NCBI GenBank assembly: GCA_025934395.1
Contig: JAICYC010000015.1
Span: 1 to 52,902, forward strand
Source of the DNA: Solirubrobacteraceae bacterium
Lineage (GTDB): Bacteria > Actinomycetota > Thermoleophilia > Solirubrobacterales > Solirubrobacteraceae
Length of the DNA: 52,902 bases
Reading direction: 5' to 3'
Positions 1-52,902 of this stretch are shown piece after piece (the first letter of the stretch is position 1; each line of letters begins with the position of its first letter). The notes beneath the pieces were generated by a model that saw only the letters and a program-made list of their open reading frames with translations, did no database searches and was not told where the DNA came from. The translations under genes were made by a program, and so were the position numbers.

Positions 1-1427
1 AGACGATGCTCAACAACACCCAGCCGCTGGTGGTCGGCCAGAGCACCGCGACCGCCTACCTGAAGGGAACCGTGCAGGAGGTCGCGCTCTACAACACAGC
101 CCTCACCGCGACCCAGATCACCGAACACTACGGCGCCGGGGCAAAGAGCCAGGATCCGCTGCTCGCTGCGGTCGGCGACATCGCATGCGCCCCCGGCGAC
201 ACCACTCACGCGTGCAAACAGCTCGCTACGGCAAACCTGGTCGCCACGCAGCATCCGAGCGCGGTCGCCCTGCTCGGCGACAACCAGTATGAAAGCGGCC
301 TGCTCAGCGAGTACATGGGGGCGGGGGCCTACAACGAAACGTGGGGCCGGTTCAACCCGTTCGTGCATCCGACGCCGGGCAACCACGAGTACGCCTCGTC
401 TCCGACGGCGGCCGGCTACTTCGAATACTTTGGAACGGCCGCCGGCCCTCCCGGTCGCGGGTACTACTCGTATGAGCTCGGCGGCTGGCATCTGATCGCA
501 TTGGACTCGTCGTGTACGGATGCCGGATGCACGAACCGCGACTTCGACGGCACCACCAGCTCCGCGCAGCTGACCTGGCTGCAGAACGACCTGGCAGCCC
601 ATCCCAACCAGTGCATCCTCGCTTACTGGCACCATCCCCGTTTCACCTCGGGGTTCGTCGGCAACAGTCCGGCTGTGGGCTCCCTGTGGGAAGCGCTGTA
701 TGCGGCGCATGCAGACATCGTGCTCAACGGACACGCCCACGACTACGAGCGCTACGCCCAGCAGGATCCCTCTCAGCACGCGACCAGCGAAGGGATCCGC
801 GAGTTCGTCGTCGGCACGGGTGGCGAGTCTCTCGTCTCACTCGCGACCGTCCAACCCAACCTCGAAGCGGTCGACAACACCCACTTCGGGGTGCTCTTCC
901 TGACGCTTCACCCCAGCAGCTACGAATGGTCCTTCCGCGGGACCGAAGGCGGCGTCCTGGACAGCGGCTCGACGCACTGCCACGCTGCGAGCGGCGGGGG
1001 CGCGGCGGCTGTTCGTCTCTCGCCCCTTCGCGCCACCGCTCAGGGCAACGAAGCCCAGCTGCCTGCGGTGACCGCCGCAAGCCAGCTCGTGCCGTCCTCC
1101 TCACCGGACGATCAACCGCTCGACTTCGCCGTGCGGCCGACCGGCCGCACGGCGGCCGACGCCGCCAGCATCCCGCTCGACGTGCACTGCTCCCGCGGGT
1201 GTGAGGTGGGGGTCACGGTGAGCGTGCGGCGCGGGCCTCGAATCAAGACGGTGCTCCGCTTCGACGAGACCGCCACCGAGCGGCCCGACTTCCGTATCGC
1301 CCTGCACCTGCCGCGAAAACTTGCGCGCCTCCTGTCCGACGTCCCACTGATCGCCACGTTCCACGCGGTCGACACGGCCGGCGAACAGCGCACGCTGACG
1401 AGAACACTGGCGCCCCCAAGCCGATGA
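1..1427 (+). CDS. Secreted metallophosphoesterase with LamG-like N-terminal end (5' partial)
   Basis: Calcineurin-like phosphoesterase, probably acting outside the cell on phosphomonoesters or diesters. Counting from the ATG at base 6, the dimetal motifs appear in order: GDIA (57-60), GDNQYE (91-96), GNHE (125-128), YWHHPRF (207-213) and GHAHDYER (242-249). The first ~45 residues look like the end of a LamG/concanavalin-like module (VQEVALYNTALTATQI). The reading frame is open to the window edge, so the true start lies upstream. After ~residue 320 comes a low-complexity linker and a ~110-residue C-terminal part with two cysteines (CSRGC) of no recognised family. The stop overlaps the next start (ATGA), which suggests translational coupling. 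The metallophosphoesterase call is firm; the substrate is unknown. Confidence 0.85.
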   Translation, partial: TMLNNTQPLVVGQSTATAYLKGTVQEVALYNTALTATQITEHYGAGAKSQDPLLAAVGDIACAPGDTTHACKQLATANLVATQHPSAVALLGDNQYESGLLSEYMGAGAYNETWGRFNPFVHPTPGNHEYASSPTAAGYFEYFGTAAGPPGRGYYSYELGGWHLIALDSSCTDAGCTNRDFDGTTSSAQLTWLQNDLAAHPNQCILAYWHHPRFTSGFVGNSPAVGSLWEALYAAHADIVLNGHAHDYERYAQQDPSQHATSEGIREFVVGTGGESLVSLATVQPNLEAVDNTHFGVLFLTLHPSSYEWSFRGTEGGVLDSGSTHCHAASGGGAAAVRLSPLRATAQGNEAQLPAVTAASQLVPSSSPDDQPLDFAVRPTGRTAADAASIPLDVHCSRGCEVGVTVSVRRGPRIKTVLRFDETATERPDFRIALHLPRKLARLLSDVPLIATFHAVDTAGEQRTLTRTLAPPSR

Positions 1428-2608
1428 CACCGCCCGTGATACCCGTAGATGCCCCGGGCGGCGAGCACGTCGCGGCCCGCTGGCTCCCTAGATTCGCCGT
1501 GAGACCTGGGAGCCGAGTGGCCACAGGCGGCTCGCAGATCATTGTGCTCGACCCGCTCGCCGATCGCCGCTGGGACGAGTTCGTCTGCTCCCACCCATCG
1601 TCCAGCATCTACCACCTCGCTGACTGGAGCGCGATCCTCCGATCGGCTTACGGGTTCACGCCGTGTGGCGTGGCGCTCGAGTCCGACGGGCGCATCGTGG
1701 GCGTGCTGCCGATGATGAGCTCTTTGGGTGTCGTCACCCGCCGGCGGCTGCGGGCGCTGCCGGCGGTCGGCTCCGTCGACCCGCTCGCGAACACGGCCGA
1801 GGGCCGGCGCGCGCTGCTCTCGGCGGCCTGCGACCTCGCGCTCGAGTCCGGTGCTCGCTCGTTCACGCTCACCGCCCGCAGCGCCGATCTGGAGGGCCTC
1901 GAACCTCGGCTCGCCGTGGGTCGTCGCTTCGCGACCTTCATCGCCCCGCTCGGCGACGATCCTGAACGCCTGCGGGCCGGCTGGAAGAAGAGCGCCAACA
2001 ACCTCTGGCGTGGTCTGCGCAAGTCCGAACAGGCGGGCGTGACCGTGCGCGAGGGCAGCTCCGAGCGCGACCTCAGGCGTTTTTACGCCATGTACTGCGC
2101 GACGATGCGCCACCACCGGTCACTGCCGCGCAGCTACAGGATGTTCTCGCACACGCGCCGCGCGCTCTCGGAGAAGGGCCTGTATCGCCTGCTGCTCGCC
2201 GAACACGACGGCGCGGTCGTGGCGGGCGGGGTGTTCTGCACCTGGCAGGGCACCGTCGATCTGATGTTCAACGCGAGCTCCCAAGCCCACCTGGCGCTGC
2301 GCCCGAACCACGCGATCTACTGGAACGCCATCTGCTGGGCCATCGAGAACGGCTGCCGCCATTACAACATGGGAGAGGCGCCGGTGGACGGCTCCCTCGG
2401 GCGTTTCAAGGCTCAGTGGGGCGGCGAGCCGGCCGCGCGATTCCGGTACGAGTTCACGCCCGGCGGGAGCAGCAACGCCGCCCAGGCGCTGCGCCGCACG
2501 AGCAACCAACTCGAGGCGCGGCGCGAGAGCACGCTGTCACGCGTCTGGGGTCGTACGCCGCTGCCGGCGACGCGCGCGGCGGGTCAGCTCGTCTATCGCT
2601 TCTTCTGA
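1424..2608 (+). CDS. FemAB/GNAT-type acyltransferase (exopolysaccharide-locus type)
   Basis: 394-residue protein with the tandem-GNAT architecture of FemAB/BioF2/CelD-like proteins. These transfer amino-acyl or acyl groups, and one subgroup is linked to exopolysaccharide and PEP-CTERM/exosortase loci. The diagnostic C-terminal block is visible at ~310-335: YNMGEAPVDGSLGRFKAQWG, equivalent to the family's FDFGRS...FK..WG signature. The N-terminal half contains SSSIYHLADWSAIL, typical of the first GNAT lobe. There is no signal peptide, so it is cytoplasmic. The ATG overlaps the stop of the upstream phosphoesterase. It could modify a sugar repeat or a lipid-linked precursor; the donor cannot be read from sequence. 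Confidence 0.75.
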   Translation: MTPPVIPVDAPGGEHVAARWLPRFAVRPGSRVATGGSQIIVLDPLADRRWDEFVCSHPSSSIYHLADWSAILRSAYGFTPCGVALESDGRIVGVLPMMSSLGVVTRRRLRALPAVGSVDPLANTAEGRRALLSAACDLALESGARSFTLTARSADLEGLEPRLAVGRRFATFIAPLGDDPERLRAGWKKSANNLWRGLRKSEQAGVTVREGSSERDLRRFYAMYCATMRHHRSLPRSYRMFSHTRRALSEKGLYRLLLAEHDGAVVAGGVFCTWQGTVDLMFNASSQAHLALRPNHAIYWNAICWAIENGCRHYNMGEAPVDGSLGRFKAQWGGEPAARFRYEFTPGGSSNAAQALRRTSNQLEARRESTLSRVWGRTPLPATRAAGQLVYRFF

Positions 2609-2637
2609 GCGCCGCCCACCGGGAAAGCGGCCTCGCA
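2609..2637. terminator. Possible weak bidirectional terminator between convergent genes
   Basis: The 29-base gap between two convergent genes holds a short GC stem, GCCGC (2611-2615) with GCGGC (2627-2631), and an 11-base loop. There is no T-run on either side, so this is only a weak candidate based mostly on position. Confidence 0.25.
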
Positions 2638-3465
2638 CTACGCCTTGCGGCGCGCGACGTAGTGCAGCTCGGGGCAGCTCGCGCCCGCTTCGCCCTCGGC
2701 GACGAGCGCGCCGGCGAGGTCGCGGCACTCGAGCAGCTGCAAGCCGCGTTCGTCGAGCTGGCGCTCCTGCTCGTCGCGTGAGATGTAGTAGTGAAGCAGC
2801 GAGAAGTCGTGCGCCTCGTCGTTGACGATCGCGTAGCCCTCGGCGCCCTGCTCCATGCGGCGCAGGCGGCGGCGGTTGCCGAGACGCGTCAGGAGCGCCC
2901 GCGGGCTGCCGTGCGCCGGCGATCCCACCAGCAGCCGCAACAGCATCCGCGCGCGAGCCCGGGGGGTCCTGACGTAGCAGCGGTTGTGCGAGGACATGAT
3001 CAGGATGCCGTCCTTCGCAAGAAGGTTGCGGATTTCCTCGAGGACGCGTCTGCGCTGCTCGTCGCCGAGGACGTCGAGCACGTTGAACCCGGCGACCACG
3101 GCGTCGTAGGGCCCTCCGCCGATCGCTCCCAGCTCCCGCAGGTCGCCGACCGTGAACCGCACCTTCGGATAGGTGCGCGCGCAGTATTCGATCATCGACC
3201 GGGAGATGTCGATCCCGCAGACGTCGTTCGAGATCTCTCCCAGATGACCCGTGATCCGGCCGGCCCCGCAACCGAGCTCCAGCACCCGCCCCGCGAGCGG
3301 ACCGCGGTGAGCTTCGAGCAGGATCTGCTCGACGGGCCGCAGGCTCCGGCTGGCGTACAGCTCGACCGCTTCGCCACGCGCCCATTGCTCCGCGTTCGGC
3401 TCGGCGACACCCCATGCGCCAGCTATGTTTATCGGCGTGCCGTCGGACATCTCGGTAGGCGTCAT
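2638..3465 (-). CDS. Class I SAM-dependent methyltransferase
   Basis: 275-residue Rossmann-fold methyltransferase. SAM-binding motif I is VLELGCGAGRITGHL (~61-75), the acidic end of strand 2 is GIDIS (~86-90), and motif II/III are GDLREL and YDAVVAGFNVLDVL. A post-motif ILIMSSHNRCYV segment is followed by a basic, variable C-terminal acceptor region. The start is ambiguous: ATG at 3465 or, 15 bases in, at 3450; neither has a strong Shine-Dalgarno. It is divergent from the alpha/beta hydrolase with an 80-base shared promoter region. The setting suggests methylation of a sugar or lipid carrier, but the acceptor is unknown. Confidence 0.8.
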   Translation of the reverse strand: MTPTEMSDGTPINIAGAWGVAEPNAEQWARGEAVELYASRSLRPVEQILLEAHRGPLAGRVLELGCGAGRITGHLGEISNDVCGIDISRSMIEYCARTYPKVRFTVGDLRELGAIGGGPYDAVVAGFNVLDVLGDEQRRRVLEEIRNLLAKDGILIMSSHNRCYVRTPRARARMLLRLLVGSPAHGSPRALLTRLGNRRRLRRMEQGAEGYAIVNDEAHDFSLLHYYISRDEQERQLDERGLQLLECRDLAGALVAEGEAGASCPELHYVARRKA

Positions 3466-3545
3466 CGTAGCCGCGCGGTCGCCGCGCCGACCGCCCCTGT
3501 GACCGGTCGCGAGGGCTGGTCCACCGGCACCTGCGGAGCCGCGGA

Positions 3546-5372
3546 ATGACTCGCGGGCACCCGCGCGCGGTCTACCTGGGCGGGGACGACGGCGGAGACA
3601 GGTCCGTCTTCGGCGTCTTCCATCCCGCCGCCCCCGGCGGGCGCACCGGCGTGGTCATGTGTCCGCCATTCGGGTGGGACGACACCTGCTCCTACCGCAG
3701 CCGCCGCGACTGGGCCGAGGCACTGGCCGAGGCCGGCATGGCGACGATCCGGATCGACTTCCCCGGCACCGGCGACAGCGCCGGCTCGCCCGATGACGGC
3801 CCGCTGGCGACGCGGTGGACCGGCGCCGTGCTCAGCGCGGTCGAGAGTCTGCAGGCGCTGAGCGGCTGCGTGGAGATCGCCGCGGTGGGGATCGGCCTCG
3901 GCGGCCTCATGCTCGTGCAGGCCGCCGCGGAGGGCGCCCCGCTGCGCGATCTCGTGCTCTGGGCGGTGCCCGCCTCGGGCCGGACGCTCGTGCGCGAGCT
4001 GCGGGTGTTCGCAAGTCTCGAGGAATCCGGCCCCGCCCCTGACCCCGCGACCGATGCCGACCCCCTACCGGAGGGATCGGTGTGGGCGGGCGGGTTCCTG
4101 CTGCGCGCCGACACCGCGAGCGAGCTCGAAGCCCTCGACCTCACGCGCCTGGACCTCACCGGAACGTCCATCCGGCGCGTACTCCTGCTCGGGCGGGACG
4201 GGATCAGCGTCGACTCGCGGCTGCGGTCGCACCTGCTCGCGAGCGGGTTCGAGGTCGACGTCTCGCCGGGGGAGGGCTATGGGGCGATGATGGCCAAGCC
4301 CCACTATTCCCGCACACCCACCGAGGTGGTCGTCGCCGTGAGCGAATGGCTGGGCCCGGGGGCTGCGGCCGCGCCTGGAGGGAAGGCAGGACCCGGGGCC
4401 GCCCAGGCCAACGGCGCCGCTGTGGGTCCGCCGGCTCGGACGCCGATCTCGCAGAACGTGTACCCGGGCCACGAGGCCATGCTGGTGGCGGGCGGCGCCG
4501 TTCGCGAGCGCGCGCTGGCGATCGAGCAGCCGTTCGGAGAGCTGTTCGGGATCCTCGCCGAACCCACGAGCGCACCCGTCGCCGAGATCTGCGCGATCCT
4601 CCTGAACGCCGGCGCGATCAGGAGGATCGGCCCGAACCGCACGTGGGTCGAGGCCGCCCGCCGCTGGGCCGCGTGCGGCGTCCGCACGCTGCGTCTCGAC
4701 CTCGAGGGAATCGGCGACGCCGACGGCGACGCGGAACGCTTCAGCGAGCTGGCAGAGCTGTACACGCCGCGCATGACCGCCCAGGTCGGAGCGGCGCTCG
4801 GCGCCCTCGCGGAGGGCGGGCTCGCGCACAGCTTCGTGCTGGGCGGCCTCTGCTCCGGCGCATATTGGGCCTTCCACGCCACGCACGCAGACGAGCGTGT
4901 ACGCGCCGCTTTCCTGCTCAACCCCCAGGCGCTCGTGTGGGATCCGTCCCTGGAGACCGCGCGCGAGCTGCGCAAGGGCATGCGCGGCTCCTCCATGCGC
5001 CGCATCCTCAGCGGCGAGGTGCCGATCGAGCGCCTCGTCAGCTTCGCCTCTCAGGCGCCGCGCGCGCTGCCGCGCCGTCTGCTCAAGCGGCGCGGCGATC
5101 GCGCGGTGCTGTTCGACGCTCTCGCCACCATGGCCGAGCGCGACCAGCACGTGACGTTCCTCTTCTCGGGCAAGGAGCCGCTGCTGGAAGAGCTGCAGCG
5201 CGACGGTTCGGCCGAGATGCTCATGGCCATGCCGAACGTGGCCTGGGAGGCGCTCCCGGGTGAGATCCACACGCTGCGGCCACGGGAGGCGCAGAGACGG
5301 GCCCATGAGGCACTGGACAGGGCCTTGCAGGCGGTGCTTGCGGGAACGCACGCCGGCCACGCGGTGCGCTGA
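3546..5372 (+). CDS. Fused double alpha/beta hydrolase (two hydrolase folds in one chain)
   Basis: 608 residues comprising two alpha/beta-hydrolase domains (about 1-270 and 320-605) joined by a Gly/Ala-rich linker. The N-domain resembles exosortase-system-associated hydrolases (MCPPFGWDD, RIDFPGTGDSAG ~69-80). Its nucleophile elbow reads GIGLGG (115-120), with Gly117 where Ser/Cys/Asp is expected, so it is probably not catalytic. The C-domain has LRLDLEGIGDADG and an intact elbow GLCSG (434-438) with Cys436, and a late His in GEIHTL. In exosortase A loci, hydrolases 1 and 2 are separate proteins; here they appear as one. Good Shine-Dalgarno (GGAG, bases ~3534-3537). Likely an esterase or acyl-handling enzyme of polysaccharide assembly; the substrate is unknown. 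Confidence 0.75.
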   Translation: MTRGHPRAVYLGGDDGGDRSVFGVFHPAAPGGRTGVVMCPPFGWDDTCSYRSRRDWAEALAEAGMATIRIDFPGTGDSAGSPDDGPLATRWTGAVLSAVESLQALSGCVEIAAVGIGLGGLMLVQAAAEGAPLRDLVLWAVPASGRTLVRELRVFASLEESGPAPDPATDADPLPEGSVWAGGFLLRADTASELEALDLTRLDLTGTSIRRVLLLGRDGISVDSRLRSHLLASGFEVDVSPGEGYGAMMAKPHYSRTPTEVVVAVSEWLGPGAAAAPGGKAGPGAAQANGAAVGPPARTPISQNVYPGHEAMLVAGGAVRERALAIEQPFGELFGILAEPTSAPVAEICAILLNAGAIRRIGPNRTWVEAARRWAACGVRTLRLDLEGIGDADGDAERFSELAELYTPRMTAQVGAALGALAEGGLAHSFVLGGLCSGAYWAFHATHADERVRAAFLLNPQALVWDPSLETARELRKGMRGSSMRRILSGEVPIERLVSFASQAPRALPRRLLKRRGDRAVLFDALATMAERDQHVTFLFSGKEPLLEELQRDGSAEMLMAMPNVAWEALPGEIHTLRPREAQRRAHEALDRALQAVLAGTHAGHAVR

Positions 5373-5386
5373 GGCCGACGTAGCGC

Positions 5387-5400
5387 GCCGGCCGGCCGGC
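5387..5400. terminator. Perfect 14-base GC palindrome between convergent genes
   Basis: GCCGGCCGGCCGGC is its own reverse complement and sits exactly where the plus-strand hydrolase and the minus-strand glycosyltransferase converge. It could fold as a short GC hairpin on either RNA, but it has no T-tract, so its role as a terminator is uncertain. Confidence 0.3.
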
Positions 5401-6584
5401 TAGCTGCGTCGTCCGCGCTCGACGAGCAGCTCTTCGTATAGCGCTTCGAGCCTGCGGACCTGCACGTCGACCTCGAACTCGGCGCGGCGGCGCTCTCGCG
5501 CGGCCAACCCCATCGCCCGGGCGGACTCCGGGTCCCCCAGCAGCTGCTCGATGGCGGCCGCCATCGCCGCCGGATCGCGGCGAGGGACGAGGAGTCCGTG
5601 GATCCCCGACTCGATGAGGTCCGGAACGCCTCCCACGGCGGTGGACACGATCGGCACAGCCGCCTCCATGTACTCCATCACGGCCAAGGGGCTCCCCTCG
5701 AAGTCCGAGCTGCAGACGGCCACATCCAGCGCGGCCAGCACGTCGCTGACGTCGGCTCGATCGCCGAGGAATCGGACAGAACCTCCGACGCCGAGCTCGG
5801 CGGCGCGGCGCTCGAGCGCGGCGCGCTCAGGCCCGCCGCCGACGATCAACACGGTTGCGTCGGGCCGCTTGGCAACGAGTATGACGGCTGCCTCGAGGAG
5901 CACCTCCTGCGCCTTCTGGGGCCTCAGGACCGCGACCGCGCCCACCACGGGCGCCGTAGGCGTGATCCCCAGCTCGGCTCTCACGTCCTTCCCCGTCGGC
6001 GCGGCGATGTCGGTCACCCCGTTGGGTATGAACAAGGTGCGTTCCGGGTCGATCCCCTCGACCTCGGTCATCCTGCGCTGATCCTCGCGCGAGACCGCGA
6101 TGAAACGGTCGGCGCAGCGGGCGATCACCTCGCGGTCCACAAACCTCCGCAGCGGCTGTCCTTCATAGGACCAGGTGTGCTCGTGGGCGATTACGACCGG
6201 GGTCCCCACCGCGCGGGCGACGACGCTTCCCCACACGTTCGAGCCGAACTTGTGGGAGTGGACGACGTCGATCCGGTGGCTGCGCAGGAAGCGCGCGAGA
6301 CGCAGCCAGGGAACGACCTCGAGTTTGCGTCTGCGGCGCAAGCCCAGCACAGGCACATGGCTCCGATCCATGACCATCTGGGCGCGCAGGCCCGACTCGT
6401 CGAGGCGCTGCGGCGGGTCGCGCGGGTGACGGCTGACGCAGAGCGTGGCCTCGAAGCGCTCCGGATCCAAGCGTGTGGTTATCAGGACGGCCAGACGCTC
6501 GGCGCCGCCCGCGAGCGTGAGGTAGTCGACGAGCGTGACCACGCGAATGCGGGGCGTGAGGGCTCCTCTTGCGCTCATGTGCAT
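5400..6584 (-). CDS. Glycosyltransferase family 4 (GT-B fold)
   Basis: 394-residue retaining GT4 enzyme of the cytoplasmic membrane face. The N-lobe starts with the typical beta1 and glycine loop (RVVTLVDYLTLAGGAERL). The C-lobe donor site shows IPNGV, VGAVAVLRPQKAQEVLLEA, and the E-x7-E motif in EGSPLAVMEYMEAAVPIVST. Internal motifs HSHKFGSNVWG and AHEHTW are usual for the acceptor lobe. Two in-frame ATGs (6584, 6578) are possible starts. It stands alone on the minus strand between two plus-strand genes. The donor and acceptor sugars cannot be deduced. Confidence 0.85.
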   Translation of the reverse strand: MHMSARGALTPRIRVVTLVDYLTLAGGAERLAVLITTRLDPERFEATLCVSRHPRDPPQRLDESGLRAQMVMDRSHVPVLGLRRRRKLEVVPWLRLARFLRSHRIDVVHSHKFGSNVWGSVVARAVGTPVVIAHEHTWSYEGQPLRRFVDREVIARCADRFIAVSREDQRRMTEVEGIDPERTLFIPNGVTDIAAPTGKDVRAELGITPTAPVVGAVAVLRPQKAQEVLLEAAVILVAKRPDATVLIVGGGPERAALERRAAELGVGGSVRFLGDRADVSDVLAALDVAVCSSDFEGSPLAVMEYMEAAVPIVSTAVGGVPDLIESGIHGLLVPRRDPAAMAAAIEQLLGDPESARAMGLAARERRRAEFEVDVQVRRLEALYEELLVERGRRS

Positions 6585-7075
6585 CGGAGCGCGGGCGCGG
6601 TCGTCATTCGTCTGAGAGCCTGCGCGAGATGGCGAGGGCCCGATCGCCGTCAGATCCGATCCTGCAGATCATCATCCCGCGTCGCCGAGGTCCAGCAGGA
6701 CGATGTGGGGCCGTCCAGACGCCGCATCGATCTGGCGCTGTTCGTCGTGATCCCTCGCACTCACGAGCACGTGCGATGCTGTCGTCGGTGTCGGTCATCT
6801 GTCGATAACCACGCCGCGGTGAGCCCGCTCGATGCGAGGGAGAGCAGCCTCGACGCGGGACCTCAGGCGCGGCGCGGCGCCGAGTGTAGCGAACACCCAG
6901 GGGTCCGACACGCGGATGAGCGTGCGACATGGAGCGCAGGATGTTCGGCCCGGCCCGCGGAATCCGGGCGTCCGCGCGTTCACCCGCCGTCAACTGTCAA
7001 GAAGATCTGGATAGGGTTCGAGCCCGTGATCGCAGGGGCGCGAGCGCAGCCGCCATGGACCACGGGGGCGGCGGG
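6585..7075. other. 491-base gene-free divergent intergenic region
   Basis: No convincing coding region: short reading frames on both strands are Arg/Ser/Pro-rich with no recognisable domain or ribosome site. It separates two divergent genes and so must hold both promoters. A TTGACA hexamer lies on the minus strand near 6990-6996, and a weak -10-like GATAGG lies on the plus strand near 7012. A ~30-codon stretch on the minus strand around 6650-6800 (reading ...RPHIVLLDLGDAG) looks somewhat protein-like and might be a decayed remnant, but this is not supportable as a gene. Confidence 0.4.
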
Positions 7076-8566
7076 GTGAGCGAGCGAACCGCGATCGAAG
7101 TGACGCTCGACGGCCCGCCCACGCCCGCGTGGCAGGCACGCGCGCTGAGCGGGCTGCGGGAGTCCGAGAACCTCGAGGTGGCCGCCGTGCGGCTGCTCGG
7201 CGCTCGCCGCAGGCGGCCTCTGCGGGCGCTCACACGCGCCGTGGAATGTCACGTGTTCCGCATCGCCGATCCATTGGTCCCCGTCGCGGTGGACCCGGCC
7301 GAGGCCACGGGCGCCCAGCCTTCAGCGGTCCTCTGGCTCTCTGAGCGCCCGCCGCCCGCATGCGATGACCGCGAGCTGCTGCGGCTCCGCCACAACGGCG
7401 CGCCCGGCACCAGCGCCGACGCGTTCGCGCGCGCGGCCTTGTGCACGACCGCCGTCGTCGAGACGGAGCTGCTCGCCGTGCGGGGCACGGACACCTTCTG
7501 CATCGCGCGTACGGTTTCGGGCGTTCGCGCGTACTCGCCGACGCTGAGCCACGCGCTCGCGCTGTGGAAGCTTGCTGCACTCGTGCCTCGCGAGCTCGGG
7601 CGCGCCGAGCTGTCTCCGGCGCCCGCGGACCCCGACCGCGAGTCCCCGAGCTCGCCCTCGCCGCGTCGAATGTTCCTGAGACTGGTCGCCGCGATCTGTC
7701 GGGTCGCTGTTGTCAGGACGCTGTACCGGCGCTCGTGGCGGATCCGCGTGCGGGCCCGCGCCGACGTTCCCACGCAGGGATGGGAGCACCGCGAGAAGCT
7801 CGTGGACTGGGGCGACGCGGAGTTGTACGCCGACCCGTTCCTGATCGAGCACGACGGTCGGCACCACCTGTTCTGCGAGGAGGTGCGCGCACGCGCCCCC
7901 GGCATGATCTCGCACACCGAGCTGGCCCGTGACGGCTCTCCGGCACGACCACCGCGCTGCGTCATGCGCGCGCCGCACCATCTGTCCTACCCCTTCGTCT
8001 TCGCTCACGAGGGCGACATTTTCATGATCCCGGAGACCGTCGCCCTGCGACGCCTGGAGCTCTATCGCGCGGTCGATTTCCCGACGCGCTGGGAGCGCGA
8101 GGCCGTGCTCCTCGACGACCTCACGATCGCGGACGCGACGATCGTCGCCCACGACGGGCGTCTCTGGTTGTTCGCCTCCGTCGCCGCCCCGAACGCGAGC
8201 CTCCTCGACGAGCTGCACGTCTACTGGGCGAGCGAACCGGCCGGCCCGTGGCAGCCCCACGCGCGCAATCCGGTCGTCTCGGACGTGCGGTGCGCGCGCC
8301 CGGCGGGCGCGATCCAGCGCTGGGACGGCCGTCTCGTTCGGCCCGGGCAGGACGGGAGCCGCCGCTACGGGGGGGCGATCACCTTCCGGGAAATCGAGCG
8401 CCTGACGACGACCGAATACGCAGAGCGCGAGATCGATCGGATCGACCCCGACGCCGTGGTCGACGCCCGCGCGACCCACAGCTACGCCTCGGACGTGCGC
8501 TTCGAGGCCATCGACCTGCGCCGGCGGGAGCTGCGCCTGCGAAGGCGCCGCTCCTCCCGCAGATGA
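7076..8566 (+). CDS. GINT1-N-type beta-propeller glycosyltransferase-associated protein with divergent formyltransferase-like N-domain
   Basis: About 496 residues from the GTG at 7076 (GGGGGCGGCG just upstream); an ATG at 7055 is an alternative. The C-terminal ~300 residues match the five-bladed propeller found at the N-terminus of plant glucosamine inositolphosphorylceramide transferase and in bacterial EPS loci. Repeating blades carry D-P-F/P-F-V and E-E/E-T motifs: LYADPFLIEHDGRHHLFCEE, LSYPFVFAHEGDIFMIPET, DATIVAHDGRLWLFAS, and a last blade with ARPAGAI and RPGQD. The N-terminal ~190 residues resemble the degenerate formyltransferase-like module often fused to it (LWLSERPPP, LRLRHNGAPGT). 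Likely a sugar-binding or sugar-modifying enzyme; no activity is established for the bacterial forms as far as I know. Confidence 0.7.
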   Translation: MSERTAIEVTLDGPPTPAWQARALSGLRESENLEVAAVRLLGARRRRPLRALTRAVECHVFRIADPLVPVAVDPAEATGAQPSAVLWLSERPPPACDDRELLRLRHNGAPGTSADAFARAALCTTAVVETELLAVRGTDTFCIARTVSGVRAYSPTLSHALALWKLAALVPRELGRAELSPAPADPDRESPSSPSPRRMFLRLVAAICRVAVVRTLYRRSWRIRVRARADVPTQGWEHREKLVDWGDAELYADPFLIEHDGRHHLFCEEVRARAPGMISHTELARDGSPARPPRCVMRAPHHLSYPFVFAHEGDIFMIPETVALRRLELYRAVDFPTRWEREAVLLDDLTIADATIVAHDGRLWLFASVAAPNASLLDELHVYWASEPAGPWQPHARNPVVSDVRCARPAGAIQRWDGRLVRPGQDGSRRYGGAITFREIERLTTTEYAEREIDRIDPDAVVDARATHSYASDVRFEAIDLRRRELRLRRRRSSRR

Positions 8567-8584
8567 GTGCCGGCAGACCGGTCT

Positions 8585-9730
8585 TCAGGCCGTCGCGATG
8601 AACTCCGCCACGCGCCGCGTCTCGGCCTCGAGCGTGTGCTCCCGAACCCGCCGCACGCCCGCCACGACGAGCTCGCGGCGCAGCTGCTCATCCGCGGCCA
8701 GGCGCTCGACCGCGTCCACCGCCGCAGCCGCGTCCCCCGGCGGAACCAGCAGCGCTGCGTCTCGGACAGCGCTCGCCACGCCTCCGACGTCTGTCGCGAC
8801 GACGGGGAGCCCGGCCGCGAAGGCCTCCAGCAGCACCTGGGGGACGCCCTCGGTCCAGGAGACGTGCAGGAATGCATCGGCGGCCGCATAGAGCTCCGGC
8901 AGCTCGCCGTCGATCGGCAGGTAGCCGTGAAGCGCCACCGCGCCCGCCAGGCCGCGCTCGCCGATCCGCCGTTCGAGCTCGCCGCGCATCGGCCCGTCGC
9001 CGACGACCTCGAGCCGCCAGGCGCTGTCGTGGGAGCGCAGCTCCGCGACGATGTCGAGAAGCAGCAGCGGGTTCTTCTCGCGATCGAGGCGCCCGACGCT
9101 GAGGAGCCTCCGCACAGGTCGTGACGCCGCCGCGAGCGCAGCGGCTTCGTCGACGACCGCGGCGTCGGGGACAAGCGAGACCATGATCTCCAGCAGGCGC
9201 GGCGAGCGCGCGTAGTTGGCCGCCAGATCTGCGCCGACCACGACAACCGGCAGCCGCCGCGCGAGCCGTCTGAAGGAGCGCTCGAGCGCGTCGGCAGCGG
9301 CCGCCATCCAGCGCGATCCCGGGTGGCGCGAGCGCACGTAGAGCGGCAGATCCTGGCGGACCCCGAGCACGACGCGTCGCCGCCGCATGAGCGCGAGCGC
9401 CGCGAAGCCGAACGCGTGCAGATAAGGGCCCAGGAGCCACACCACGTCGACGTCGTCGAGCAGCCGCCAGAACCGCGACGCCGAGCGTCCGAGCGATCGC
9501 ACCACATCCAGCGGGCGGGTCAGGCTCGCGTAGTACGGAAGCCCCACGAACTCGACGTCGGCGCCGAGCGGGTAGTGGGAGCGCCCGGGGGTCGGCTCCA
9601 GACGGCCGACCAGCACGAGCCGCTCAACGAGTGGGCGCAGGCCCGTCATGAAGCGCACGAACGCGCGCTCGCCGGTGACGCCCTCCGCGTCGCGCCTGTA
9701 GGTGTAATCGGTGTAGACCGCCAGTCGCAC
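8585..9730 (-). CDS. Glycosyltransferase family 4
   Basis: 381 residues from the GTG at 9730 (VRLAVYTDYTYRRD), which fits the beta1 strand of GT-B enzymes and lies 5 bases after the stop of the upstream GT2. The frame stays open further upstream, but that overlaps the GT2 coding region and is not used. Motifs: VSLVPDAAVVDE, the start of the donor domain LLSVGRLDREKNPLLLLDIV, and E-x7-E in SWTEGVPQVLLEAFAAGLPV. It forms a two-gene operon with the ExoA-like GT2. The substrate is unknown. Confidence 0.85.
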   Translation of the reverse strand: MRLAVYTDYTYRRDAEGVTGERAFVRFMTGLRPLVERLVLVGRLEPTPGRSHYPLGADVEFVGLPYYASLTRPLDVVRSLGRSASRFWRLLDDVDVVWLLGPYLHAFGFAALALMRRRRVVLGVRQDLPLYVRSRHPGSRWMAAAADALERSFRRLARRLPVVVVGADLAANYARSPRLLEIMVSLVPDAAVVDEAAALAAASRPVRRLLSVGRLDREKNPLLLLDIVAELRSHDSAWRLEVVGDGPMRGELERRIGERGLAGAVALHGYLPIDGELPELYAAADAFLHVSWTEGVPQVLLEAFAAGLPVVATDVGGVASAVRDAALLVPPGDAAAAVDAVERLAADEQLRRELVVAGVRRVREHTLEAETRRVAEFIATA

Positions 9731-9735
9731 GCCGC

Positions 9736-10911
9736 TCAGCCCGCCTCGGGGCCGGCGAGGCTGGGCGCGTCTATCGGCCCTGCGTAGGGAGACTGCCGCT
9801 CGCCCGTCCCGGCGAGGCTGGGCGCGTCTATCGGCCCTGCGTAGGGAGGGGGCCGCTCGCCCGTCACGAGCGTCCGCAGCGCGCGCCAGGGAATGCCCCA
9901 GCGGCGACAGCCCTCCAGGAAGCCCACGCCGTGGCCGGCGTGCATCGTGATCAGCACCGCGGGCACGAGCGGATCCACGCGACCGCCGCGTGCGGCGGCG
10001 CGCGCGCTGTGGGCCAGCGCGCCGGCGTATGCGAGGACCCCGAGACGCGCGAGGCGGCGCGCCCACCGGGGCCCGATGACGGCTGCGAGGACGTCTAGCA
10101 GCAGCAGGGGCGGCAGCAACGCGGAGCGCCGCAGGCTGCTGGGATGCCGGCGGGCCGTCTTCACGCGGTAGGAGCCATAGGCGCGGTACTGGCGCCAGAG
10201 CGCGCGTATGGAGTCGCGCGGGATGTAGCCCGCGGCCATCACGGGCACGCAGACGATCCGCTCGCCAGCGTCGAGGAACCGCGCCGCGAGCTCGGAGTCC
10301 TGATTGCGGGGCCAGCCCTCATCCCATCCGCCGTGCGCGAGCAGGTCCCGGCGTCTCCACACGCCGCAGAACACGCCGGTATCGAGCTCGTACTCGTGCT
10401 CGAACGGGTCCGCACCCTGCGGCAGGCCGCCGCCGGGATCGCTCGCAGGCTCGGCCCACCGTTTCGAGGCCCCACGGCCGAGCCAGGTGTCGAGCGCCGC
10501 CACGACCGCGGCGGAGACGCGCCCGCGAGCGATCGGTACCTGCGGGCCCGCCACCCACGCAGCGCCGTCTCGCTGCAGCCGTTCGACACCGGTCCGCAGG
10601 TAGCCGCGGGGATACAGCGAGTGCGCGTCCATGCGGGCGATGTAGCGTCCGCGCGCCGCGCGCAAGCACACATTGAGCCCGCTGGCCGTCCCGCGGCGGG
10701 GGTTCTCGACTACGCGCAGCCGAGGATCGGCGCGCGCGAGCGCCTCGAGCTGGTCGGTCGTGCCGTCGGTCGAACCTCCGTCCGCGAAGATGAACTCGAC
10801 GCTTCCCTCGAACTCCTGAGCCGTCATCGCCGCGACCGCCTCGCCGATGGCCGCCGCCTCGTTGAGCACCGGCACCAGCACGCTCACGTCGATGGTTGGG
10901 GAGTCAGCCAT
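9736..10911 (-). CDS. Glycosyltransferase family 2, ExoA-like
   Basis: 391 residues. A GT-A inverting transferase like succinoglycan ExoA. The N-terminal nucleotide-binding strand is VSVLVPVLNEAAAIGEA (~9-25), followed by FADGGSTDGT (~43-52), the metal motif around ARMDAHSLYP, a product-binding QDSEL (RNQDSELAARF) and the acceptor-side RALWRQYRAYGSYR. Hydrophobic segments in the C-terminal third (LLPPLLLLDVLAAVIG and VPAVLITMHAGHGVGF) suggest membrane association, as in ExoA. The last ~45 residues carry a 19-residue tandem duplication. It is divergent from the BY-kinase gene by 54 bases. Confidence 0.88.
   Translation of the reverse strand: MADSPTIDVSVLVPVLNEAAAIGEAVAAMTAQEFEGSVEFIFADGGSTDGTTDQLEALARADPRLRVVENPRRGTASGLNVCLRAARGRYIARMDAHSLYPRGYLRTGVERLQRDGAAWVAGPQVPIARGRVSAAVVAALDTWLGRGASKRWAEPASDPGGGLPQGADPFEHEYELDTGVFCGVWRRRDLLAHGGWDEGWPRNQDSELAARFLDAGERIVCVPVMAAGYIPRDSIRALWRQYRAYGSYRVKTARRHPSSLRRSALLPPLLLLDVLAAVIGPRWARRLARLGVLAYAGALAHSARAAARGGRVDPLVPAVLITMHAGHGVGFLEGCRRWGIPWRALRTLVTGERPPPYAGPIDAPSLAGTGERQSPYAGPIDAPSLAGPEAG
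9754..9867. repeat. 57-bp tandem duplication inside the GT2 C-terminus
   Basis: Two adjacent 57-base units (9754-9810 and 9811-9867). The first 38 bases are identical in both, and the remaining 19 differ at a few positions. The period is a multiple of three, so the protein carries two copies of a 19-residue unit containing PYAGPIDAPSLAG. The very high identity suggests recent slippage or duplication. Confidence 0.95.
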
Positions 10912-10965
10912 TTAGGGCAGAACGCCGCGCCTGACGTGCCGGTGCCGACGCGAGGCTTCCCTAGT

Positions 10966-12513
10966 ATGCAGTACATGCATGACGCATGGCCGTCGGCCGG
11001 CGGCGGGTCCTGGCTGCGGCCGCGGACCGAGGCTAAGGGCGCCGTCCGCTACCTCGACACGATCAGGGAACGCTGGTGGATCGTCGCGATCACGGTGGTG
11101 CTCGCGGTCGGTGCCGCTGCCGTGTACGTGGGCGTCGCCCACACCCGCTACCAAGCGGAGGCAGACGTGCTCGTCACGCCTGTGGCGGGCAACGAATCGG
11201 CCACGTACGGCCTCGGCCTGATCACCGAGTCCAACGACCCGACACAGACCGTGTCCACCGCGGCGAGGCTGATCTCGACCCATGCCGTCGCGGCCGAAGC
11301 CAAGCGCCGGCTGAAGCTCTCCGGGACGCCCGACGGGCTGCTGGGCGACGTCAAAGTCGAACCGATCGCGCAGAGCAGCCTCGTGGCGGTGACGGCCGAA
11401 CGCGGCTCGGCCGAGGAAGCAGCCCGGCTCGCCAACGGCTTCGCCGCGGCGGCCATCGAAGTCGCGACCAGTCAGCTCCACGCGGCGATTCAGGCGCGGC
11501 TCCCTGGGCTGCGCGAACGGCTGAACGCGCTTCCCGCCGGCGAGCAGAGCGGTCCCGGGACGCTGGGCGAACACCTATCGGCGCTGGAGGCGCTCGCTGT
11601 CTCCCCCGACCCCACGCTGCGCGTCGCCTCCGAGGCCACCGTTCCAACATCCCCATCCTCGCCGAAGAAGAAACTCGCCCTGATCGCGGGCTTGATCGCC
11701 GGCCTCATCCTCGGCGTCGGCGCGGCCTTCTCCTCGCAGGCACTGGACCCGCGGCTGCGGCGCGAGGAGCAGCTGCGGGAGCTCTTCAGGCTGCCGTTGC
11801 TCGCGCGCATACCCGACGTCCCGACGGCACGAGCACAGGGCCCGGTCGTGCCCGCGCACCTCTCGCCGGCGGCGAGCGAGGCGTTCCGCACGATGCGCGC
11901 GACGATCACCGCGACCGCCGGCGAGCACGTGCGCTCGATCTTGATCACGAGCTCCTCGGAGGGGGAGGGCAAGTCGAGCATCTCGATCAACCTCGCGGAG
12001 TCGTTCGCGCTGGCCGGAAGGCGCACCCTGCTGATCGAGGGAGACCTGCGCAGGCCGACGATCGCGCGAGCGCTCGACCTGCACCCGAGCGGCGGCATCG
12101 GCGGTGTGCTCGTCAACGACATCGCAATGGAGGACGCGATCCTCACGACCGATGCGTACGGGCACAACCTAGGCTTCCTGCTCGTCGAGCGCGGCACCGC
12201 TGCACTTGCGGACCAGCTCTCGCTCCCGACCGCGCGGAAGCTCGTCGACGAAGCAGAGGCCCTCGCCGACATCGTCGTGATCGACTCGCCGCCGCTGACC
12301 CAGGTGATCGACGCGCTGCCGATCGCTCAAGAGGTCGACGCGGTCGTGATCGTGGCGCGCTTGGGCGCCAGCCGGCTCAACCGGCTCGAGGCACTCGGCG
12401 AGCTCCTCGCCCAGGGCGGGGTCAAACCGACGGGGCTGGTGATAGTCGGTGCGGAGTACGTCGCCAACGCCTATTACGGTGCCTCGGCGGCCATGGAGTC
12501 CTCGGCCGCCTAG
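10966..12513 (+). CDS. Wzz-type chain-length determinant fused to BY-kinase (tyrosine autokinase)
   Basis: 515 residues from the ATG at 10966 (a second ATG lies at 10975). Two membrane helices flank a short extracytoplasmic loop: WWIVAITVVLAVGAAAVYVG (~31-50) and LALIAGLIAGLILGVGAAF (~233-251). The cytoplasmic kinase has Walker A SSSEGEGKSS (~329), Walker A' LLIEGDLRRP (~356) and Walker B IVVIDSPP (~437). The tail has only a few tyrosines (EYVANAYYG, ~498-506) rather than a long cluster. This protein co-polymerase sets polysaccharide chain length. It is first in a co-directional run with the polymerase and a PHP tyrosine phosphatase, its likely antagonist. The interhelix region (~180 residues) is shorter than in proteobacterial Wzc. 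Confidence 0.9.
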   Translation: MQYMHDAWPSAGGGSWLRPRTEAKGAVRYLDTIRERWWIVAITVVLAVGAAAVYVGVAHTRYQAEADVLVTPVAGNESATYGLGLITESNDPTQTVSTAARLISTHAVAAEAKRRLKLSGTPDGLLGDVKVEPIAQSSLVAVTAERGSAEEAARLANGFAAAAIEVATSQLHAAIQARLPGLRERLNALPAGEQSGPGTLGEHLSALEALAVSPDPTLRVASEATVPTSPSSPKKKLALIAGLIAGLILGVGAAFSSQALDPRLRREEQLRELFRLPLLARIPDVPTARAQGPVVPAHLSPAASEAFRTMRATITATAGEHVRSILITSSSEGEGKSSISINLAESFALAGRRTLLIEGDLRRPTIARALDLHPSGGIGGVLVNDIAMEDAILTTDAYGHNLGFLLVERGTAALADQLSLPTARKLVDEAEALADIVVIDSPPLTQVIDALPIAQEVDAVVIVARLGASRLNRLEALGELLAQGGVKPTGLVIVGAEYVANAYYGASAAMESSAA

Positions 12514-12519
12514 CAGTAG

Positions 12520-13977
12520 ATGGGTTCGCGCGCGCGCTCCTTTCGCCTCGACACGCCGCTGCTGACACTCACGGTCGTGCTGGCGTTGACCGCCGGCGCC
12601 GTCAGCGGCATCAGGCCGAGCTATGGCGTGGCGATGGCCGTCGGAGTCACGTTCGCGGCGCTCGTGATGGCGAACCTGATGGTCGGCTTCTCCGCGATGG
12701 TGCTGTTCGCCTACCTGGAGGTCCTGTCGACCGTCGGCGGCGTCAGCCTCGCGAAGGTGGCCGGAGCGCTGCTCGTCGTGGCATGGCTCGGCGTGATGAG
12801 CACGCGTGGAACGGATGTGCGCAACTTCTTCGTCCAGCGGCCTGGCCTGACCTACCTGTTGATCGCATTCGTCAGCTGGAACGCGATATCGGTCGTCTGG
12901 GCGCCCGACCGCGGCGAAGCGCTCAGCAGCGTGATGCGCTACGCGCTGAACGTCGTGTTGCTGCCGATCGCGTTCACCGCCATCAGAACCCGCCGCGACA
13001 TCATCAGCGTGCTCGCGGTCATCGTCGCCGGCGCGAGCGTCGCAGCGGTCTCCGCAGTGATCTATCCCCCGGCCGAAGAAAGCGCCGTGGCCGGGCGCGC
13101 GACCGGCACGGTCGGCGATCCGAACGAACTCGCGGCGGCGCTGCTCGTCGGCCTCTCCGTCGCGGCAGCGTTCGCGGTCAACCGCTGGATTCCCCGACAG
13201 ACCCGCATGCTCGCTGCCGGCGCGGCCGTGCTGTGCCTCGCCGGCATCGTGATCTCGCTGTCGCGAGGAGGCCTGATCGGACTCGCCGGCGCGATCGCGA
13301 TCGCCGTCATCGCCGGCGGGCGCTGGCGCGGCCGGGTCCTCGGCGTGGGAGCCACGATCGCCGCCGCGGCCGTGGGCTACTTCGCGTTCTTCGCAGCGCT
13401 GCCCGCGAAAGAACGCGTGCTCGATCTCGGCACCACGGGCGGAGGCACGGGGCGCCTGGACCTCTGGACGGTCGGCTGGCGGATGGTGCAGGCGCATCCG
13501 CTGAACGGGGTGGGCACAGGGCAGTTCGCGACCTCCTCGGTGCATTTCCTGCTGCGGCCCGGCGTCATCGAACGCGGGGACCTGATCCTCTCCACTCCGA
13601 AGGTCGCCCACAACACCTATCTGAACATTCTCGCCGAGCTCGGGATCGTCGGCGGGATGATGTTCCTCGGCCTGCTCGCCTTCTGCATCGGCTGCACGGT
13701 GCTCGCGGTGCGTCGCCTGAGACGCGACGGCGATGAGCAACTGGAGATCCTCGCTCGAGGCCTGCTGGTGGGCATCGGCGGGTACCTCATCACGCTCACC
13801 TTCATCTCGGAGAACTACTCCAAGCTGCTGTGGATCCTGATGGCCCTCGGACCGGTGATGCTGGCGATCGCGTCCAGGCGGCCCGGGCAGGAGGGGGCCG
13901 GCGCCGGCACGCGAAGCCAGATGTCTGAACTCGAGCGGGGGTGGCTGGCTACCGCGAGCGGCGGGACGGGCCCGTGA
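12520..13977 (+). CDS. O-antigen ligase/polymerase family membrane protein (Wzy/WaaL-like)
   Basis: 485 residues, with about ten to twelve hydrophobic helices. The large periplasm-facing loop and conserved helices are typical of the Wzy_C/WaaL fold: ATGTVGDPNELAAALLVGLS, ISLSRGGLIGLAGAI (the SRG motif), a GRLDLWTVGWRMVQAHPLNG segment and a VAHNTYLNILAELGIVGG motif with the conserved His. It starts 6 bases after the kinase stop, so the two are almost certainly co-transcribed, and its stop overlaps the next start (GTGA). Likely role: polymerisation of lipid-linked repeats, or ligation to a carrier, with chain length set by the upstream kinase. Confidence 0.88.
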   Translation: MGSRARSFRLDTPLLTLTVVLALTAGAVSGIRPSYGVAMAVGVTFAALVMANLMVGFSAMVLFAYLEVLSTVGGVSLAKVAGALLVVAWLGVMSTRGTDVRNFFVQRPGLTYLLIAFVSWNAISVVWAPDRGEALSSVMRYALNVVLLPIAFTAIRTRRDIISVLAVIVAGASVAAVSAVIYPPAEESAVAGRATGTVGDPNELAAALLVGLSVAAAFAVNRWIPRQTRMLAAGAAVLCLAGIVISLSRGGLIGLAGAIAIAVIAGGRWRGRVLGVGATIAAAAVGYFAFFAALPAKERVLDLGTTGGGTGRLDLWTVGWRMVQAHPLNGVGTGQFATSSVHFLLRPGVIERGDLILSTPKVAHNTYLNILAELGIVGGMMFLGLLAFCIGCTVLAVRRLRRDGDEQLEILARGLLVGIGGYLITLTFISENYSKLLWILMALGPVMLAIASRRPGQEGAGAGTRSQMSELERGWLATASGGTGP

Positions 13978-15134
13978 CGAGCAGGTCCGTCATCCAGGTG
14001 CCGCTGTGGAACAGCCCGTACCTCGGCAACTTCATGGAATGCCAGCTCCGGCTCGCGGAAGAGGTGCGCTCGCGCTTTGGGTACGGAACGCATTTCGTAC
14101 TCGGTGACGGGGCCCAAGGACAGGCATGGCGTGCCGATGTCGAAAGGGCCGGCGCGAGCGCATCGGTTGCGACTACGCCGGGCTCGGCGCTGCGGCAGCA
14201 CATCATCGAGGTCGCGGAAGCGCACAGCGGCGCCTTGATCCACACGCACTTCTCGGCACCCGACCTCGCAGGAGCATCAGCGGCGCATGAGCTCGGGATC
14301 CCCTGCATCTGGCAGGCACACACCGGCTTCGACGTCTACCGGCTCCCGCAGCGCGCGAAGGATGTGGTGAAAATGCGGATCATCGCGCGCCGGCGCGTCG
14401 ATCGCCTCCTGGTCGTGTCACCCTGGCTCGCCGACCTGACACGTAGACGTGGGGCCCCCGGTGACAGGATCCACGTGATCCCCAATCCGATCGCGACCGA
14501 GCGTTTCAGCGAGGCCCCCGATCGGGCAGCCGCGCGCACGCGACTTGGTCTGAGCCCGGACGCGCTGGTCGTGTTGGCGCTCGGCTGGTGGCCGACCGTC
14601 AAGGGCGTGGATGTGTTCGTCGACGCCCTCGACGGGATCGCGGCGAGGCGCGGCGACGTCGAGGGGCTGCTCGTCGGCGAAGAGGACATGCGCGCATTCC
14701 TGGACGAGCGGCTGCCCCGCCCTCCACCATGGCTTCGGGTCACGGGCTTCGTCGAGGACGCCGCCTGGCTGTTCGCCGCAGCTGACGTGTTCGTGAGCGC
14801 CTCTCGCCACGAGGGCCAGTCAGGGGCGATCGGCGAGGCACTTGCCTGCGGGCTTCCCGTTGTCATGTCTGATATCCCGGGCAGCGCCGAGTGGGCCGCG
14901 GCGCCGCACATGTCTGTGTTTCCCAGCGAGGACTCGGCAGCCCTGGCAGCGCGGCTCGAACCGATCCTCGCAGCGTCCCCCGACCAGCGCCGCGCCCAGG
15001 GTGCGGAGGCGGCGCTGTGGGTCACGGCGACACACGGGATCGATGCGTGGTGCGAGCGCATGTCGGCGATCTACGCCGAGCTGTTGCCCGTCGCGACCGC
15101 CCGATCTGAGCCGTCGCGTGCTCCCGCAGCCTAG
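13974..15134 (+). CDS. Glycosyltransferase family 4
   Basis: 386 residues from the GTG at 13974, whose GTGA overlaps the stop of the polymerase gene. A longer frame beginning at 13941 would overlap the polymerase more deeply and adds no homologous residues. GT-B features: IQVPLWNSPYLGNFMECQLR at the N-lobe, WQAHTGFDVYRLP, IPNPIATERF, LGWWPTVKGVDVFVDAL, and E-x7-E in SRHEGQSGAIGEALACGLPV. The translational coupling places it in the same operon as kinase and polymerase. The sugar specificity is not readable. Confidence 0.85.
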   Translation: MTSRSVIQVPLWNSPYLGNFMECQLRLAEEVRSRFGYGTHFVLGDGAQGQAWRADVERAGASASVATTPGSALRQHIIEVAEAHSGALIHTHFSAPDLAGASAAHELGIPCIWQAHTGFDVYRLPQRAKDVVKMRIIARRRVDRLLVVSPWLADLTRRRGAPGDRIHVIPNPIATERFSEAPDRAAARTRLGLSPDALVVLALGWWPTVKGVDVFVDALDGIAARRGDVEGLLVGEEDMRAFLDERLPRPPPWLRVTGFVEDAAWLFAAADVFVSASRHEGQSGAIGEALACGLPVVMSDIPGSAEWAAAPHMSVFPSEDSAALAARLEPILAASPDQRRAQGAEAALWVTATHGIDAWCERMSAIYAELLPVATARSEPSRAPAA

Positions 15135-15205
15135 GCGGCCACGCGGCGCACGATCAGATGGCGGCGATGAGGCGCCCCGCCGACGAAGCTAGCCTACCGC
15201 GGACC

Positions 15206-15994
15206 ATGAGCGACCTCTTGATGCTGTGCTACCACGCCGTGAGCCCGCGCTGGCCGGCCGACCTGTCGGTCACGCCTGCCGCCCTGGAGGCCCAGATCGG
15301 CCTCCTGGCCGCCCGCGGCTACACGAGTGCCCGGTTCAGCGACGCGGTGGCGGGCCACTGGTCGAACCGCACGGTCGTCATCACCTTCGACGACAACTAC
15401 CGGTCCGTGGCGGAGCTCGCCAAGCCGATCCTCGACCGCTATGGCTATGTCGGCACCGTGTTCGTGCCCACGGACTGGCCCGATCGAGACGGGCCCATGT
15501 GCTGGCCGGGCATCGATCGATGGATCGGCACATCGCACGAGCAGGAGATGCGCAGCCTCGAGTGGCGAGAGCTGAGAGGTCTGCAGCGCGACGGATGGGA
15601 GATCGGCTCGCACACCTGCTCCCATCCCCAGCTCCCGGAGATCGCTGACACCGACCTCGAGCGTGAGCTGACCGAGTCGCGCGCCCGCGTCGAAGAGGAG
15701 CTCGGCGCTCCCTGCACGTCGCTGGCCTACCCCTACGGCGGTGTCGACGCCCGCGTCGAGGAGGCCACACGCGCGGCGCGCTACCGCGCGGCGTGCACGA
15801 TCCCCACGATCCTGAGTGCGCCGACCCCGCTGCGCTGGCCGCGAGCGCCGATCTTCCAGAACGATGACCTGCGCCGCTTCCGGCTGAAGGTCTCGGCGCC
15901 GATTCGCAAGCTGCGCGCGACGCCGCCGGGCACGCTGCTGGACCACACGCGCGTGGCGACGGTCAACGCGCTGCGGGACCGGCGGCGGGGGTGA
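15206..15994 (+). CDS. Polysaccharide deacetylase (CE4/NodB fold)
   Basis: 262 residues from the ATG at 15206 (MSDLLMLCYHAVS), chosen because homologues start just before the LCYHAV strand. CE4 motifs: VVITFDDNYRSV (catalytic Asp plus metal Asp; Asn replaces the usual Gly), metal histidines in GSHTCSHPQL, and AYPYGG (motif 3 region). No signal peptide is visible, so it may act on lipid-linked intermediates in the cytoplasm, as in several exopolysaccharide loci, or be secreted by another route. It lies 71 bases after the GT4 and 46 before the phosphatase, in the same direction. Confidence 0.87.
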   Translation: MSDLLMLCYHAVSPRWPADLSVTPAALEAQIGLLAARGYTSARFSDAVAGHWSNRTVVITFDDNYRSVAELAKPILDRYGYVGTVFVPTDWPDRDGPMCWPGIDRWIGTSHEQEMRSLEWRELRGLQRDGWEIGSHTCSHPQLPEIADTDLERELTESRARVEEELGAPCTSLAYPYGGVDARVEEATRAARYRAACTIPTILSAPTPLRWPRAPIFQNDDLRRFRLKVSAPIRKLRATPPGTLLDHTRVATVNALRDRRRG

Positions 15995-16040
15995 CCAGCG
16001 TTCCCCGCGACACGGGAAGCCGTGCGTATGCTGGGCGTGG

Positions 16041-16862
16041 ATGATCGATCTGCACTCGCATGTGCTTCCCTGCCTCGACGACGGCCCAGAGGCGCTCGAG
16101 GGTTCGCTCGCGATCGCACGGGTCGCCACGGGCGAGGGCATTCGGACGATGGTCGCGACACCCCATGTCAGCAGCCGCTACCCGAACCGGGCGGCGACGA
16201 TCCACGGGCGGACCGCCGAGCTGCGCGAGCGCCTGGACCGAGACCGGATCGAGCTGGACGTGCGGGCCGGCGCCGAGGTCGCGCCCTCCTACCTTCCCAA
16301 GATCGATCGGGCCGAGCTCGGCGGGCTGTGCCTCGGCGACGGCCCATGGCTGTTACTCGAGTGCCCACTGCAGGTCGACGCTCCTCCACTCGATGAGGCC
16401 GTCAGCTCGCTGCAGCGGCAGGGGTTGCGCGTGGTCCTGGCGCACCCCGAGCGCTCCCCGCTCTTCCAGCGCGATCCAGGTGCGCTCTCAGCGCTGGTGC
16501 GCAGCGGCGCGCTCACGTCGATCACGGCAGCAGCACTCAGCGGCAGATTCGGCCGCCAGGCGAGGCGGTTCTCGCTCGAGCTCGTGCAGTCCGGACTCGC
16601 GCACTCCGTCGCCTCGGACTGCCACGACCGCTACCACAGGCCGCCGGGTATGGGGCGGGCGCTGAGCGAAACCGGCCTCGACGCGCTCGCGGACTGGCTC
16701 ACTCACGAAGTGCCGGGCGCGATCATCGCGGGAACGGAGATACCTCGTCGGCCCCCCGGAGCGCCGGGCGCACGAAAGCTCGGACCGAGGTCGTGGTGGC
16801 GCAAGGCTCGACCGGCGGCGAGTCGCGCGGGCACACCGGGCCGAGGTGATGCGAGGCGGTGA
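16041..16862 (+). CDS. PHP-family tyrosine-protein phosphatase (CpsB/YwqE type)
   Basis: 273 residues. Manganese-dependent PHP phosphatase of the CpsB/YwqE/CapC group, which removes phosphate from BY-kinase tyrosines. Metal motifs: MIDLHSHVLPCLDDGP (1-16), VATPHVSS (~38-45), GAEVAPSYL, LLLECP, VLAHPERSPLF and SDCHDRYHRPPG. The ~40 C-terminal residues are Arg/Pro/Gly-rich and outside the family core (normally ~250 residues). It lies 46 bases after the deacetylase in the same run as the Wzz/BY-kinase, so kinase and phosphatase form one regulatory cassette. Confidence 0.9.
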   Translation: MIDLHSHVLPCLDDGPEALEGSLAIARVATGEGIRTMVATPHVSSRYPNRAATIHGRTAELRERLDRDRIELDVRAGAEVAPSYLPKIDRAELGGLCLGDGPWLLLECPLQVDAPPLDEAVSSLQRQGLRVVLAHPERSPLFQRDPGALSALVRSGALTSITAAALSGRFGRQARRFSLELVQSGLAHSVASDCHDRYHRPPGMGRALSETGLDALADWLTHEVPGAIIAGTEIPRRPPGAPGARKLGPRSWWRKARPAASRAGTPGRGDARR

Positions 16863-16871
16863 GCGGCCGAC

Positions 16872-18404
16872 CTACTCGGCCTGCTTGAGCAGCGCGACCA
16901 CCGTCAGCATGAGGATCTTCAGGTCGAGCCCGAGCGACCAGTGCGCGATGTAGTAATTGTCCCACTCGACGCGTTCGGCGAGGGACGTCTGCCCGCGCAG
17001 CCCGTGGACCTGCGCCCATCCCGTGATCCCCGCGCGGACGCGGAGACGGTCGTCGTAGCGAGACACGTCGTCGCGGAAGAGCGCGACGAACTCGGGGCGC
17101 TCCGGCCTCGGCCCGATCACGCTCATGTCGCCCCGCACCACGTTGAACAGCTGCGGCAGCTCGTCCAGCGAGTACCTCCGAAGGAAGCGCCCCACGGGGG
17201 TACGACGGTCCTCGCCCTCAACGCCGCCGGGTGCGATGTCGCCCGCCAGCAGGAAGTCGACGGCGCTGCCACCTCTCTCGCTGCGAGGCAGCTCGTCCTC
17301 GACCCGCATCGAACGGAACTTGAAGAGGTCGAACGGCTTGCCGTCCCGTCCCACCCGGCGCTGGCGGAAGAACACCGGCCCGGGGCTCGTGACACGGATG
17401 AGGAGGGCGATGATGAGCATCACGGGCAACAGCAACACGAGCATCGCCAGCGCGAACAGGCGGTCGAACGCGTGCTTGAGCATGAACGCGATGCCCCGGG
17501 GATCGACCGACGTGAACGACATCAGCGGCAGGCCGCCGACCGAGTCATAGCCGACGCGGTTGTTGATCGCGTCGAACATCCGCGGGACGACCGACACCCT
17601 CAGCCCGCGGCGCTGGCAGTAGTCGATGAGGCGGCTCACGCGGTGGTCGCCGACGGACGAGAACGCGACGATCACCTCGTGCGCGCTCGTCGCTCGAATC
17701 GCCTCATCGAGGTCCTCGATGGTCCCGAGCACGGGCATCTCGCGGCCTCCGACCTCGGCGCTCGAACGCGGGTCCTCGTCGAGGAACCCGACGGGAACCA
17801 GGCCATACTCCGGATGGTTCTCCAGCCGGCGGGCGACCTGCGAGCCGACCACGCCGGCGCCGATGATCAGGACCGGCTTGCCCACGATCCGCTGCCGTCG
17901 AGCCCAGCGCTGCGCGAGCGATAGGACGAGACGCCCGGAGCACACTGCCAGCCCCGCGAACACCCATGCGCGGATCGTCGCGGGCCCCTCCGGCGCATTT
18001 CCGTTCATCACGAGACCGAGGGTGATCGCCCCCATCGTCCCCACCGACACGGCCGACACGAGCGGTGCGAGATGGTCGAGCACGAGAGCGCGAAGGTGCC
18101 TGCGGTACAGGCCGCGCACGTAGACGAGCAGCAGCACGATCGCCGGGAGAGCGAGCAGCGGCGCATTGCGGCTGCCGGTTTCCGAGACGCGCGTCGGTCC
18201 GAGCGCGACCATCACGGCCAGGCCGAGGAGCACGAAGTCGAGAGCAGGGCGCAGCAGGCCCCACCCCGAGCCCTCCAGCGCCCATTGCAGACGGCCGTCA
18301 AAGCGGCCGCTGATCAGCGCGCGCGGCTCCGGCGCATCGCGCACGAACTCCGTCCGCACCGAAGGCGCGGCGGCGGTCTGCTTGGAAATGGTCGTACTGT
18401 CCAC
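16872..18404 (-). CDS. Polyprenyl-phosphate sugar-1-phosphate transferase (WbaP/CpsE type), copy 1
   Basis: 510 residues. Initiates repeat-unit synthesis by moving a sugar-1-phosphate from a UDP-sugar to undecaprenyl phosphate. Four N-terminal membrane segments (e.g. VRTEFV...ALDFVLLGLAVMVALG, LLALPAIVLLLVYVRGLY) are followed by a Rossmann-like CoA-binding_3 domain (VLIIGAGVVGSQVARRL ~165-180). The catalytic bacterial sugar transferase domain has AFDRLFALAMLVLLLPVML, PVFFRQRRVGRDGKPFDLFK, FRSMRVEDE, YSLDELPQLFNVVRGDMS, IGPRPERPEF and WAQVHGLRG. It is 67 bases downstream of the small secreted protein. Glucose or galactose phosphate is the likely substrate, but this is not determinable here. 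Confidence 0.92.
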   Translation of the reverse strand: MDSTTISKQTAAAPSVRTEFVRDAPEPRALISGRFDGRLQWALEGSGWGLLRPALDFVLLGLAVMVALGPTRVSETGSRNAPLLALPAIVLLLVYVRGLYRRHLRALVLDHLAPLVSAVSVGTMGAITLGLVMNGNAPEGPATIRAWVFAGLAVCSGRLVLSLAQRWARRQRIVGKPVLIIGAGVVGSQVARRLENHPEYGLVPVGFLDEDPRSSAEVGGREMPVLGTIEDLDEAIRATSAHEVIVAFSSVGDHRVSRLIDYCQRRGLRVSVVPRMFDAINNRVGYDSVGGLPLMSFTSVDPRGIAFMLKHAFDRLFALAMLVLLLPVMLIIALLIRVTSPGPVFFRQRRVGRDGKPFDLFKFRSMRVEDELPRSERGGSAVDFLLAGDIAPGGVEGEDRRTPVGRFLRRYSLDELPQLFNVVRGDMSVIGPRPERPEFVALFRDDVSRYDDRLRVRAGITGWAQVHGLRGQTSLAERVEWDNYYIAHWSLGLDLKILMLTVVALLKQAE

Positions 18405-18471
18405 GCGAAGGGCGTCCTTGTCCCTAGTCGGTCATGAGGCCGTTGAGCGGGCGTTACCCGAATCTCATTTA

Positions 18472-18996
18472 CTAACCAATCCCCCGGCTTGCAGTACGTC
18501 GCTGTGCGAGTCGCCTCGTTATGAGGCCCGTCATCGCGATACCTATCAGCGCGGCCAGCATTATGAGTAGATCCTCACCGGAAACACCGAGCACGGGACG
18601 CGCCGCTGATGTGCGATACGCGGCGGACGCGTATCCGGATGCCCCCGGCACCTGATTCGCGCTCGCCTGCGAGCCCGGGTGGTGGGCTGGACGTCCGGCT
18701 GCGTGCCGGCTCGAGCCGCCGCCCCGCCTCGTGCCCGATCGTTCCGCCCCACCGGAGCCCCCGGCTGGGACGGCCGCGCCGGAGGAACCCGTCTGTCCTT
18801 CTGCGGGGCGCCCGCCCGAGGACGGCGGTCCGCCGATCAGCGTGGCGCCCAGGATCGTCTGGCTGCCTTCCCCGGGTCCACCGTAACCGCTCAGGATCGG
18901 GTTCGCCTGGGCCACACCGGCAAGCGCCACCCACGCCGTCGCTAGCGCGACTGCGAAGGCGATCCTGTGGTGGATTGTCGTGGCGCTTCCTTGCAT
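18472..18996 (-). CDS. Small secreted protein with C-terminal membrane anchor, unknown function
   Basis: 174 residues from the ATG at 18996, chosen because it directly precedes a clear signal peptide (IAFAVALATAWVALAGVAQA, cleavage near AQA|NP). The mature part starts NPILSGYGGPGEGSQTILG, then a Gly/Ser/Ala/Arg/His-rich low-complexity region. The end is tripartite: VSGEDLL, a hydrophobic helix (LLIMLAALIGIAMTGLI) and a basic tail (TRRLAQRR), like a sorting or anchoring signal. It is not a canonical LPXTG or PEP-CTERM signal. It sits between an O-antigen-ligase/TPR gene (166 bases upstream) and a sugar-1-phosphate transferase. A similarly built protein lies beside the second ligase/TPR gene. 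I do not recognise the family. Confidence 0.65.
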   Translation of the reverse strand: MQGSATTIHHRIAFAVALATAWVALAGVAQANPILSGYGGPGEGSQTILGATLIGGPPSSGGRPAEGQTGSSGAAVPAGGSGGAERSGTRRGGGSSRHAAGRPAHHPGSQASANQVPGASGYASAAYRTSAARPVLGVSGEDLLIMLAALIGIAMTGLITRRLAQRRTASRGIG

Positions 18997-19162
18997 GCAC
19001 CCGCCTGCACGAGGCACTCCGACCTCGCTGTCTTGATGGTCCCCACGGCAACAGCACTTCCGGCGCTGCCTGGATATCGGTGCGGCTGCGGCTTCCGCTG
19101 CGGGAAGGCTAGCGGACATTCCGCGCCGTGTCGAGTCCGGGAACGGGGCGTTGCAAGCTCGC

Positions 19163-21232
19163 TCATCTCAGTTCGCTCCCTTTGCGGAACAGAGCCTCCT
19201 GGAGGGCGATCACGTCAACGGGATGGCCACCGCGAGCGGCCGACAATGCTTCCCGCGTCACGGAGTTGCGAGGTTCGAGCGAAACCGCGCGCTCCAGCTG
19301 CGACAGAGCACGGGTGCGCTGACCTTTGGCGGAGGCGATCGCGCCCAGTTGTAGCCGTGCGTAGCCGTCGTCGGGGACGCGCTTGACGGCCGCATCGAAC
19401 TCGTGTTCGGCGCGTGAGAGGTCGGCGAACCGGATTGCGATGTTCCCCGCGAGCAGATAAGGCTGGTCGCTGAATGGATCGAGATCGCCGGCTTCGTGCA
19501 GCTCGGCGTAAGCCGTCAGCGGTGATCGGGGCCAGATGCGCGCGGCGTCGTCTGTCAGCAGACCTGCCAGCCATGGCAACGCGAGCGACGCACCCGCCGC
19601 GAGCGCGACGGCCGCGGTTGCCGCCACGGCTGCGTGGCGCATCGCCCGCCCGGACACGGCTGGCCCGCCGGCGGCGGGCCCGCCGGCCGCCTGCCGAGGC
19701 CGGGTCCGCGCGGGGGTCAGCGCGCAGGCCAGGCCGAGCATCGCGAACGCAGGTGCCCCCAGCCCCGCGAACTCGAAGAACCAGTCGAAGGACCCGTGCA
19801 CGAGCCAGTATGCGAAGCCTGCGAGTGCGGCACCGGCCGCCTCGGCCGCGAGCGGGTCGGACCGCCGGGCGTGGCGGGAGGCCGCCACGCCAAGCCCGCC
19901 GATGAGGGCCGCCACGAGTCCCACCAGGGCGAGCGCGGTCCCTACCGCGCCGGTCTCGGCGAGCGCGCGCATCTCGATGCTGTGGGGATATCGCGGCACC
20001 TCCGTGCTCCGGCCGTGAAGGAGGTATTGCTGCTGGAAGTTGTCCGCACCGATTCCGAGCAACGGATGTGCGACGAACTCGTCCAGCGAGACCCTGTAGA
20101 AGTCGTAGCGCTGGCTGCCGAAGCCGCTTGTGAGGCGGCTTCCGGAGCCGTTGGCGCCGTAGCCGCGACCGCTTTCGAAGGTCTGCCACGCGTGTTCGAT
20201 ACGCGGCACGGGCCGACCGAGCGCGAAGCCGAGCACGATGCCGATCGCGACCGCCGCAAGCGCGGTTGCCCCGAGCGCGCGTCGCGCGCGCGCACGCGTC
20301 GCCGGACGCAGCGGGCGCCGCGACTCCGCCAGCGCACCGGCTGCCACCACGAGAGCCGTCACGAGCGCCGCCACCGCGACGGCCACGCTCGCGGAGTGCA
20401 CGTTCGAGCCCACGGGATCGCCGGCGCTCAGATGGTCCCCGACCCGCAGGACCGCCGGTGCGGCGGCAGCGATCCCGGCCGCCACGGGCACCATCACCGC
20501 CAGCTTCCGCACGCGCCCCGGGAGGAACACCAGCACGAGCACGATCATCACGGGCGTCGCGTACAGGGAGCCGCGACTCTGCGAGAGCAGCGCCACCTCG
20601 CCCAGCAGCACCGCACCGCCGGCGAGCACCCCGCGCAGCGCCCACGGCAGCCGCTCGCTGCACGCGAGCAGCAACGCGGGCCAGAACGCGAGGAGCCACA
20701 GCGCGGCATTTGCGTTCGCGTAGCCGCTGGGATACGTGAGGCGACCGCCGGGCAGCATGCGCGACAGCGACGGTCCATTTGCCGCATCGATGTGGATCAG
20801 CGCGAAAGCCGCGAGCACCGTGAGCGCGAGTGACCACGCGACGAGCAGAACCGACGCGGTCGGACCCCGCTGCGGCCACGCCGCGAACAGCGTGAACACG
20901 AGCAGATAGAGCAGCGTTCGGTTGGCGCCGTCCCAGGCGTCCGCCGGCACTTTGGCCCATAGGATCGAGAAGAAGCTCAACGCGGTGAACGCGGCGAGCG
21001 CTCCGAGCGCGATCTTCGTCGTCCGCGGCATCTCGCCCACCCGCAACCTCAGGATCGCCGCCGTCAGCACGAGCAGACCGAGGACGACGAGCGCCCCGGG
21101 TGCCCAATGGGTCACCGGGTATCCGGCCTGGCTCGTCGCCCAGGCGACGAAGACCCCGAGGGCCGCGAGCGCGGGCACCGTGGACGGGGCGTCGCGCAGC
21201 TGCGATGTCAATCGGGAGACCATCGAGTCCAC
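19163..21232 (-). CDS. O-antigen ligase-like membrane protein with C-terminal TPR region, copy 1
   Basis: 689 residues. About 12 hydrophobic segments cover 20-560. Wzy_C/ligase hallmarks are visible: LTYPSGYANANAALWLLAFW, LLSQSRGSLYATPVMIVLVL (SRG motif), FYRVSLDEFVAHPLLGIGAD and YPHSIEMRALAETGAVG with the conserved His. After ~600 come TPR-like repeats: LLAGNIAIRFADLSRAEHEF and LQLGAIASAKGQRTRALSQL. Ligase plus TPR is a known bacterial architecture for polysaccharide polymerases and glycoprotein ligases. Start at 21232, or the second Met at 21223. Only 13 bases separate it from the divergent methyltransferase start. Confidence 0.85.
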   Translation of the reverse strand: MDSMVSRLTSQLRDAPSTVPALAALGVFVAWATSQAGYPVTHWAPGALVVLGLLVLTAAILRLRVGEMPRTTKIALGALAAFTALSFFSILWAKVPADAWDGANRTLLYLLVFTLFAAWPQRGPTASVLLVAWSLALTVLAAFALIHIDAANGPSLSRMLPGGRLTYPSGYANANAALWLLAFWPALLLACSERLPWALRGVLAGGAVLLGEVALLSQSRGSLYATPVMIVLVLVFLPGRVRKLAVMVPVAAGIAAAAPAVLRVGDHLSAGDPVGSNVHSASVAVAVAALVTALVVAAGALAESRRPLRPATRARARRALGATALAAVAIGIVLGFALGRPVPRIEHAWQTFESGRGYGANGSGSRLTSGFGSQRYDFYRVSLDEFVAHPLLGIGADNFQQQYLLHGRSTEVPRYPHSIEMRALAETGAVGTALALVGLVAALIGGLGVAASRHARRSDPLAAEAAGAALAGFAYWLVHGSFDWFFEFAGLGAPAFAMLGLACALTPARTRPRQAAGGPAAGGPAVSGRAMRHAAVAATAAVALAAGASLALPWLAGLLTDDAARIWPRSPLTAYAELHEAGDLDPFSDQPYLLAGNIAIRFADLSRAEHEFDAAVKRVPDDGYARLQLGAIASAKGQRTRALSQLERAVSLEPRNSVTREALSAARGGHPVDVIALQEALFRKGSELR

Positions 21233-21246
21233 GATAATCTCGGTCG
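21233..21246 (+). promoter_or_regulatory. Candidate -10 element for a leaderless transcript
   Basis: GATAAT (21233-21238) matches the -10 consensus at five of six positions and ends 7 bases before the GTG start of the methyltransferase at 21246. No Shine-Dalgarno precedes that GTG. This is the geometry of a leaderless mRNA, which is common in actinobacteria. No clear -35 element is visible. Confidence 0.4.
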
Positions 21247-22004
21247 TGCAGGACGCCGAGCTGCTGCGGTTCTACGAAAGCGCGTACTCGCAGGACGCCG
21301 AGGCGTCCGTGCGGCACTCACGCTGGCGCGCGCTGAGCGCAGTTGGCAAGGCCGCGCACGTGATCGAGCTCTGTACACGCGCGGACCTGCGGCCGGACAG
21401 CGTCCTGGACGTCGGATGTGGCGACGGCGCGCTTCTCGGCGAGCTGCACAACCGCGGGTTCGGCGTCCGCCGCGCCGGCGTGGAGATCGCCGAGCAGGCC
21501 GTCGCCAGCGCGCGCGAACGCGATGGCGTCGATTCGGTCGACCGCTTCGACGGGCGCACCCTGCCGTTCCCCGACGAGGCGTTCGACCTCGGGATCCTCT
21601 CGCACGTGCTCGAGCACGTGCGAGAACCTACCGTCCTGCTCACCGAGGTCGCCCGCGTATGCCGAGCGGTCCTCGTCGAGGTTCCCCTCGAGGCCAACCT
21701 TTCAGCGGAACGGAGCGCCAAGCGACTGCAGGCGGTCGCCGTCGGCCACCTGCAGCGCTTCACGCGCGGGGACATGCGCGCGACGGTCTCCGCCTCGGGG
21801 CTGCGGATCGTCGCCGAGATGGAGGATCCGCTGCCACTCGCGGTGCACCGGTTCCACTCCGCGACCGCCCGCTCACGCGCCGTCGCAACCGTGCGATGGG
21901 CGCTGCGGGCCGGGATGCACCGTTCCGTGCCACCGCTCGCACGCCGCGTGTTCACGCTCCATTTCGCCTGCCTCTGCGTGCATCGCGACATCCGGCCGCA
22001 CTAG
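21246..22004 (+). CDS. Class I SAM-dependent methyltransferase
   Basis: 252 residues from the GTG at 21246 (VQDAELLRFYESAYSQD). A longer open frame upstream would run antisense through the divergent ligase gene and is rejected. Motif I VLDVGCGDGALLGELH (~58-73), the acidic residue of GVEIAEQAV, and LPFPDEAFDLGILSHVLEHV (~106-125), typical of UbiE/Methyltransf_11-like enzymes. The C-terminal segment has HLQRFTRGDMRATVSASGLR, common in sugar or lipid methyltransferases of polysaccharide loci. Acceptor unknown. Confidence 0.82.
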   Translation: MQDAELLRFYESAYSQDAEASVRHSRWRALSAVGKAAHVIELCTRADLRPDSVLDVGCGDGALLGELHNRGFGVRRAGVEIAEQAVASARERDGVDSVDRFDGRTLPFPDEAFDLGILSHVLEHVREPTVLLTEVARVCRAVLVEVPLEANLSAERSAKRLQAVAVGHLQRFTRGDMRATVSASGLRIVAEMEDPLPLAVHRFHSATARSRAVATVRWALRAGMHRSVPPLARRVFTLHFACLCVHRDIRPH

Positions 22005-22184
22005 CGCCCGATTGGACCTGGGGAACCCGGTCTGCAACGCCGCGGACAGATGATCGAACCCGCGCGCGACGCATCAAGAATGGGCAGGGGGGCGTCGATA
22101 GCACCAGTAGCTGAGTTGTGGTCGTGGGACTCGATCAGGTCCCTCGCGGGAGGTATGTAAGGACCGCGGCGTCCTACACGGCAC

Positions 22185-22272
22185 TGCTCTCGAAAAAGGC
22201 AAACCCGTCGCAAGGCGGGGACGCAAAGCCACGAGGCCGCGTTACGCGGTCTGTCGAGCTACCGAAGGAGCA
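22185..22272 (+). promoter_or_regulatory. Cyclic di-GMP-I (GEMM-I) riboswitch aptamer
   Basis: The core matches the GEMM-I consensus in order: GGCAAACC (22198-22205), a P2 hairpin with a GCAA tetraloop (CCCGTC-GCAA-GGCGGG), the invariant GGGACGCAAAGCC (22218-22230), a P3 hairpin (GGCCGCG-TTA-CGCGGTC) and ACCGAAGG (22261-22268). Aligned to the Vibrio Vc2 aptamer, the ligand-contact bases G20 (22198), A47 (first A of GCAAAGCC) and C92 (22262) are all kept; G rather than A at position 20 favours c-di-GMP over 3',3'-cGAMP. P1 can form from TGCTCT (22185-22190) with GGAGCA (22267-22272), covering part of the Shine-Dalgarno AAGGAG (22265-22270) 7 bases before the ATG. This suggests translational repression when ligand is bound (inference). 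Confidence 0.88.
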
Positions 22273-22277
22273 TGTGA

Positions 22278-23654
22278 ATGACGCTCAACGCGTCCCGACC
22301 GTTCGATGCCGGCCGCCGGCTCGTGCTCGCACTCTGTGCGGCTCTGGCGTGCAGCGCGTTCTCCGCTTTCACCCTCGCCGCGCCCGCCTCCGCCGAAACC
22401 TCTTCCTGCGCCCTTTACGCCTCGCCGGCCGGGAACAACGCGAACCCCGGATCCGCCACCGCGCCGCTGCGCACGATCTCTGCGCTCCTTGCTCGCCTGA
22501 GCGCCGGCCAGACCGGCTGCCTGGCCTCGGGGCAGACCTTCAACGAAGGCGTCAACATCCACAGCGGCGAATCCCACGGCGCCGAAGGCGCCCCCGTGAC
22601 GCTGACGTCCGTGGACCCTTCGACGCCGGCGCTGATCAACGGGAGGGTCGTCACGCACGCGGGTGCCGACTGGCTCACGTTCACTCACCTCAACTTCACG
22701 TTCAGCGAATACCTGCTGCCGAGCATCACGATCGGCTCGACGCACACCACGTGGACCTACGATGACGTCACGGCCCCCACGACGATCTGCTTCAACCTGA
22801 TCAACAGTTCGACCTGGGGTGTCGCTGTGAACACCGTGATCGAACACGATCGCATCCACGGCTGCGGTTCCCAGGAGACATTCCTCTGCAATCAGAACAT
22901 CCCGCTGTGTGAAACGCCGCCAAATGATGGTTTCTTCATCCACGCCATCTACATCGGAGGCGGGCGCAACACGATCATCCGCAACGACTACCTCTACAAC
23001 AACGCCGACCGCGCCGTCCAGATGCGGAGCGGCGCCGAAGGCGTGATCGTGGAACACAACATCATGGATGCGGACGGCGAGGGCGTGATCTTCGGCGACG
23101 GAGCGACCGGCGCAACGGTCCAGTGGAACATCATCACCGGCAGTCACAGCAAGTGCGGCGAACTCAGTGGCTGCTACGACTACGGCGCATCCGAATACAA
23201 CGCCGCCGGCTCGAACCTGTTCGCCCACAACGACGTGTACGGCAACCAGTGCGCGAACCCGGTGCCCGCGTGCTGGCCCAACGCCGGCAACATCGAGAAG
23301 ATGAGCCACGTCACGGTCGAAAAGAACGTCGAAGTGGCGCCCCTCTACGTTGACGCGGGTGCCGGCAACTACGCGCTCCAGGCCAGCTCGCCGGTGCTGG
23401 GGTACGGGCCCGACGCGGTCCAGCCCGAAGCCACCTCCGGCTCGGGCACCGTGACGGAAGTGCCTTCGCCGACACCGGTCACCGAATCGAGCGGGCACAC
23501 CAAGCACGGGGGATCGAAGAAGGGCGCCGCCCGGGTCGCGTCGAGCGTCAGGCGGCGGTCAGCTCCGAGGCGCACGTCGCACCACCGGCGCCGTCGGCAC
23601 CGCGGCCGCCACCACCATCACCACCACAAGCGGGCCCTGTCCCACCGCCACTGA
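22278..23654 (+). CDS. Secreted right-handed parallel beta-helix protein with His/Arg-rich tail
   Basis: 458 residues. Signal peptide LVLALCAALACSAFSAFTLA, cleavage near ASA|ET. A Cys-containing N-cap (CALYASPAGNNANPGSATAP) is followed by rungs of a parallel beta-helix (RNTIIRNDYLYNNADRAV, GVIVEHNIMDADGEGVIF, TVQWNIITGS), as in pectate-lyase-like surface proteins. The last ~55 residues are strongly basic with a run of six His (RHRGRHHHHHHKRALSHRH), fit for metal or polyanion binding. No membrane anchor is seen. Glu is encoded by GAA in 16 of 19 cases, unlike neighbouring genes. Translation is probably controlled by the c-di-GMP riboswitch just upstream. A paralogue lies at 26942-28600. Likely a polysaccharide-binding or -modifying surface protein; catalytic residues are not identifiable. 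Confidence 0.85.
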   Translation: MTLNASRPFDAGRRLVLALCAALACSAFSAFTLAAPASAETSSCALYASPAGNNANPGSATAPLRTISALLARLSAGQTGCLASGQTFNEGVNIHSGESHGAEGAPVTLTSVDPSTPALINGRVVTHAGADWLTFTHLNFTFSEYLLPSITIGSTHTTWTYDDVTAPTTICFNLINSSTWGVAVNTVIEHDRIHGCGSQETFLCNQNIPLCETPPNDGFFIHAIYIGGGRNTIIRNDYLYNNADRAVQMRSGAEGVIVEHNIMDADGEGVIFGDGATGATVQWNIITGSHSKCGELSGCYDYGASEYNAAGSNLFAHNDVYGNQCANPVPACWPNAGNIEKMSHVTVEKNVEVAPLYVDAGAGNYALQASSPVLGYGPDAVQPEATSGSGTVTEVPSPTPVTESSGHTKHGGSKKGAARVASSVRRRSAPRRTSHHRRRRHRGRHHHHHHKRALSHRH

Positions 23655-23685
23655 CGCGGGCCGGCAGCGCTCGGCGCAGCCGCCC

Positions 23686-24354
23686 TCAGGGCGAGGCGTG
23701 CGGAGATGCATCCCCCGCCGGGCGCGTGAGCGCCGCGAACAGCAGCGCCAAGACCCGCCCCATCAGGTCGTCGGGTACGACATCCGCGTCGGCGAGCTTC
23801 TGGCGCGCCATACCGTCGGCGAGCGCGTCGACCACGACGGCGAGCTCCTCGGCGGGCATCGCGAGCTCCAGCTCGAACTCGCGTGCGCTGTCGGCGATCA
23901 GCCGCGTGAGCATCGCACGCGCCTCTGCGAAGCGCTCGGCGACCTGCGGCCGCACCTGCTCGTCGCGCACTCCGTAAGCCCAAAACTCCGTGAACAGGAG
24001 GAGCACGTCGGGCTCGCGCTCGATCATCGCCATCCACTGGCGCGCGCCACCCGCAGCGCGCTCGGCGACGGAGGCGCTCCGCGCGACCGCTTGCTCGATC
24101 TCGCGCGCATGCTCCTCGATCTCCCTTCGCATCAGCTCGAGGAACAGGTCCTCCTTGCCGTCGAAGTTGGAGTACAGGGCCCCCGTCGAGAATCCGGCCT
24201 CCGACGCGATCTCCTCGACGCTCGCGCCGTGGAACCCCGAGCGTGAGAACACCTCGCGCGCAGCGGTGAGCAGCTTTTCGCGCGTGTTCGCTCGGCTCTG
24301 CTCCCGCGTCAGGCGCTGGGCCTGCGGGCCCGGCCGGCTCGGCTCCCTCGTCAT
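23686..24354 (-). CDS. TetR/AcrR-family transcriptional regulator
   Basis: 222 residues from the ATG at 24354; a longer frame would swallow the divergent promoter. The N-terminal HTH reads TREKLLTAAREVFSRSGFHG, then ASVEEIASEAGFSTGALYSN and FDGKEDLFLELM, a textbook TetR recognition helix. The C-terminal ligand domain (~80-200) is helical. The gene is divergent from the R2-ferritin/SCP2 gene, and the shared 103-base region holds a palindrome suited to TetR binding, so it most likely represses that gene and itself. The ligand may be a lipid or acyl-CoA (inference from the partner). Confidence 0.9.
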   Translation of the reverse strand: MTREPSRPGPQAQRLTREQSRANTREKLLTAAREVFSRSGFHGASVEEIASEAGFSTGALYSNFDGKEDLFLELMRREIEEHAREIEQAVARSASVAERAAGGARQWMAMIEREPDVLLLFTEFWAYGVRDEQVRPQVAERFAEARAMLTRLIADSAREFELELAMPAEELAVVVDALADGMARQKLADADVVPDDLMGRVLALLFAALTRPAGDASPHASP

Positions 24355-24367
24355 CCCGACATCGTAC

Positions 24368-24397
24368 TTGACAGAGCAAACGCTATTTGGATAGTGT
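24368..24397 (+). promoter_or_regulatory. Promoter for the R2-ferritin/SCP2 gene
   Basis: A perfect -35 hexamer TTGACA (24368-24373) is followed after an 18-base spacer by a weak -10 (TAGTGT, 24392-24397), or ATAGTG after 17 bases. It lies about 60 bases before the ATG at 24458. The TetR palindrome overlaps the spacer and the -10, the expected layout for repression. Confidence 0.55.
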
Positions 24398-24398
24398 T
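24379..24398. promoter_or_regulatory. Putative TetR operator palindrome
   Basis: AACGCTATTTGGATAGTGTT is an imperfect inverted repeat. The outer eight bases AACGCTAT and the reverse complement of ATAGTGTT (AACACTAT) match at seven of eight positions. It lies midway between a divergent TetR gene and its likely target and overlaps the target's core promoter. Size and symmetry are typical of TetR operators. Confidence 0.65.
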
Positions 24399-24457
24399 CG
24401 TTATCCACATTATCCATCGCCGGACCGGGATCCCCCGGCGCCGATTGGAGCGAGACG

Positions 24458-25780
24458 ATGGCCGGGAGCGCGACCACAACGACCGCAGACGGGACCGCGA
24501 ACCTCGCGAGCCTGCCCGCCGACGCGATCTCATACGAGGACCTGTACGCGCGCTGGGAGCGCGGCAACTGGCGAGCGACGGAGTTGGACTTCAGCGAGGA
24601 CGCGAGGCAGTGGCAGGAGGACTTCACCGAGTTCGAGCGCCAGGCGGCGCAGTGGAACTACTGCCTGTTCTTCTGGGGTGAGGACGCGGTGGCGGACAAC
24701 CTCTCCCCCTACATCGACGCTGCCCCGCGGGAGGAGCAGAAGTACTTCCTGACGACGCAGCAGGTCGACGAGGCGCGCCATGCAGTGTTCTTCAAGCGCT
24801 TCATGCAGGAGGTGTGCGGGGTGGGCGACGGCACGATGGCCGGCGGCCTACAGGCGATCAAGCCGCAGCTGACCGTCGGCTTCCGCAAGATCTTCGACCG
24901 TCTCGACACGATGGCCGACGAGCTGCGGCGCGACCGCTCTCCGGCGAAGCTCGCGGCGGCGGTGACGCTCTATCACATCGTGATCGAGGCATCGCTCGCA
25001 CAACCGGGCCAGCACTTCATCTGCGGCTACCTGCAGGAGCGCGACAAGCTGCCGGCCTTCCGCGAGGGCATGGAGAACATCGCGGCCGACGAGCAGCGCC
25101 ACATCGGCTTCGGGGTGAAGCTGCTGGCGGACCTCAACCGGGAAGACCCGGTGCGTGTGCCAAAGGCGGTCGCCCGGCTGCTCGGCGAAGTCACGCCGTA
25201 CACCTCGCAGGTGCTGATGCCTCCGGGCTGGGACGAGCGCTACGTGACCGTCTTCGACGCGACGCTCGACGACGTCGGTGTCGAAGGCGTGACGTCCATG
25301 ACCACGAAGCTGCGCTCGGCAGGGCTGCCGGTCGAGTCGCTTCCCGGGCCCCCGGTGATTCCCCCGGGGCTCACGCCGCTCGAGCTCTCACAGCGCGGGC
25401 GCGCGCTGGCCAAGGCCGGGGTGATCGGAGTACGCGAAGGGCCCTCTGCGCGCGACCCCGAGACCGTCGCGCTGCTGTTCGACATGGTGCAGCGCTCCGT
25501 GAACCCCCAGCACGGCCTCACGCGCCCGACGACATACCAGTGGGACTTCACAGACCGCGACATCGAGAGCTGGCACCTCGTGGTGAACAACGGCTCCAGC
25601 CAGGTCGCGCGCGGAGCGGCGGCCTCGCCGGACCTGCGGCTCGAGCTCTCCTACCAGGACTGGGTCGACATCGTGGGCCAGCGTCTGGACCCGCTGCGCG
25701 CAGTGGCCACCCGGCGGCTGCGCCCCCGCGGAAACCCGCTCGCGCTCGCGCGCCTGCGGCGCGTATTCCTCACGGGCTGA
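24458..25780 (+). CDS. R2-like (ribonucleotide-reductase small-subunit fold) ferritin-type di-metal protein fused to SCP2 sterol-carrier domain
   Basis: 440 residues. The N-terminal ~260 form a ferritin-like four-helix bundle with a complete di-metal ligand set: Glu75 (FFWGEDAVAD), Glu105-x2-His108 (DEARHAV), Glu177 (VIEASL) and Glu212-x2-His215 (ADEQRHIGF). The C-terminal ~130 residues resemble the SCP2 lipid-binding fold (WDFTDRDIESWHLVVNNGSS, LELSYQDWVDIVGQRLDPL). This pairing suggests an oxygenase or desaturase acting on a lipid or acyl group held by SCP2, rather than nucleotide reduction (inference; no R1 partner is nearby). It is likely repressed by the divergent TetR regulator. Confidence 0.82.
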   Translation: MAGSATTTTADGTANLASLPADAISYEDLYARWERGNWRATELDFSEDARQWQEDFTEFERQAAQWNYCLFFWGEDAVADNLSPYIDAAPREEQKYFLTTQQVDEARHAVFFKRFMQEVCGVGDGTMAGGLQAIKPQLTVGFRKIFDRLDTMADELRRDRSPAKLAAAVTLYHIVIEASLAQPGQHFICGYLQERDKLPAFREGMENIAADEQRHIGFGVKLLADLNREDPVRVPKAVARLLGEVTPYTSQVLMPPGWDERYVTVFDATLDDVGVEGVTSMTTKLRSAGLPVESLPGPPVIPPGLTPLELSQRGRALAKAGVIGVREGPSARDPETVALLFDMVQRSVNPQHGLTRPTTYQWDFTDRDIESWHLVVNNGSSQVARGAAASPDLRLELSYQDWVDIVGQRLDPLRAVATRRLRPRGNPLALARLRRVFLTG

Positions 25781-25841
25781 GCGGGGGCCGCAGCCCTCAG
25801 GCCGTTCGCCCGCCCGCGCGGGCCGCGATCTCCGGCGAGCG

Positions 25842-26609
25842 CTACTCGAGCACGAGGAACGTCAGGCGCGCGTAGGGCGCGAGCCCGGGGAACCGCCGCA
25901 ACAGCGCGTCGTCGACCCTCGCCACGGCGCGCGCAAAGGGGCGCTGCAGGCGGCGCGGGACAAGGAGGTTGAGCGGCATCAGGGGGATGCTCAGCAACTC
26001 GACCTCCACGTGGCTGAAACGCTCGAAGATGCCGGCGCAGATCTGCCAGTCGGCGACGGTGAGCGGGTGCTCGTCGTCGGTGCGGGCGCCGGGGGTCAGG
26101 CGCCGCCCGAGCCGCAGCAGCGGGTTGGCGGCGAGCGGCTCGAGAAACACCGCCCGGCCCCCGGGCCGGAGCAGGCGGCGAAGCTCCCTCAACGCGACCG
26201 GCATGTCGAGGTGGTGGAGGATCGAATGACCGACGATCAGGTCGAACGAGTCGTCGGTGAAGTCGGTGTGGTGGGCGTCGGCCGCCTGGAAGTCGACGCG
26301 GTCGGCGTACCCGCCGCTCCGGGCTTTCTCACGGGCGCGCCCGATCTCCTCCTCGGAGATGTCGATCCCGGTGACGTGGACCGCTCCTCGCGCCAGCAGC
26401 GACTCCACGCCGATCCCGGGCCCGCAGCCGTACTGGAGGACCGCCTTTCCCCGCGGGTCGAACATCGACTCGACCTCGTCGTGGCGGTTGAACTCGCCGA
26501 TCGCGCGCCAGATGACCCGCCTCAGCAGCCGATATTTGCTCGCGCCCGATGTGCGGTTGTAGAACTCCCGCTCGTGCTCGACGCGCTGAGAAACACCGAG
26601 TTCTGCCAC
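25842..26609 (-). CDS. Class I SAM-dependent methyltransferase
   Basis: 255 residues. Motif I is VLQYGCGPGIGVESLLARG (~58-76; Tyr replaces the usual Asp/Glu before GCG). Then VTGIDISEEEIGRAREKA, DFQAADAHHTDFTDDSFDLI and HSILHHLDMPVALRELRRLL, with the RPGGRAVFLEPL loop. The N-terminal EREFYNRTSGASKYRLLRRV is usual in small-molecule and lipid methyltransferases. It stands alone on the minus strand. Its start is divergent from a beta-helix gene across a 332-base leader region. Acceptor unknown. Confidence 0.83.
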   Translation of the reverse strand: MAELGVSQRVEHEREFYNRTSGASKYRLLRRVIWRAIGEFNRHDEVESMFDPRGKAVLQYGCGPGIGVESLLARGAVHVTGIDISEEEIGRAREKARSGGYADRVDFQAADAHHTDFTDDSFDLIVGHSILHHLDMPVALRELRRLLRPGGRAVFLEPLAANPLLRLGRRLTPGARTDDEHPLTVADWQICAGIFERFSHVEVELLSIPLMPLNLLVPRRLQRPFARAVARVDDALLRRFPGLAPYARLTFLVLE

Positions 26610-26941
26610 CGGCCGGGACTATACAGTCAGGCCTCCGAGGGATTGGACGGGCCAATGACCGGGCGCACGACGGCCGTTCGGTCTCGCAGAAGACGTCCGT
26701 AGAGCCGCCCGACGCCTCCGCACCGAGCGCGTTCCCGCGCGGCGTGCGCCGGTGGGCCAGCCCCGCTTCGGGCCCGCCCGCAGGCGGCGCGCGCCACCCG
26801 CGAGCGCCACGCACGGGTGCGGAGCATCTAAGAATCGCTGCGTCACGCATATTTAGCCGAAACCTGGGCAAAGCTGCACAACTAGACTTCGCAATATGCG
26901 ACCGCCGACCCATCGGCGGTGTCTCGAACCTGGAGGGTTTC
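26610..26941. other. 332-base divergent intergenic region with leader RNA
   Basis: No gene is visible here. The left ~200 bases are GC-rich and unremarkable. The right ~100 bases are more AT-rich around 26828-26856 and contain a structured leader (separate entry) before the beta-helix gene. Both divergent promoters must lie within it; no consensus -35/-10 pair could be assigned. Confidence 0.5.
26846..26919 (+). promoter_or_regulatory. Structured 5' leader RNA (class not recognised)
   Basis: Two perfect 8-base-pair helices lie in tandem upstream of the GTG at 26942: CGCATATT (26846-26853) with AATATGCG (26893-26900), enclosing 39 bases including CCTGGGCAAAGC, and ACCGCCGA (26901-26908) with TCGGCGGT (26913-26920), closed by a CCCA loop. 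The second helix ends 11 bases before the Shine-Dalgarno GGAGG (26932-26936). It has a GGGCAAA string but lacks the GEMM-I core, so it is not a second c-di-GMP-I aptamer by eye. It may be a cis-regulatory RNA. Confidence 0.5.
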
Positions 26942-28600
26942 GTGCGACGTATCCGTCACGGAAGGCCGAGGCGGCCCGGCATGGCCGCGCTGCTTGGAAC
27001 GCTCTTGGTCGCCGGCATGGTAATGCCGGTGGCGGCGGAGCCTGCCGGCGCGACGGAAGCCTCTACGTCATCGGTGGCGCCGACCCCCCTCGCCGAACCC
27101 GCGCCGCTCTCGGCACCCGCACCCGGCACCTCGACCATGGCGTCCACGCTCGCCGGCGAAGGCGAATCCGCGGCGGGCGCGGCGGTGACCGTCGTCAAAC
27201 CTGCGGTGAGCAACCTCTCGGCGATCCCGGGGCCCGAATCGCTGACGGCCCGCTGGTCCGTGACAACCACCGAAAACCTGGCGGGATTCCGGGTCCGCTA
27301 CCGGCCCTCCGCCGCACCGCTGGCGCCGTGGAGCGCGCCGGTGGACCTCAAACCGGGCGTCCGCCGCTACCCGATCAGCGGCCTGACCGTCCAGCCCTAT
27401 CAGGTCCTCGTCCGCGCGCTCACCGTGGACGGCACGCTGGGCGGCGCGCAGATCGTCACCGGGGTGCCGCTGCCTCCCGAAAACGAAGTGCCGCTGCCTC
27501 CCGAAAACGAAGTGCCGCCGCCTCCCGAAAAACCGGTCGAAGAAGAAAAACCCAGGGCACCGAGCTGCTCGCGGTACGCGGCCAACGGCGGCAGCGACAT
27601 CAATTCCGGCACTGCGAGCGCGCCGTTCCGCACGCTCAAACGTCTGATCGTCTCCCTCGCCGCGGGACAGACAGGCTGCCTGCAATCGGGCCAGGCGTTC
27701 GACACCGAACCCGACAGCACCGGTCAGGGCTCGATCACGATCAGAGGCGGCGAAAGCCATGGCGAAGCCGGCGCCCCGGTGACGATCACGTCGACCGACC
27801 CCGCGAACCCCGCCGTGATCTCACACAGCCTCTCGCTCACCGGCGGCGCGGACTGGCTCACGTTCACGCACCTGAAGTTCGAATGGGCGTTGCCCGGGCA
27901 GTGCACCTGGAGTGCCCTGGCGGTTGCGAGCAGCTGCCCCGCGGAAAGCCACGTCCAGATCGCGGTCTCGTCCAGACACGCGAGCTTCACCTGGGACGAG
28001 ATCACGAGCAAGGACACGAACATCTGCATGAATCTCGTCAAATACAACGGCTACACGGCCACCTCGACGCTGATCGAACACGACGTCATCCACGATTGCG
28101 GAACGCCCGTGCGGGCGCCGGGCGAACCGGGCTACCACGTGAACGTCAACGAAGAACCGGGCTGGCACGAGCACGGCATCTACGACTACGCGAACCACAC
28201 GACGATACGCAACAACTACTTCTACAACGTCTCGCGGGCAGCTCTGCTGTTCTACCCGGAAGGCAACGGGGCGGTGGTGGAACACAACGTGATCGACCAC
28301 AACGGCGTAGGCGTGTGGCTGGCCGGCACCGCCAATGTCCTCGTGCGCAACAACATCATCACCAACGCCACCAGCCCCCGCAGATACGAGGACTACGGGG
28401 TCGGCAGCAACGGCCCGGGGCAGGGCAACGTGATCGAACACAACTGCATGTACGGCAACGTCTCGGGCAACTTCGGCGTCGAGAGCCTCGTCGAGCTGCT
28501 CGAAAACCTGCTCGACACGAATCCCCTGTACGTGAACTCGACGGTGCACGACTACGAACTCCTCGCGGGTTCGCCCTGCACCGACGAGGCGCCAAAGTAG
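26942..28600 (+). CDS. Secreted FN3 plus right-handed beta-helix protein
   Basis: 552 residues from the GTG at 26942, which has a Shine-Dalgarno GGAGG 5 bases upstream. Signal peptide with basic start (VRRIRHGRPRRPG) and hydrophobic core AALLGTLLVAGMVMPVAA. Then a Pro/Ser/Ala-rich stretch, an FN3 domain (~88-175: SLTARWSVTTTENLAGFRVR, VLVRALTVDG), a proline-rich spacer with three VPLPPENE-type repeats, and a parallel beta-helix (TTIRNNYFYNVSRAALLF, AVVEHNVIDHNGVGVWLAG, VLVRNNIITNA). The N-cap SCSRYAANGGSDINSGTASA and AAGQTGCLQSGQAF aligns with the protein at 22278-23654, so the two are paralogues. Glu is GAA in 28 of 35 cases. No anchor is seen; likely released or polysaccharide-bound. Confidence 0.85.
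   Translation: MRRIRHGRPRRPGMAALLGTLLVAGMVMPVAAEPAGATEASTSSVAPTPLAEPAPLSAPAPGTSTMASTLAGEGESAAGAAVTVVKPAVSNLSAIPGPESLTARWSVTTTENLAGFRVRYRPSAAPLAPWSAPVDLKPGVRRYPISGLTVQPYQVLVRALTVDGTLGGAQIVTGVPLPPENEVPLPPENEVPPPPEKPVEEEKPRAPSCSRYAANGGSDINSGTASAPFRTLKRLIVSLAAGQTGCLQSGQAFDTEPDSTGQGSITIRGGESHGEAGAPVTITSTDPANPAVISHSLSLTGGADWLTFTHLKFEWALPGQCTWSALAVASSCPAESHVQIAVSSRHASFTWDEITSKDTNICMNLVKYNGYTATSTLIEHDVIHDCGTPVRAPGEPGYHVNVNEEPGWHEHGIYDYANHTTIRNNYFYNVSRAALLFYPEGNGAVVEHNVIDHNGVGVWLAGTANVLVRNNIITNATSPRRYEDYGVGSNGPGQGNVIEHNCMYGNVSGNFGVESLVELLENLLDTNPLYVNSTVHDYELLAGSPCTDEAPK
27464..27535 (+). repeat. Three 24-bp tandem repeats encoding a proline-rich spacer
   Basis: Units begin at 27464, 27488 and 27512; the first two are identical and the third has diverged at its 3' end. 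Each encodes VPLPPENE or a variant, giving an in-frame spacer between the FN3 and beta-helix domains whose length could vary by slippage. Confidence 0.92.
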
Positions 28601-28616
28601 CGGGTCCGGCAGGACC

Positions 28617-29939
28617 CTACGGCCCGAACTCCCTGGCCGCCGCGGAGGCCGCGACCGGTTCCGGCGCGGAGGCGCTCCCGGTCTGCGTCGGGGCCGGTAC
28701 CGGGGCAATCCCGGCGCGCGCCCACGCGCTGCGCTCGGGCCCGAACTCGCTCGGCGCGCCCGCGCCGGGCGCGGCCCCCCGCCCGTGGCCCCGCACAACG
28801 GCGCCGCCGTGTCTCGCCGAGGGGACACCGCCTGCGAGCGCACTCCGGGGACGCTCCGCGGCTGCGACGGCCCCCCGAGGCGCCGCCTGCCGCACGCTCT
28901 CGCGAGCGCGAGGCTGCACGTCCCCGCGGGAGGGACCGCCGCGGATCAGCTCGGAGCAGCCCACCCCGAGCCCGAGCACCAGCGCGCACCCGACGGCGAG
29001 CTTGGCGCCGAACGGCGCGCCGCCGAGCACCCAGCCGCCCCCAACCCCCGCGCCGGTGCCCGCGCCCGACGACGCTCCCGCGCCGACCGACGCCGCGCCC
29101 GGCGCAGCGGAGCCCGCGCAGGCGCCCTTGCCCGTGCCCGCCGCCGCCGCCCCGAGGCCATGCCCGAACGGCAGGTCGCGCAGCAGCGGCAGCAGGGGCG
29201 GCGGCAGCAGCGCGGCAAGCCCGCGCAGCGAGACCACGTAGGCCCGGCAGGCGGGGCAGCGTTGCCGGTGCGCGTTCGCCAGGCGGTAGCGCTCGCCCGC
29301 GGGATCGAGCACGCCGAGCGCGAGCGCCGCCATCAGCGATCGCTGCTCCTCGCACCACCGACCCTCGCGGATCGCGTCGAGCACCCGCCCCACCTTCGCG
29401 GCCACGCCCTCGCGGCCCGTGCGGCCGCCCTCCATCAGGCGGCGCATCGCGCGGTCGCTGATGCCCATGCGCGCCGCCGCCTCGGCGCGCGTGAGGCCGT
29501 GCAGGTAACAGAGCGCCGCCGCTTCGCGCTCGCGCGGGTCCAGGCGGCGGATCCCCTCCATCACCTGTGCCAGGCGCGCGCGGTCGTCGAGCTCGCCGGC
29601 TAGATCCTCGTGACCCTCCCACACGCGGTCCGTTCCGCGCGGGTCGTGCGGGCTCGGCCCGGCGAGGTGCGCGTCAGCGCGGAGCTCGTCGATCGCGCGG
29701 CGAAGCGTCACCACGATCAGCCACCCGGTGGGGTTCAGCACCTCGCGGCCTTCCAGGAGCGCTCCGTAGAGGCCCTGCCAGGCGGCGGCGTAGCACGCGT
29801 CGAGGTCCAGCGCGTCCGCCGCCGCCCCTTCGGCGGCCAAACGCTTGCGCACGCGCGCGATCACGCTCGCGCGCAGCGCATCGAACTGCGCGCTCAGGAG
29901 CCGCTCGGCGCGGTAGCGGCGCAGGGGGAGCGGGCTCAT
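28617..29939 (-). CDS. Sigma-70-family (ECF-like) sigma factor fused to a zinc anti-sigma-like domain and a transmembrane helix
   Basis: 440 residues. Region 2-like helices span ~15-90 (LDACYAAAWQGLYGALLEGR, NPTGWLIVVTLRRAIDELRA). Region 4 with HTH is ~122-175 (LDPREREAAALCYLHGLTRA, AARMGISDRAMRRLMEGGR). It then continues into a zinc-binding anti-sigma (ZAS)-type motif: Cys196, His224-x3-Cys228-x2-Cys231 (NAHRQRCPACRAY), the spacing seen in RsrA-type anti-sigma factors. A Gly/Ala linker, one membrane helix (KLAVGCALVLGLGVGCSEL, ~313-331) and a ~105-residue Ala/Pro/Arg-rich extracytoplasmic tail follow. Normally sigma and anti-sigma are separate proteins. The fusion suggests a membrane-held sigma factor released by zinc loss or proteolysis (inference). 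Confidence 0.8.
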   Translation of the reverse strand: MSPLPLRRYRAERLLSAQFDALRASVIARVRKRLAAEGAAADALDLDACYAAAWQGLYGALLEGREVLNPTGWLIVVTLRRAIDELRADAHLAGPSPHDPRGTDRVWEGHEDLAGELDDRARLAQVMEGIRRLDPREREAAALCYLHGLTRAEAAARMGISDRAMRRLMEGGRTGREGVAAKVGRVLDAIREGRWCEEQRSLMAALALGVLDPAGERYRLANAHRQRCPACRAYVVSLRGLAALLPPPLLPLLRDLPFGHGLGAAAAGTGKGACAGSAAPGAASVGAGASSGAGTGAGVGGGWVLGGAPFGAKLAVGCALVLGLGVGCSELIRGGPSRGDVQPRARESVRQAAPRGAVAAAERPRSALAGGVPSARHGGAVVRGHGRGAAPGAGAPSEFGPERSAWARAGIAPVPAPTQTGSASAPEPVAASAAAREFGP

Positions 29940-29954
29940 GGTATGAGCCTAGGC

Positions 29955-29973
29955 GATTCCGCTCAGCGGAATC
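29955..29973. promoter_or_regulatory. Perfect inverted repeat just upstream of the sigma-fusion gene
   Basis: GATTCCGC (29955-29962) and GCGGAATC (29966-29973) are exact reverse complements around a TCA centre. It sits in the 65-base gap between the rfbG stop and the sigma-fusion start (29939), about 16 bases from that ATG. There is no T-run on the minus strand, so it is more likely an operator or leader hairpin than a terminator. Confidence 0.5.
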
Positions 29974-30004
29974 GTTCCACTGGCCGGTTGTCCGGTACCC
30001 GGCG

Positions 30005-31099
30005 CTAGACGCCCAGGGATTCGAGCTGGGCCAGGCTCACCGCGCGCATGTCCGCGCCCGCGCGGTGGGCCTCGTGCCATTCCACGATCAGCGCGAGCGC
30101 GGTTGCGAGGACGCACGCGGGGCTCCAGCCCAGCTCCCGTTCGGCGGCGCCCGAATCGAGCGCGAGATGCCCCGCCTCGGGCGGCTCGTCCGCTTCCCGG
30201 GCCTGCCAGCGCAGCGCACCGCCCCACAGCTCGGAGAGCCGGTCTGCGACCCAGGCCACGTCGCGCTCGTCGTCCGCGCTGGGGCCGAAGTTCCACCCGT
30301 GCGCCGCGCCGGCGTCCTCCCACAGACGCTCGGCCAGGCGCAGGTAGCCCGCGAGCGGGCTGAGCACGTGTTGCCAGGGCCGCACCGCCGCCGGGTTGCG
30401 CACGCGCAACGGCTCGCGCGCCTCGACCGCGCGCAGCGCGTCGCCGATCAGGCGATCCTCGCCCCAGTCGCCGCCGCCGATCACGTTGCCCGCGCGGGCC
30501 GTGGCCAGTCGGGGCGCCTCCGCGCCGTCCCCGGCTCGGCTCGAGAAGAACGAGCTCCTGTAGGCGGCGCACACGAGCTCCGCGCACGCCTTCGAGCTGG
30601 AATAGGGGTCCGCGCCGCCCAGCGGATCGGACTCCACGAACCGGCGCCTGGAGCCCGGCGGGTTGGCGTAGCACTTGTCGGAGGTCACCACCACCACCGC
30701 GCGCACGCTCGGACCGTGCGAGCGGATCGCCTCGAGCACGTTGATGGTGCCGCCCACGTTCACCTCGTAGGTCGCCGCGGGCTCTCGCAGCGAGCGGCGG
30801 ACCATCGGCTGTGCGGCGAGGTGCAGCACGATCTCCGGGTCGCACGCACGCACCGCGTCCGCCACCGCGGCGCCCGCGCGCACATCCGCGCTCAGCTCGC
30901 GCATCTGCGCCCCCACGTTCGCGAGCTCGTACATGGACGGGCTCGTGGGGACGCCCGCGGAGAGGCCCGTCAGCTCGCTGCCCAGCGACTGCAGCCACAG
31001 GCAGAGCCACGCGCCCTTGAAGCCCGTGTGCCCGGTGACGAGCACTCGCCGCCCGGTCCAGAAGTCGCGGTCGATCCGCACAGGGGTCGGTATGTTCAC
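30005..31099 (-). CDS. rfbG: CDP-glucose 4,6-dehydratase
   Basis: 364 residues, extended SDR fold. Converts CDP-glucose to CDP-4-keto-6-deoxyglucose, the entry to CDP-3,6-dideoxyhexoses. NAD motif VLVTGHTGFKGAWLCLWLQS (~19-38) is characteristic of RfbG. HLAAQPMVRRSLREPAATYE (~93-112), VVTSDKCYAN (Thr/Ser plus Asp-Lys of the active site), the catalytic Tyr-x3-Lys in DPYSSSKACAE, and RAGNVIGGGDWGEDRLIGD are all present. The partner cytidylyltransferase RfbF is not in the window. The gene is divergent from wecG-like by 45 bases. Confidence 0.9.
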   Translation of the reverse strand: MNIPTPVRIDRDFWTGRRVLVTGHTGFKGAWLCLWLQSLGSELTGLSAGVPTSPSMYELANVGAQMRELSADVRAGAAVADAVRACDPEIVLHLAAQPMVRRSLREPAATYEVNVGGTINVLEAIRSHGPSVRAVVVVTSDKCYANPPGSRRRFVESDPLGGADPYSSSKACAELVCAAYRSSFFSSRAGDGAEAPRLATARAGNVIGGGDWGEDRLIGDALRAVEAREPLRVRNPAAVRPWQHVLSPLAGYLRLAERLWEDAGAAHGWNFGPSADDERDVAWVADRLSELWGGALRWQAREADEPPEAGHLALDSGAAERELGWSPACVLATALALIVEWHEAHRAGADMRAVSLAQLESLGV

Positions 31100-31144
31100 G
31101 CAATCGCTGGGTCAGCCGCCTCCACCCCGCCGGGGCCGCCCGCC

Positions 31145-31918
31145 GTGGCGCCGCCCGAGCGCGTCGCGATCGCCGGTGTTCCGCTGGCGGTCTCCGACTA
31201 CGACGAGGTGGTCGACTGGATGGAGGCGATGATCGCTGCGGACGGCCGCGGCTACGTCACCGCTGCCGCGGTCAACCTCGTGATGTCCGCGCGCGAGGAC
31301 CCCGACGCGCTGGCCGCGGTCCTCGACGCGACGCTCGCAGTGCCCGACGGCCAGCCGCTCGTGTGGGCGCTGCGGCTGCTCGGCCACACGCGCGCGACGC
31401 GGGTGTACGGCCCTGACCTGATGTTGGCCTTCCTCGCGCGCGCGGCCGCGGCGGGCATCCCCTCCTATCTCTATGGCGGCAGGACCCCGGAGGCGCTCGC
31501 CCTCCTGGAGCAGCGGCTGTGCGAGCGGTTTCCGGGCCTGCAGATCGTGGGCCGCTGGTGGCCGCCGTTCCGCGCGCTCACCCCGGAGGAGGAGGAGGCG
31601 GTGGTCGCCGACATCCAGCATTCCGGCGCAGCGGTGGTGTGGGTGGGCACGGGCCAGCCTAAGCAGGAGGTGTGGATGCGGCGGATGCGCCCGCGGCTGG
31701 CAGCGCCGCTGCTCGTGGGCGTGGGCGCGGCGTTCGACTTCCACGCGGGCCTCGTGCCGCAGGCGCCGCGGTGGATGCAGCGCGCGGGCCTGGAGTGGCT
31801 GTTCCGGCTCTCGCGCGAGCCGCGCCGGCTGTGGCGGCGCTACGCGCGCTACAACCCGATGTTCCTCGCCGCGTTCGCGCGCCAGTACGCGCGCCAGCGA
31901 CCGCGCCGCCTGCGCTGA
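31145..31918 (+). CDS. WecG/TagA/CpsF-family glycosyltransferase (GT26)
   Basis: 257 residues from the GTG at 31145 (VAPPERVAIAGVPL). The frame is open far upstream but there it is antisense to rfbG and the sigma gene and is not homologous. Family motifs: VAIAGVPLAVSDYDEVVDWM at the start, TAAAVNLVMSARED (acceptor region), VPDGQPLVWALRLLG, RVYGPDLMLAFLA, YLYGGRTPEAL, VVWVGTGQPKQEVWM (the GTGxPKQE signature) and GAAFDFHAGLVPQAPRWMQR. WecG adds ManNAcA and TagA adds ManNAc to a lipid carrier; two UDP-sugar dehydrogenases nearby would supply a uronate (inference). Confidence 0.9.
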   Translation: MAPPERVAIAGVPLAVSDYDEVVDWMEAMIAADGRGYVTAAAVNLVMSAREDPDALAAVLDATLAVPDGQPLVWALRLLGHTRATRVYGPDLMLAFLARAAAAGIPSYLYGGRTPEALALLEQRLCERFPGLQIVGRWWPPFRALTPEEEEAVVADIQHSGAAVVWVGTGQPKQEVWMRRMRPRLAAPLLVGVGAAFDFHAGLVPQAPRWMQRAGLEWLFRLSREPRRLWRRYARYNPMFLAAFARQYARQRPRRLR

Positions 31919-31969
31919 GCAGGCGCTGCGGCGTGCGCCGTTGGCCGCGCGGGCTACCCTTGGCTCTCG

Positions 31970-35225
<3,256 letters not shown>

Positions 35226-35229
35226 CCCC

Positions 35230-36312
35230 ATGGGGGTGCCGATGTGGGACAGCGCCACACCGCTCGCGCCGCTGCAGGGCGAGCTGCGGGCGGTGGTCGA
35301 GCGGGTGCTCGACTCGGGGCGCTTCGTGCTCGGCCCGGAGGTGCAGGCGTTCGAGCGCGAGTTCGCGCAGTGGTGCGGCGCGGGTCACGCGGTCGGCGTC
35401 GCCAACGGGACCGACGCGATCACGATCGCGCTCCGCGCGATGGGCGTGGGCGCCGGAGACGAGGTCGTCGTGCCGTCGTTCACGTTCTACGCCTCCGCCG
35501 AGGCGATCCCGCCGACGGGGGCCCGACCGGTGTTCTGCGACGTCGATCCCGACACGTACTGCGTCACGCCCGAGACGGTCGCCGCCGCGCTCACCCCGCG
35601 AACGAAGGCGGTGCTGGTGGTGCATCTGTTCGGCAACGTCGCCCCGGTGGCCGAGATCGAGGCGCTCGGCGTGCCCGTGCTGGAGGACGCCGCGCAGGCA
35701 GCGGGATCGGTGGGGCCCACGGGTCGCCCCGGCGCGCTCGGGACCGCGGCCACGTTCTCGTTCTACCCATCCAAGAACCTGGGGGCGTTCGGCGACGGCG
35801 GGATGGTCACCACCTCCGAGGAGGCCCTCGCCGAACGCGTGCGCACGCTGCGCTTCCACGGCTCGCGCGACAAGGTCACCTATAGCGAGCTCGGCTACAA
35901 CTCGCGGCTCGACGAGCTGCAGGCCGCGATCCTGCGCGTCCAGCTGCCGCACCTCGACGGCTGGGCCGACGGCCGGCGCGCCGCCGGGGAGCACTACCGT
36001 GCAGCGGGGCTCGGCGAGCTCGTCGCGCTGCCGGCCGCGACCGAGGGCAGCGCGCCCGCCTGGCACCTGTTCGTCGTCGGCCACCCCGAGGTCGAGCGCG
36101 TCGAAGCCGCGCTCGCCGCCGGCGGCATCGGCCATCAGGCGTACTACCGCACGCCCGTGCACCTGCAGGCGCCGATGCGCCGCTGGAGCGAGGGGGTGGA
36201 GCTGCCCGGGACCGCGATCGCCGCCGCCCGCCACCTCGCGATCCCGATGAGCTCCGTGCTCAGCCGGGCGCAGGCCGACGAGGTCGTCGCCGCGCTGCGA
36301 GCGGCGCTCTAG
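35230..36312 (+). CDS. DegT/DnrJ/EryC1/StrS-family sugar aminotransferase
   Basis: 360 residues. PLP-dependent transamination of a keto-sugar nucleotide. SGRFVLGPEVQAFEREFAQW (~29-48), GVANGTDAITIALRAMGVG, PSFTFYASAEAI, DVDPDTYCVTPETV, then EDAAQAAGS and the Schiff-base Lys in FYPSKNLGAFGDGG (~Lys182). Family length is usual. Directly after gmd it could make GDP-perosamine from GDP-4-keto-6-deoxymannose. The alternative is a WbpE-like role with the acyltransferase and dehydrogenase just downstream on the other strand. Sequence alone does not decide. Confidence 0.9.
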   Translation: MGVPMWDSATPLAPLQGELRAVVERVLDSGRFVLGPEVQAFEREFAQWCGAGHAVGVANGTDAITIALRAMGVGAGDEVVVPSFTFYASAEAIPPTGARPVFCDVDPDTYCVTPETVAAALTPRTKAVLVVHLFGNVAPVAEIEALGVPVLEDAAQAAGSVGPTGRPGALGTAATFSFYPSKNLGAFGDGGMVTTSEEALAERVRTLRFHGSRDKVTYSELGYNSRLDELQAAILRVQLPHLDGWADGRRAAGEHYRAAGLGELVALPAATEGSAPAWHLFVVGHPEVERVEAALAAGGIGHQAYYRTPVHLQAPMRRWSEGVELPGTAIAAARHLAIPMSSVLSRAQADEVVAALRAAL

Positions 36313-36317
36313 CGCCG
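36302..36317. terminator. Possible hairpin between convergent operons
   Basis: CGGCG (36302-36306) and CGCCG (36313-36317) pair around CTCTAG, which includes the aminotransferase stop. Two operons converge here with only 6 bases between stops. No T-tract; weak support. Confidence 0.25.
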
Positions 36318-36318
36318 G

Positions 36319-37062
36319 CTAGCGCCAGCGCTCGAGGAGATCCTCGTCGCGGACCTCGCGTACGACCCGCGCGGGAACCCCCATGACGACCGCGCGCGCG
36401 GGCACGTCTCGCGTGACGAGCGCCCCCGCCGCCACGAACGCCTCCTCACCGACCTCGACGCCGGGGGTGAGCACCGCGGCGCCCCCCACCCGGCATGCGC
36501 GCCGCAGGACCGCGCCGCGCAGCGGGAGGTCGTCGTCGTGGCGCGCCATCGTGTCGTCGTTCGTCGTCGTGACGCCCGGCCCGACGAACACGTCCTCCTC
36601 GACGACGGTGAACGCGGCGAGGTACACGCCCGTCTGCACCCGCACCCGCGCGGCGATCCGCACGTCGTTGTCGACCGCGCTCCCGCGGCCCACGACCGAG
36701 CGCTCGCCGATCTCGCTGCGCTCGCGCACGAACGCCTGGTCGCCCACGATCGCGCCCGCCCCCACGGTCGTCCCGGCGAACACCACGGCGCCGGCCCCCA
36801 CGCTCGCACCGGCGCCCAGCCGCAGCGGACCGACCGCGCCATGGGCGCCCGAGTGGGGTGCGAGCCGCGGGCGCTTGCCGAGCACCGCGTGGTCCTCGAT
36901 CGAGCTGCCCTCGCCGATCACCGTGCCCGCGTGCACCACGACGAACGCGCCGAAATGGATGCCCTGACCCAGCTGGACGCCCTCGCCGAGCACCGGGGCG
37001 CCCTCCTGCCCGCCCCCGCTCGACGAGGGCCCCTCGCCGAGGGCGCCCGCGGCGGCGCTCAC
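36319..37062 (-). CDS. Left-handed beta-helix (hexapeptide-repeat) N- or O-acyltransferase
   Basis: 247 residues from the GTG at 37062, whose GTGA overlaps the stop of the dehydrogenase gene. It is nearly all hexapeptide repeats: VLGEGVQLGQGIHFGAFVVV, LRLGAGASVGAGAVVFAG, ERSEIGERSVVGRGSAV. The typical catalytic loop region is VFVGPGVTTTNDD, and the end of the solenoid is VEVGEEAFVAAGALVTRDVP with VVMGVPARVVRE. It resembles WbpD/WlbB/FdtC-type enzymes that acetylate amino-sugar nucleotides but is longer (usually ~190 residues). A partner for the aminotransferase that converges with it is plausible. Confidence 0.87.
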   Translation of the reverse strand: MSAAAGALGEGPSSSGGGQEGAPVLGEGVQLGQGIHFGAFVVVHAGTVIGEGSSIEDHAVLGKRPRLAPHSGAHGAVGPLRLGAGASVGAGAVVFAGTTVGAGAIVGDQAFVRERSEIGERSVVGRGSAVDNDVRIAARVRVQTGVYLAAFTVVEEDVFVGPGVTTTNDDTMARHDDDLPLRGAVLRRACRVGGAAVLTPGVEVGEEAFVAAGALVTRDVPARAVVMGVPARVVREVRDEDLLERWR

Positions 37063-38309
37063 AGACGGACCACGTTCTCGGCCGGCGCAGCGCGCGTGAC
37101 GCCGCGAAGGTCCACCACGAGCCGCGCCCTCCGTGCGATCACCGAGTGGTCGACGTCGCGGTGCGCCGTGACGATCACCGCCACATCGCATGCGCCGATC
37201 GCGTCCTCCAGCTCGACGCTCGCGAGGCCGAACTCGTTCAGCCGCGGCACGTGCGGGTCGTGGTAGCTCACGTCCGCGCCCAGCTCGCGCAACAGCGAGA
37301 TGATCTTCAGCGCGGGCGACTCGCGCACGTCGCCGACACCCGGCTTGTAGGCGACCCCCGCGATCAGCACACGGGCGCCTTTGACCGCGAGCCCGCGCTC
37401 GTTCAACGCCCCCTGCACCTTGCTCACGCAGTGGTAGGGCATCTGCTGGTTGATCTTCCCCGCGAGCTCGATGAACTCCGTGGACATGTCGAACTCCCTC
37501 GCGCGCCAGCTCAGGTAGAACGGGTCGACGGGCAGGCAGTGGCCGCCCATGCCCGGGCCGGGGTCGAAGCGCATGAACCCGTACGGCTTGGTGGCTGCCG
37601 CGTCCACCACCTCCCACACGTCGATGCCCATGCGGTCGGTAAGCATCGCGAGCTCGTTGACGAGCGCGATGTTGACCGAGCGGAAGATGTTCTCGAGCAG
37701 CTTCGTCAGCTCCGCGGCCTCCGGACTCGAGACGCGGAGCACCTCGTCGCAGACGAGCGCGTACAGCTCGGAGGCGCGCTCGGCGCAGTCGTCGGTGAGG
37801 CCGCCGACCACCTTCGGGGTGTTGCGCAGCGTGTAGTCCGTCCGGCCCGGGTCGACGCGCTCCGGCGAGAAGGCGAGGTGGAAGTCGCGGCCCGCGGCGA
37901 GCCCCGACTCCTCGAGCAGCGGCGCGACCCGCTCGCGGGTCGTTCCGGGGTAGGTCGTCGACTCGAGCACGACGAGCTGGCCCGCCTGCAGCACCTCGCC
38001 GAGCGCGCGCGCGGACTCGATCAGGGGGCCGAGGTCCGGCTCGCGATTGCTCGTCAGCGGGGTGGGAACGCACACGAGGACCGCGTCGGCCTTCGCGAGG
38101 GGCGCGTAGCGCGAGCTCGCCTGGATGCGGTCTGCGACCGCCTGCAGCTGCTCGGAGGAGACGTCCTCGATGTAGGACTCGCCCGCCGCGATCGCGTCCA
38201 CCTTCGCGCTGTCGAGGTCGACCCCCAGCACGTCGCACCCCTCTTCGGCGAAGGCGATCGCCAGCGGCAGGCCGACGTAACCGAGGCCGATGACGCCGAC
38301 CGTCTTCAT
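37059..38309 (-). CDS. UDP-N-acetyl-hexosamine 6-dehydrogenase (WbpA/WecC-like nucleotide-sugar dehydrogenase)
   Basis: 416 residues from the ATG at 38309. MKTVGVIGLGYVGLPLAIAF (1-20), DVLGVDLDSAKVDAI, VCVPTPLTSNREPDL, ESTTYPGTTRE, FSPERVDPGR, AELTKLLENIFRSVNIALVN (active-site Lys), GFMRFDPGPGMGGHCLPVDP with the catalytic Cys, and LIAGVAYKPGVGDVRESPAL. The GHCLPVDP form is typical of UDP-GlcNAc/UDP-ManNAc dehydrogenases. It is a second, more canonical enzyme than the one at 31970-33238. ATGA overlap with the upstream Gmd paralogue and GTGA overlap with the downstream acyltransferase show tight coupling. Confidence 0.9.
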   Translation of the reverse strand: MKTVGVIGLGYVGLPLAIAFAEEGCDVLGVDLDSAKVDAIAAGESYIEDVSSEQLQAVADRIQASSRYAPLAKADAVLVCVPTPLTSNREPDLGPLIESARALGEVLQAGQLVVLESTTYPGTTRERVAPLLEESGLAAGRDFHLAFSPERVDPGRTDYTLRNTPKVVGGLTDDCAERASELYALVCDEVLRVSSPEAAELTKLLENIFRSVNIALVNELAMLTDRMGIDVWEVVDAAATKPYGFMRFDPGPGMGGHCLPVDPFYLSWRAREFDMSTEFIELAGKINQQMPYHCVSKVQGALNERGLAVKGARVLIAGVAYKPGVGDVRESPALKIISLLRELGADVSYHDPHVPRLNEFGLASVELEDAIGACDVAVIVTAHRDVDHSVIARRARLVVDLRGVTRAAPAENVVRL

Positions 38310-39295
38310 CGCGCGCCAGTGTAGGGCGTGGCCCCCAGGGAACGCAGGTCGGAGTTCACCATCCGCGCCACGAGCGCGTCGAACGTCACCGCCGGCTCCC
38401 AGCCCAGCTCGTCGCGGGCGCGCGACGGGTCGCCCACCGAGCTGGTGCGCTCGGGGGCGCGCACGCGCGTGGGATCGACCGACACGTAGCGCTCCCAGTC
38501 GAGCTCGACGCACTCGAAGGCGGTGCGGGCGAAGTCGGCCACCGTGCGTGCGACCCCGCTCGCGAGCACGTAGTCGCTCGGCTGCTCGCGCTGGAGCATC
38601 AGCCACGCGCCGCGCACCACGTCGCCGGCGAACGACCAGTCGCGGACCGCGTCGAGCGAGCCGAGCGAGAGCTCGGCGGCGAGGCCGAGCGAGATCGCTG
38701 CCGCGCCGCGCGTGATGCGGCGCGTGACGAAGCGTTCCGGACGGCGCTCGGACTCGTGGTTGAACACGACCCCCGAGCTCGCGTGCAGCCCGTCGCGCCG
38801 TCGCATCGCCCCCACGAGCTGGTGCGCGGCGAGCTTCGCCACGGCGTACGGGTTCGTGGGGTGGCACGGCGTGTCCTCCCGCTGCGGACTCTCCTCGGCG
38901 TCCCCGAAGATCGCCCCCGAAGCGGCGACGAACACGCGCGTGGCGGGCGCCAGCTCGCGCACGGTCTCGAGGATCGCCGCGCACGAGCCCACGATCGCGA
39001 CGAACGTCTCGCGCGGTCGCTCCCACGACGCGGGCACGAACGACGGGCCTGCGAGGTGGTAGACCTCGCTCGGCGCTGCCTGCACGATCGCTGCGCGCAG
39101 CGTCGCGGGCTCGAGCAGCTCCCCCTCGAGCACCTCGATCTCCCCGCGCAGGTGCTCCGAGCAGCCGAGCGAGCCGTCGCCGCCCGCGTGCACCATCCCC
39201 GCCACCGCGTAGCCCTTCTCCAGCAGCAGCTCCGCGAGGAACGACCCGTCCTGGCCGGCGATGCCGGTGATCAGCGCGGTGGGGGCGGCGGACAC
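38306..39295 (-). CDS. Gmd-family SDR lacking the catalytic Glu; possible GDP-4-keto-6-deoxymannose reductase (Rmd-like)
   Basis: 329 residues, clear paralogue of the Gmd at 34254 (ALITGIAGQDGSFLAELLLE; VVFNHESERRPERFVTRRIT). The active-site strand reads AASGAIFG where Gmd has ASSSEMFG: the Ser/Thr is kept but the Glu needed for dehydration is Ala. Tyr-x3-Lys is present (NPYAVAKLAAH). Rmd reductases of the GDP-D-rhamnose pathway are Gmd relatives that lack the dehydratase Glu, so reductase or epimerase activity is more likely than dehydration (inference). It is first of three overlapping minus-strand genes (39295-36319). Confidence 0.8.
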   Translation of the reverse strand: MSAAPTALITGIAGQDGSFLAELLLEKGYAVAGMVHAGGDGSLGCSEHLRGEIEVLEGELLEPATLRAAIVQAAPSEVYHLAGPSFVPASWERPRETFVAIVGSCAAILETVRELAPATRVFVAASGAIFGDAEESPQREDTPCHPTNPYAVAKLAAHQLVGAMRRRDGLHASSGVVFNHESERRPERFVTRRITRGAAAISLGLAAELSLGSLDAVRDWSFAGDVVRGAWLMLQREQPSDYVLASGVARTVADFARTAFECVELDWERYVSVDPTRVRAPERTSSVGDPSRARDELGWEPAVTFDALVARMVNSDLRSLGATPYTGAR

Positions 39296-39305
39296 CCCGC
39301 CAAGC

Positions 39306-40460
39306 TTACGTGCTGGCCCCCGACCCGCCGCCGTCGTAGATCGCCGCGAGCACCGGGGCGAGCGCCTCGGGCGAGCAGCGCGCGGCGACCGCCGCGCGCC
39401 CGCGCTCCGCCGCCTCGCTGTCGCCCGCCCGGCGCACGAGCGCCGCCGCGAGGGCCCGCGCGCTCCCCGGCTCCACGAGGCCCTCCTCGTCGAGGAGCTC
39501 GGGCAGCGCGCCCACCCGGCTCGCCACCGCGGGCACCCCGGCGGCCATCGCCTCGGCGAGCGCGATCCCGAACGTCTCGGCGGAGCGCGAGGGCGCGAGC
39601 GCCACCGCCGCGCGGCTGCGCAGCGCAGCGAGCTCGCCGTCGCCGAGGCGCCCGAGGAAGCGGATGTCGGCGCCGCGCACCCGCTCGCGCAGCGTCGCGT
39701 GCTCGGGGCCCTCGCCGGCGATCACGAGCGGCATGCCCGCCATCCGGCACGCGTCGATCGCAACGTCGACGCCCTTCTCGGGGGCGAGCCGGCTGACGAC
39801 GAGCGCGAACGGCCCGAGAGGCAGGTCGAGGTCGATCCCGCCCGCGCCGCCGGCGCCCGGCGGCGCGGCCTGCACCGGGGGAGGCAGCACGCGCACGCGC
39901 TCCCACCGCAGCGGTGCGCCGAGCGCCCGCAGCCGCTCGCGCGCGAACTCGCTCGGCACGATGATCGCGTCGGCGAGCTCCGCGGTGCGCCGCTGCCACA
40001 GCGCCAGCGACGCGCCGTAGGCGAGCGCCTCCGGGACGCTTCCGCGGCAGTTGTGGCGGATCCCCGGCAGGGTGTTCGCGCCATGGCAGCGCGTGCACTC
40101 GGCGCCCGCGGTGAAGCACACGCCCGTTGCGCACACGAGCCGGTACTGGTGCAGGTGCAGCACCACCCGTGCGCCGGCCGAGCGCGCCGCAGCGAGCGCG
40201 CGCCAGCCGAGCAGCGGCAGCAGGTTGTGCGCGTGGACGACGCGCGCGCCCGTCAGGCGCACCGCGCGTGCGACCTCGGAGGGGGCCAGGCCGCCCCGCA
40301 CCAGCGCGGCGGCCGCCGTCGGTGCGCCGAGCGCGGCGGAGTCCCGCTCGAGACGCTCCGCGGGCTCCGACAGGTGCTCGCGCACGAGCTCGACGAGGTC
40401 GTCGACCACGCGCTCCTCGCCGCCCGTGGTGCGATAGCGGTTGTGCAGGAACAGCACCAT
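39306..40460 (-). CDS. Glycosyltransferase family 4
   Basis: 384 residues. Start MVLFLHNRYRTTGGEERVVD, the classic first strand and loop of EPS GT4 enzymes. HAHNLLPLLGWRA, then VLHLHQYRLVCATGVCF and CTRCHGANTLPGIRHNCRGS. The Cys-rich stretch is a known feature of this GT4 subgroup (elsewhere CxxC...HRC) and may bind zinc. FALVVSRLAPEKGVDVAIDA and E-x7-E in SAETFGIALAEAMAAGVPAV. It ends 10 bases before the Gmd-paralogue start, probably the same operon. The substrate is unknown. Confidence 0.88.
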   Translation of the reverse strand: MVLFLHNRYRTTGGEERVVDDLVELVREHLSEPAERLERDSAALGAPTAAAALVRGGLAPSEVARAVRLTGARVVHAHNLLPLLGWRALAAARSAGARVVLHLHQYRLVCATGVCFTAGAECTRCHGANTLPGIRHNCRGSVPEALAYGASLALWQRRTAELADAIIVPSEFARERLRALGAPLRWERVRVLPPPVQAAPPGAGGAGGIDLDLPLGPFALVVSRLAPEKGVDVAIDACRMAGMPLVIAGEGPEHATLRERVRGADIRFLGRLGDGELAALRSRAAVALAPSRSAETFGIALAEAMAAGVPAVASRVGALPELLDEEGLVEPGSARALAAALVRRAGDSEAAERGRAAVAARCSPEALAPVLAAIYDGGGSGAST

Positions 40461-40522
40461 CGCGCGTGAGCCTAGTGGCGACGGTGGGCCGGCCGGCCGG
40501 GCAAACCTAGACTGTCGGGGCT

Positions 40523-42232
40523 ATGACCGAGGCGAGCGTGGTGATCCCCACGCGCGGGCGGCCGCGCTACCTCGAGGTCGCGCTGCGATCGGTGGCCGAG
40601 AGCGCCCGCGGCCTGGGCGCCGAGGTGATCGTCGTGGACGACGCGGGGGCGAGCGCCGCCGTGCGCGAGATCGCCGAGCGCTCCGGCGCGCGCTACCTCG
40701 CACACGAGCGCCCCACGGGGCTGAACGCGGCGCGCAACACCGGCCTGCGCGCAGCCGCGGGCGAGCTGGTGGTGTTCGTCGACGACGACATCGAAGCCGC
40801 GCCGGGCTGGCTCCGAGCCCTGCTGGGAGCCTTCGAGCGGGAGCCCGACGTGGACGTCTTCACGGGCCCGATCCGCGCACGCCTCGAAGGCCCGGCGCCG
40901 CGGTCGTGCGGGCGCGAGGGCGCGCCGATCACGACGCTCGACCTCGGCCCGCGGGACACCGACACGACGTTCGCGTGGGGCGCCAACATGGCGATCCGCT
41001 CCTCCGCCTTCGGATGGGTGGGGGAGTTCGACACGACCCTCGCCGACGGCGGTGACGAGCAGGACTGGCAGGAACGCATGCGCGAGCTGCGACCCGCCGC
41101 GCGCGTGCGCTACGTGGCGGACGCCGCCGTGGCGCATCGGCGGGCCGGCGCCGACGCAGGGCTGAGCTCGCTCGCCCGCGCCGCGCGCGTGCGGGGTCGC
41201 GCCGCACGGCGTCACGACGCGCTGCGGGAACGCGCCGGCGGCACCGGCGCGGAGGCGGCGACGTTCGCGCGCTGTGTGGGTCACGTGGTGCGGCGCCGCT
41301 GCCCGGCGGGCCTGGTGATGGTCGCGCACAGCCGCGGGCGGCTCGAGCAGGCGCTGAGCGAACGGCGCTTCGGCGACGGCGCCTCCGGCGGGCCGGCACG
41401 GGAGGACGCGCCGGCGCGCGGGGCCACGCAGGGCGAGGACTTCCTGTCCGGCGCGAGCGGAGCCGTGGGCGGGCTCGACGGGGTACGGCGGGCGCTTGCC
41501 GACCGGGCGTTCGACCTCGCCGAGACGGTCTCGGGGCGCAACCGGCGGCTCGCGCGCGCCGCGGCGCTCGCGCCGCCCCGCCGCAGCGTGCTCGCGCTGG
41601 GCGTGGTTCGTCCCCAGCACGCCGCGCTCGCCGACGCCGTGGCGGCGGAGCTGCGCGGCTCCCGGCACGACGTCGAGGTGCACACGCGCGGGATCGACGG
41701 CCACGGCCGCTTCGAGAACCTCAACCTGCTCCTGCGCGAGCACCCCCCGGGCGACGCCGACTGGCTGCTCGTCGTGGACGATGACGTGGAGCTGCCGCCC
41801 GGCTTCCTCGACCGGTTCCTGTTCGTGTGCGAGCGCTTCGAGTTCGCGCTCGCGCAGCCCGCCCACCGCCTCGACTCGCACGCTGCATGGCCGGTCACCC
41901 GTCGCAGGCGCGGCAGCGTCGCACGCACGACCGCGTTCGTCGAGATCGGCCCCGTGACGGCGTTCGCGCGCCGCACGTTCGAGGACCTGCTCCCGTTCCC
42001 CGACCTGCGCATGGGCTGGGGGCTCGACGCGCACTGGGCGGCTGTCGCTCGTGCGCGGGGCTGGCGCTGCGGCGTGGTGGACGCGCTGCCGATCCGCCAC
42101 CGCGCCGCCCCGGCCGCAGCGGCCTACTCGCGCGAGGCGGCGGTCGCGGAGGCCCGCGCGTTCCTCGCGGAGCGCCCGTACGTGCCCGCGAGCGAGGCGG
42201 AACGCACCCTGGCGACGCACACCCGCTGGTGA
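40523..42232 (+). CDS. Two GT2-type glycosyltransferase domains in one chain
   Basis: 569 residues. The N-domain (~1-270) is a complete GT-A enzyme: ASVVIPTRGRPRYLEVALRS, EVIVVDDAGAS, GLNAARNTGLRAA, metal motif VVFVDDDIEAAPGWL and WGANMAIRSSAFGWVGEFDT. After a Gly/Ala/Arg-rich linker (~290-345), a second GT-A-like domain (~350-569) has RRSVLALGVVRPQHAALADA, its own metal motif WLLVVDDDVELPPGFLDRFL, and GWGLDAHWAAVARARGWR. Both acidic motifs look intact, so it may add two sugars in succession. GTG of the next gene overlaps its stop. Likely cytoplasmic. Confidence 0.83.
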   Translation: MTEASVVIPTRGRPRYLEVALRSVAESARGLGAEVIVVDDAGASAAVREIAERSGARYLAHERPTGLNAARNTGLRAAAGELVVFVDDDIEAAPGWLRALLGAFEREPDVDVFTGPIRARLEGPAPRSCGREGAPITTLDLGPRDTDTTFAWGANMAIRSSAFGWVGEFDTTLADGGDEQDWQERMRELRPAARVRYVADAAVAHRRAGADAGLSSLARAARVRGRAARRHDALRERAGGTGAEAATFARCVGHVVRRRCPAGLVMVAHSRGRLEQALSERRFGDGASGGPAREDAPARGATQGEDFLSGASGAVGGLDGVRRALADRAFDLAETVSGRNRRLARAAALAPPRRSVLALGVVRPQHAALADAVAAELRGSRHDVEVHTRGIDGHGRFENLNLLLREHPPGDADWLLVVDDDVELPPGFLDRFLFVCERFEFALAQPAHRLDSHAAWPVTRRRRGSVARTTAFVEIGPVTAFARRTFEDLLPFPDLRMGWGLDAHWAAVARARGWRCGVVDALPIRHRAAPAAAAYSREAAVAEARAFLAERPYVPASEAERTLATHTRW

Positions 42233-43440
42233 GCGGCACGGGCGCAGCGCCACGCGTGGCGATCGTCGCGGAGTTCTACCCGAGCCGGCGCGACCCGGTC
42301 CTCGGCGTGTGGGCGCACCGGCAGGCGATCGCCGCGCGCGATGCGGGCGCGGAGGTGCGCGTGCTGGTCCTGCACCGGGTGGTGCCGCCACGCGCCGCGT
42401 TCGCCGCCGGACCGGCCGAGGCCGCGCGGCAGTTCGCCGAGCGCGCTCGCGAGCCCCGCCACCAGGTGCGCGACGGGATCGAGGTGGAGTACGTCCCGTT
42501 CGCCTCGCCCCCGCGCGAGCGCAGCTACGCGCGCTGGGGCAGCTGGGCCGCGCCTTCGCTCGCGATCGCGCTGCGGCGCATGCGCCGCACGTTCGACTTC
42601 GAGCTGGTCCACGCGCACAATGCGGTCCCCGGGGGCGACGCGGTGCTGCGCGCGCGCCTCGGCGTGCCGCTGGTCGTGTCCGTCCACGGCGGAGACGTGC
42701 TGTTCACCGCGCGCCGGAGCGCCGCCGGCGCAGCGGCCGTCCGGCGCGTCTTCTCCGCGGCGCGGCTGGTGCTCGCCAACAGCCACGGAACGGCCGAGCT
42801 CGCTCTCGCCGACGGCGCGCATGCGATGCGCGTGGTGCACCTCGGTGCCGACCTCGCGCCCGCGGGATGGGCGCGTTCGAGCGTGCGGCCGCCCAACCCC
42901 ACGATCGTGACCACGGGCCACCTCGTCGCGCGCAAGCGCCATGCGGACGTGCTGCGCGCGCTGGCGGTCCTCGGCGCGCGTCACCCGACGCTCCGCTACA
43001 CGATCATCGGCGCCGGCCCCGAGCGCGTTCCCCTGGAGGGCCTCGCGGTGCGGCTCGGCATCGCCGACCGGGTGGACTTCGTGGGGCAGCTCTCACACGA
43101 GGCCGCGCTCGAGCGCATGCGCAGGTGCACGCTGTTCGTGATGCCCTCCACCGACGAGGCGTTCGGCGTGGCCTACATCGAGGCGATGGCCGCCGGCCTG
43201 CCCGCGATCGGGTGCCGCGGCGAGCCGGGACCCGAGGAGATCGCGGCTGCGGGAGACGGCTTCGTGCTCGTGCCGCCCGGCGACATCGAGCGCCTCTCGC
43301 AGCGCATCGACGAGCTCCTGTCGGACCCTCACCGGCTGCGCGAGGCGGGCCAGCGGGCGCGCGAGAGCGTGTCGAGGAGCTTCACCTGGGAGCGCTGCGG
43401 CGAGCAGACCGTGGCGGCCTACGCGGAGGCGGTCGCGTGA
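42229..43440 (+). CDS. Glycosyltransferase family 4
   Basis: 403 residues from the GTG at 42229, overlapping the preceding stop. RVAIVAEFYPSRRDPVLGVW at the N-lobe, HAHNAVPGGDAVLRARLGVP, VVSVHGGDVLF, LANSHGTAELAL, IVTTGHLVARKRHADVLRAL, YTIIGAGPERVPLEGLA and E-x7-E in STDEAFGVAYIEAMAAGLPA. The stop is followed by a 64-base gap to the next GT4. It is part of the 40523-47582 plus-strand run. Confidence 0.88.
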   Translation: MSGTGAAPRVAIVAEFYPSRRDPVLGVWAHRQAIAARDAGAEVRVLVLHRVVPPRAAFAAGPAEAARQFAERAREPRHQVRDGIEVEYVPFASPPRERSYARWGSWAAPSLAIALRRMRRTFDFELVHAHNAVPGGDAVLRARLGVPLVVSVHGGDVLFTARRSAAGAAAVRRVFSAARLVLANSHGTAELALADGAHAMRVVHLGADLAPAGWARSSVRPPNPTIVTTGHLVARKRHADVLRALAVLGARHPTLRYTIIGAGPERVPLEGLAVRLGIADRVDFVGQLSHEAALERMRRCTLFVMPSTDEAFGVAYIEAMAAGLPAIGCRGEPGPEEIAAAGDGFVLVPPGDIERLSQRIDELLSDPHRLREAGQRARESVSRSFTWERCGEQTVAAYAEAVA

Positions 43441-43504
43441 GCCTGCGCGGACGTGAGCGCGCGCGGGCTCGCGTGCGCGATGGCAGCCGCGGGAGGGCCG
43501 CCCG

Positions 43505-44605
43505 CTGAAGCCGGTCCTGTTCGTGACCGGTCGGGTGCCCGCCTATCGCGTGGGCGCGTTCGCCGCCCTGCACGAGCGCGAGGGGATCGAGGTGGCCCTG
43601 TTCGGCGGGCGCTCGCTGCACGGCGGCGCACCCGCCCCGGGCGATCTCCCCTTCCCCTCCAGAGCGGTCTCGGCGCCGCGGATCGGCGCGCTCGCCGCCG
43701 GCGGCGCGCATCGCGCCGTGATCTGCTCGACGGGCGGGCGCGCAGCGCTTCCCGCGGCGTGGGCGGGCGCACGCGTCGGGCACCACCCGCTCGTGCTGTG
43801 GGCCTCGTTGTGGGCGCACCCCGCCAGCCCGGCGCACGCTCTGTCCTACCTCCCGCTTCGTCGCCTGTATCGCAGCGCGGACGCCGTGGTGACCTACGGC
43901 CCGCATGTGAGCGCATACGTGAGCGCGCGCGGGGCGCGGAACGTGCACGTCGCGCCGCAGTCCGTCGACGGAGGCTTCTGGGGCGCCGCCGAGGTGGGGC
44001 CACCCGGATCGCACGGATGGCCCGCCGACGCGCACGTGCGCGTCCTGTTCGCCGGGCGCGACGACCCCGCGAAGGGGCTGGACGTGCTGCTGGAGGCCTG
44101 GCGCAGCGCACCCGCCGGCGCGGCGCTCGTGCTCGCAACCGCTGCCCGCGAGCGGGGCGTCGCCGCCGCCCCCGGCGCCGCCGCGGCTCCCGTGTGGCTC
44201 GGCCCGCTCTCCCCGGCGCAGCTGCGCGAGGTGTACGGAGGATCCGACGTGCTCGTGGTCCCGTCGGTCGCCACCCGCACGTTCCGCGAGCCGTGGGGGC
44301 TCGTCGTCAACGAGGCGATGAGCCGCGGGCTCGCCGTGATCGCGAGCGAGGACGTCGGCGCCGCGGCGGGCGGGCTCGTGCGCAACGGCGAGACCGGCCT
44401 CGTGGTGCCCGCGGGAGATGCGGCCGCTCTGGCCGCCGCGATCGGCGCCCTGGCGGGCGATCGGGCGCTGCGGGAGCGCCTCGGCGAAGCGGGGCGCGCG
44501 GCGGTTGCCGCCTACACGCACGAGGCCTGGGCGCGGGGCTTCAGCGACGCGCTGTCAACCCTCGGCGTATCGGCCGCCCTGTCAAACCGTCGGCCTCGCC
44601 CGTGA
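43505..44605 (+). CDS. Glycosyltransferase family 4 with probable CTG start
   Basis: 366 residues if started at the CTG at 43505 (LKPVLFVTGRVPAYRVGAFA). This has GGGAGG (43491-43496) 8 bases upstream and supplies the full first beta-strand expected in GT-B enzymes. The only other start after the in-frame stop at 43454 is GTG at 43523, with no Shine-Dalgarno and a truncated beta1. Motifs: WASLWAHPASPAHALSYLPL, VVTYGPHVSAYVSARGARN, VLFAGRDDPAKGLDVLLEAW and E-x7-E in REPWGLVVNEAMSRGLAVIA. It lacks the classic IPNG, having APQSVDGGFW instead. Confidence 0.8.
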   Translation: MKPVLFVTGRVPAYRVGAFAALHEREGIEVALFGGRSLHGGAPAPGDLPFPSRAVSAPRIGALAAGGAHRAVICSTGGRAALPAAWAGARVGHHPLVLWASLWAHPASPAHALSYLPLRRLYRSADAVVTYGPHVSAYVSARGARNVHVAPQSVDGGFWGAAEVGPPGSHGWPADAHVRVLFAGRDDPAKGLDVLLEAWRSAPAGAALVLATAARERGVAAAPGAAAAPVWLGPLSPAQLREVYGGSDVLVVPSVATRTFREPWGLVVNEAMSRGLAVIASEDVGAAAGGLVRNGETGLVVPAGDAAALAAAIGALAGDRALRERLGEAGRAAVAAYTHEAWARGFSDALSTLGVSAALSNRRPRP

Positions 44606-44632
44606 GCGCTGGTAGCGTTTCCCAGCCAGCCG

Positions 44633-45160
44633 ATGAGCTCACGTCGTCCGCAGAGCATCGTCTCGCTGCTGGCCGCGCTCGTCGCCCTCGCGCTCCTCGG
44701 AGCGCCGGCGGCACGCGCGGACGTCGGCGAAACGATCATCGAACGTTGCACGCACGGAAAGTCGCTCGCGGGCTTCAGCCAGAGCGCGTATCGCAAGGCG
44801 CTCAAAGAGCTGACCGCGGACGCGGAAGAGTACAGCCCGTGCGGCCCGCTGATCCGTCAGGCGCAGCTCGCCGCGGCCTCCGGAGGCGGTGGCGCGAGCG
44901 GCGGCAGCGAAGGCGCCGCACCGCTGGTTGCGACGCCCGCCGAGCAGCGGTCGCTCGCCCACGCCGCCCAGACCGGCGCTGCGCCGGTGGCGCTCGGCGG
45001 CAAGGTGGTGCGGCCGGGCGTGGTGCACGCGAACGTCGCCTCCGCGTTCAGCTCGCTCCCGAGCTCGCTGCTGGCGACGCTCGCGCTGCTGCTCGTCTCG
45101 CTCGTCCTGTTCGGCGCGAACGCGGCTCGGCGCCGCATCCGTGGCAACCGCGCTGACTGA
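44633..45160 (+). CDS. Small secreted protein with C-terminal membrane anchor, unknown function
   Basis: 175 residues. Signal peptide VSLLAALVALALLGAPAARA, cleavage near ARA|DV. The mature N-part has two Cys ~45 apart (IIERCTHG and EYSPCGPL) around a helical segment AGFSQSAYRKALKELTADAE. Then a Gly/Ser/Ala-rich stretch, a C-terminal hydrophobic helix LPSSLLATLALLLVSLVLFG and a basic end (AARRRIRGNR). The architecture matches the protein at 18472-18996, and both adjoin an O-antigen-ligase/TPR gene. The downstream ligase start lies 20 bases inside this gene, so translation is coupled. I do not recognise the family. Confidence 0.72.
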   Translation: MSSRRPQSIVSLLAALVALALLGAPAARADVGETIIERCTHGKSLAGFSQSAYRKALKELTADAEEYSPCGPLIRQAQLAAASGGGGASGGSEGAAPLVATPAEQRSLAHAAQTGAAPVALGGKVVRPGVVHANVASAFSSLPSSLLATLALLLVSLVLFGANAARRRIRGNRAD

Positions 45161-47582
45161 GCGCCCGCGGCTCGCCGCGCCGGTGCGCACGCGCCGTCCC
45201 CGCCGCGCGTGGGAGGTCCTGGCGGCGCACCCGGACGCACTGACGACGCTGGCGGTCGCGGGGCTGCTCTGCTTCGCCACGTTCCATGCGAAGGGCGGTC
45301 TGAAGCTCGAATCGATGACGACCGTGGAGATCGTGCTGACGCTCGTCGCGGGCGCGATCGCGGCGGGCGCAGCGGTCGCATGGCGCGCCACGAGCCGCGT
45401 CCACGGGGTGTGGAGCGTCGGGCTGCTCGCCGCGCTCGCGGTGGTGACGGGGCTGTCGGTCGTGTGGTCGGTGGCCCCGGACGCGAGCTGGCAGGACGCG
45501 AGCCGCATGCTCGCCTACACGGCCTGCTTCGGAGCGGCGGTGACGCTCGCGCGGATCGCCCCCGGACGCTGGGCGGGCGTGCTCGGCGGGGTGACGCTCG
45601 CAGCGGTGGTGGTGTGCGCGTACGCGCTGCTGACGAAGGTGTTCCCGGGCTCGCTCGCCCCCTCGAACACATACGCGCGCCTGGAGGAACCGTTCGGGTA
45701 CTGGAACGCCGTCGGCCTGATGGCAGCGATGGGAGCTGTGGGGTGCATGTGGCTGGGCGCGCGGCGCACGGGCCACGCTCTGCTCTCCGCGCTCGCGTAT
45801 CCGGCGATGGGTCTGCTGCTGCTGGTGCTCGCGCTCGCCTACTCCCGCGGCGCGCTCGTGGCGCTCGTGCTCGCGGCGGCGCTGTGGCTGTGCGTCGTGC
45901 CGCTGCGCCTGCGCGGTGCGGCGGTGCTGATCGCGGGCGCGCTCGGCGCGGGCGCGATCGCCGCGTACGCGTTCTCCACCCACGCGCTCAGCGCGGAAGG
46001 GGTGGAGCTCGCCCAGCGCACGACGGCGGGCCACCGTCTCGGCGCGCTCGCCGCGGTGATGCTGGTGGTGCTCGCGATCGTGGGGGTCGCGATCGGCTTC
46101 CGCACCGCCGGGCACCCGCCCTCGCGCCTCGCGCGCAGGCGCGCCGGGGCGCTGCTGGTGGGGCTCCTGCTGGCAGGAGGGGTTGCGTTCGCCGGGGCGC
46201 TCGCGCACAGCCACCGGGGCCTCACGGGAAGCATCTCGCACGCGGTCAGCTCGCTCACCGACCCGAACGCGAAGACCCCTCCCAACACGCCGGGACGCCT
46301 CACCGCGGTGGCGAGCGTTCGCGCCCGCTACTGGAAGGAGGCGCTCGAAGTGTTCGACGCGCATCCCGTCACCGGCGCGGGGGCGATGGGCTACCAGACG
46401 GCGCGTCTGCGCTACCGCAAAGCGCCGCTCGTGGTCGCGCACGCGCACGGCTTCATCGTCCAGACGCTCGCGGATCTCGGGCTCGTGGGACTCGCGCTGG
46501 CGCTGGCCCTGCTCGCGTGCTGGGCAGCCGCAGCCGGGCGCGCCACCCACCCGTTCAACCGGTCGTGGACGTCGTGGCGAACGTGGCGGGAGCGCGAGAC
46601 GCGGCCCGGTTGGCGCGCGCTCGGCGCCGTGGCCTACTCGCCCGAGCGGGTGGCGCTGCTGACGATGCTGTGCATCGTGGCGTGCTTCGGTGCGCACTCG
46701 CTGATCGACTGGACGTGGTACGTCCCGGGCGTCGCGGTGCTCGCGCTGATCTGCGCCGGGTGGCTCGCCGGGCGCGGCCCGCTGCCAGGCTACCCGGGGG
46801 CGGGCGAGGCGGCTCCGCGCGCACGCCTGCTCGTGCCGCGCTCGATCGCCGAGATCGGCTACCCGCGACTGGGCCTCGCGGCAGTGGCGCTCGCGGCGGC
46901 GCTGCTCGCCGCCTGGTCGCAGTGGCAGCCGCAGCGCTCCGAAGACGCGCGCCAGCAGGCACTCGAACGCCTCGGGCACGACCGCAGCGGGGCGCTGGCG
47001 GCGGCGCGCGAGGCCGTCTCCCGCGATCCGCTCTCGCCGCTCGCCGCGATCACGCTCGCGGAAATCGAGCAGGCGACCGGCTTGCCGGCGCGCGCCCGCG
47101 CCGACCTGCAGAAGCTGGTGCGCGAACAGCCGTCGAACCCGCAGACGTGGCTGGCGCTCGGACGCTACGACCTCGCGCACGACCCGCGCATGGCGCTTGC
47201 TGCGATGAACGCCGCGATCTACCTGAACCCCGAGTCGATCGCGCCGGAACTGCTCTCGCCACAGCGCGCCGACCGCGAAGCGATCGAAATCTACAACGAG
47301 TACATCCAGGCGCTGCGCGCATCCCGCACGGTGAGCACCGCCCCCTCGACCGGCGGCACCGCGAGCACGGGGCCGGCGATCCCACGGGTGCGCGCGGTCC
47401 GACACGCCGGCCGGGCCCGAACGGCGCGTCCGCGTGCGTCCGGGAGCGCCACCTCGAGGAGACGGATCGCGATCCCGACGATCCCCCGCGGACGGGTGCC
47501 CGGCGCGCCTAGAAGCGCCCCCGCCGGGAGCTTGAAAGCAGGACAGATCGCCAAGGAAGCCTTCCAGCGCGCTTCACGCTGA
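45141..47582 (+). CDS. O-antigen ligase-like membrane protein with TPR region, copy 2
   Basis: 813 residues from the GTG at 45141, inside the end of the small secreted gene. About a dozen membrane helices. Ligase hallmarks: LEEPFGYWNAVGLMAAMGAV, LALAYSRGALVALVLAAAL (SRG), ARYWKEALEVFDAHPVTGAG and VVAHAHGFIVQTLADLGLVG with the conserved His, and FGAHSLIDWTWYVPG. TPR-like helices follow (~600-700: ALAAAREAVSRDPLSPLAAI, DLQKLVREQPSNPQTWLALG), then a ~85-residue basic, Thr/Ser/Pro-rich tail. Same design as the protein at 19163-21232 but ~120 residues longer, mainly in the tail. Its 3' end overlaps a convergent gene by 74 bases. Confidence 0.87.
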   Translation: MATALTERPRLAAPVRTRRPRRAWEVLAAHPDALTTLAVAGLLCFATFHAKGGLKLESMTTVEIVLTLVAGAIAAGAAVAWRATSRVHGVWSVGLLAALAVVTGLSVVWSVAPDASWQDASRMLAYTACFGAAVTLARIAPGRWAGVLGGVTLAAVVVCAYALLTKVFPGSLAPSNTYARLEEPFGYWNAVGLMAAMGAVGCMWLGARRTGHALLSALAYPAMGLLLLVLALAYSRGALVALVLAAALWLCVVPLRLRGAAVLIAGALGAGAIAAYAFSTHALSAEGVELAQRTTAGHRLGALAAVMLVVLAIVGVAIGFRTAGHPPSRLARRRAGALLVGLLLAGGVAFAGALAHSHRGLTGSISHAVSSLTDPNAKTPPNTPGRLTAVASVRARYWKEALEVFDAHPVTGAGAMGYQTARLRYRKAPLVVAHAHGFIVQTLADLGLVGLALALALLACWAAAAGRATHPFNRSWTSWRTWRERETRPGWRALGAVAYSPERVALLTMLCIVACFGAHSLIDWTWYVPGVAVLALICAGWLAGRGPLPGYPGAGEAAPRARLLVPRSIAEIGYPRLGLAAVALAAALLAAWSQWQPQRSEDARQQALERLGHDRSGALAAAREAVSRDPLSPLAAITLAEIEQATGLPARARADLQKLVREQPSNPQTWLALGRYDLAHDPRMALAAMNAAIYLNPESIAPELLSPQRADREAIEIYNEYIQALRASRTVSTAPSTGGTASTGPAIPRVRAVRHAGRARTARPRASGSATSRRRIAIPTIPRGRVPGAPRSAPAGSLKAGQIAKEAFQRASR

Positions 47583-48132
47583 TCGACTCGAACCCGAACT
47601 CGGCGAGCAGCGTGGCGAGGCCCTTGCGGGTGTAGAAGCGCAGGTGGTCTCCCAGCGGGTGCAGGTGGGCGTCGAACGCGCCCGGCCACAGCGCCAGCCA
47701 CAGGCGCACGAGGAGCCCGTGTGCGGGGGTGCTGAGCAGCAGCGCGCCGCCCGGGCGGAGCACCCTGCGCGCCTCCGAGAGCCACACGGCGGTGTCGGCG
47801 ACGTGCTCGATCACCTCCCCCGCCCACACGACGTCGAACGCGGCATCCGGGAGGTCCCACTCGCCTTCGGCGTCGATCACGCGCAGCTCGAGCTCCGGGT
47901 GCGCCTCGCGCGCACGGCGCAGCGCCTCCTCGGCGACGTCGACGGCGAGGACCTGCGCACCGGCGCGCACGAGCCGCGCGGCGAGCTCGCCCTCCCCGCA
48001 ACCCACGTCGAGCACTCGCTCCCCGCTGCGCACGGCGCCGAGCAGGAACCGCGCACGCAGCTCGAGAGCCGGTGGCTGCAGCCCGGGGGGCAGGGAGCGC
48101 CATAGATCTTCGTGGTAGAGACGGGTCGGCAC
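47509..48132 (-). CDS. Class I SAM-dependent methyltransferase
   Basis: 207 residues. RVLDVGCGEGELAARLVRAG (~39-58), VLAVDVAEEALRRA, LELRVIDAEGEWDLPDAAFD, VVWAGEVIEHVADTAVWLSE, RRVLRPGGALLLSTPAHGLL and FYTRKGLATLLAEFGF, the arrangement of Methyltransf_11/23 enzymes common in polysaccharide loci. The final 74 bases overlap, antisense, the end of the ligase/TPR gene. It is divergent from the next GT4 across 176 bases. Acceptor unknown. Confidence 0.84.
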   Translation of the reverse strand: MPTRLYHEDLWRSLPPGLQPPALELRARFLLGAVRSGERVLDVGCGEGELAARLVRAGAQVLAVDVAEEALRRAREAHPELELRVIDAEGEWDLPDAAFDVVWAGEVIEHVADTAVWLSEARRVLRPGGALLLSTPAHGLLVRLWLALWPGAFDAHLHPLGDHLRFYTRKGLATLLAEFGFESISVKRAGRLPWRSVLLSSSRRGRF

Positions 48133-48308
48133 GGGGCAAATATCGCAGCGAAATGCCGCAATGAGGGGTCTCGGAACCCACTGACGATGCAGAGAAGCTC
48201 CCAGACCTGTTCAAGCGCCCGCGCAGCGACTATGTTCGCGCTCGTGCTTCGGGAGGCCTACACGGGCGTGCGCGGAACCGCCTGCGAAGGCGCGCGCGGA
48301 ACGGCCGC

Positions 48309-49334
48309 GTGAGGGTCGCCTTCGATACCCGCCCCGTGTCGAACCCGCACGGGGTGGGGCGCTACTCCCGCTGCCTGCTCGCCTCCCTGCACGACACCGC
48401 GGGCGAGGGCGACGCGATCCTGGAGACGCATCGCCCCTCGTCGTTCGCGCGCTCGCGTGCGGCAGACGTCTTCCACTCGCCGTGGATGTCGGGCGCGATG
48501 CTGCACAGCCCGTGTCCGATGGTCGTCACGATCCACGGCCTCGCGGCGCTCAAGCGCGCGAGCGAGCACCTGCGCGGCGGTCTGCGACCGCGGCTGCGCC
48601 AGCTCGCCCTGCAGCGCGCGGCGGGGGTGATCGTGCCGACGAACGCGGTCGCGCAGGACGCCGTCGAGGAGCTCGGGATCGAGCGCGAGCGCATCACGGT
48701 GATCGCCGAGGCCGCAGACACGGCGATGTTCCCCCGCTCGGTGGCGGAGGTCGAAAACGCGCGCAGCCTGTTCGGCCTGCCGGAGGAGTACCTGGTGTGG
48801 GTGGGGGGCCTGCAGCACCCCGATCCGAGCAGGCACGTGGCGGAGCTCGCCTCCGCCGCGCGCGAGCTGCCGCTCGTGCTCGTGGGCTCCACCCGGCCGT
48901 GGGCGCACGAGCTGCCCAACGTGATCCTCACGGGGCGTGTCAGCGACGAGCACCTGGCGGCGATCTACTCGGGAGCGCACGCGCTGGTGCTGCCCTCGGA
49001 GGGCGAGGGCTTCGGACTCCCAGCGGTCGAGGCGCTCGCATGCGGCACTCCGGTCGCCGCGTTCGACTCGCCCGCCTTGCGCGAGGTGCTGCACGACCGC
49101 GCGATGCTGGTCGAGCCCGGTGACATGGGCGGCCTCTTCCAAGCAGCGCAGTCAGCGCAGCGGCCCGCGCCCGCGCCTCCCGCGTGGACCTGGGAAGACG
49201 CGGGGCGCGCGAGCTGGAAGGTGTACGAGCGCGCGCTCTCGGCGAGCCAGCCCGTGCACGCCTCGGTGCCCGCGAAACTGCGACGCCCCGGCGCGCGCCG
49301 CTCTGGGCGCGTCGAACGCCTCGAGCCTCAGTAG
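48309..49334 (+). CDS. Glycosyltransferase family 4
   Basis: 341 residues from the GTG at 48309. Short N-lobe typical of mannosyltransferase-like GT4 enzymes (MRVAFDTRPVSNPHGVGRYS, DVFHSPWMSG, VVTIHGLAALKR), IVPTNAVAQDAVEELGIERE, LVWVGGLQHPDPSRHVAELA and E-x7-E in SEGEGFGLPAVEALACGTPV. The stop overlaps the convergent sugar-1-phosphate transferase stop by 7 bases. The -10-like TATGTT lies ~75 bases upstream of the start. Confidence 0.87.
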   Translation: MRVAFDTRPVSNPHGVGRYSRCLLASLHDTAGEGDAILETHRPSSFARSRAADVFHSPWMSGAMLHSPCPMVVTIHGLAALKRASEHLRGGLRPRLRQLALQRAAGVIVPTNAVAQDAVEELGIERERITVIAEAADTAMFPRSVAEVENARSLFGLPEEYLVWVGGLQHPDPSRHVAELASAARELPLVLVGSTRPWAHELPNVILTGRVSDEHLAAIYSGAHALVLPSEGEGFGLPAVEALACGTPVAAFDSPALREVLHDRAMLVEPGDMGGLFQAAQSAQRPAPAPPAWTWEDAGRASWKVYERALSASQPVHASVPAKLRRPGARRSGRVERLEPQ

Positions 49335-50914
49335 GCGCCGCGGCGCATCAGCACCGCCGGCACCGTCTTCAGCAGGATCGTGAGGTCGAGCGCGAGCGAC
49401 CAACGCTCGAGGTAGAGGAAATCGAGATGGACGAGATCGTCGAAGTCGAGCTCCGAGCGGCCCGACACCTGCCACAGGCCCGTGATCCCGGGCAGTACGA
49501 GGTAGCGCTTGCGGTGCCAGTCATCGAGCATCGCGTAGTCGCGTTCGGGCAGCGGGCGCGGGCCGACGAGCGACATGTCGCCGCGCAGCACGTTGACCAG
49601 CTGGGGGAGCTCGTCGAGCGAGAAGCGGCGCAGGATCCGCCCCACGCGCGTCAGCCGCGGGTCGTGGCGGATCTTGAACAGGGCGCCGGAGGCCTCGTTG
49701 AGCTCTTCGAGGTCGGCCTGGCGCTCCTCGGCATCCGTGTGCATCGTGCGGAACTTCAGGCACGCGAACGGGCGCTGGCCGATCCCTCGGCGCATCGAGC
49801 GGAACACGATCGGCCCGCGCGAGGTGAGCCGCACTGCGAGCACGATCGTGAGCAGGATCGGGCTGAGCACGATCAGCAGCAGGCTCGCGCCGATGATGTC
49901 GAACGTGCGCTTCAGCGCGAAGTCGATGCCCTCGAACACGGGCGGCCTCAGCTCGAACAGCGGCACGGACTGGCCGGGAACGAACTCGGCGTGGTGGATC
50001 AGGATCTCCATCGTTGAGGGCGCCAGGCGGACGCCCACGCCACGGCGGTGGCAGCGGTCGACCAGGTCGACCGCGGCGTCCTGGGGGAAGTCCGGGTCGG
50101 CGATGATCACCTCGTCGACGCGCTCGCTGCCGAGCACCTCGTCGAGGTCCCCGAGCGCCCCGAGGCGCGCGAGCCCGTTGTCGGGGATCGCGGCGGGGGC
50201 GAGGAAGCCCACCAGCTCCACCGGCGAATGGGCCTCACCGGTCAGCGCCTGCCCGACGTCGCCGATGTGCTTCCCCCGTCCCACCAGCAGCGTCCGCCTC
50301 CGGTATCCCGCGGCGTGGAGCACGATCGCGGTGAAGCGGTCGTACAGCGCCCGCAGCGAGGAGACGTAGAAGATCGCGAACGCGAGCGAGCCGTAGAAGA
50401 GGTAGTAGCTGGAGAAGTGTTCGCCGTTGACCACCGCGAAGATCAACGCCACGAACGCCACCTGGAACAGCGAGCCGACGATCCGTGACAGGCCGGGCCT
50501 GACGCCCCGCTCCGCGTAGAGGCCGGAGCGTGCGAACAGCAGCGCGGTGAGCAGGTACGCGAACGGCAGGAACGATTCCGTGCTGTTCAGCGCGCGGTGT
50601 GCGAGCACCGGCCCGTTCACCGCTTCCTTCAGAACGAGCGCCGTGAAGATCCCGAGCGCCACCCCGGCGAAGTCGAGCGCGGGCAGCACGACGAGCCGCC
50701 CCACGCGGCGCAGCGTCGTGGCGCGCAGCAGGAACGACAGCATCGGCGGGCGCACGCGACGGATGTCGCGGTCGTGCTGCTCGGGCGCACGCGGCAGCGC
50801 GGCGGCCACGCGGCGGGGCTGCGTGATGCGCTGGCTCGGGGGACGCGGGGGCGGGACCCGGGTGGCCGAGGGCGAGGACGTTCCCGAGGCGCGCTCTCCC
50901 ATCTTGCTAGACAC
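49328..50914 (-). CDS. Polyprenyl-phosphate sugar-1-phosphate transferase, copy 2
   Basis: 528 residues. An N-terminal Arg/Pro-rich cytoplasmic stretch, four or five helices (LVVLPALDFAGVALGIFTAL, FLPFAYLLTALLFARSGLY, GSLFQVAFVALIFAVV, YGSLAFAIFYVSSLRALY), then a CoA-binding_3 domain (RRTLLVGRGKHIGDVGQAL). The catalytic domain has RTFDIIGASLLLIVLSPILL, RPFACLKFRTMHTDAEERQA, RFSLDELPQLVNVLRGDMSL, VGPRPLPERDY and GITGLWQVSGRSELDFDDLV. It differs clearly from copy 1 (16872-18404), so the locus can start at least two kinds of lipid-linked chain, or the copies use different UDP-sugars. Confidence 0.92.
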   Translation of the reverse strand: MSSKMGERASGTSSPSATRVPPPRPPSQRITQPRRVAAALPRAPEQHDRDIRRVRPPMLSFLLRATTLRRVGRLVVLPALDFAGVALGIFTALVLKEAVNGPVLAHRALNSTESFLPFAYLLTALLFARSGLYAERGVRPGLSRIVGSLFQVAFVALIFAVVNGEHFSSYYLFYGSLAFAIFYVSSLRALYDRFTAIVLHAAGYRRRTLLVGRGKHIGDVGQALTGEAHSPVELVGFLAPAAIPDNGLARLGALGDLDEVLGSERVDEVIIADPDFPQDAAVDLVDRCHRRGVGVRLAPSTMEILIHHAEFVPGQSVPLFELRPPVFEGIDFALKRTFDIIGASLLLIVLSPILLTIVLAVRLTSRGPIVFRSMRRGIGQRPFACLKFRTMHTDAEERQADLEELNEASGALFKIRHDPRLTRVGRILRRFSLDELPQLVNVLRGDMSLVGPRPLPERDYAMLDDWHRKRYLVLPGITGLWQVSGRSELDFDDLVHLDFLYLERWSLALDLTILLKTVPAVLMRRGAY

Positions 50915-50986
50915 AACACCTCACACTCGCACAAGGAGCGGTCCCGTCGACGGGCCTGCAAGCCCGCACCCGCAGGGCGGAAGCGA

Positions 50987-51946
50987 TCAGCTGCCCCCGC
51001 CGATCAGGATCTCGGCGCCGGAACCCTCGATCGTGCGCTGCAGGCCTTCGCGCAGCGACACCTCCGGCGCCCAGCCGAGCAGCTCGCGCGCGAGCGAGAT
51101 GTTGGGCTTGCGCTGCTTCGGGTCGTCCTCGGGCAGCGCCTCGTAGACGATCTCGGCGTCGGAGTCGGTGAGCTCTTTGACGATCTCCGCGAGTTCGAGC
51201 AGCGTGAACTCGTCCGGGTTCCCGATGTTCACCGGGTAGTGGTGGCCCGACTCGGCGAGCGCGATGATCCCGCGGATCAGGTCGCTGACGTAGCAGAAGG
51301 AGCGCGTCTGGCTGCCGTCGCCGAACACCGTGATCGGGCGGTTGGCGAGCGCCTGACGCAGGAACGTGGGGATCGCGCGGCCGTCGTGGGGGCGCATGCG
51401 GCTGCCGTAGGTGTTGAAGATCCGCACGATCGCCGTGTCGACGCCCTGCTGGCGGTGGTAGGCCATCGTGAGCGCCTCGGCGTAGCGCTTCGCCTCGTCG
51501 TAGACGCCGCGGGGCCCGACCGAGTTGACGTGCCCCCAGTAGCTCTCCGACTGAGGGTGCTCGAGCGGGTCGCCGTACACCTCGCTCGTCGAGGCGATCA
51601 GGAACCGTGCGCGCTTGGCCTTCGCGAGCCCGAGCGTGTGGTGGGTGCCGTAGGAGCCCACCTTCAGCGTGTGCAGCGGGAGGCGCAGGTAGTCGATCGG
51701 CGAGGCGGGCGAGGCGAGGTGGTAGACGAAGTCGATCGACTCGTCCACGAAGTACGGCTCGATGATGTCGATCCCGAGGAACTCGAAGCGGTCCGCGTCG
51801 CGGATGTGGGAGATGTTCGCGAGCGACCCCGTCTCGAGGTTGTCCACGCAGATCACGCGGTTGCCGCGGTCGAGCAGCTCGTCACAGAGGTGCGACCCGA
51901 GGAACCCCGCACCGCCGGTCACAAGGCAGGTGGCCATCACGCGCAA
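50987..51946 (-). CDS. UDP-glucuronate decarboxylase (UDP-xylose synthase family)
   Basis: 319 residues, extended SDR. Converts UDP-glucuronate to UDP-xylose. [20 protein letters not shown] (5-24), [38 protein letters not shown] (the UXS signature), [36 protein letters not shown], Tyr-x3-Lys in [15 protein letters not shown], and [20 protein letters not shown]. The start may be 51946 or the Met at 51937. A UDP-glucose dehydrogenase supplying UDP-glucuronate could be one of the two dehydrogenases here or elsewhere. It is the last polysaccharide gene before core metabolism. Confidence 0.93.
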
Positions 51947-51980
51947 GCTTAGTGATTCCCCGGACTATGCTTTCGAGAAG

Positions 51981-52902
51981 ATGGCCACCGCGGAGGAACG
52001 TCCGACCGTCGCGCCGATCGTCGGGCCCGACGATCCGCGCCGCTTCACCGACTCGGGGATCGAGATCCGCGAGCTCTACACCGAGGACGACCTTCCCGGC
52101 TCGCTCGAGCTGGGTGAGCCGGGAAGCTTCCCGTACACGCGCGGGGTACATCGCGAGATGTACCGCAAGCAGACCTGGACGATGCGCCAGTACGCGGGCT
52201 ACGCATCCGCCCGCGAGTCCAACGAGCGCTACCGCTACCTGCTCTCCAAGGGGACCACGGGCCTGTCGATGGCTTTCGACCTGCCCACCCAGCTCGGGCT
52301 CGACTCCGACAACCCGCGGTGCCTTGGGGAGGTGGGTCGCACGGGCGTTGCGATCGACACGATCGACGATATGCGCACGGCGTTCGACGGGATCCCGCTC
52401 GACGAGGTCTCGACCTCGATGACGATCAACGCGCCCGCCGCGTGCCTGCTGCTGCTCTACGAGCTCGTCGGCGAGGAGCAGGGGGTTCCGAGCGAGAAGC
52501 TGCGCGGCACGACCCAGAACGACGTGCTCAAGGAGTACATCGCGCGGGGCAACTACATCTATCCGCCGGAGCCCACGATGCGGCTCACCACGGACCTCTT
52601 CCAGTACTGCCACGAGAACATCCCCCGCTGGAACACGATCTCGATCTCCGGCTACCACTTCCGCGAGAAGGGCTGCTCGGCGGTGCAGGAGGTGGCGTTC
52701 ACGCTCTGCTCGGGGATCGCGTACGTGCAGGCGGCGATCGAGAAGGGGCTCGACGTGGACGACTTCGCGCCGCGCCTGGCGTTCTTCTTCAACGGCCACA
52801 ACAACGTCTTCCAGGAGGTCGCGAAGTTCCGCGCCGCCCGCCGCATGTGGGCGCAGGCGATGCGCGAACGCTTCGGCGCGCGCGACCCGCGCTCGCTGAT
52901 GC
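51981..52902 (+). CDS. Methylmalonyl-CoA mutase large-subunit family protein (3' partial)
   Basis: 307 codons read without a stop to the window edge, starting at the ATG at 51981 ([18 protein letters not shown]). Signatures of the mutase TIM-barrel are [110 protein letters not shown] and [20 protein letters not shown]. It converts methylmalonyl-CoA and succinyl-CoA with adenosylcobalamin; the B12-binding part is not in the window. Ethylmalonyl- or isobutyryl-CoA mutases are close relatives and cannot be excluded. A -10-like TATGCT (51966-51971) lies just upstream. It marks the boundary of the polysaccharide locus. Confidence 0.9.

What the first reader, a model, noticed from the sequence alone, without database searches (positions are those of the whole stretch)
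22181..22280. c-di-GMP-I riboswitch controlling a secreted beta-helix protein in a polysaccharide locus
All core elements of GEMM-I are present with ligand-contact positions G20, A47 and C92 preserved, and the P1 3' strand covers the Shine-Dalgarno. This ties a secreted, His/Arg-tailed beta-helix protein to the second messenger that usually governs biofilm matrix. The layout predicts translation off at high c-di-GMP, so the protein may act when cells leave the matrix state. No diguanylate cyclase or phosphodiesterase gene is nearby.
Basis: partly seen in the sequence, partly recalled or inferred. Interest (0 to 1): 0.78.

Follow-up and report, generated by a model that had tools for sequence, protein, structure and literature searches.

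The report
c-di-GMP riboswitch on a secreted lyase-like gene
An actinobacterium carries a genuine c-di-GMP-sensing RNA switch whose own stem overlaps the ribosome-binding site of a secreted, polysaccharide-lyase-like protein, so the protein should be made only when this biofilm signal is low; the switch itself belongs to a well-known class.

Summary
Confirmed. Window 22189-22267 (+) is a c-di-GMP-I (GEMM-I) aptamer: RF01051 70.4 bits (gathering 35), RF03167 69.7 (gathering 59), the only match in the genome. G20, A47 and C92 are G22198, A22225 and C22262. Rfam's best-E label, c-di-GMP-I-GGC, misfits: that consensus has G at position 47, the window A. The genome has 22 GGDEF and 11 EAL matches, none in the window. 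Extended P1 pairs 22182-22192 with 22263-22276, closing the 3' half of the Shine-Dalgarno and the spacer; no terminator was found. Likely mechanism: translational OFF at high c-di-GMP, as reported for Vc2. The target is one secreted beta-helix protein in an exopolysaccharide locus; a low-confidence model resembles polysaccharide lyases. The SD-in-P1 layout recurs at 47 of 146 aptamers found in 66 of 101 genomes of the same order, and in other phyla. Pairing with this protein family is rare (1 of 17 homologue loci scanned). Ligand, sign and enzyme activity are untested. Verdict: a solid new member of a known kind, moderately interesting for its target and for a riboswitch regulon of secreted proteins and prepilins in this order.

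The parts
22189..22267 (+). c-di-GMP-I (GEMM-I) riboswitch aptamer
   Evidence: RF03167 69.7 bits, GA 59; RF01051 70.4 bits, GA 35, at 22188-22266
22182..22192 (+). 5' strand of extended P1 (CACUGCUCUCG), pairs with the 3' half of the Shine-Dalgarno and the spacer
   Evidence: predicted fold and duplex
22263..22276 (+). 3' strand of extended P1 (CGAAGGAGCAUGUG), holds the SD and the spacer; A22266, G22267 and U22273 bulge in the minimum-energy fold
   Evidence: predicted fold
22198..22198 (+). G20 equivalent
   Evidence: 27 nt before A47 as in Vc2; alignment
22225..22225 (+). A47 equivalent (G in the RF03167 consensus)
   Evidence: alignment
22262..22262 (+). C92 equivalent, junction C before the P1 3' strand
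   Evidence: structure line; inference
22210..22213 (+). GCAA (GNRA) tetraloop of P2
   Evidence: sequence and fold
22265..22270 (+). Shine-Dalgarno AAGGAG
   Evidence: sequence; 7 nt spacer to ATG 22278
22278..23654 (+). regulated gene: beta-helix protein, 458 aa, Sec-like N-terminus (by eye), His/Arg-rich C-terminus, lyase-like low-confidence model; a TetR-type ORF on the other strand (23686-24627) follows

Best explanation
A c-di-GMP-I riboswitch that works as a translational OFF switch. Shown by sequence and covariance: the aptamer, its c-di-GMP-type contact nucleotides, and a P1 stem whose 3' strand contains the Shine-Dalgarno. Inferred: when c-di-GMP is high it docks between P1 and P2, stabilises P1, and the ribosome cannot load on the mRNA of the single downstream gene. 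When c-di-GMP falls, P1 opens or the ribosome wins the race, and the secreted beta-helix protein is made. Inferred with less certainty: that protein is a polysaccharide lyase or depolymerase acting on the cell's own exopolysaccharide, so the switch would release or remodel matrix when cells leave the sessile state.
For: Aptamer. Contacts: A47 in 146 of 146 and G20 in 142 of 146 hits, the window's included (read by a motif pattern, not by alignment). Ligand supply: 22 GGDEF, 11 EAL, 2 PilZ; Asp at the 344-equivalent in 20 of 22 GGDEF, Ser in none, 2 unreadable. Platform: SD plus start at the aptamer's 3' end in 47 of 146 hits, against 0 to 8 of 138-146 at ten other offsets; an eleventh, +60, gives 21 of 145, a second platform. 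The window's P1 5' strand pairs UGCUCU with GGAGCA, matched by 4% of 200 shuffles of that strand; over 44 SD-in-P1 hits the mean helix score is 3.19 against 2.05 for shuffles and 1.61 for 5' strands of other hits. Cognate 5' x 3' strand duplexes average -10.34 kcal/mol against -9.47 (sd 0.22) when strands are swapped among 106 loci, beyond all 2000 permutations. No terminator-like site in 21950-22400. Target: beta-helix family; best fold match alginate lyase 6kfn, E 3.7e-4.
Against: The predicted ligand-free fold already pairs 22268-22270 (probability 0.58-1.00 in 21 combinations of ends; keeping 22265-22272 open costs about 6 kcal/mol), so the dynamic range is unknown; and the 5' half of the SD is loosely held even in that fold (A22265 0.25-0.46, A22266 0.02-0.07, G22267 0.38-0.67 paired). 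The window's duplex is better than only 79% of swaps, the median z of the swap test is -0.20, and 42 of 106 loci rank worse than the median swap; 6 of 44 SD-in-P1 hits have no helix of three or more pairs on the SD by the rule. Only 1 of 17 scanned homologue loci has the aptamer; the closest homologue (51% identity, L153) and the paralogue in this window (26549-28600) do not. The structure model is weak (mean pLDDT 48) and Pfam Beta_helix scores 25.8 against a cut-off of 25.9. No sigma-70-type promoter was found.
Confidence: 0.75

Rival explanations
1. The RNA is a c-di-GMP-I-GGC variant with altered ligand preference, as the Rfam best-E label suggests.
For: RF03167 scores 69.7 bits, over its cut-off of 59, and wins the clan competition.
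Against: The consensus G at position 47 is A in the window and A in 146 of 146 hits; RF01051 scores slightly higher in bits (70.4). What the GGC variant binds could not be looked up.
Confidence: 0.07
2. It senses 3',3'-cGAMP (GEMM-Ib).
For: Same scaffold; cGAMP riboswitches are close variants (passages of PMC7266159).
Against: G at position 20, not A; Asp rather than Ser at the selectivity site in 20 of 22 GGDEF. That A20 and Ser mark cGAMP signalling is recalled.
Confidence: 0.04
3. An ON switch: c-di-GMP raises expression, for example because P1 formation frees the SD from another pairing or stabilises the mRNA.
For: The sign is not measured; the ligand-free fold is already largely closed, and GEMM-I ON switches exist (pilM, passages of PMC9262584; Vc1, passages of PMC4744006).
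Against: The SD itself lies in a P1 strand here, and cognate P1 strands pair better than swapped ones across 106 loci.
Confidence: 0.13
4. The beta-helix protein is an adhesin or structural matrix protein, not an enzyme, so that its loss at high c-di-GMP does not serve dispersal.
For: Beta-helix folds also occur in adhesins (PfbA, 3zpp and 4mr0, among the matches); the basic tail could anchor it to anionic polymer.
Against: The best fold matches are lyases; an N-terminal stretch weakly matches pectate lyase PelN (20.1 bits against a cut-off of 740); H194, H222 and Y225 are invariant and R192 nearly so in 12 aligned sequences.
Confidence: 0.4

Closest known systems
Vc2, c-di-GMP-I riboswitch of V. 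cholerae tfoY
   Same: Same aptamer class and contact residues; described as a translational OFF switch in which P1 stability is the key (passages of PMC9262584; PMC7371385).
   [quoted passage not shown] paper not read); here the SD lies in the P1 strand itself.
Rfam RF03167 c-di-GMP-I-GGC
   Same: Overall score over the cut-off, full length.
   Different: Window has A, not G, at position 47.
RbmB, V. cholerae matrix polysaccharide lyase
   Same: Appears among the fold matches of the model (9ozd, 9ozl, ranks 45-46); RbmB digests matrix polysaccharide and is needed for dispersal (passages of PMC7768729).
   Different: E 0.29, 7-10% identity; no enzymatic evidence here; the passages read mention no riboswitch on rbmB.

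Membership tests
c-di-GMP-I riboswitch (RF01051) | covariance score over the gathering threshold | tested here: met
   70.4 bits, cut-off 35
c-di-GMP-I riboswitch (RF01051) | G20, A47, C92 contact nucleotides | tested here: met
   22198, 22225, 22262 (numbering; C92 placed by inference)
c-di-GMP-I riboswitch (RF01051) | P1-P2-P3 junction with GNRA loop on P2 | tested here: met
   loop GCAA 22210-22213. The tetraloop receptor in P3 was not tested
c-di-GMP-I riboswitch (RF01051) | binds c-di-GMP | not testable with these tools
   needs in-line probing or ITC
c-di-GMP-I-GGC (RF03167) | covariance score over the gathering threshold | tested here: met
   69.7 bits, cut-off 59
c-di-GMP-I-GGC (RF03167) | G at position 47 (reading the name GGC as positions 20/47/92 is inferred from the consensus and recalled) | tested here: not met
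   consensus GACGCGAA, window GACGCAAA
3',3'-cGAMP riboswitch (GEMM-Ib) | A at position 20 (recalled) | tested here: not met
   G22198
translational OFF switch by SD masking (Vc2-like) | SD inside a helix that the ligand stabilises | tested here: inconclusive
   SD lies in the P1 3' strand; 22268-22270 paired, A22266 and half of G22267 open in the predicted fold; ligand stabilisation not testable
translational OFF switch by SD masking (Vc2-like) | expression falls with ligand | not testable with these tools
   needs reporter
beta-helix polysaccharide lyase | right-handed beta-helix fold | tested here: inconclusive
   Pfam 25.8 against 25.9; homologue L018 38.1; model pLDDT 48; best match 6kfn
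beta-helix polysaccharide lyase | lyase activity | not testable with these tools
   needs purified protein

The most novel reading that the evidence does not exclude
Solirubrobacterales run a large, lineage-wide c-di-GMP riboswitch regulon in which RNA, by hiding the SD inside P1, directly gates a set of secreted glycan-active and surface proteins, with a second platform for prepilins; in this species the one aptamer found has been placed on a self-matrix lyase encoded inside the exopolysaccharide locus, forming a minimal dispersal switch.
Probability: 0.35. Interest if true: 0.6.

Novelty: new member of a known kind. Interest (0 to 1): 0.42.

Why it matters
It gives one compact test case (a single gene, SD inside P1, one aptamer found in the genome) for direct c-di-GMP control of a secreted, possibly matrix-active protein. 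The relatives show that c-di-GMP-I aptamers are common in an actinobacterial order for which a search of the open paper library for 'c-di-GMP' with 'Solirubrobacter' gave 2 papers, neither about riboswitches by title and abstract start. It also shows that Rfam's c-di-GMP-I-GGC label can fall on RNAs that carry the canonical A47.

Tried and rejected
Led nowhere: the search for related loci with the protein (106 pattern matches, none confirmed); PDB sequence search (five matches, best E 0.27, four of them on the basic tail); papers on RF03167 (0 papers), the three papers that hold 'c-di-GMP-I-GGC' (passages seen; none says what it binds), and the original variant paper, which is not held.

Rejected: transcription attenuation (no terminator-like site in 21950-22400); the snoZ248 match at 37661-37782 (28.2 bits against a cut-off of 120) as chance; conservation of the riboswitch-protein pairing as a general rule (1 of 17 homologue loci).

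Counts and rows: SD-in-P1 hits are 44 of 146 by the rule and 47 of 146 by the slightly wider rule. One search used stricter filters and scored 40 candidates per genome, so weak aptamers may be missing. Loci L165, L167 and L178 were left out of the Rfam scan for size, and L166, L168-L172 and L179-L181 were not scanned. One search clustered 141 downstream proteins (4 of 146 hits had no ORF, 1 ORF was under 50 aa); the ORF caller is my own and missed some prepilins (compare). Pfam was run on 20 of the 37 representatives prepared, chosen by hand. In one search redundant loci and loci without enough upstream sequence were dropped (106 kept); relatedness is not modelled there nor, where 81 matches are 70 distinct. 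One search lists exactly 80 stretches and may be capped. My notebook checkpoint says 16 of 16 GGDEF; the right counts are 15 by pattern and 5 more read by eye.

Full report
What is there. A scan of the whole window against Rfam gives one strong hit: c-di-GMP-I-GGC (RF03167) at 22189-22267 +, 69.7 bits against a cut-off of 59, E 1.6e-14, full length. The parent family RF01051 scores 70.4 bits against a cut-off of 35 at 22188-22266. Each model finds one place in the window's 3.0 Mb assembly (91% complete) and rings in 0 of 14 control genomes.

Which class. With the Vc2 numbering, in which G20 and A47 are 27 nt apart (G20/A47 in Vc2, G12/A39 in Vc1, G11/A38 in Bc1; passages of PMC4744006, and PMC11218506), the window has G22198 and A22225; the junction C22262 is the C92 equivalent by the structure line. 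The RF03167 consensus reads GACGCGAA where the window reads GACGCAAA: the G47 that, as I read the name, defines the GGC variant is absent. Over all 146 hits, read by a motif pattern, A47 is kept in 146 and G20 in 142 (the four exceptions are one 62.9-bit hit with A and three hits under 36 bits). The GGC label therefore reflects similarity outside the ligand pocket.

Is the ligand made. The genome has 22 GGDEF, 11 EAL and 2 PilZ matches, none on the window's contig; HD-GYP was not searched. Of the 22 GGDEF domains, 15 were read by a pattern and 5 by eye, all with Asp at the residue that is Ser in Hypr (cGAMP) enzymes (recalled); 2 are too degenerate to read. Eighteen have an intact GG(D/E)EF motif. 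c-di-GMP is the expected messenger.

How it should work. The Shine-Dalgarno AAGGAG (22265-22270) sits 7 nt before the ATG at 22278 and is part of the 3' strand of P1. The predicted fold pairs 22182-22192 with 22263-22276. There is no terminator-like site in 21950-22400, and a TetR-type ORF on the other strand follows the gene (23686-24627), so one gene is probably controlled. P1 stability is described as the key to ligand binding and regulation in Vc2, a translational OFF switch (passages of PMC9262584; PMC7371385); Cd1, another member, is described as lacking P1. OFF at high c-di-GMP follows by analogy. Two things complicate it (21 combinations of ends): without ligand 22268-22270 are already paired with probability 0.58-1.00, and keeping 22265-22272 open costs about 6 kcal/mol; and the 5' half of the SD is loosely held (A22265 0.25-0.46, A22266 0.02-0.07, G22267 0.38-0.67). 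The ON state may be kinetic; this is not shown.

Is the layout more than chance. Over 101 genomes (the window's own and 100 relatives), 66 have at least one hit at E <= 0.001 and 47 one over the RF03167 cut-off, 146 places in all. An SD followed by a start codon and at least 50 open codons lies at the aptamer's 3' end in 47 of 146, in 39 of 66 genomes; at ten control offsets it is 0 to 8 of 138-146, and at +60 it is 21 of 145. In 18 of those 21 a prepilin motif is encoded within 400 nt, so this is a second platform. Over the 44 SD-in-P1 hits, the best helix between the 5' strand and the SD scores 3.19 on average, against 2.05 for shuffles and 1.61 for 5' strands of other hits; the window scores 5.3, matched by 4% of 200 shuffles; 6 of 44 score zero. 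A scan of the 84,980-species collection for an aptamer core followed by CCGAAGGAG and ATG, which left the 5' strand free, listed 80 stretches (possibly capped), among them Solirubrobacterales, Actinoplanes and relatives, Rubrobacteraceae, Chloroflexi, Rokubacteria, Myxococcota, Paenibacillus and Clostridium. In the 81 matches (70 distinct), a four-base complement of GGAG lies in the 16 nt before the core in 26, against 11.6 (sd 2.8) from shuffles. Swapping 5' strands among 106 non-redundant loci weakens the duplex: cognate mean -10.34, permuted mean -9.47 (sd 0.22), best of 2000 permutations -10.27 kcal/mol. This is a group effect: the median z is only -0.20, 42 of 106 loci rank worse than the median swap, and the window's duplex beats 79% of swaps.

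What it controls. The product (458 aa, P0001) has a Sec-like N-terminus (by eye), a beta-helix core (PF13229 25.8 bits against 25.9; 12 aligned sequences) and a His/Arg tail. Homologues L155, L162 and L174 have other basic tails. AlphaFold2 with the window's two paralogues gave a weak model (mean pLDDT 48, 76 residues at 70-90); its only match at E <= 0.001 is an alginate lyase (6kfn, E 3.7e-4, 14% identity), followed by PL6 lyases and chondroitinase B, and far down by RbmB of V. cholerae (E 0.29) and the adhesin PfbA (E 0.13). RbmB digests matrix polysaccharide and is needed for dispersal (passages of PMC7768729). The neighbourhood is an exopolysaccharide locus: Wzz/kinase, two Wzy_C proteins, CpsB/CapC, Bac_transf, glycosyltransferases and a deacetylase. 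A matrix lyase made when c-di-GMP is low is the most coherent reading, but activity is a guess.

How general is the pairing. 21 of 101 genomes, the window's own included, have a match to the protein at E <= 0.001. Of 17 homologue loci scanned (one of them the window's own paralogue), one (L155, genome G052, another genus) has the aptamer upstream. The closest homologue (L153, 51%) and the paralogue (26549-28600, 35% identity) do not. A third beta-helix protein under an aptamer is L036 (with Big_7). So aptamers sit before this kind of protein more than once, but rarely. Of 20 representative downstream proteins scanned, hits over the cut-off include GHL15 (2), cellulase/GH39, Peptidase_S8, CAP, Laminin_G_3 (2), Ice_binding, beta-helix (2) and an HD domain; 7 have no match at E <= 0.01 and 2 only matches below the cut-off. 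Fifteen of 141 clustered downstream proteins form a prepilin cluster.

Taxonomy. Seven of eight unnamed relatives tested share an identical 600-base stretch with named records (names): four Solirubrobacterales or Solirubrobacteraceae, Svornostia abyssi, and two with broader names (Actinomycetes, Actinobacteria). Svornostia, in the tool's same-family group, is Thermoleophilia, Solirubrobacterales. The window is from that order, by inference.

Verdict. The RNA is real and ordinary in kind; the SD-in-P1 layout, its single lyase-like target inside a polysaccharide locus and the wide use in the order make it moderately interesting.

Noticed in passing
L001-L142 (hits): The order carries many c-di-GMP-I aptamers, up to 6 per genome (146 places in 66 of 101 genomes), before secreted proteins (glycoside hydrolase-like, ice-binding, subtilase, CAP, LamG) and prepilins.
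   Followed up: partly
offset +60 class, e.g. L049, L071, L114, L122: A second expression platform with the SD about 60 nt after the aptamer: 21 of 145, 18 of them with a prepilin motif within 400 nt and 9 with a GGUG/CACC P1; mechanism not worked out.
   Followed up: partly
L090 (G041:C1:3813901 and 3814783): Two aptamers of the same printed sequence 0.9 kb apart, each before its own prepilin gene.
   Followed up: no
aptamers such as L028, L036, L056: The P2 internal loop AAA is ACC or ACA in 33 of 146 hits; none of the 31 tabulated cases keeps the usual GGA/GGG opposite, which looks like a co-varying alternative motif.
   Followed up: partly
L061 (G096:C182:10781-10868): An aptamer before an HD-domain (HD_5) gene, possibly a c-di-GMP phosphodiesterase and feedback; the GYP motif was not checked.
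   Followed up: no
window 26549-28600 +: A second beta-helix protein (35% identical, long N-terminal extension) without an aptamer.
   Followed up: partly
L175:217-377 +: A c-di-AMP (ydaO) riboswitch, 68.8 bits, about 1 kb before a beta-helix homologue.
   Followed up: no
window 22160-22175 +: A short hairpin AGGAC-CGCGGC-GUCCU, seen by eye, just upstream of the aptamer; role unknown.
   Followed up: no
L182-L261: 32 of 80 listed stretches are from Actinoplanes and related genera, with the aptamer and CCGAAGGAG directly before an ATG but a different P1 5' strand (such as GGUACCCG or GGCACCGAG).
   Followed up: no
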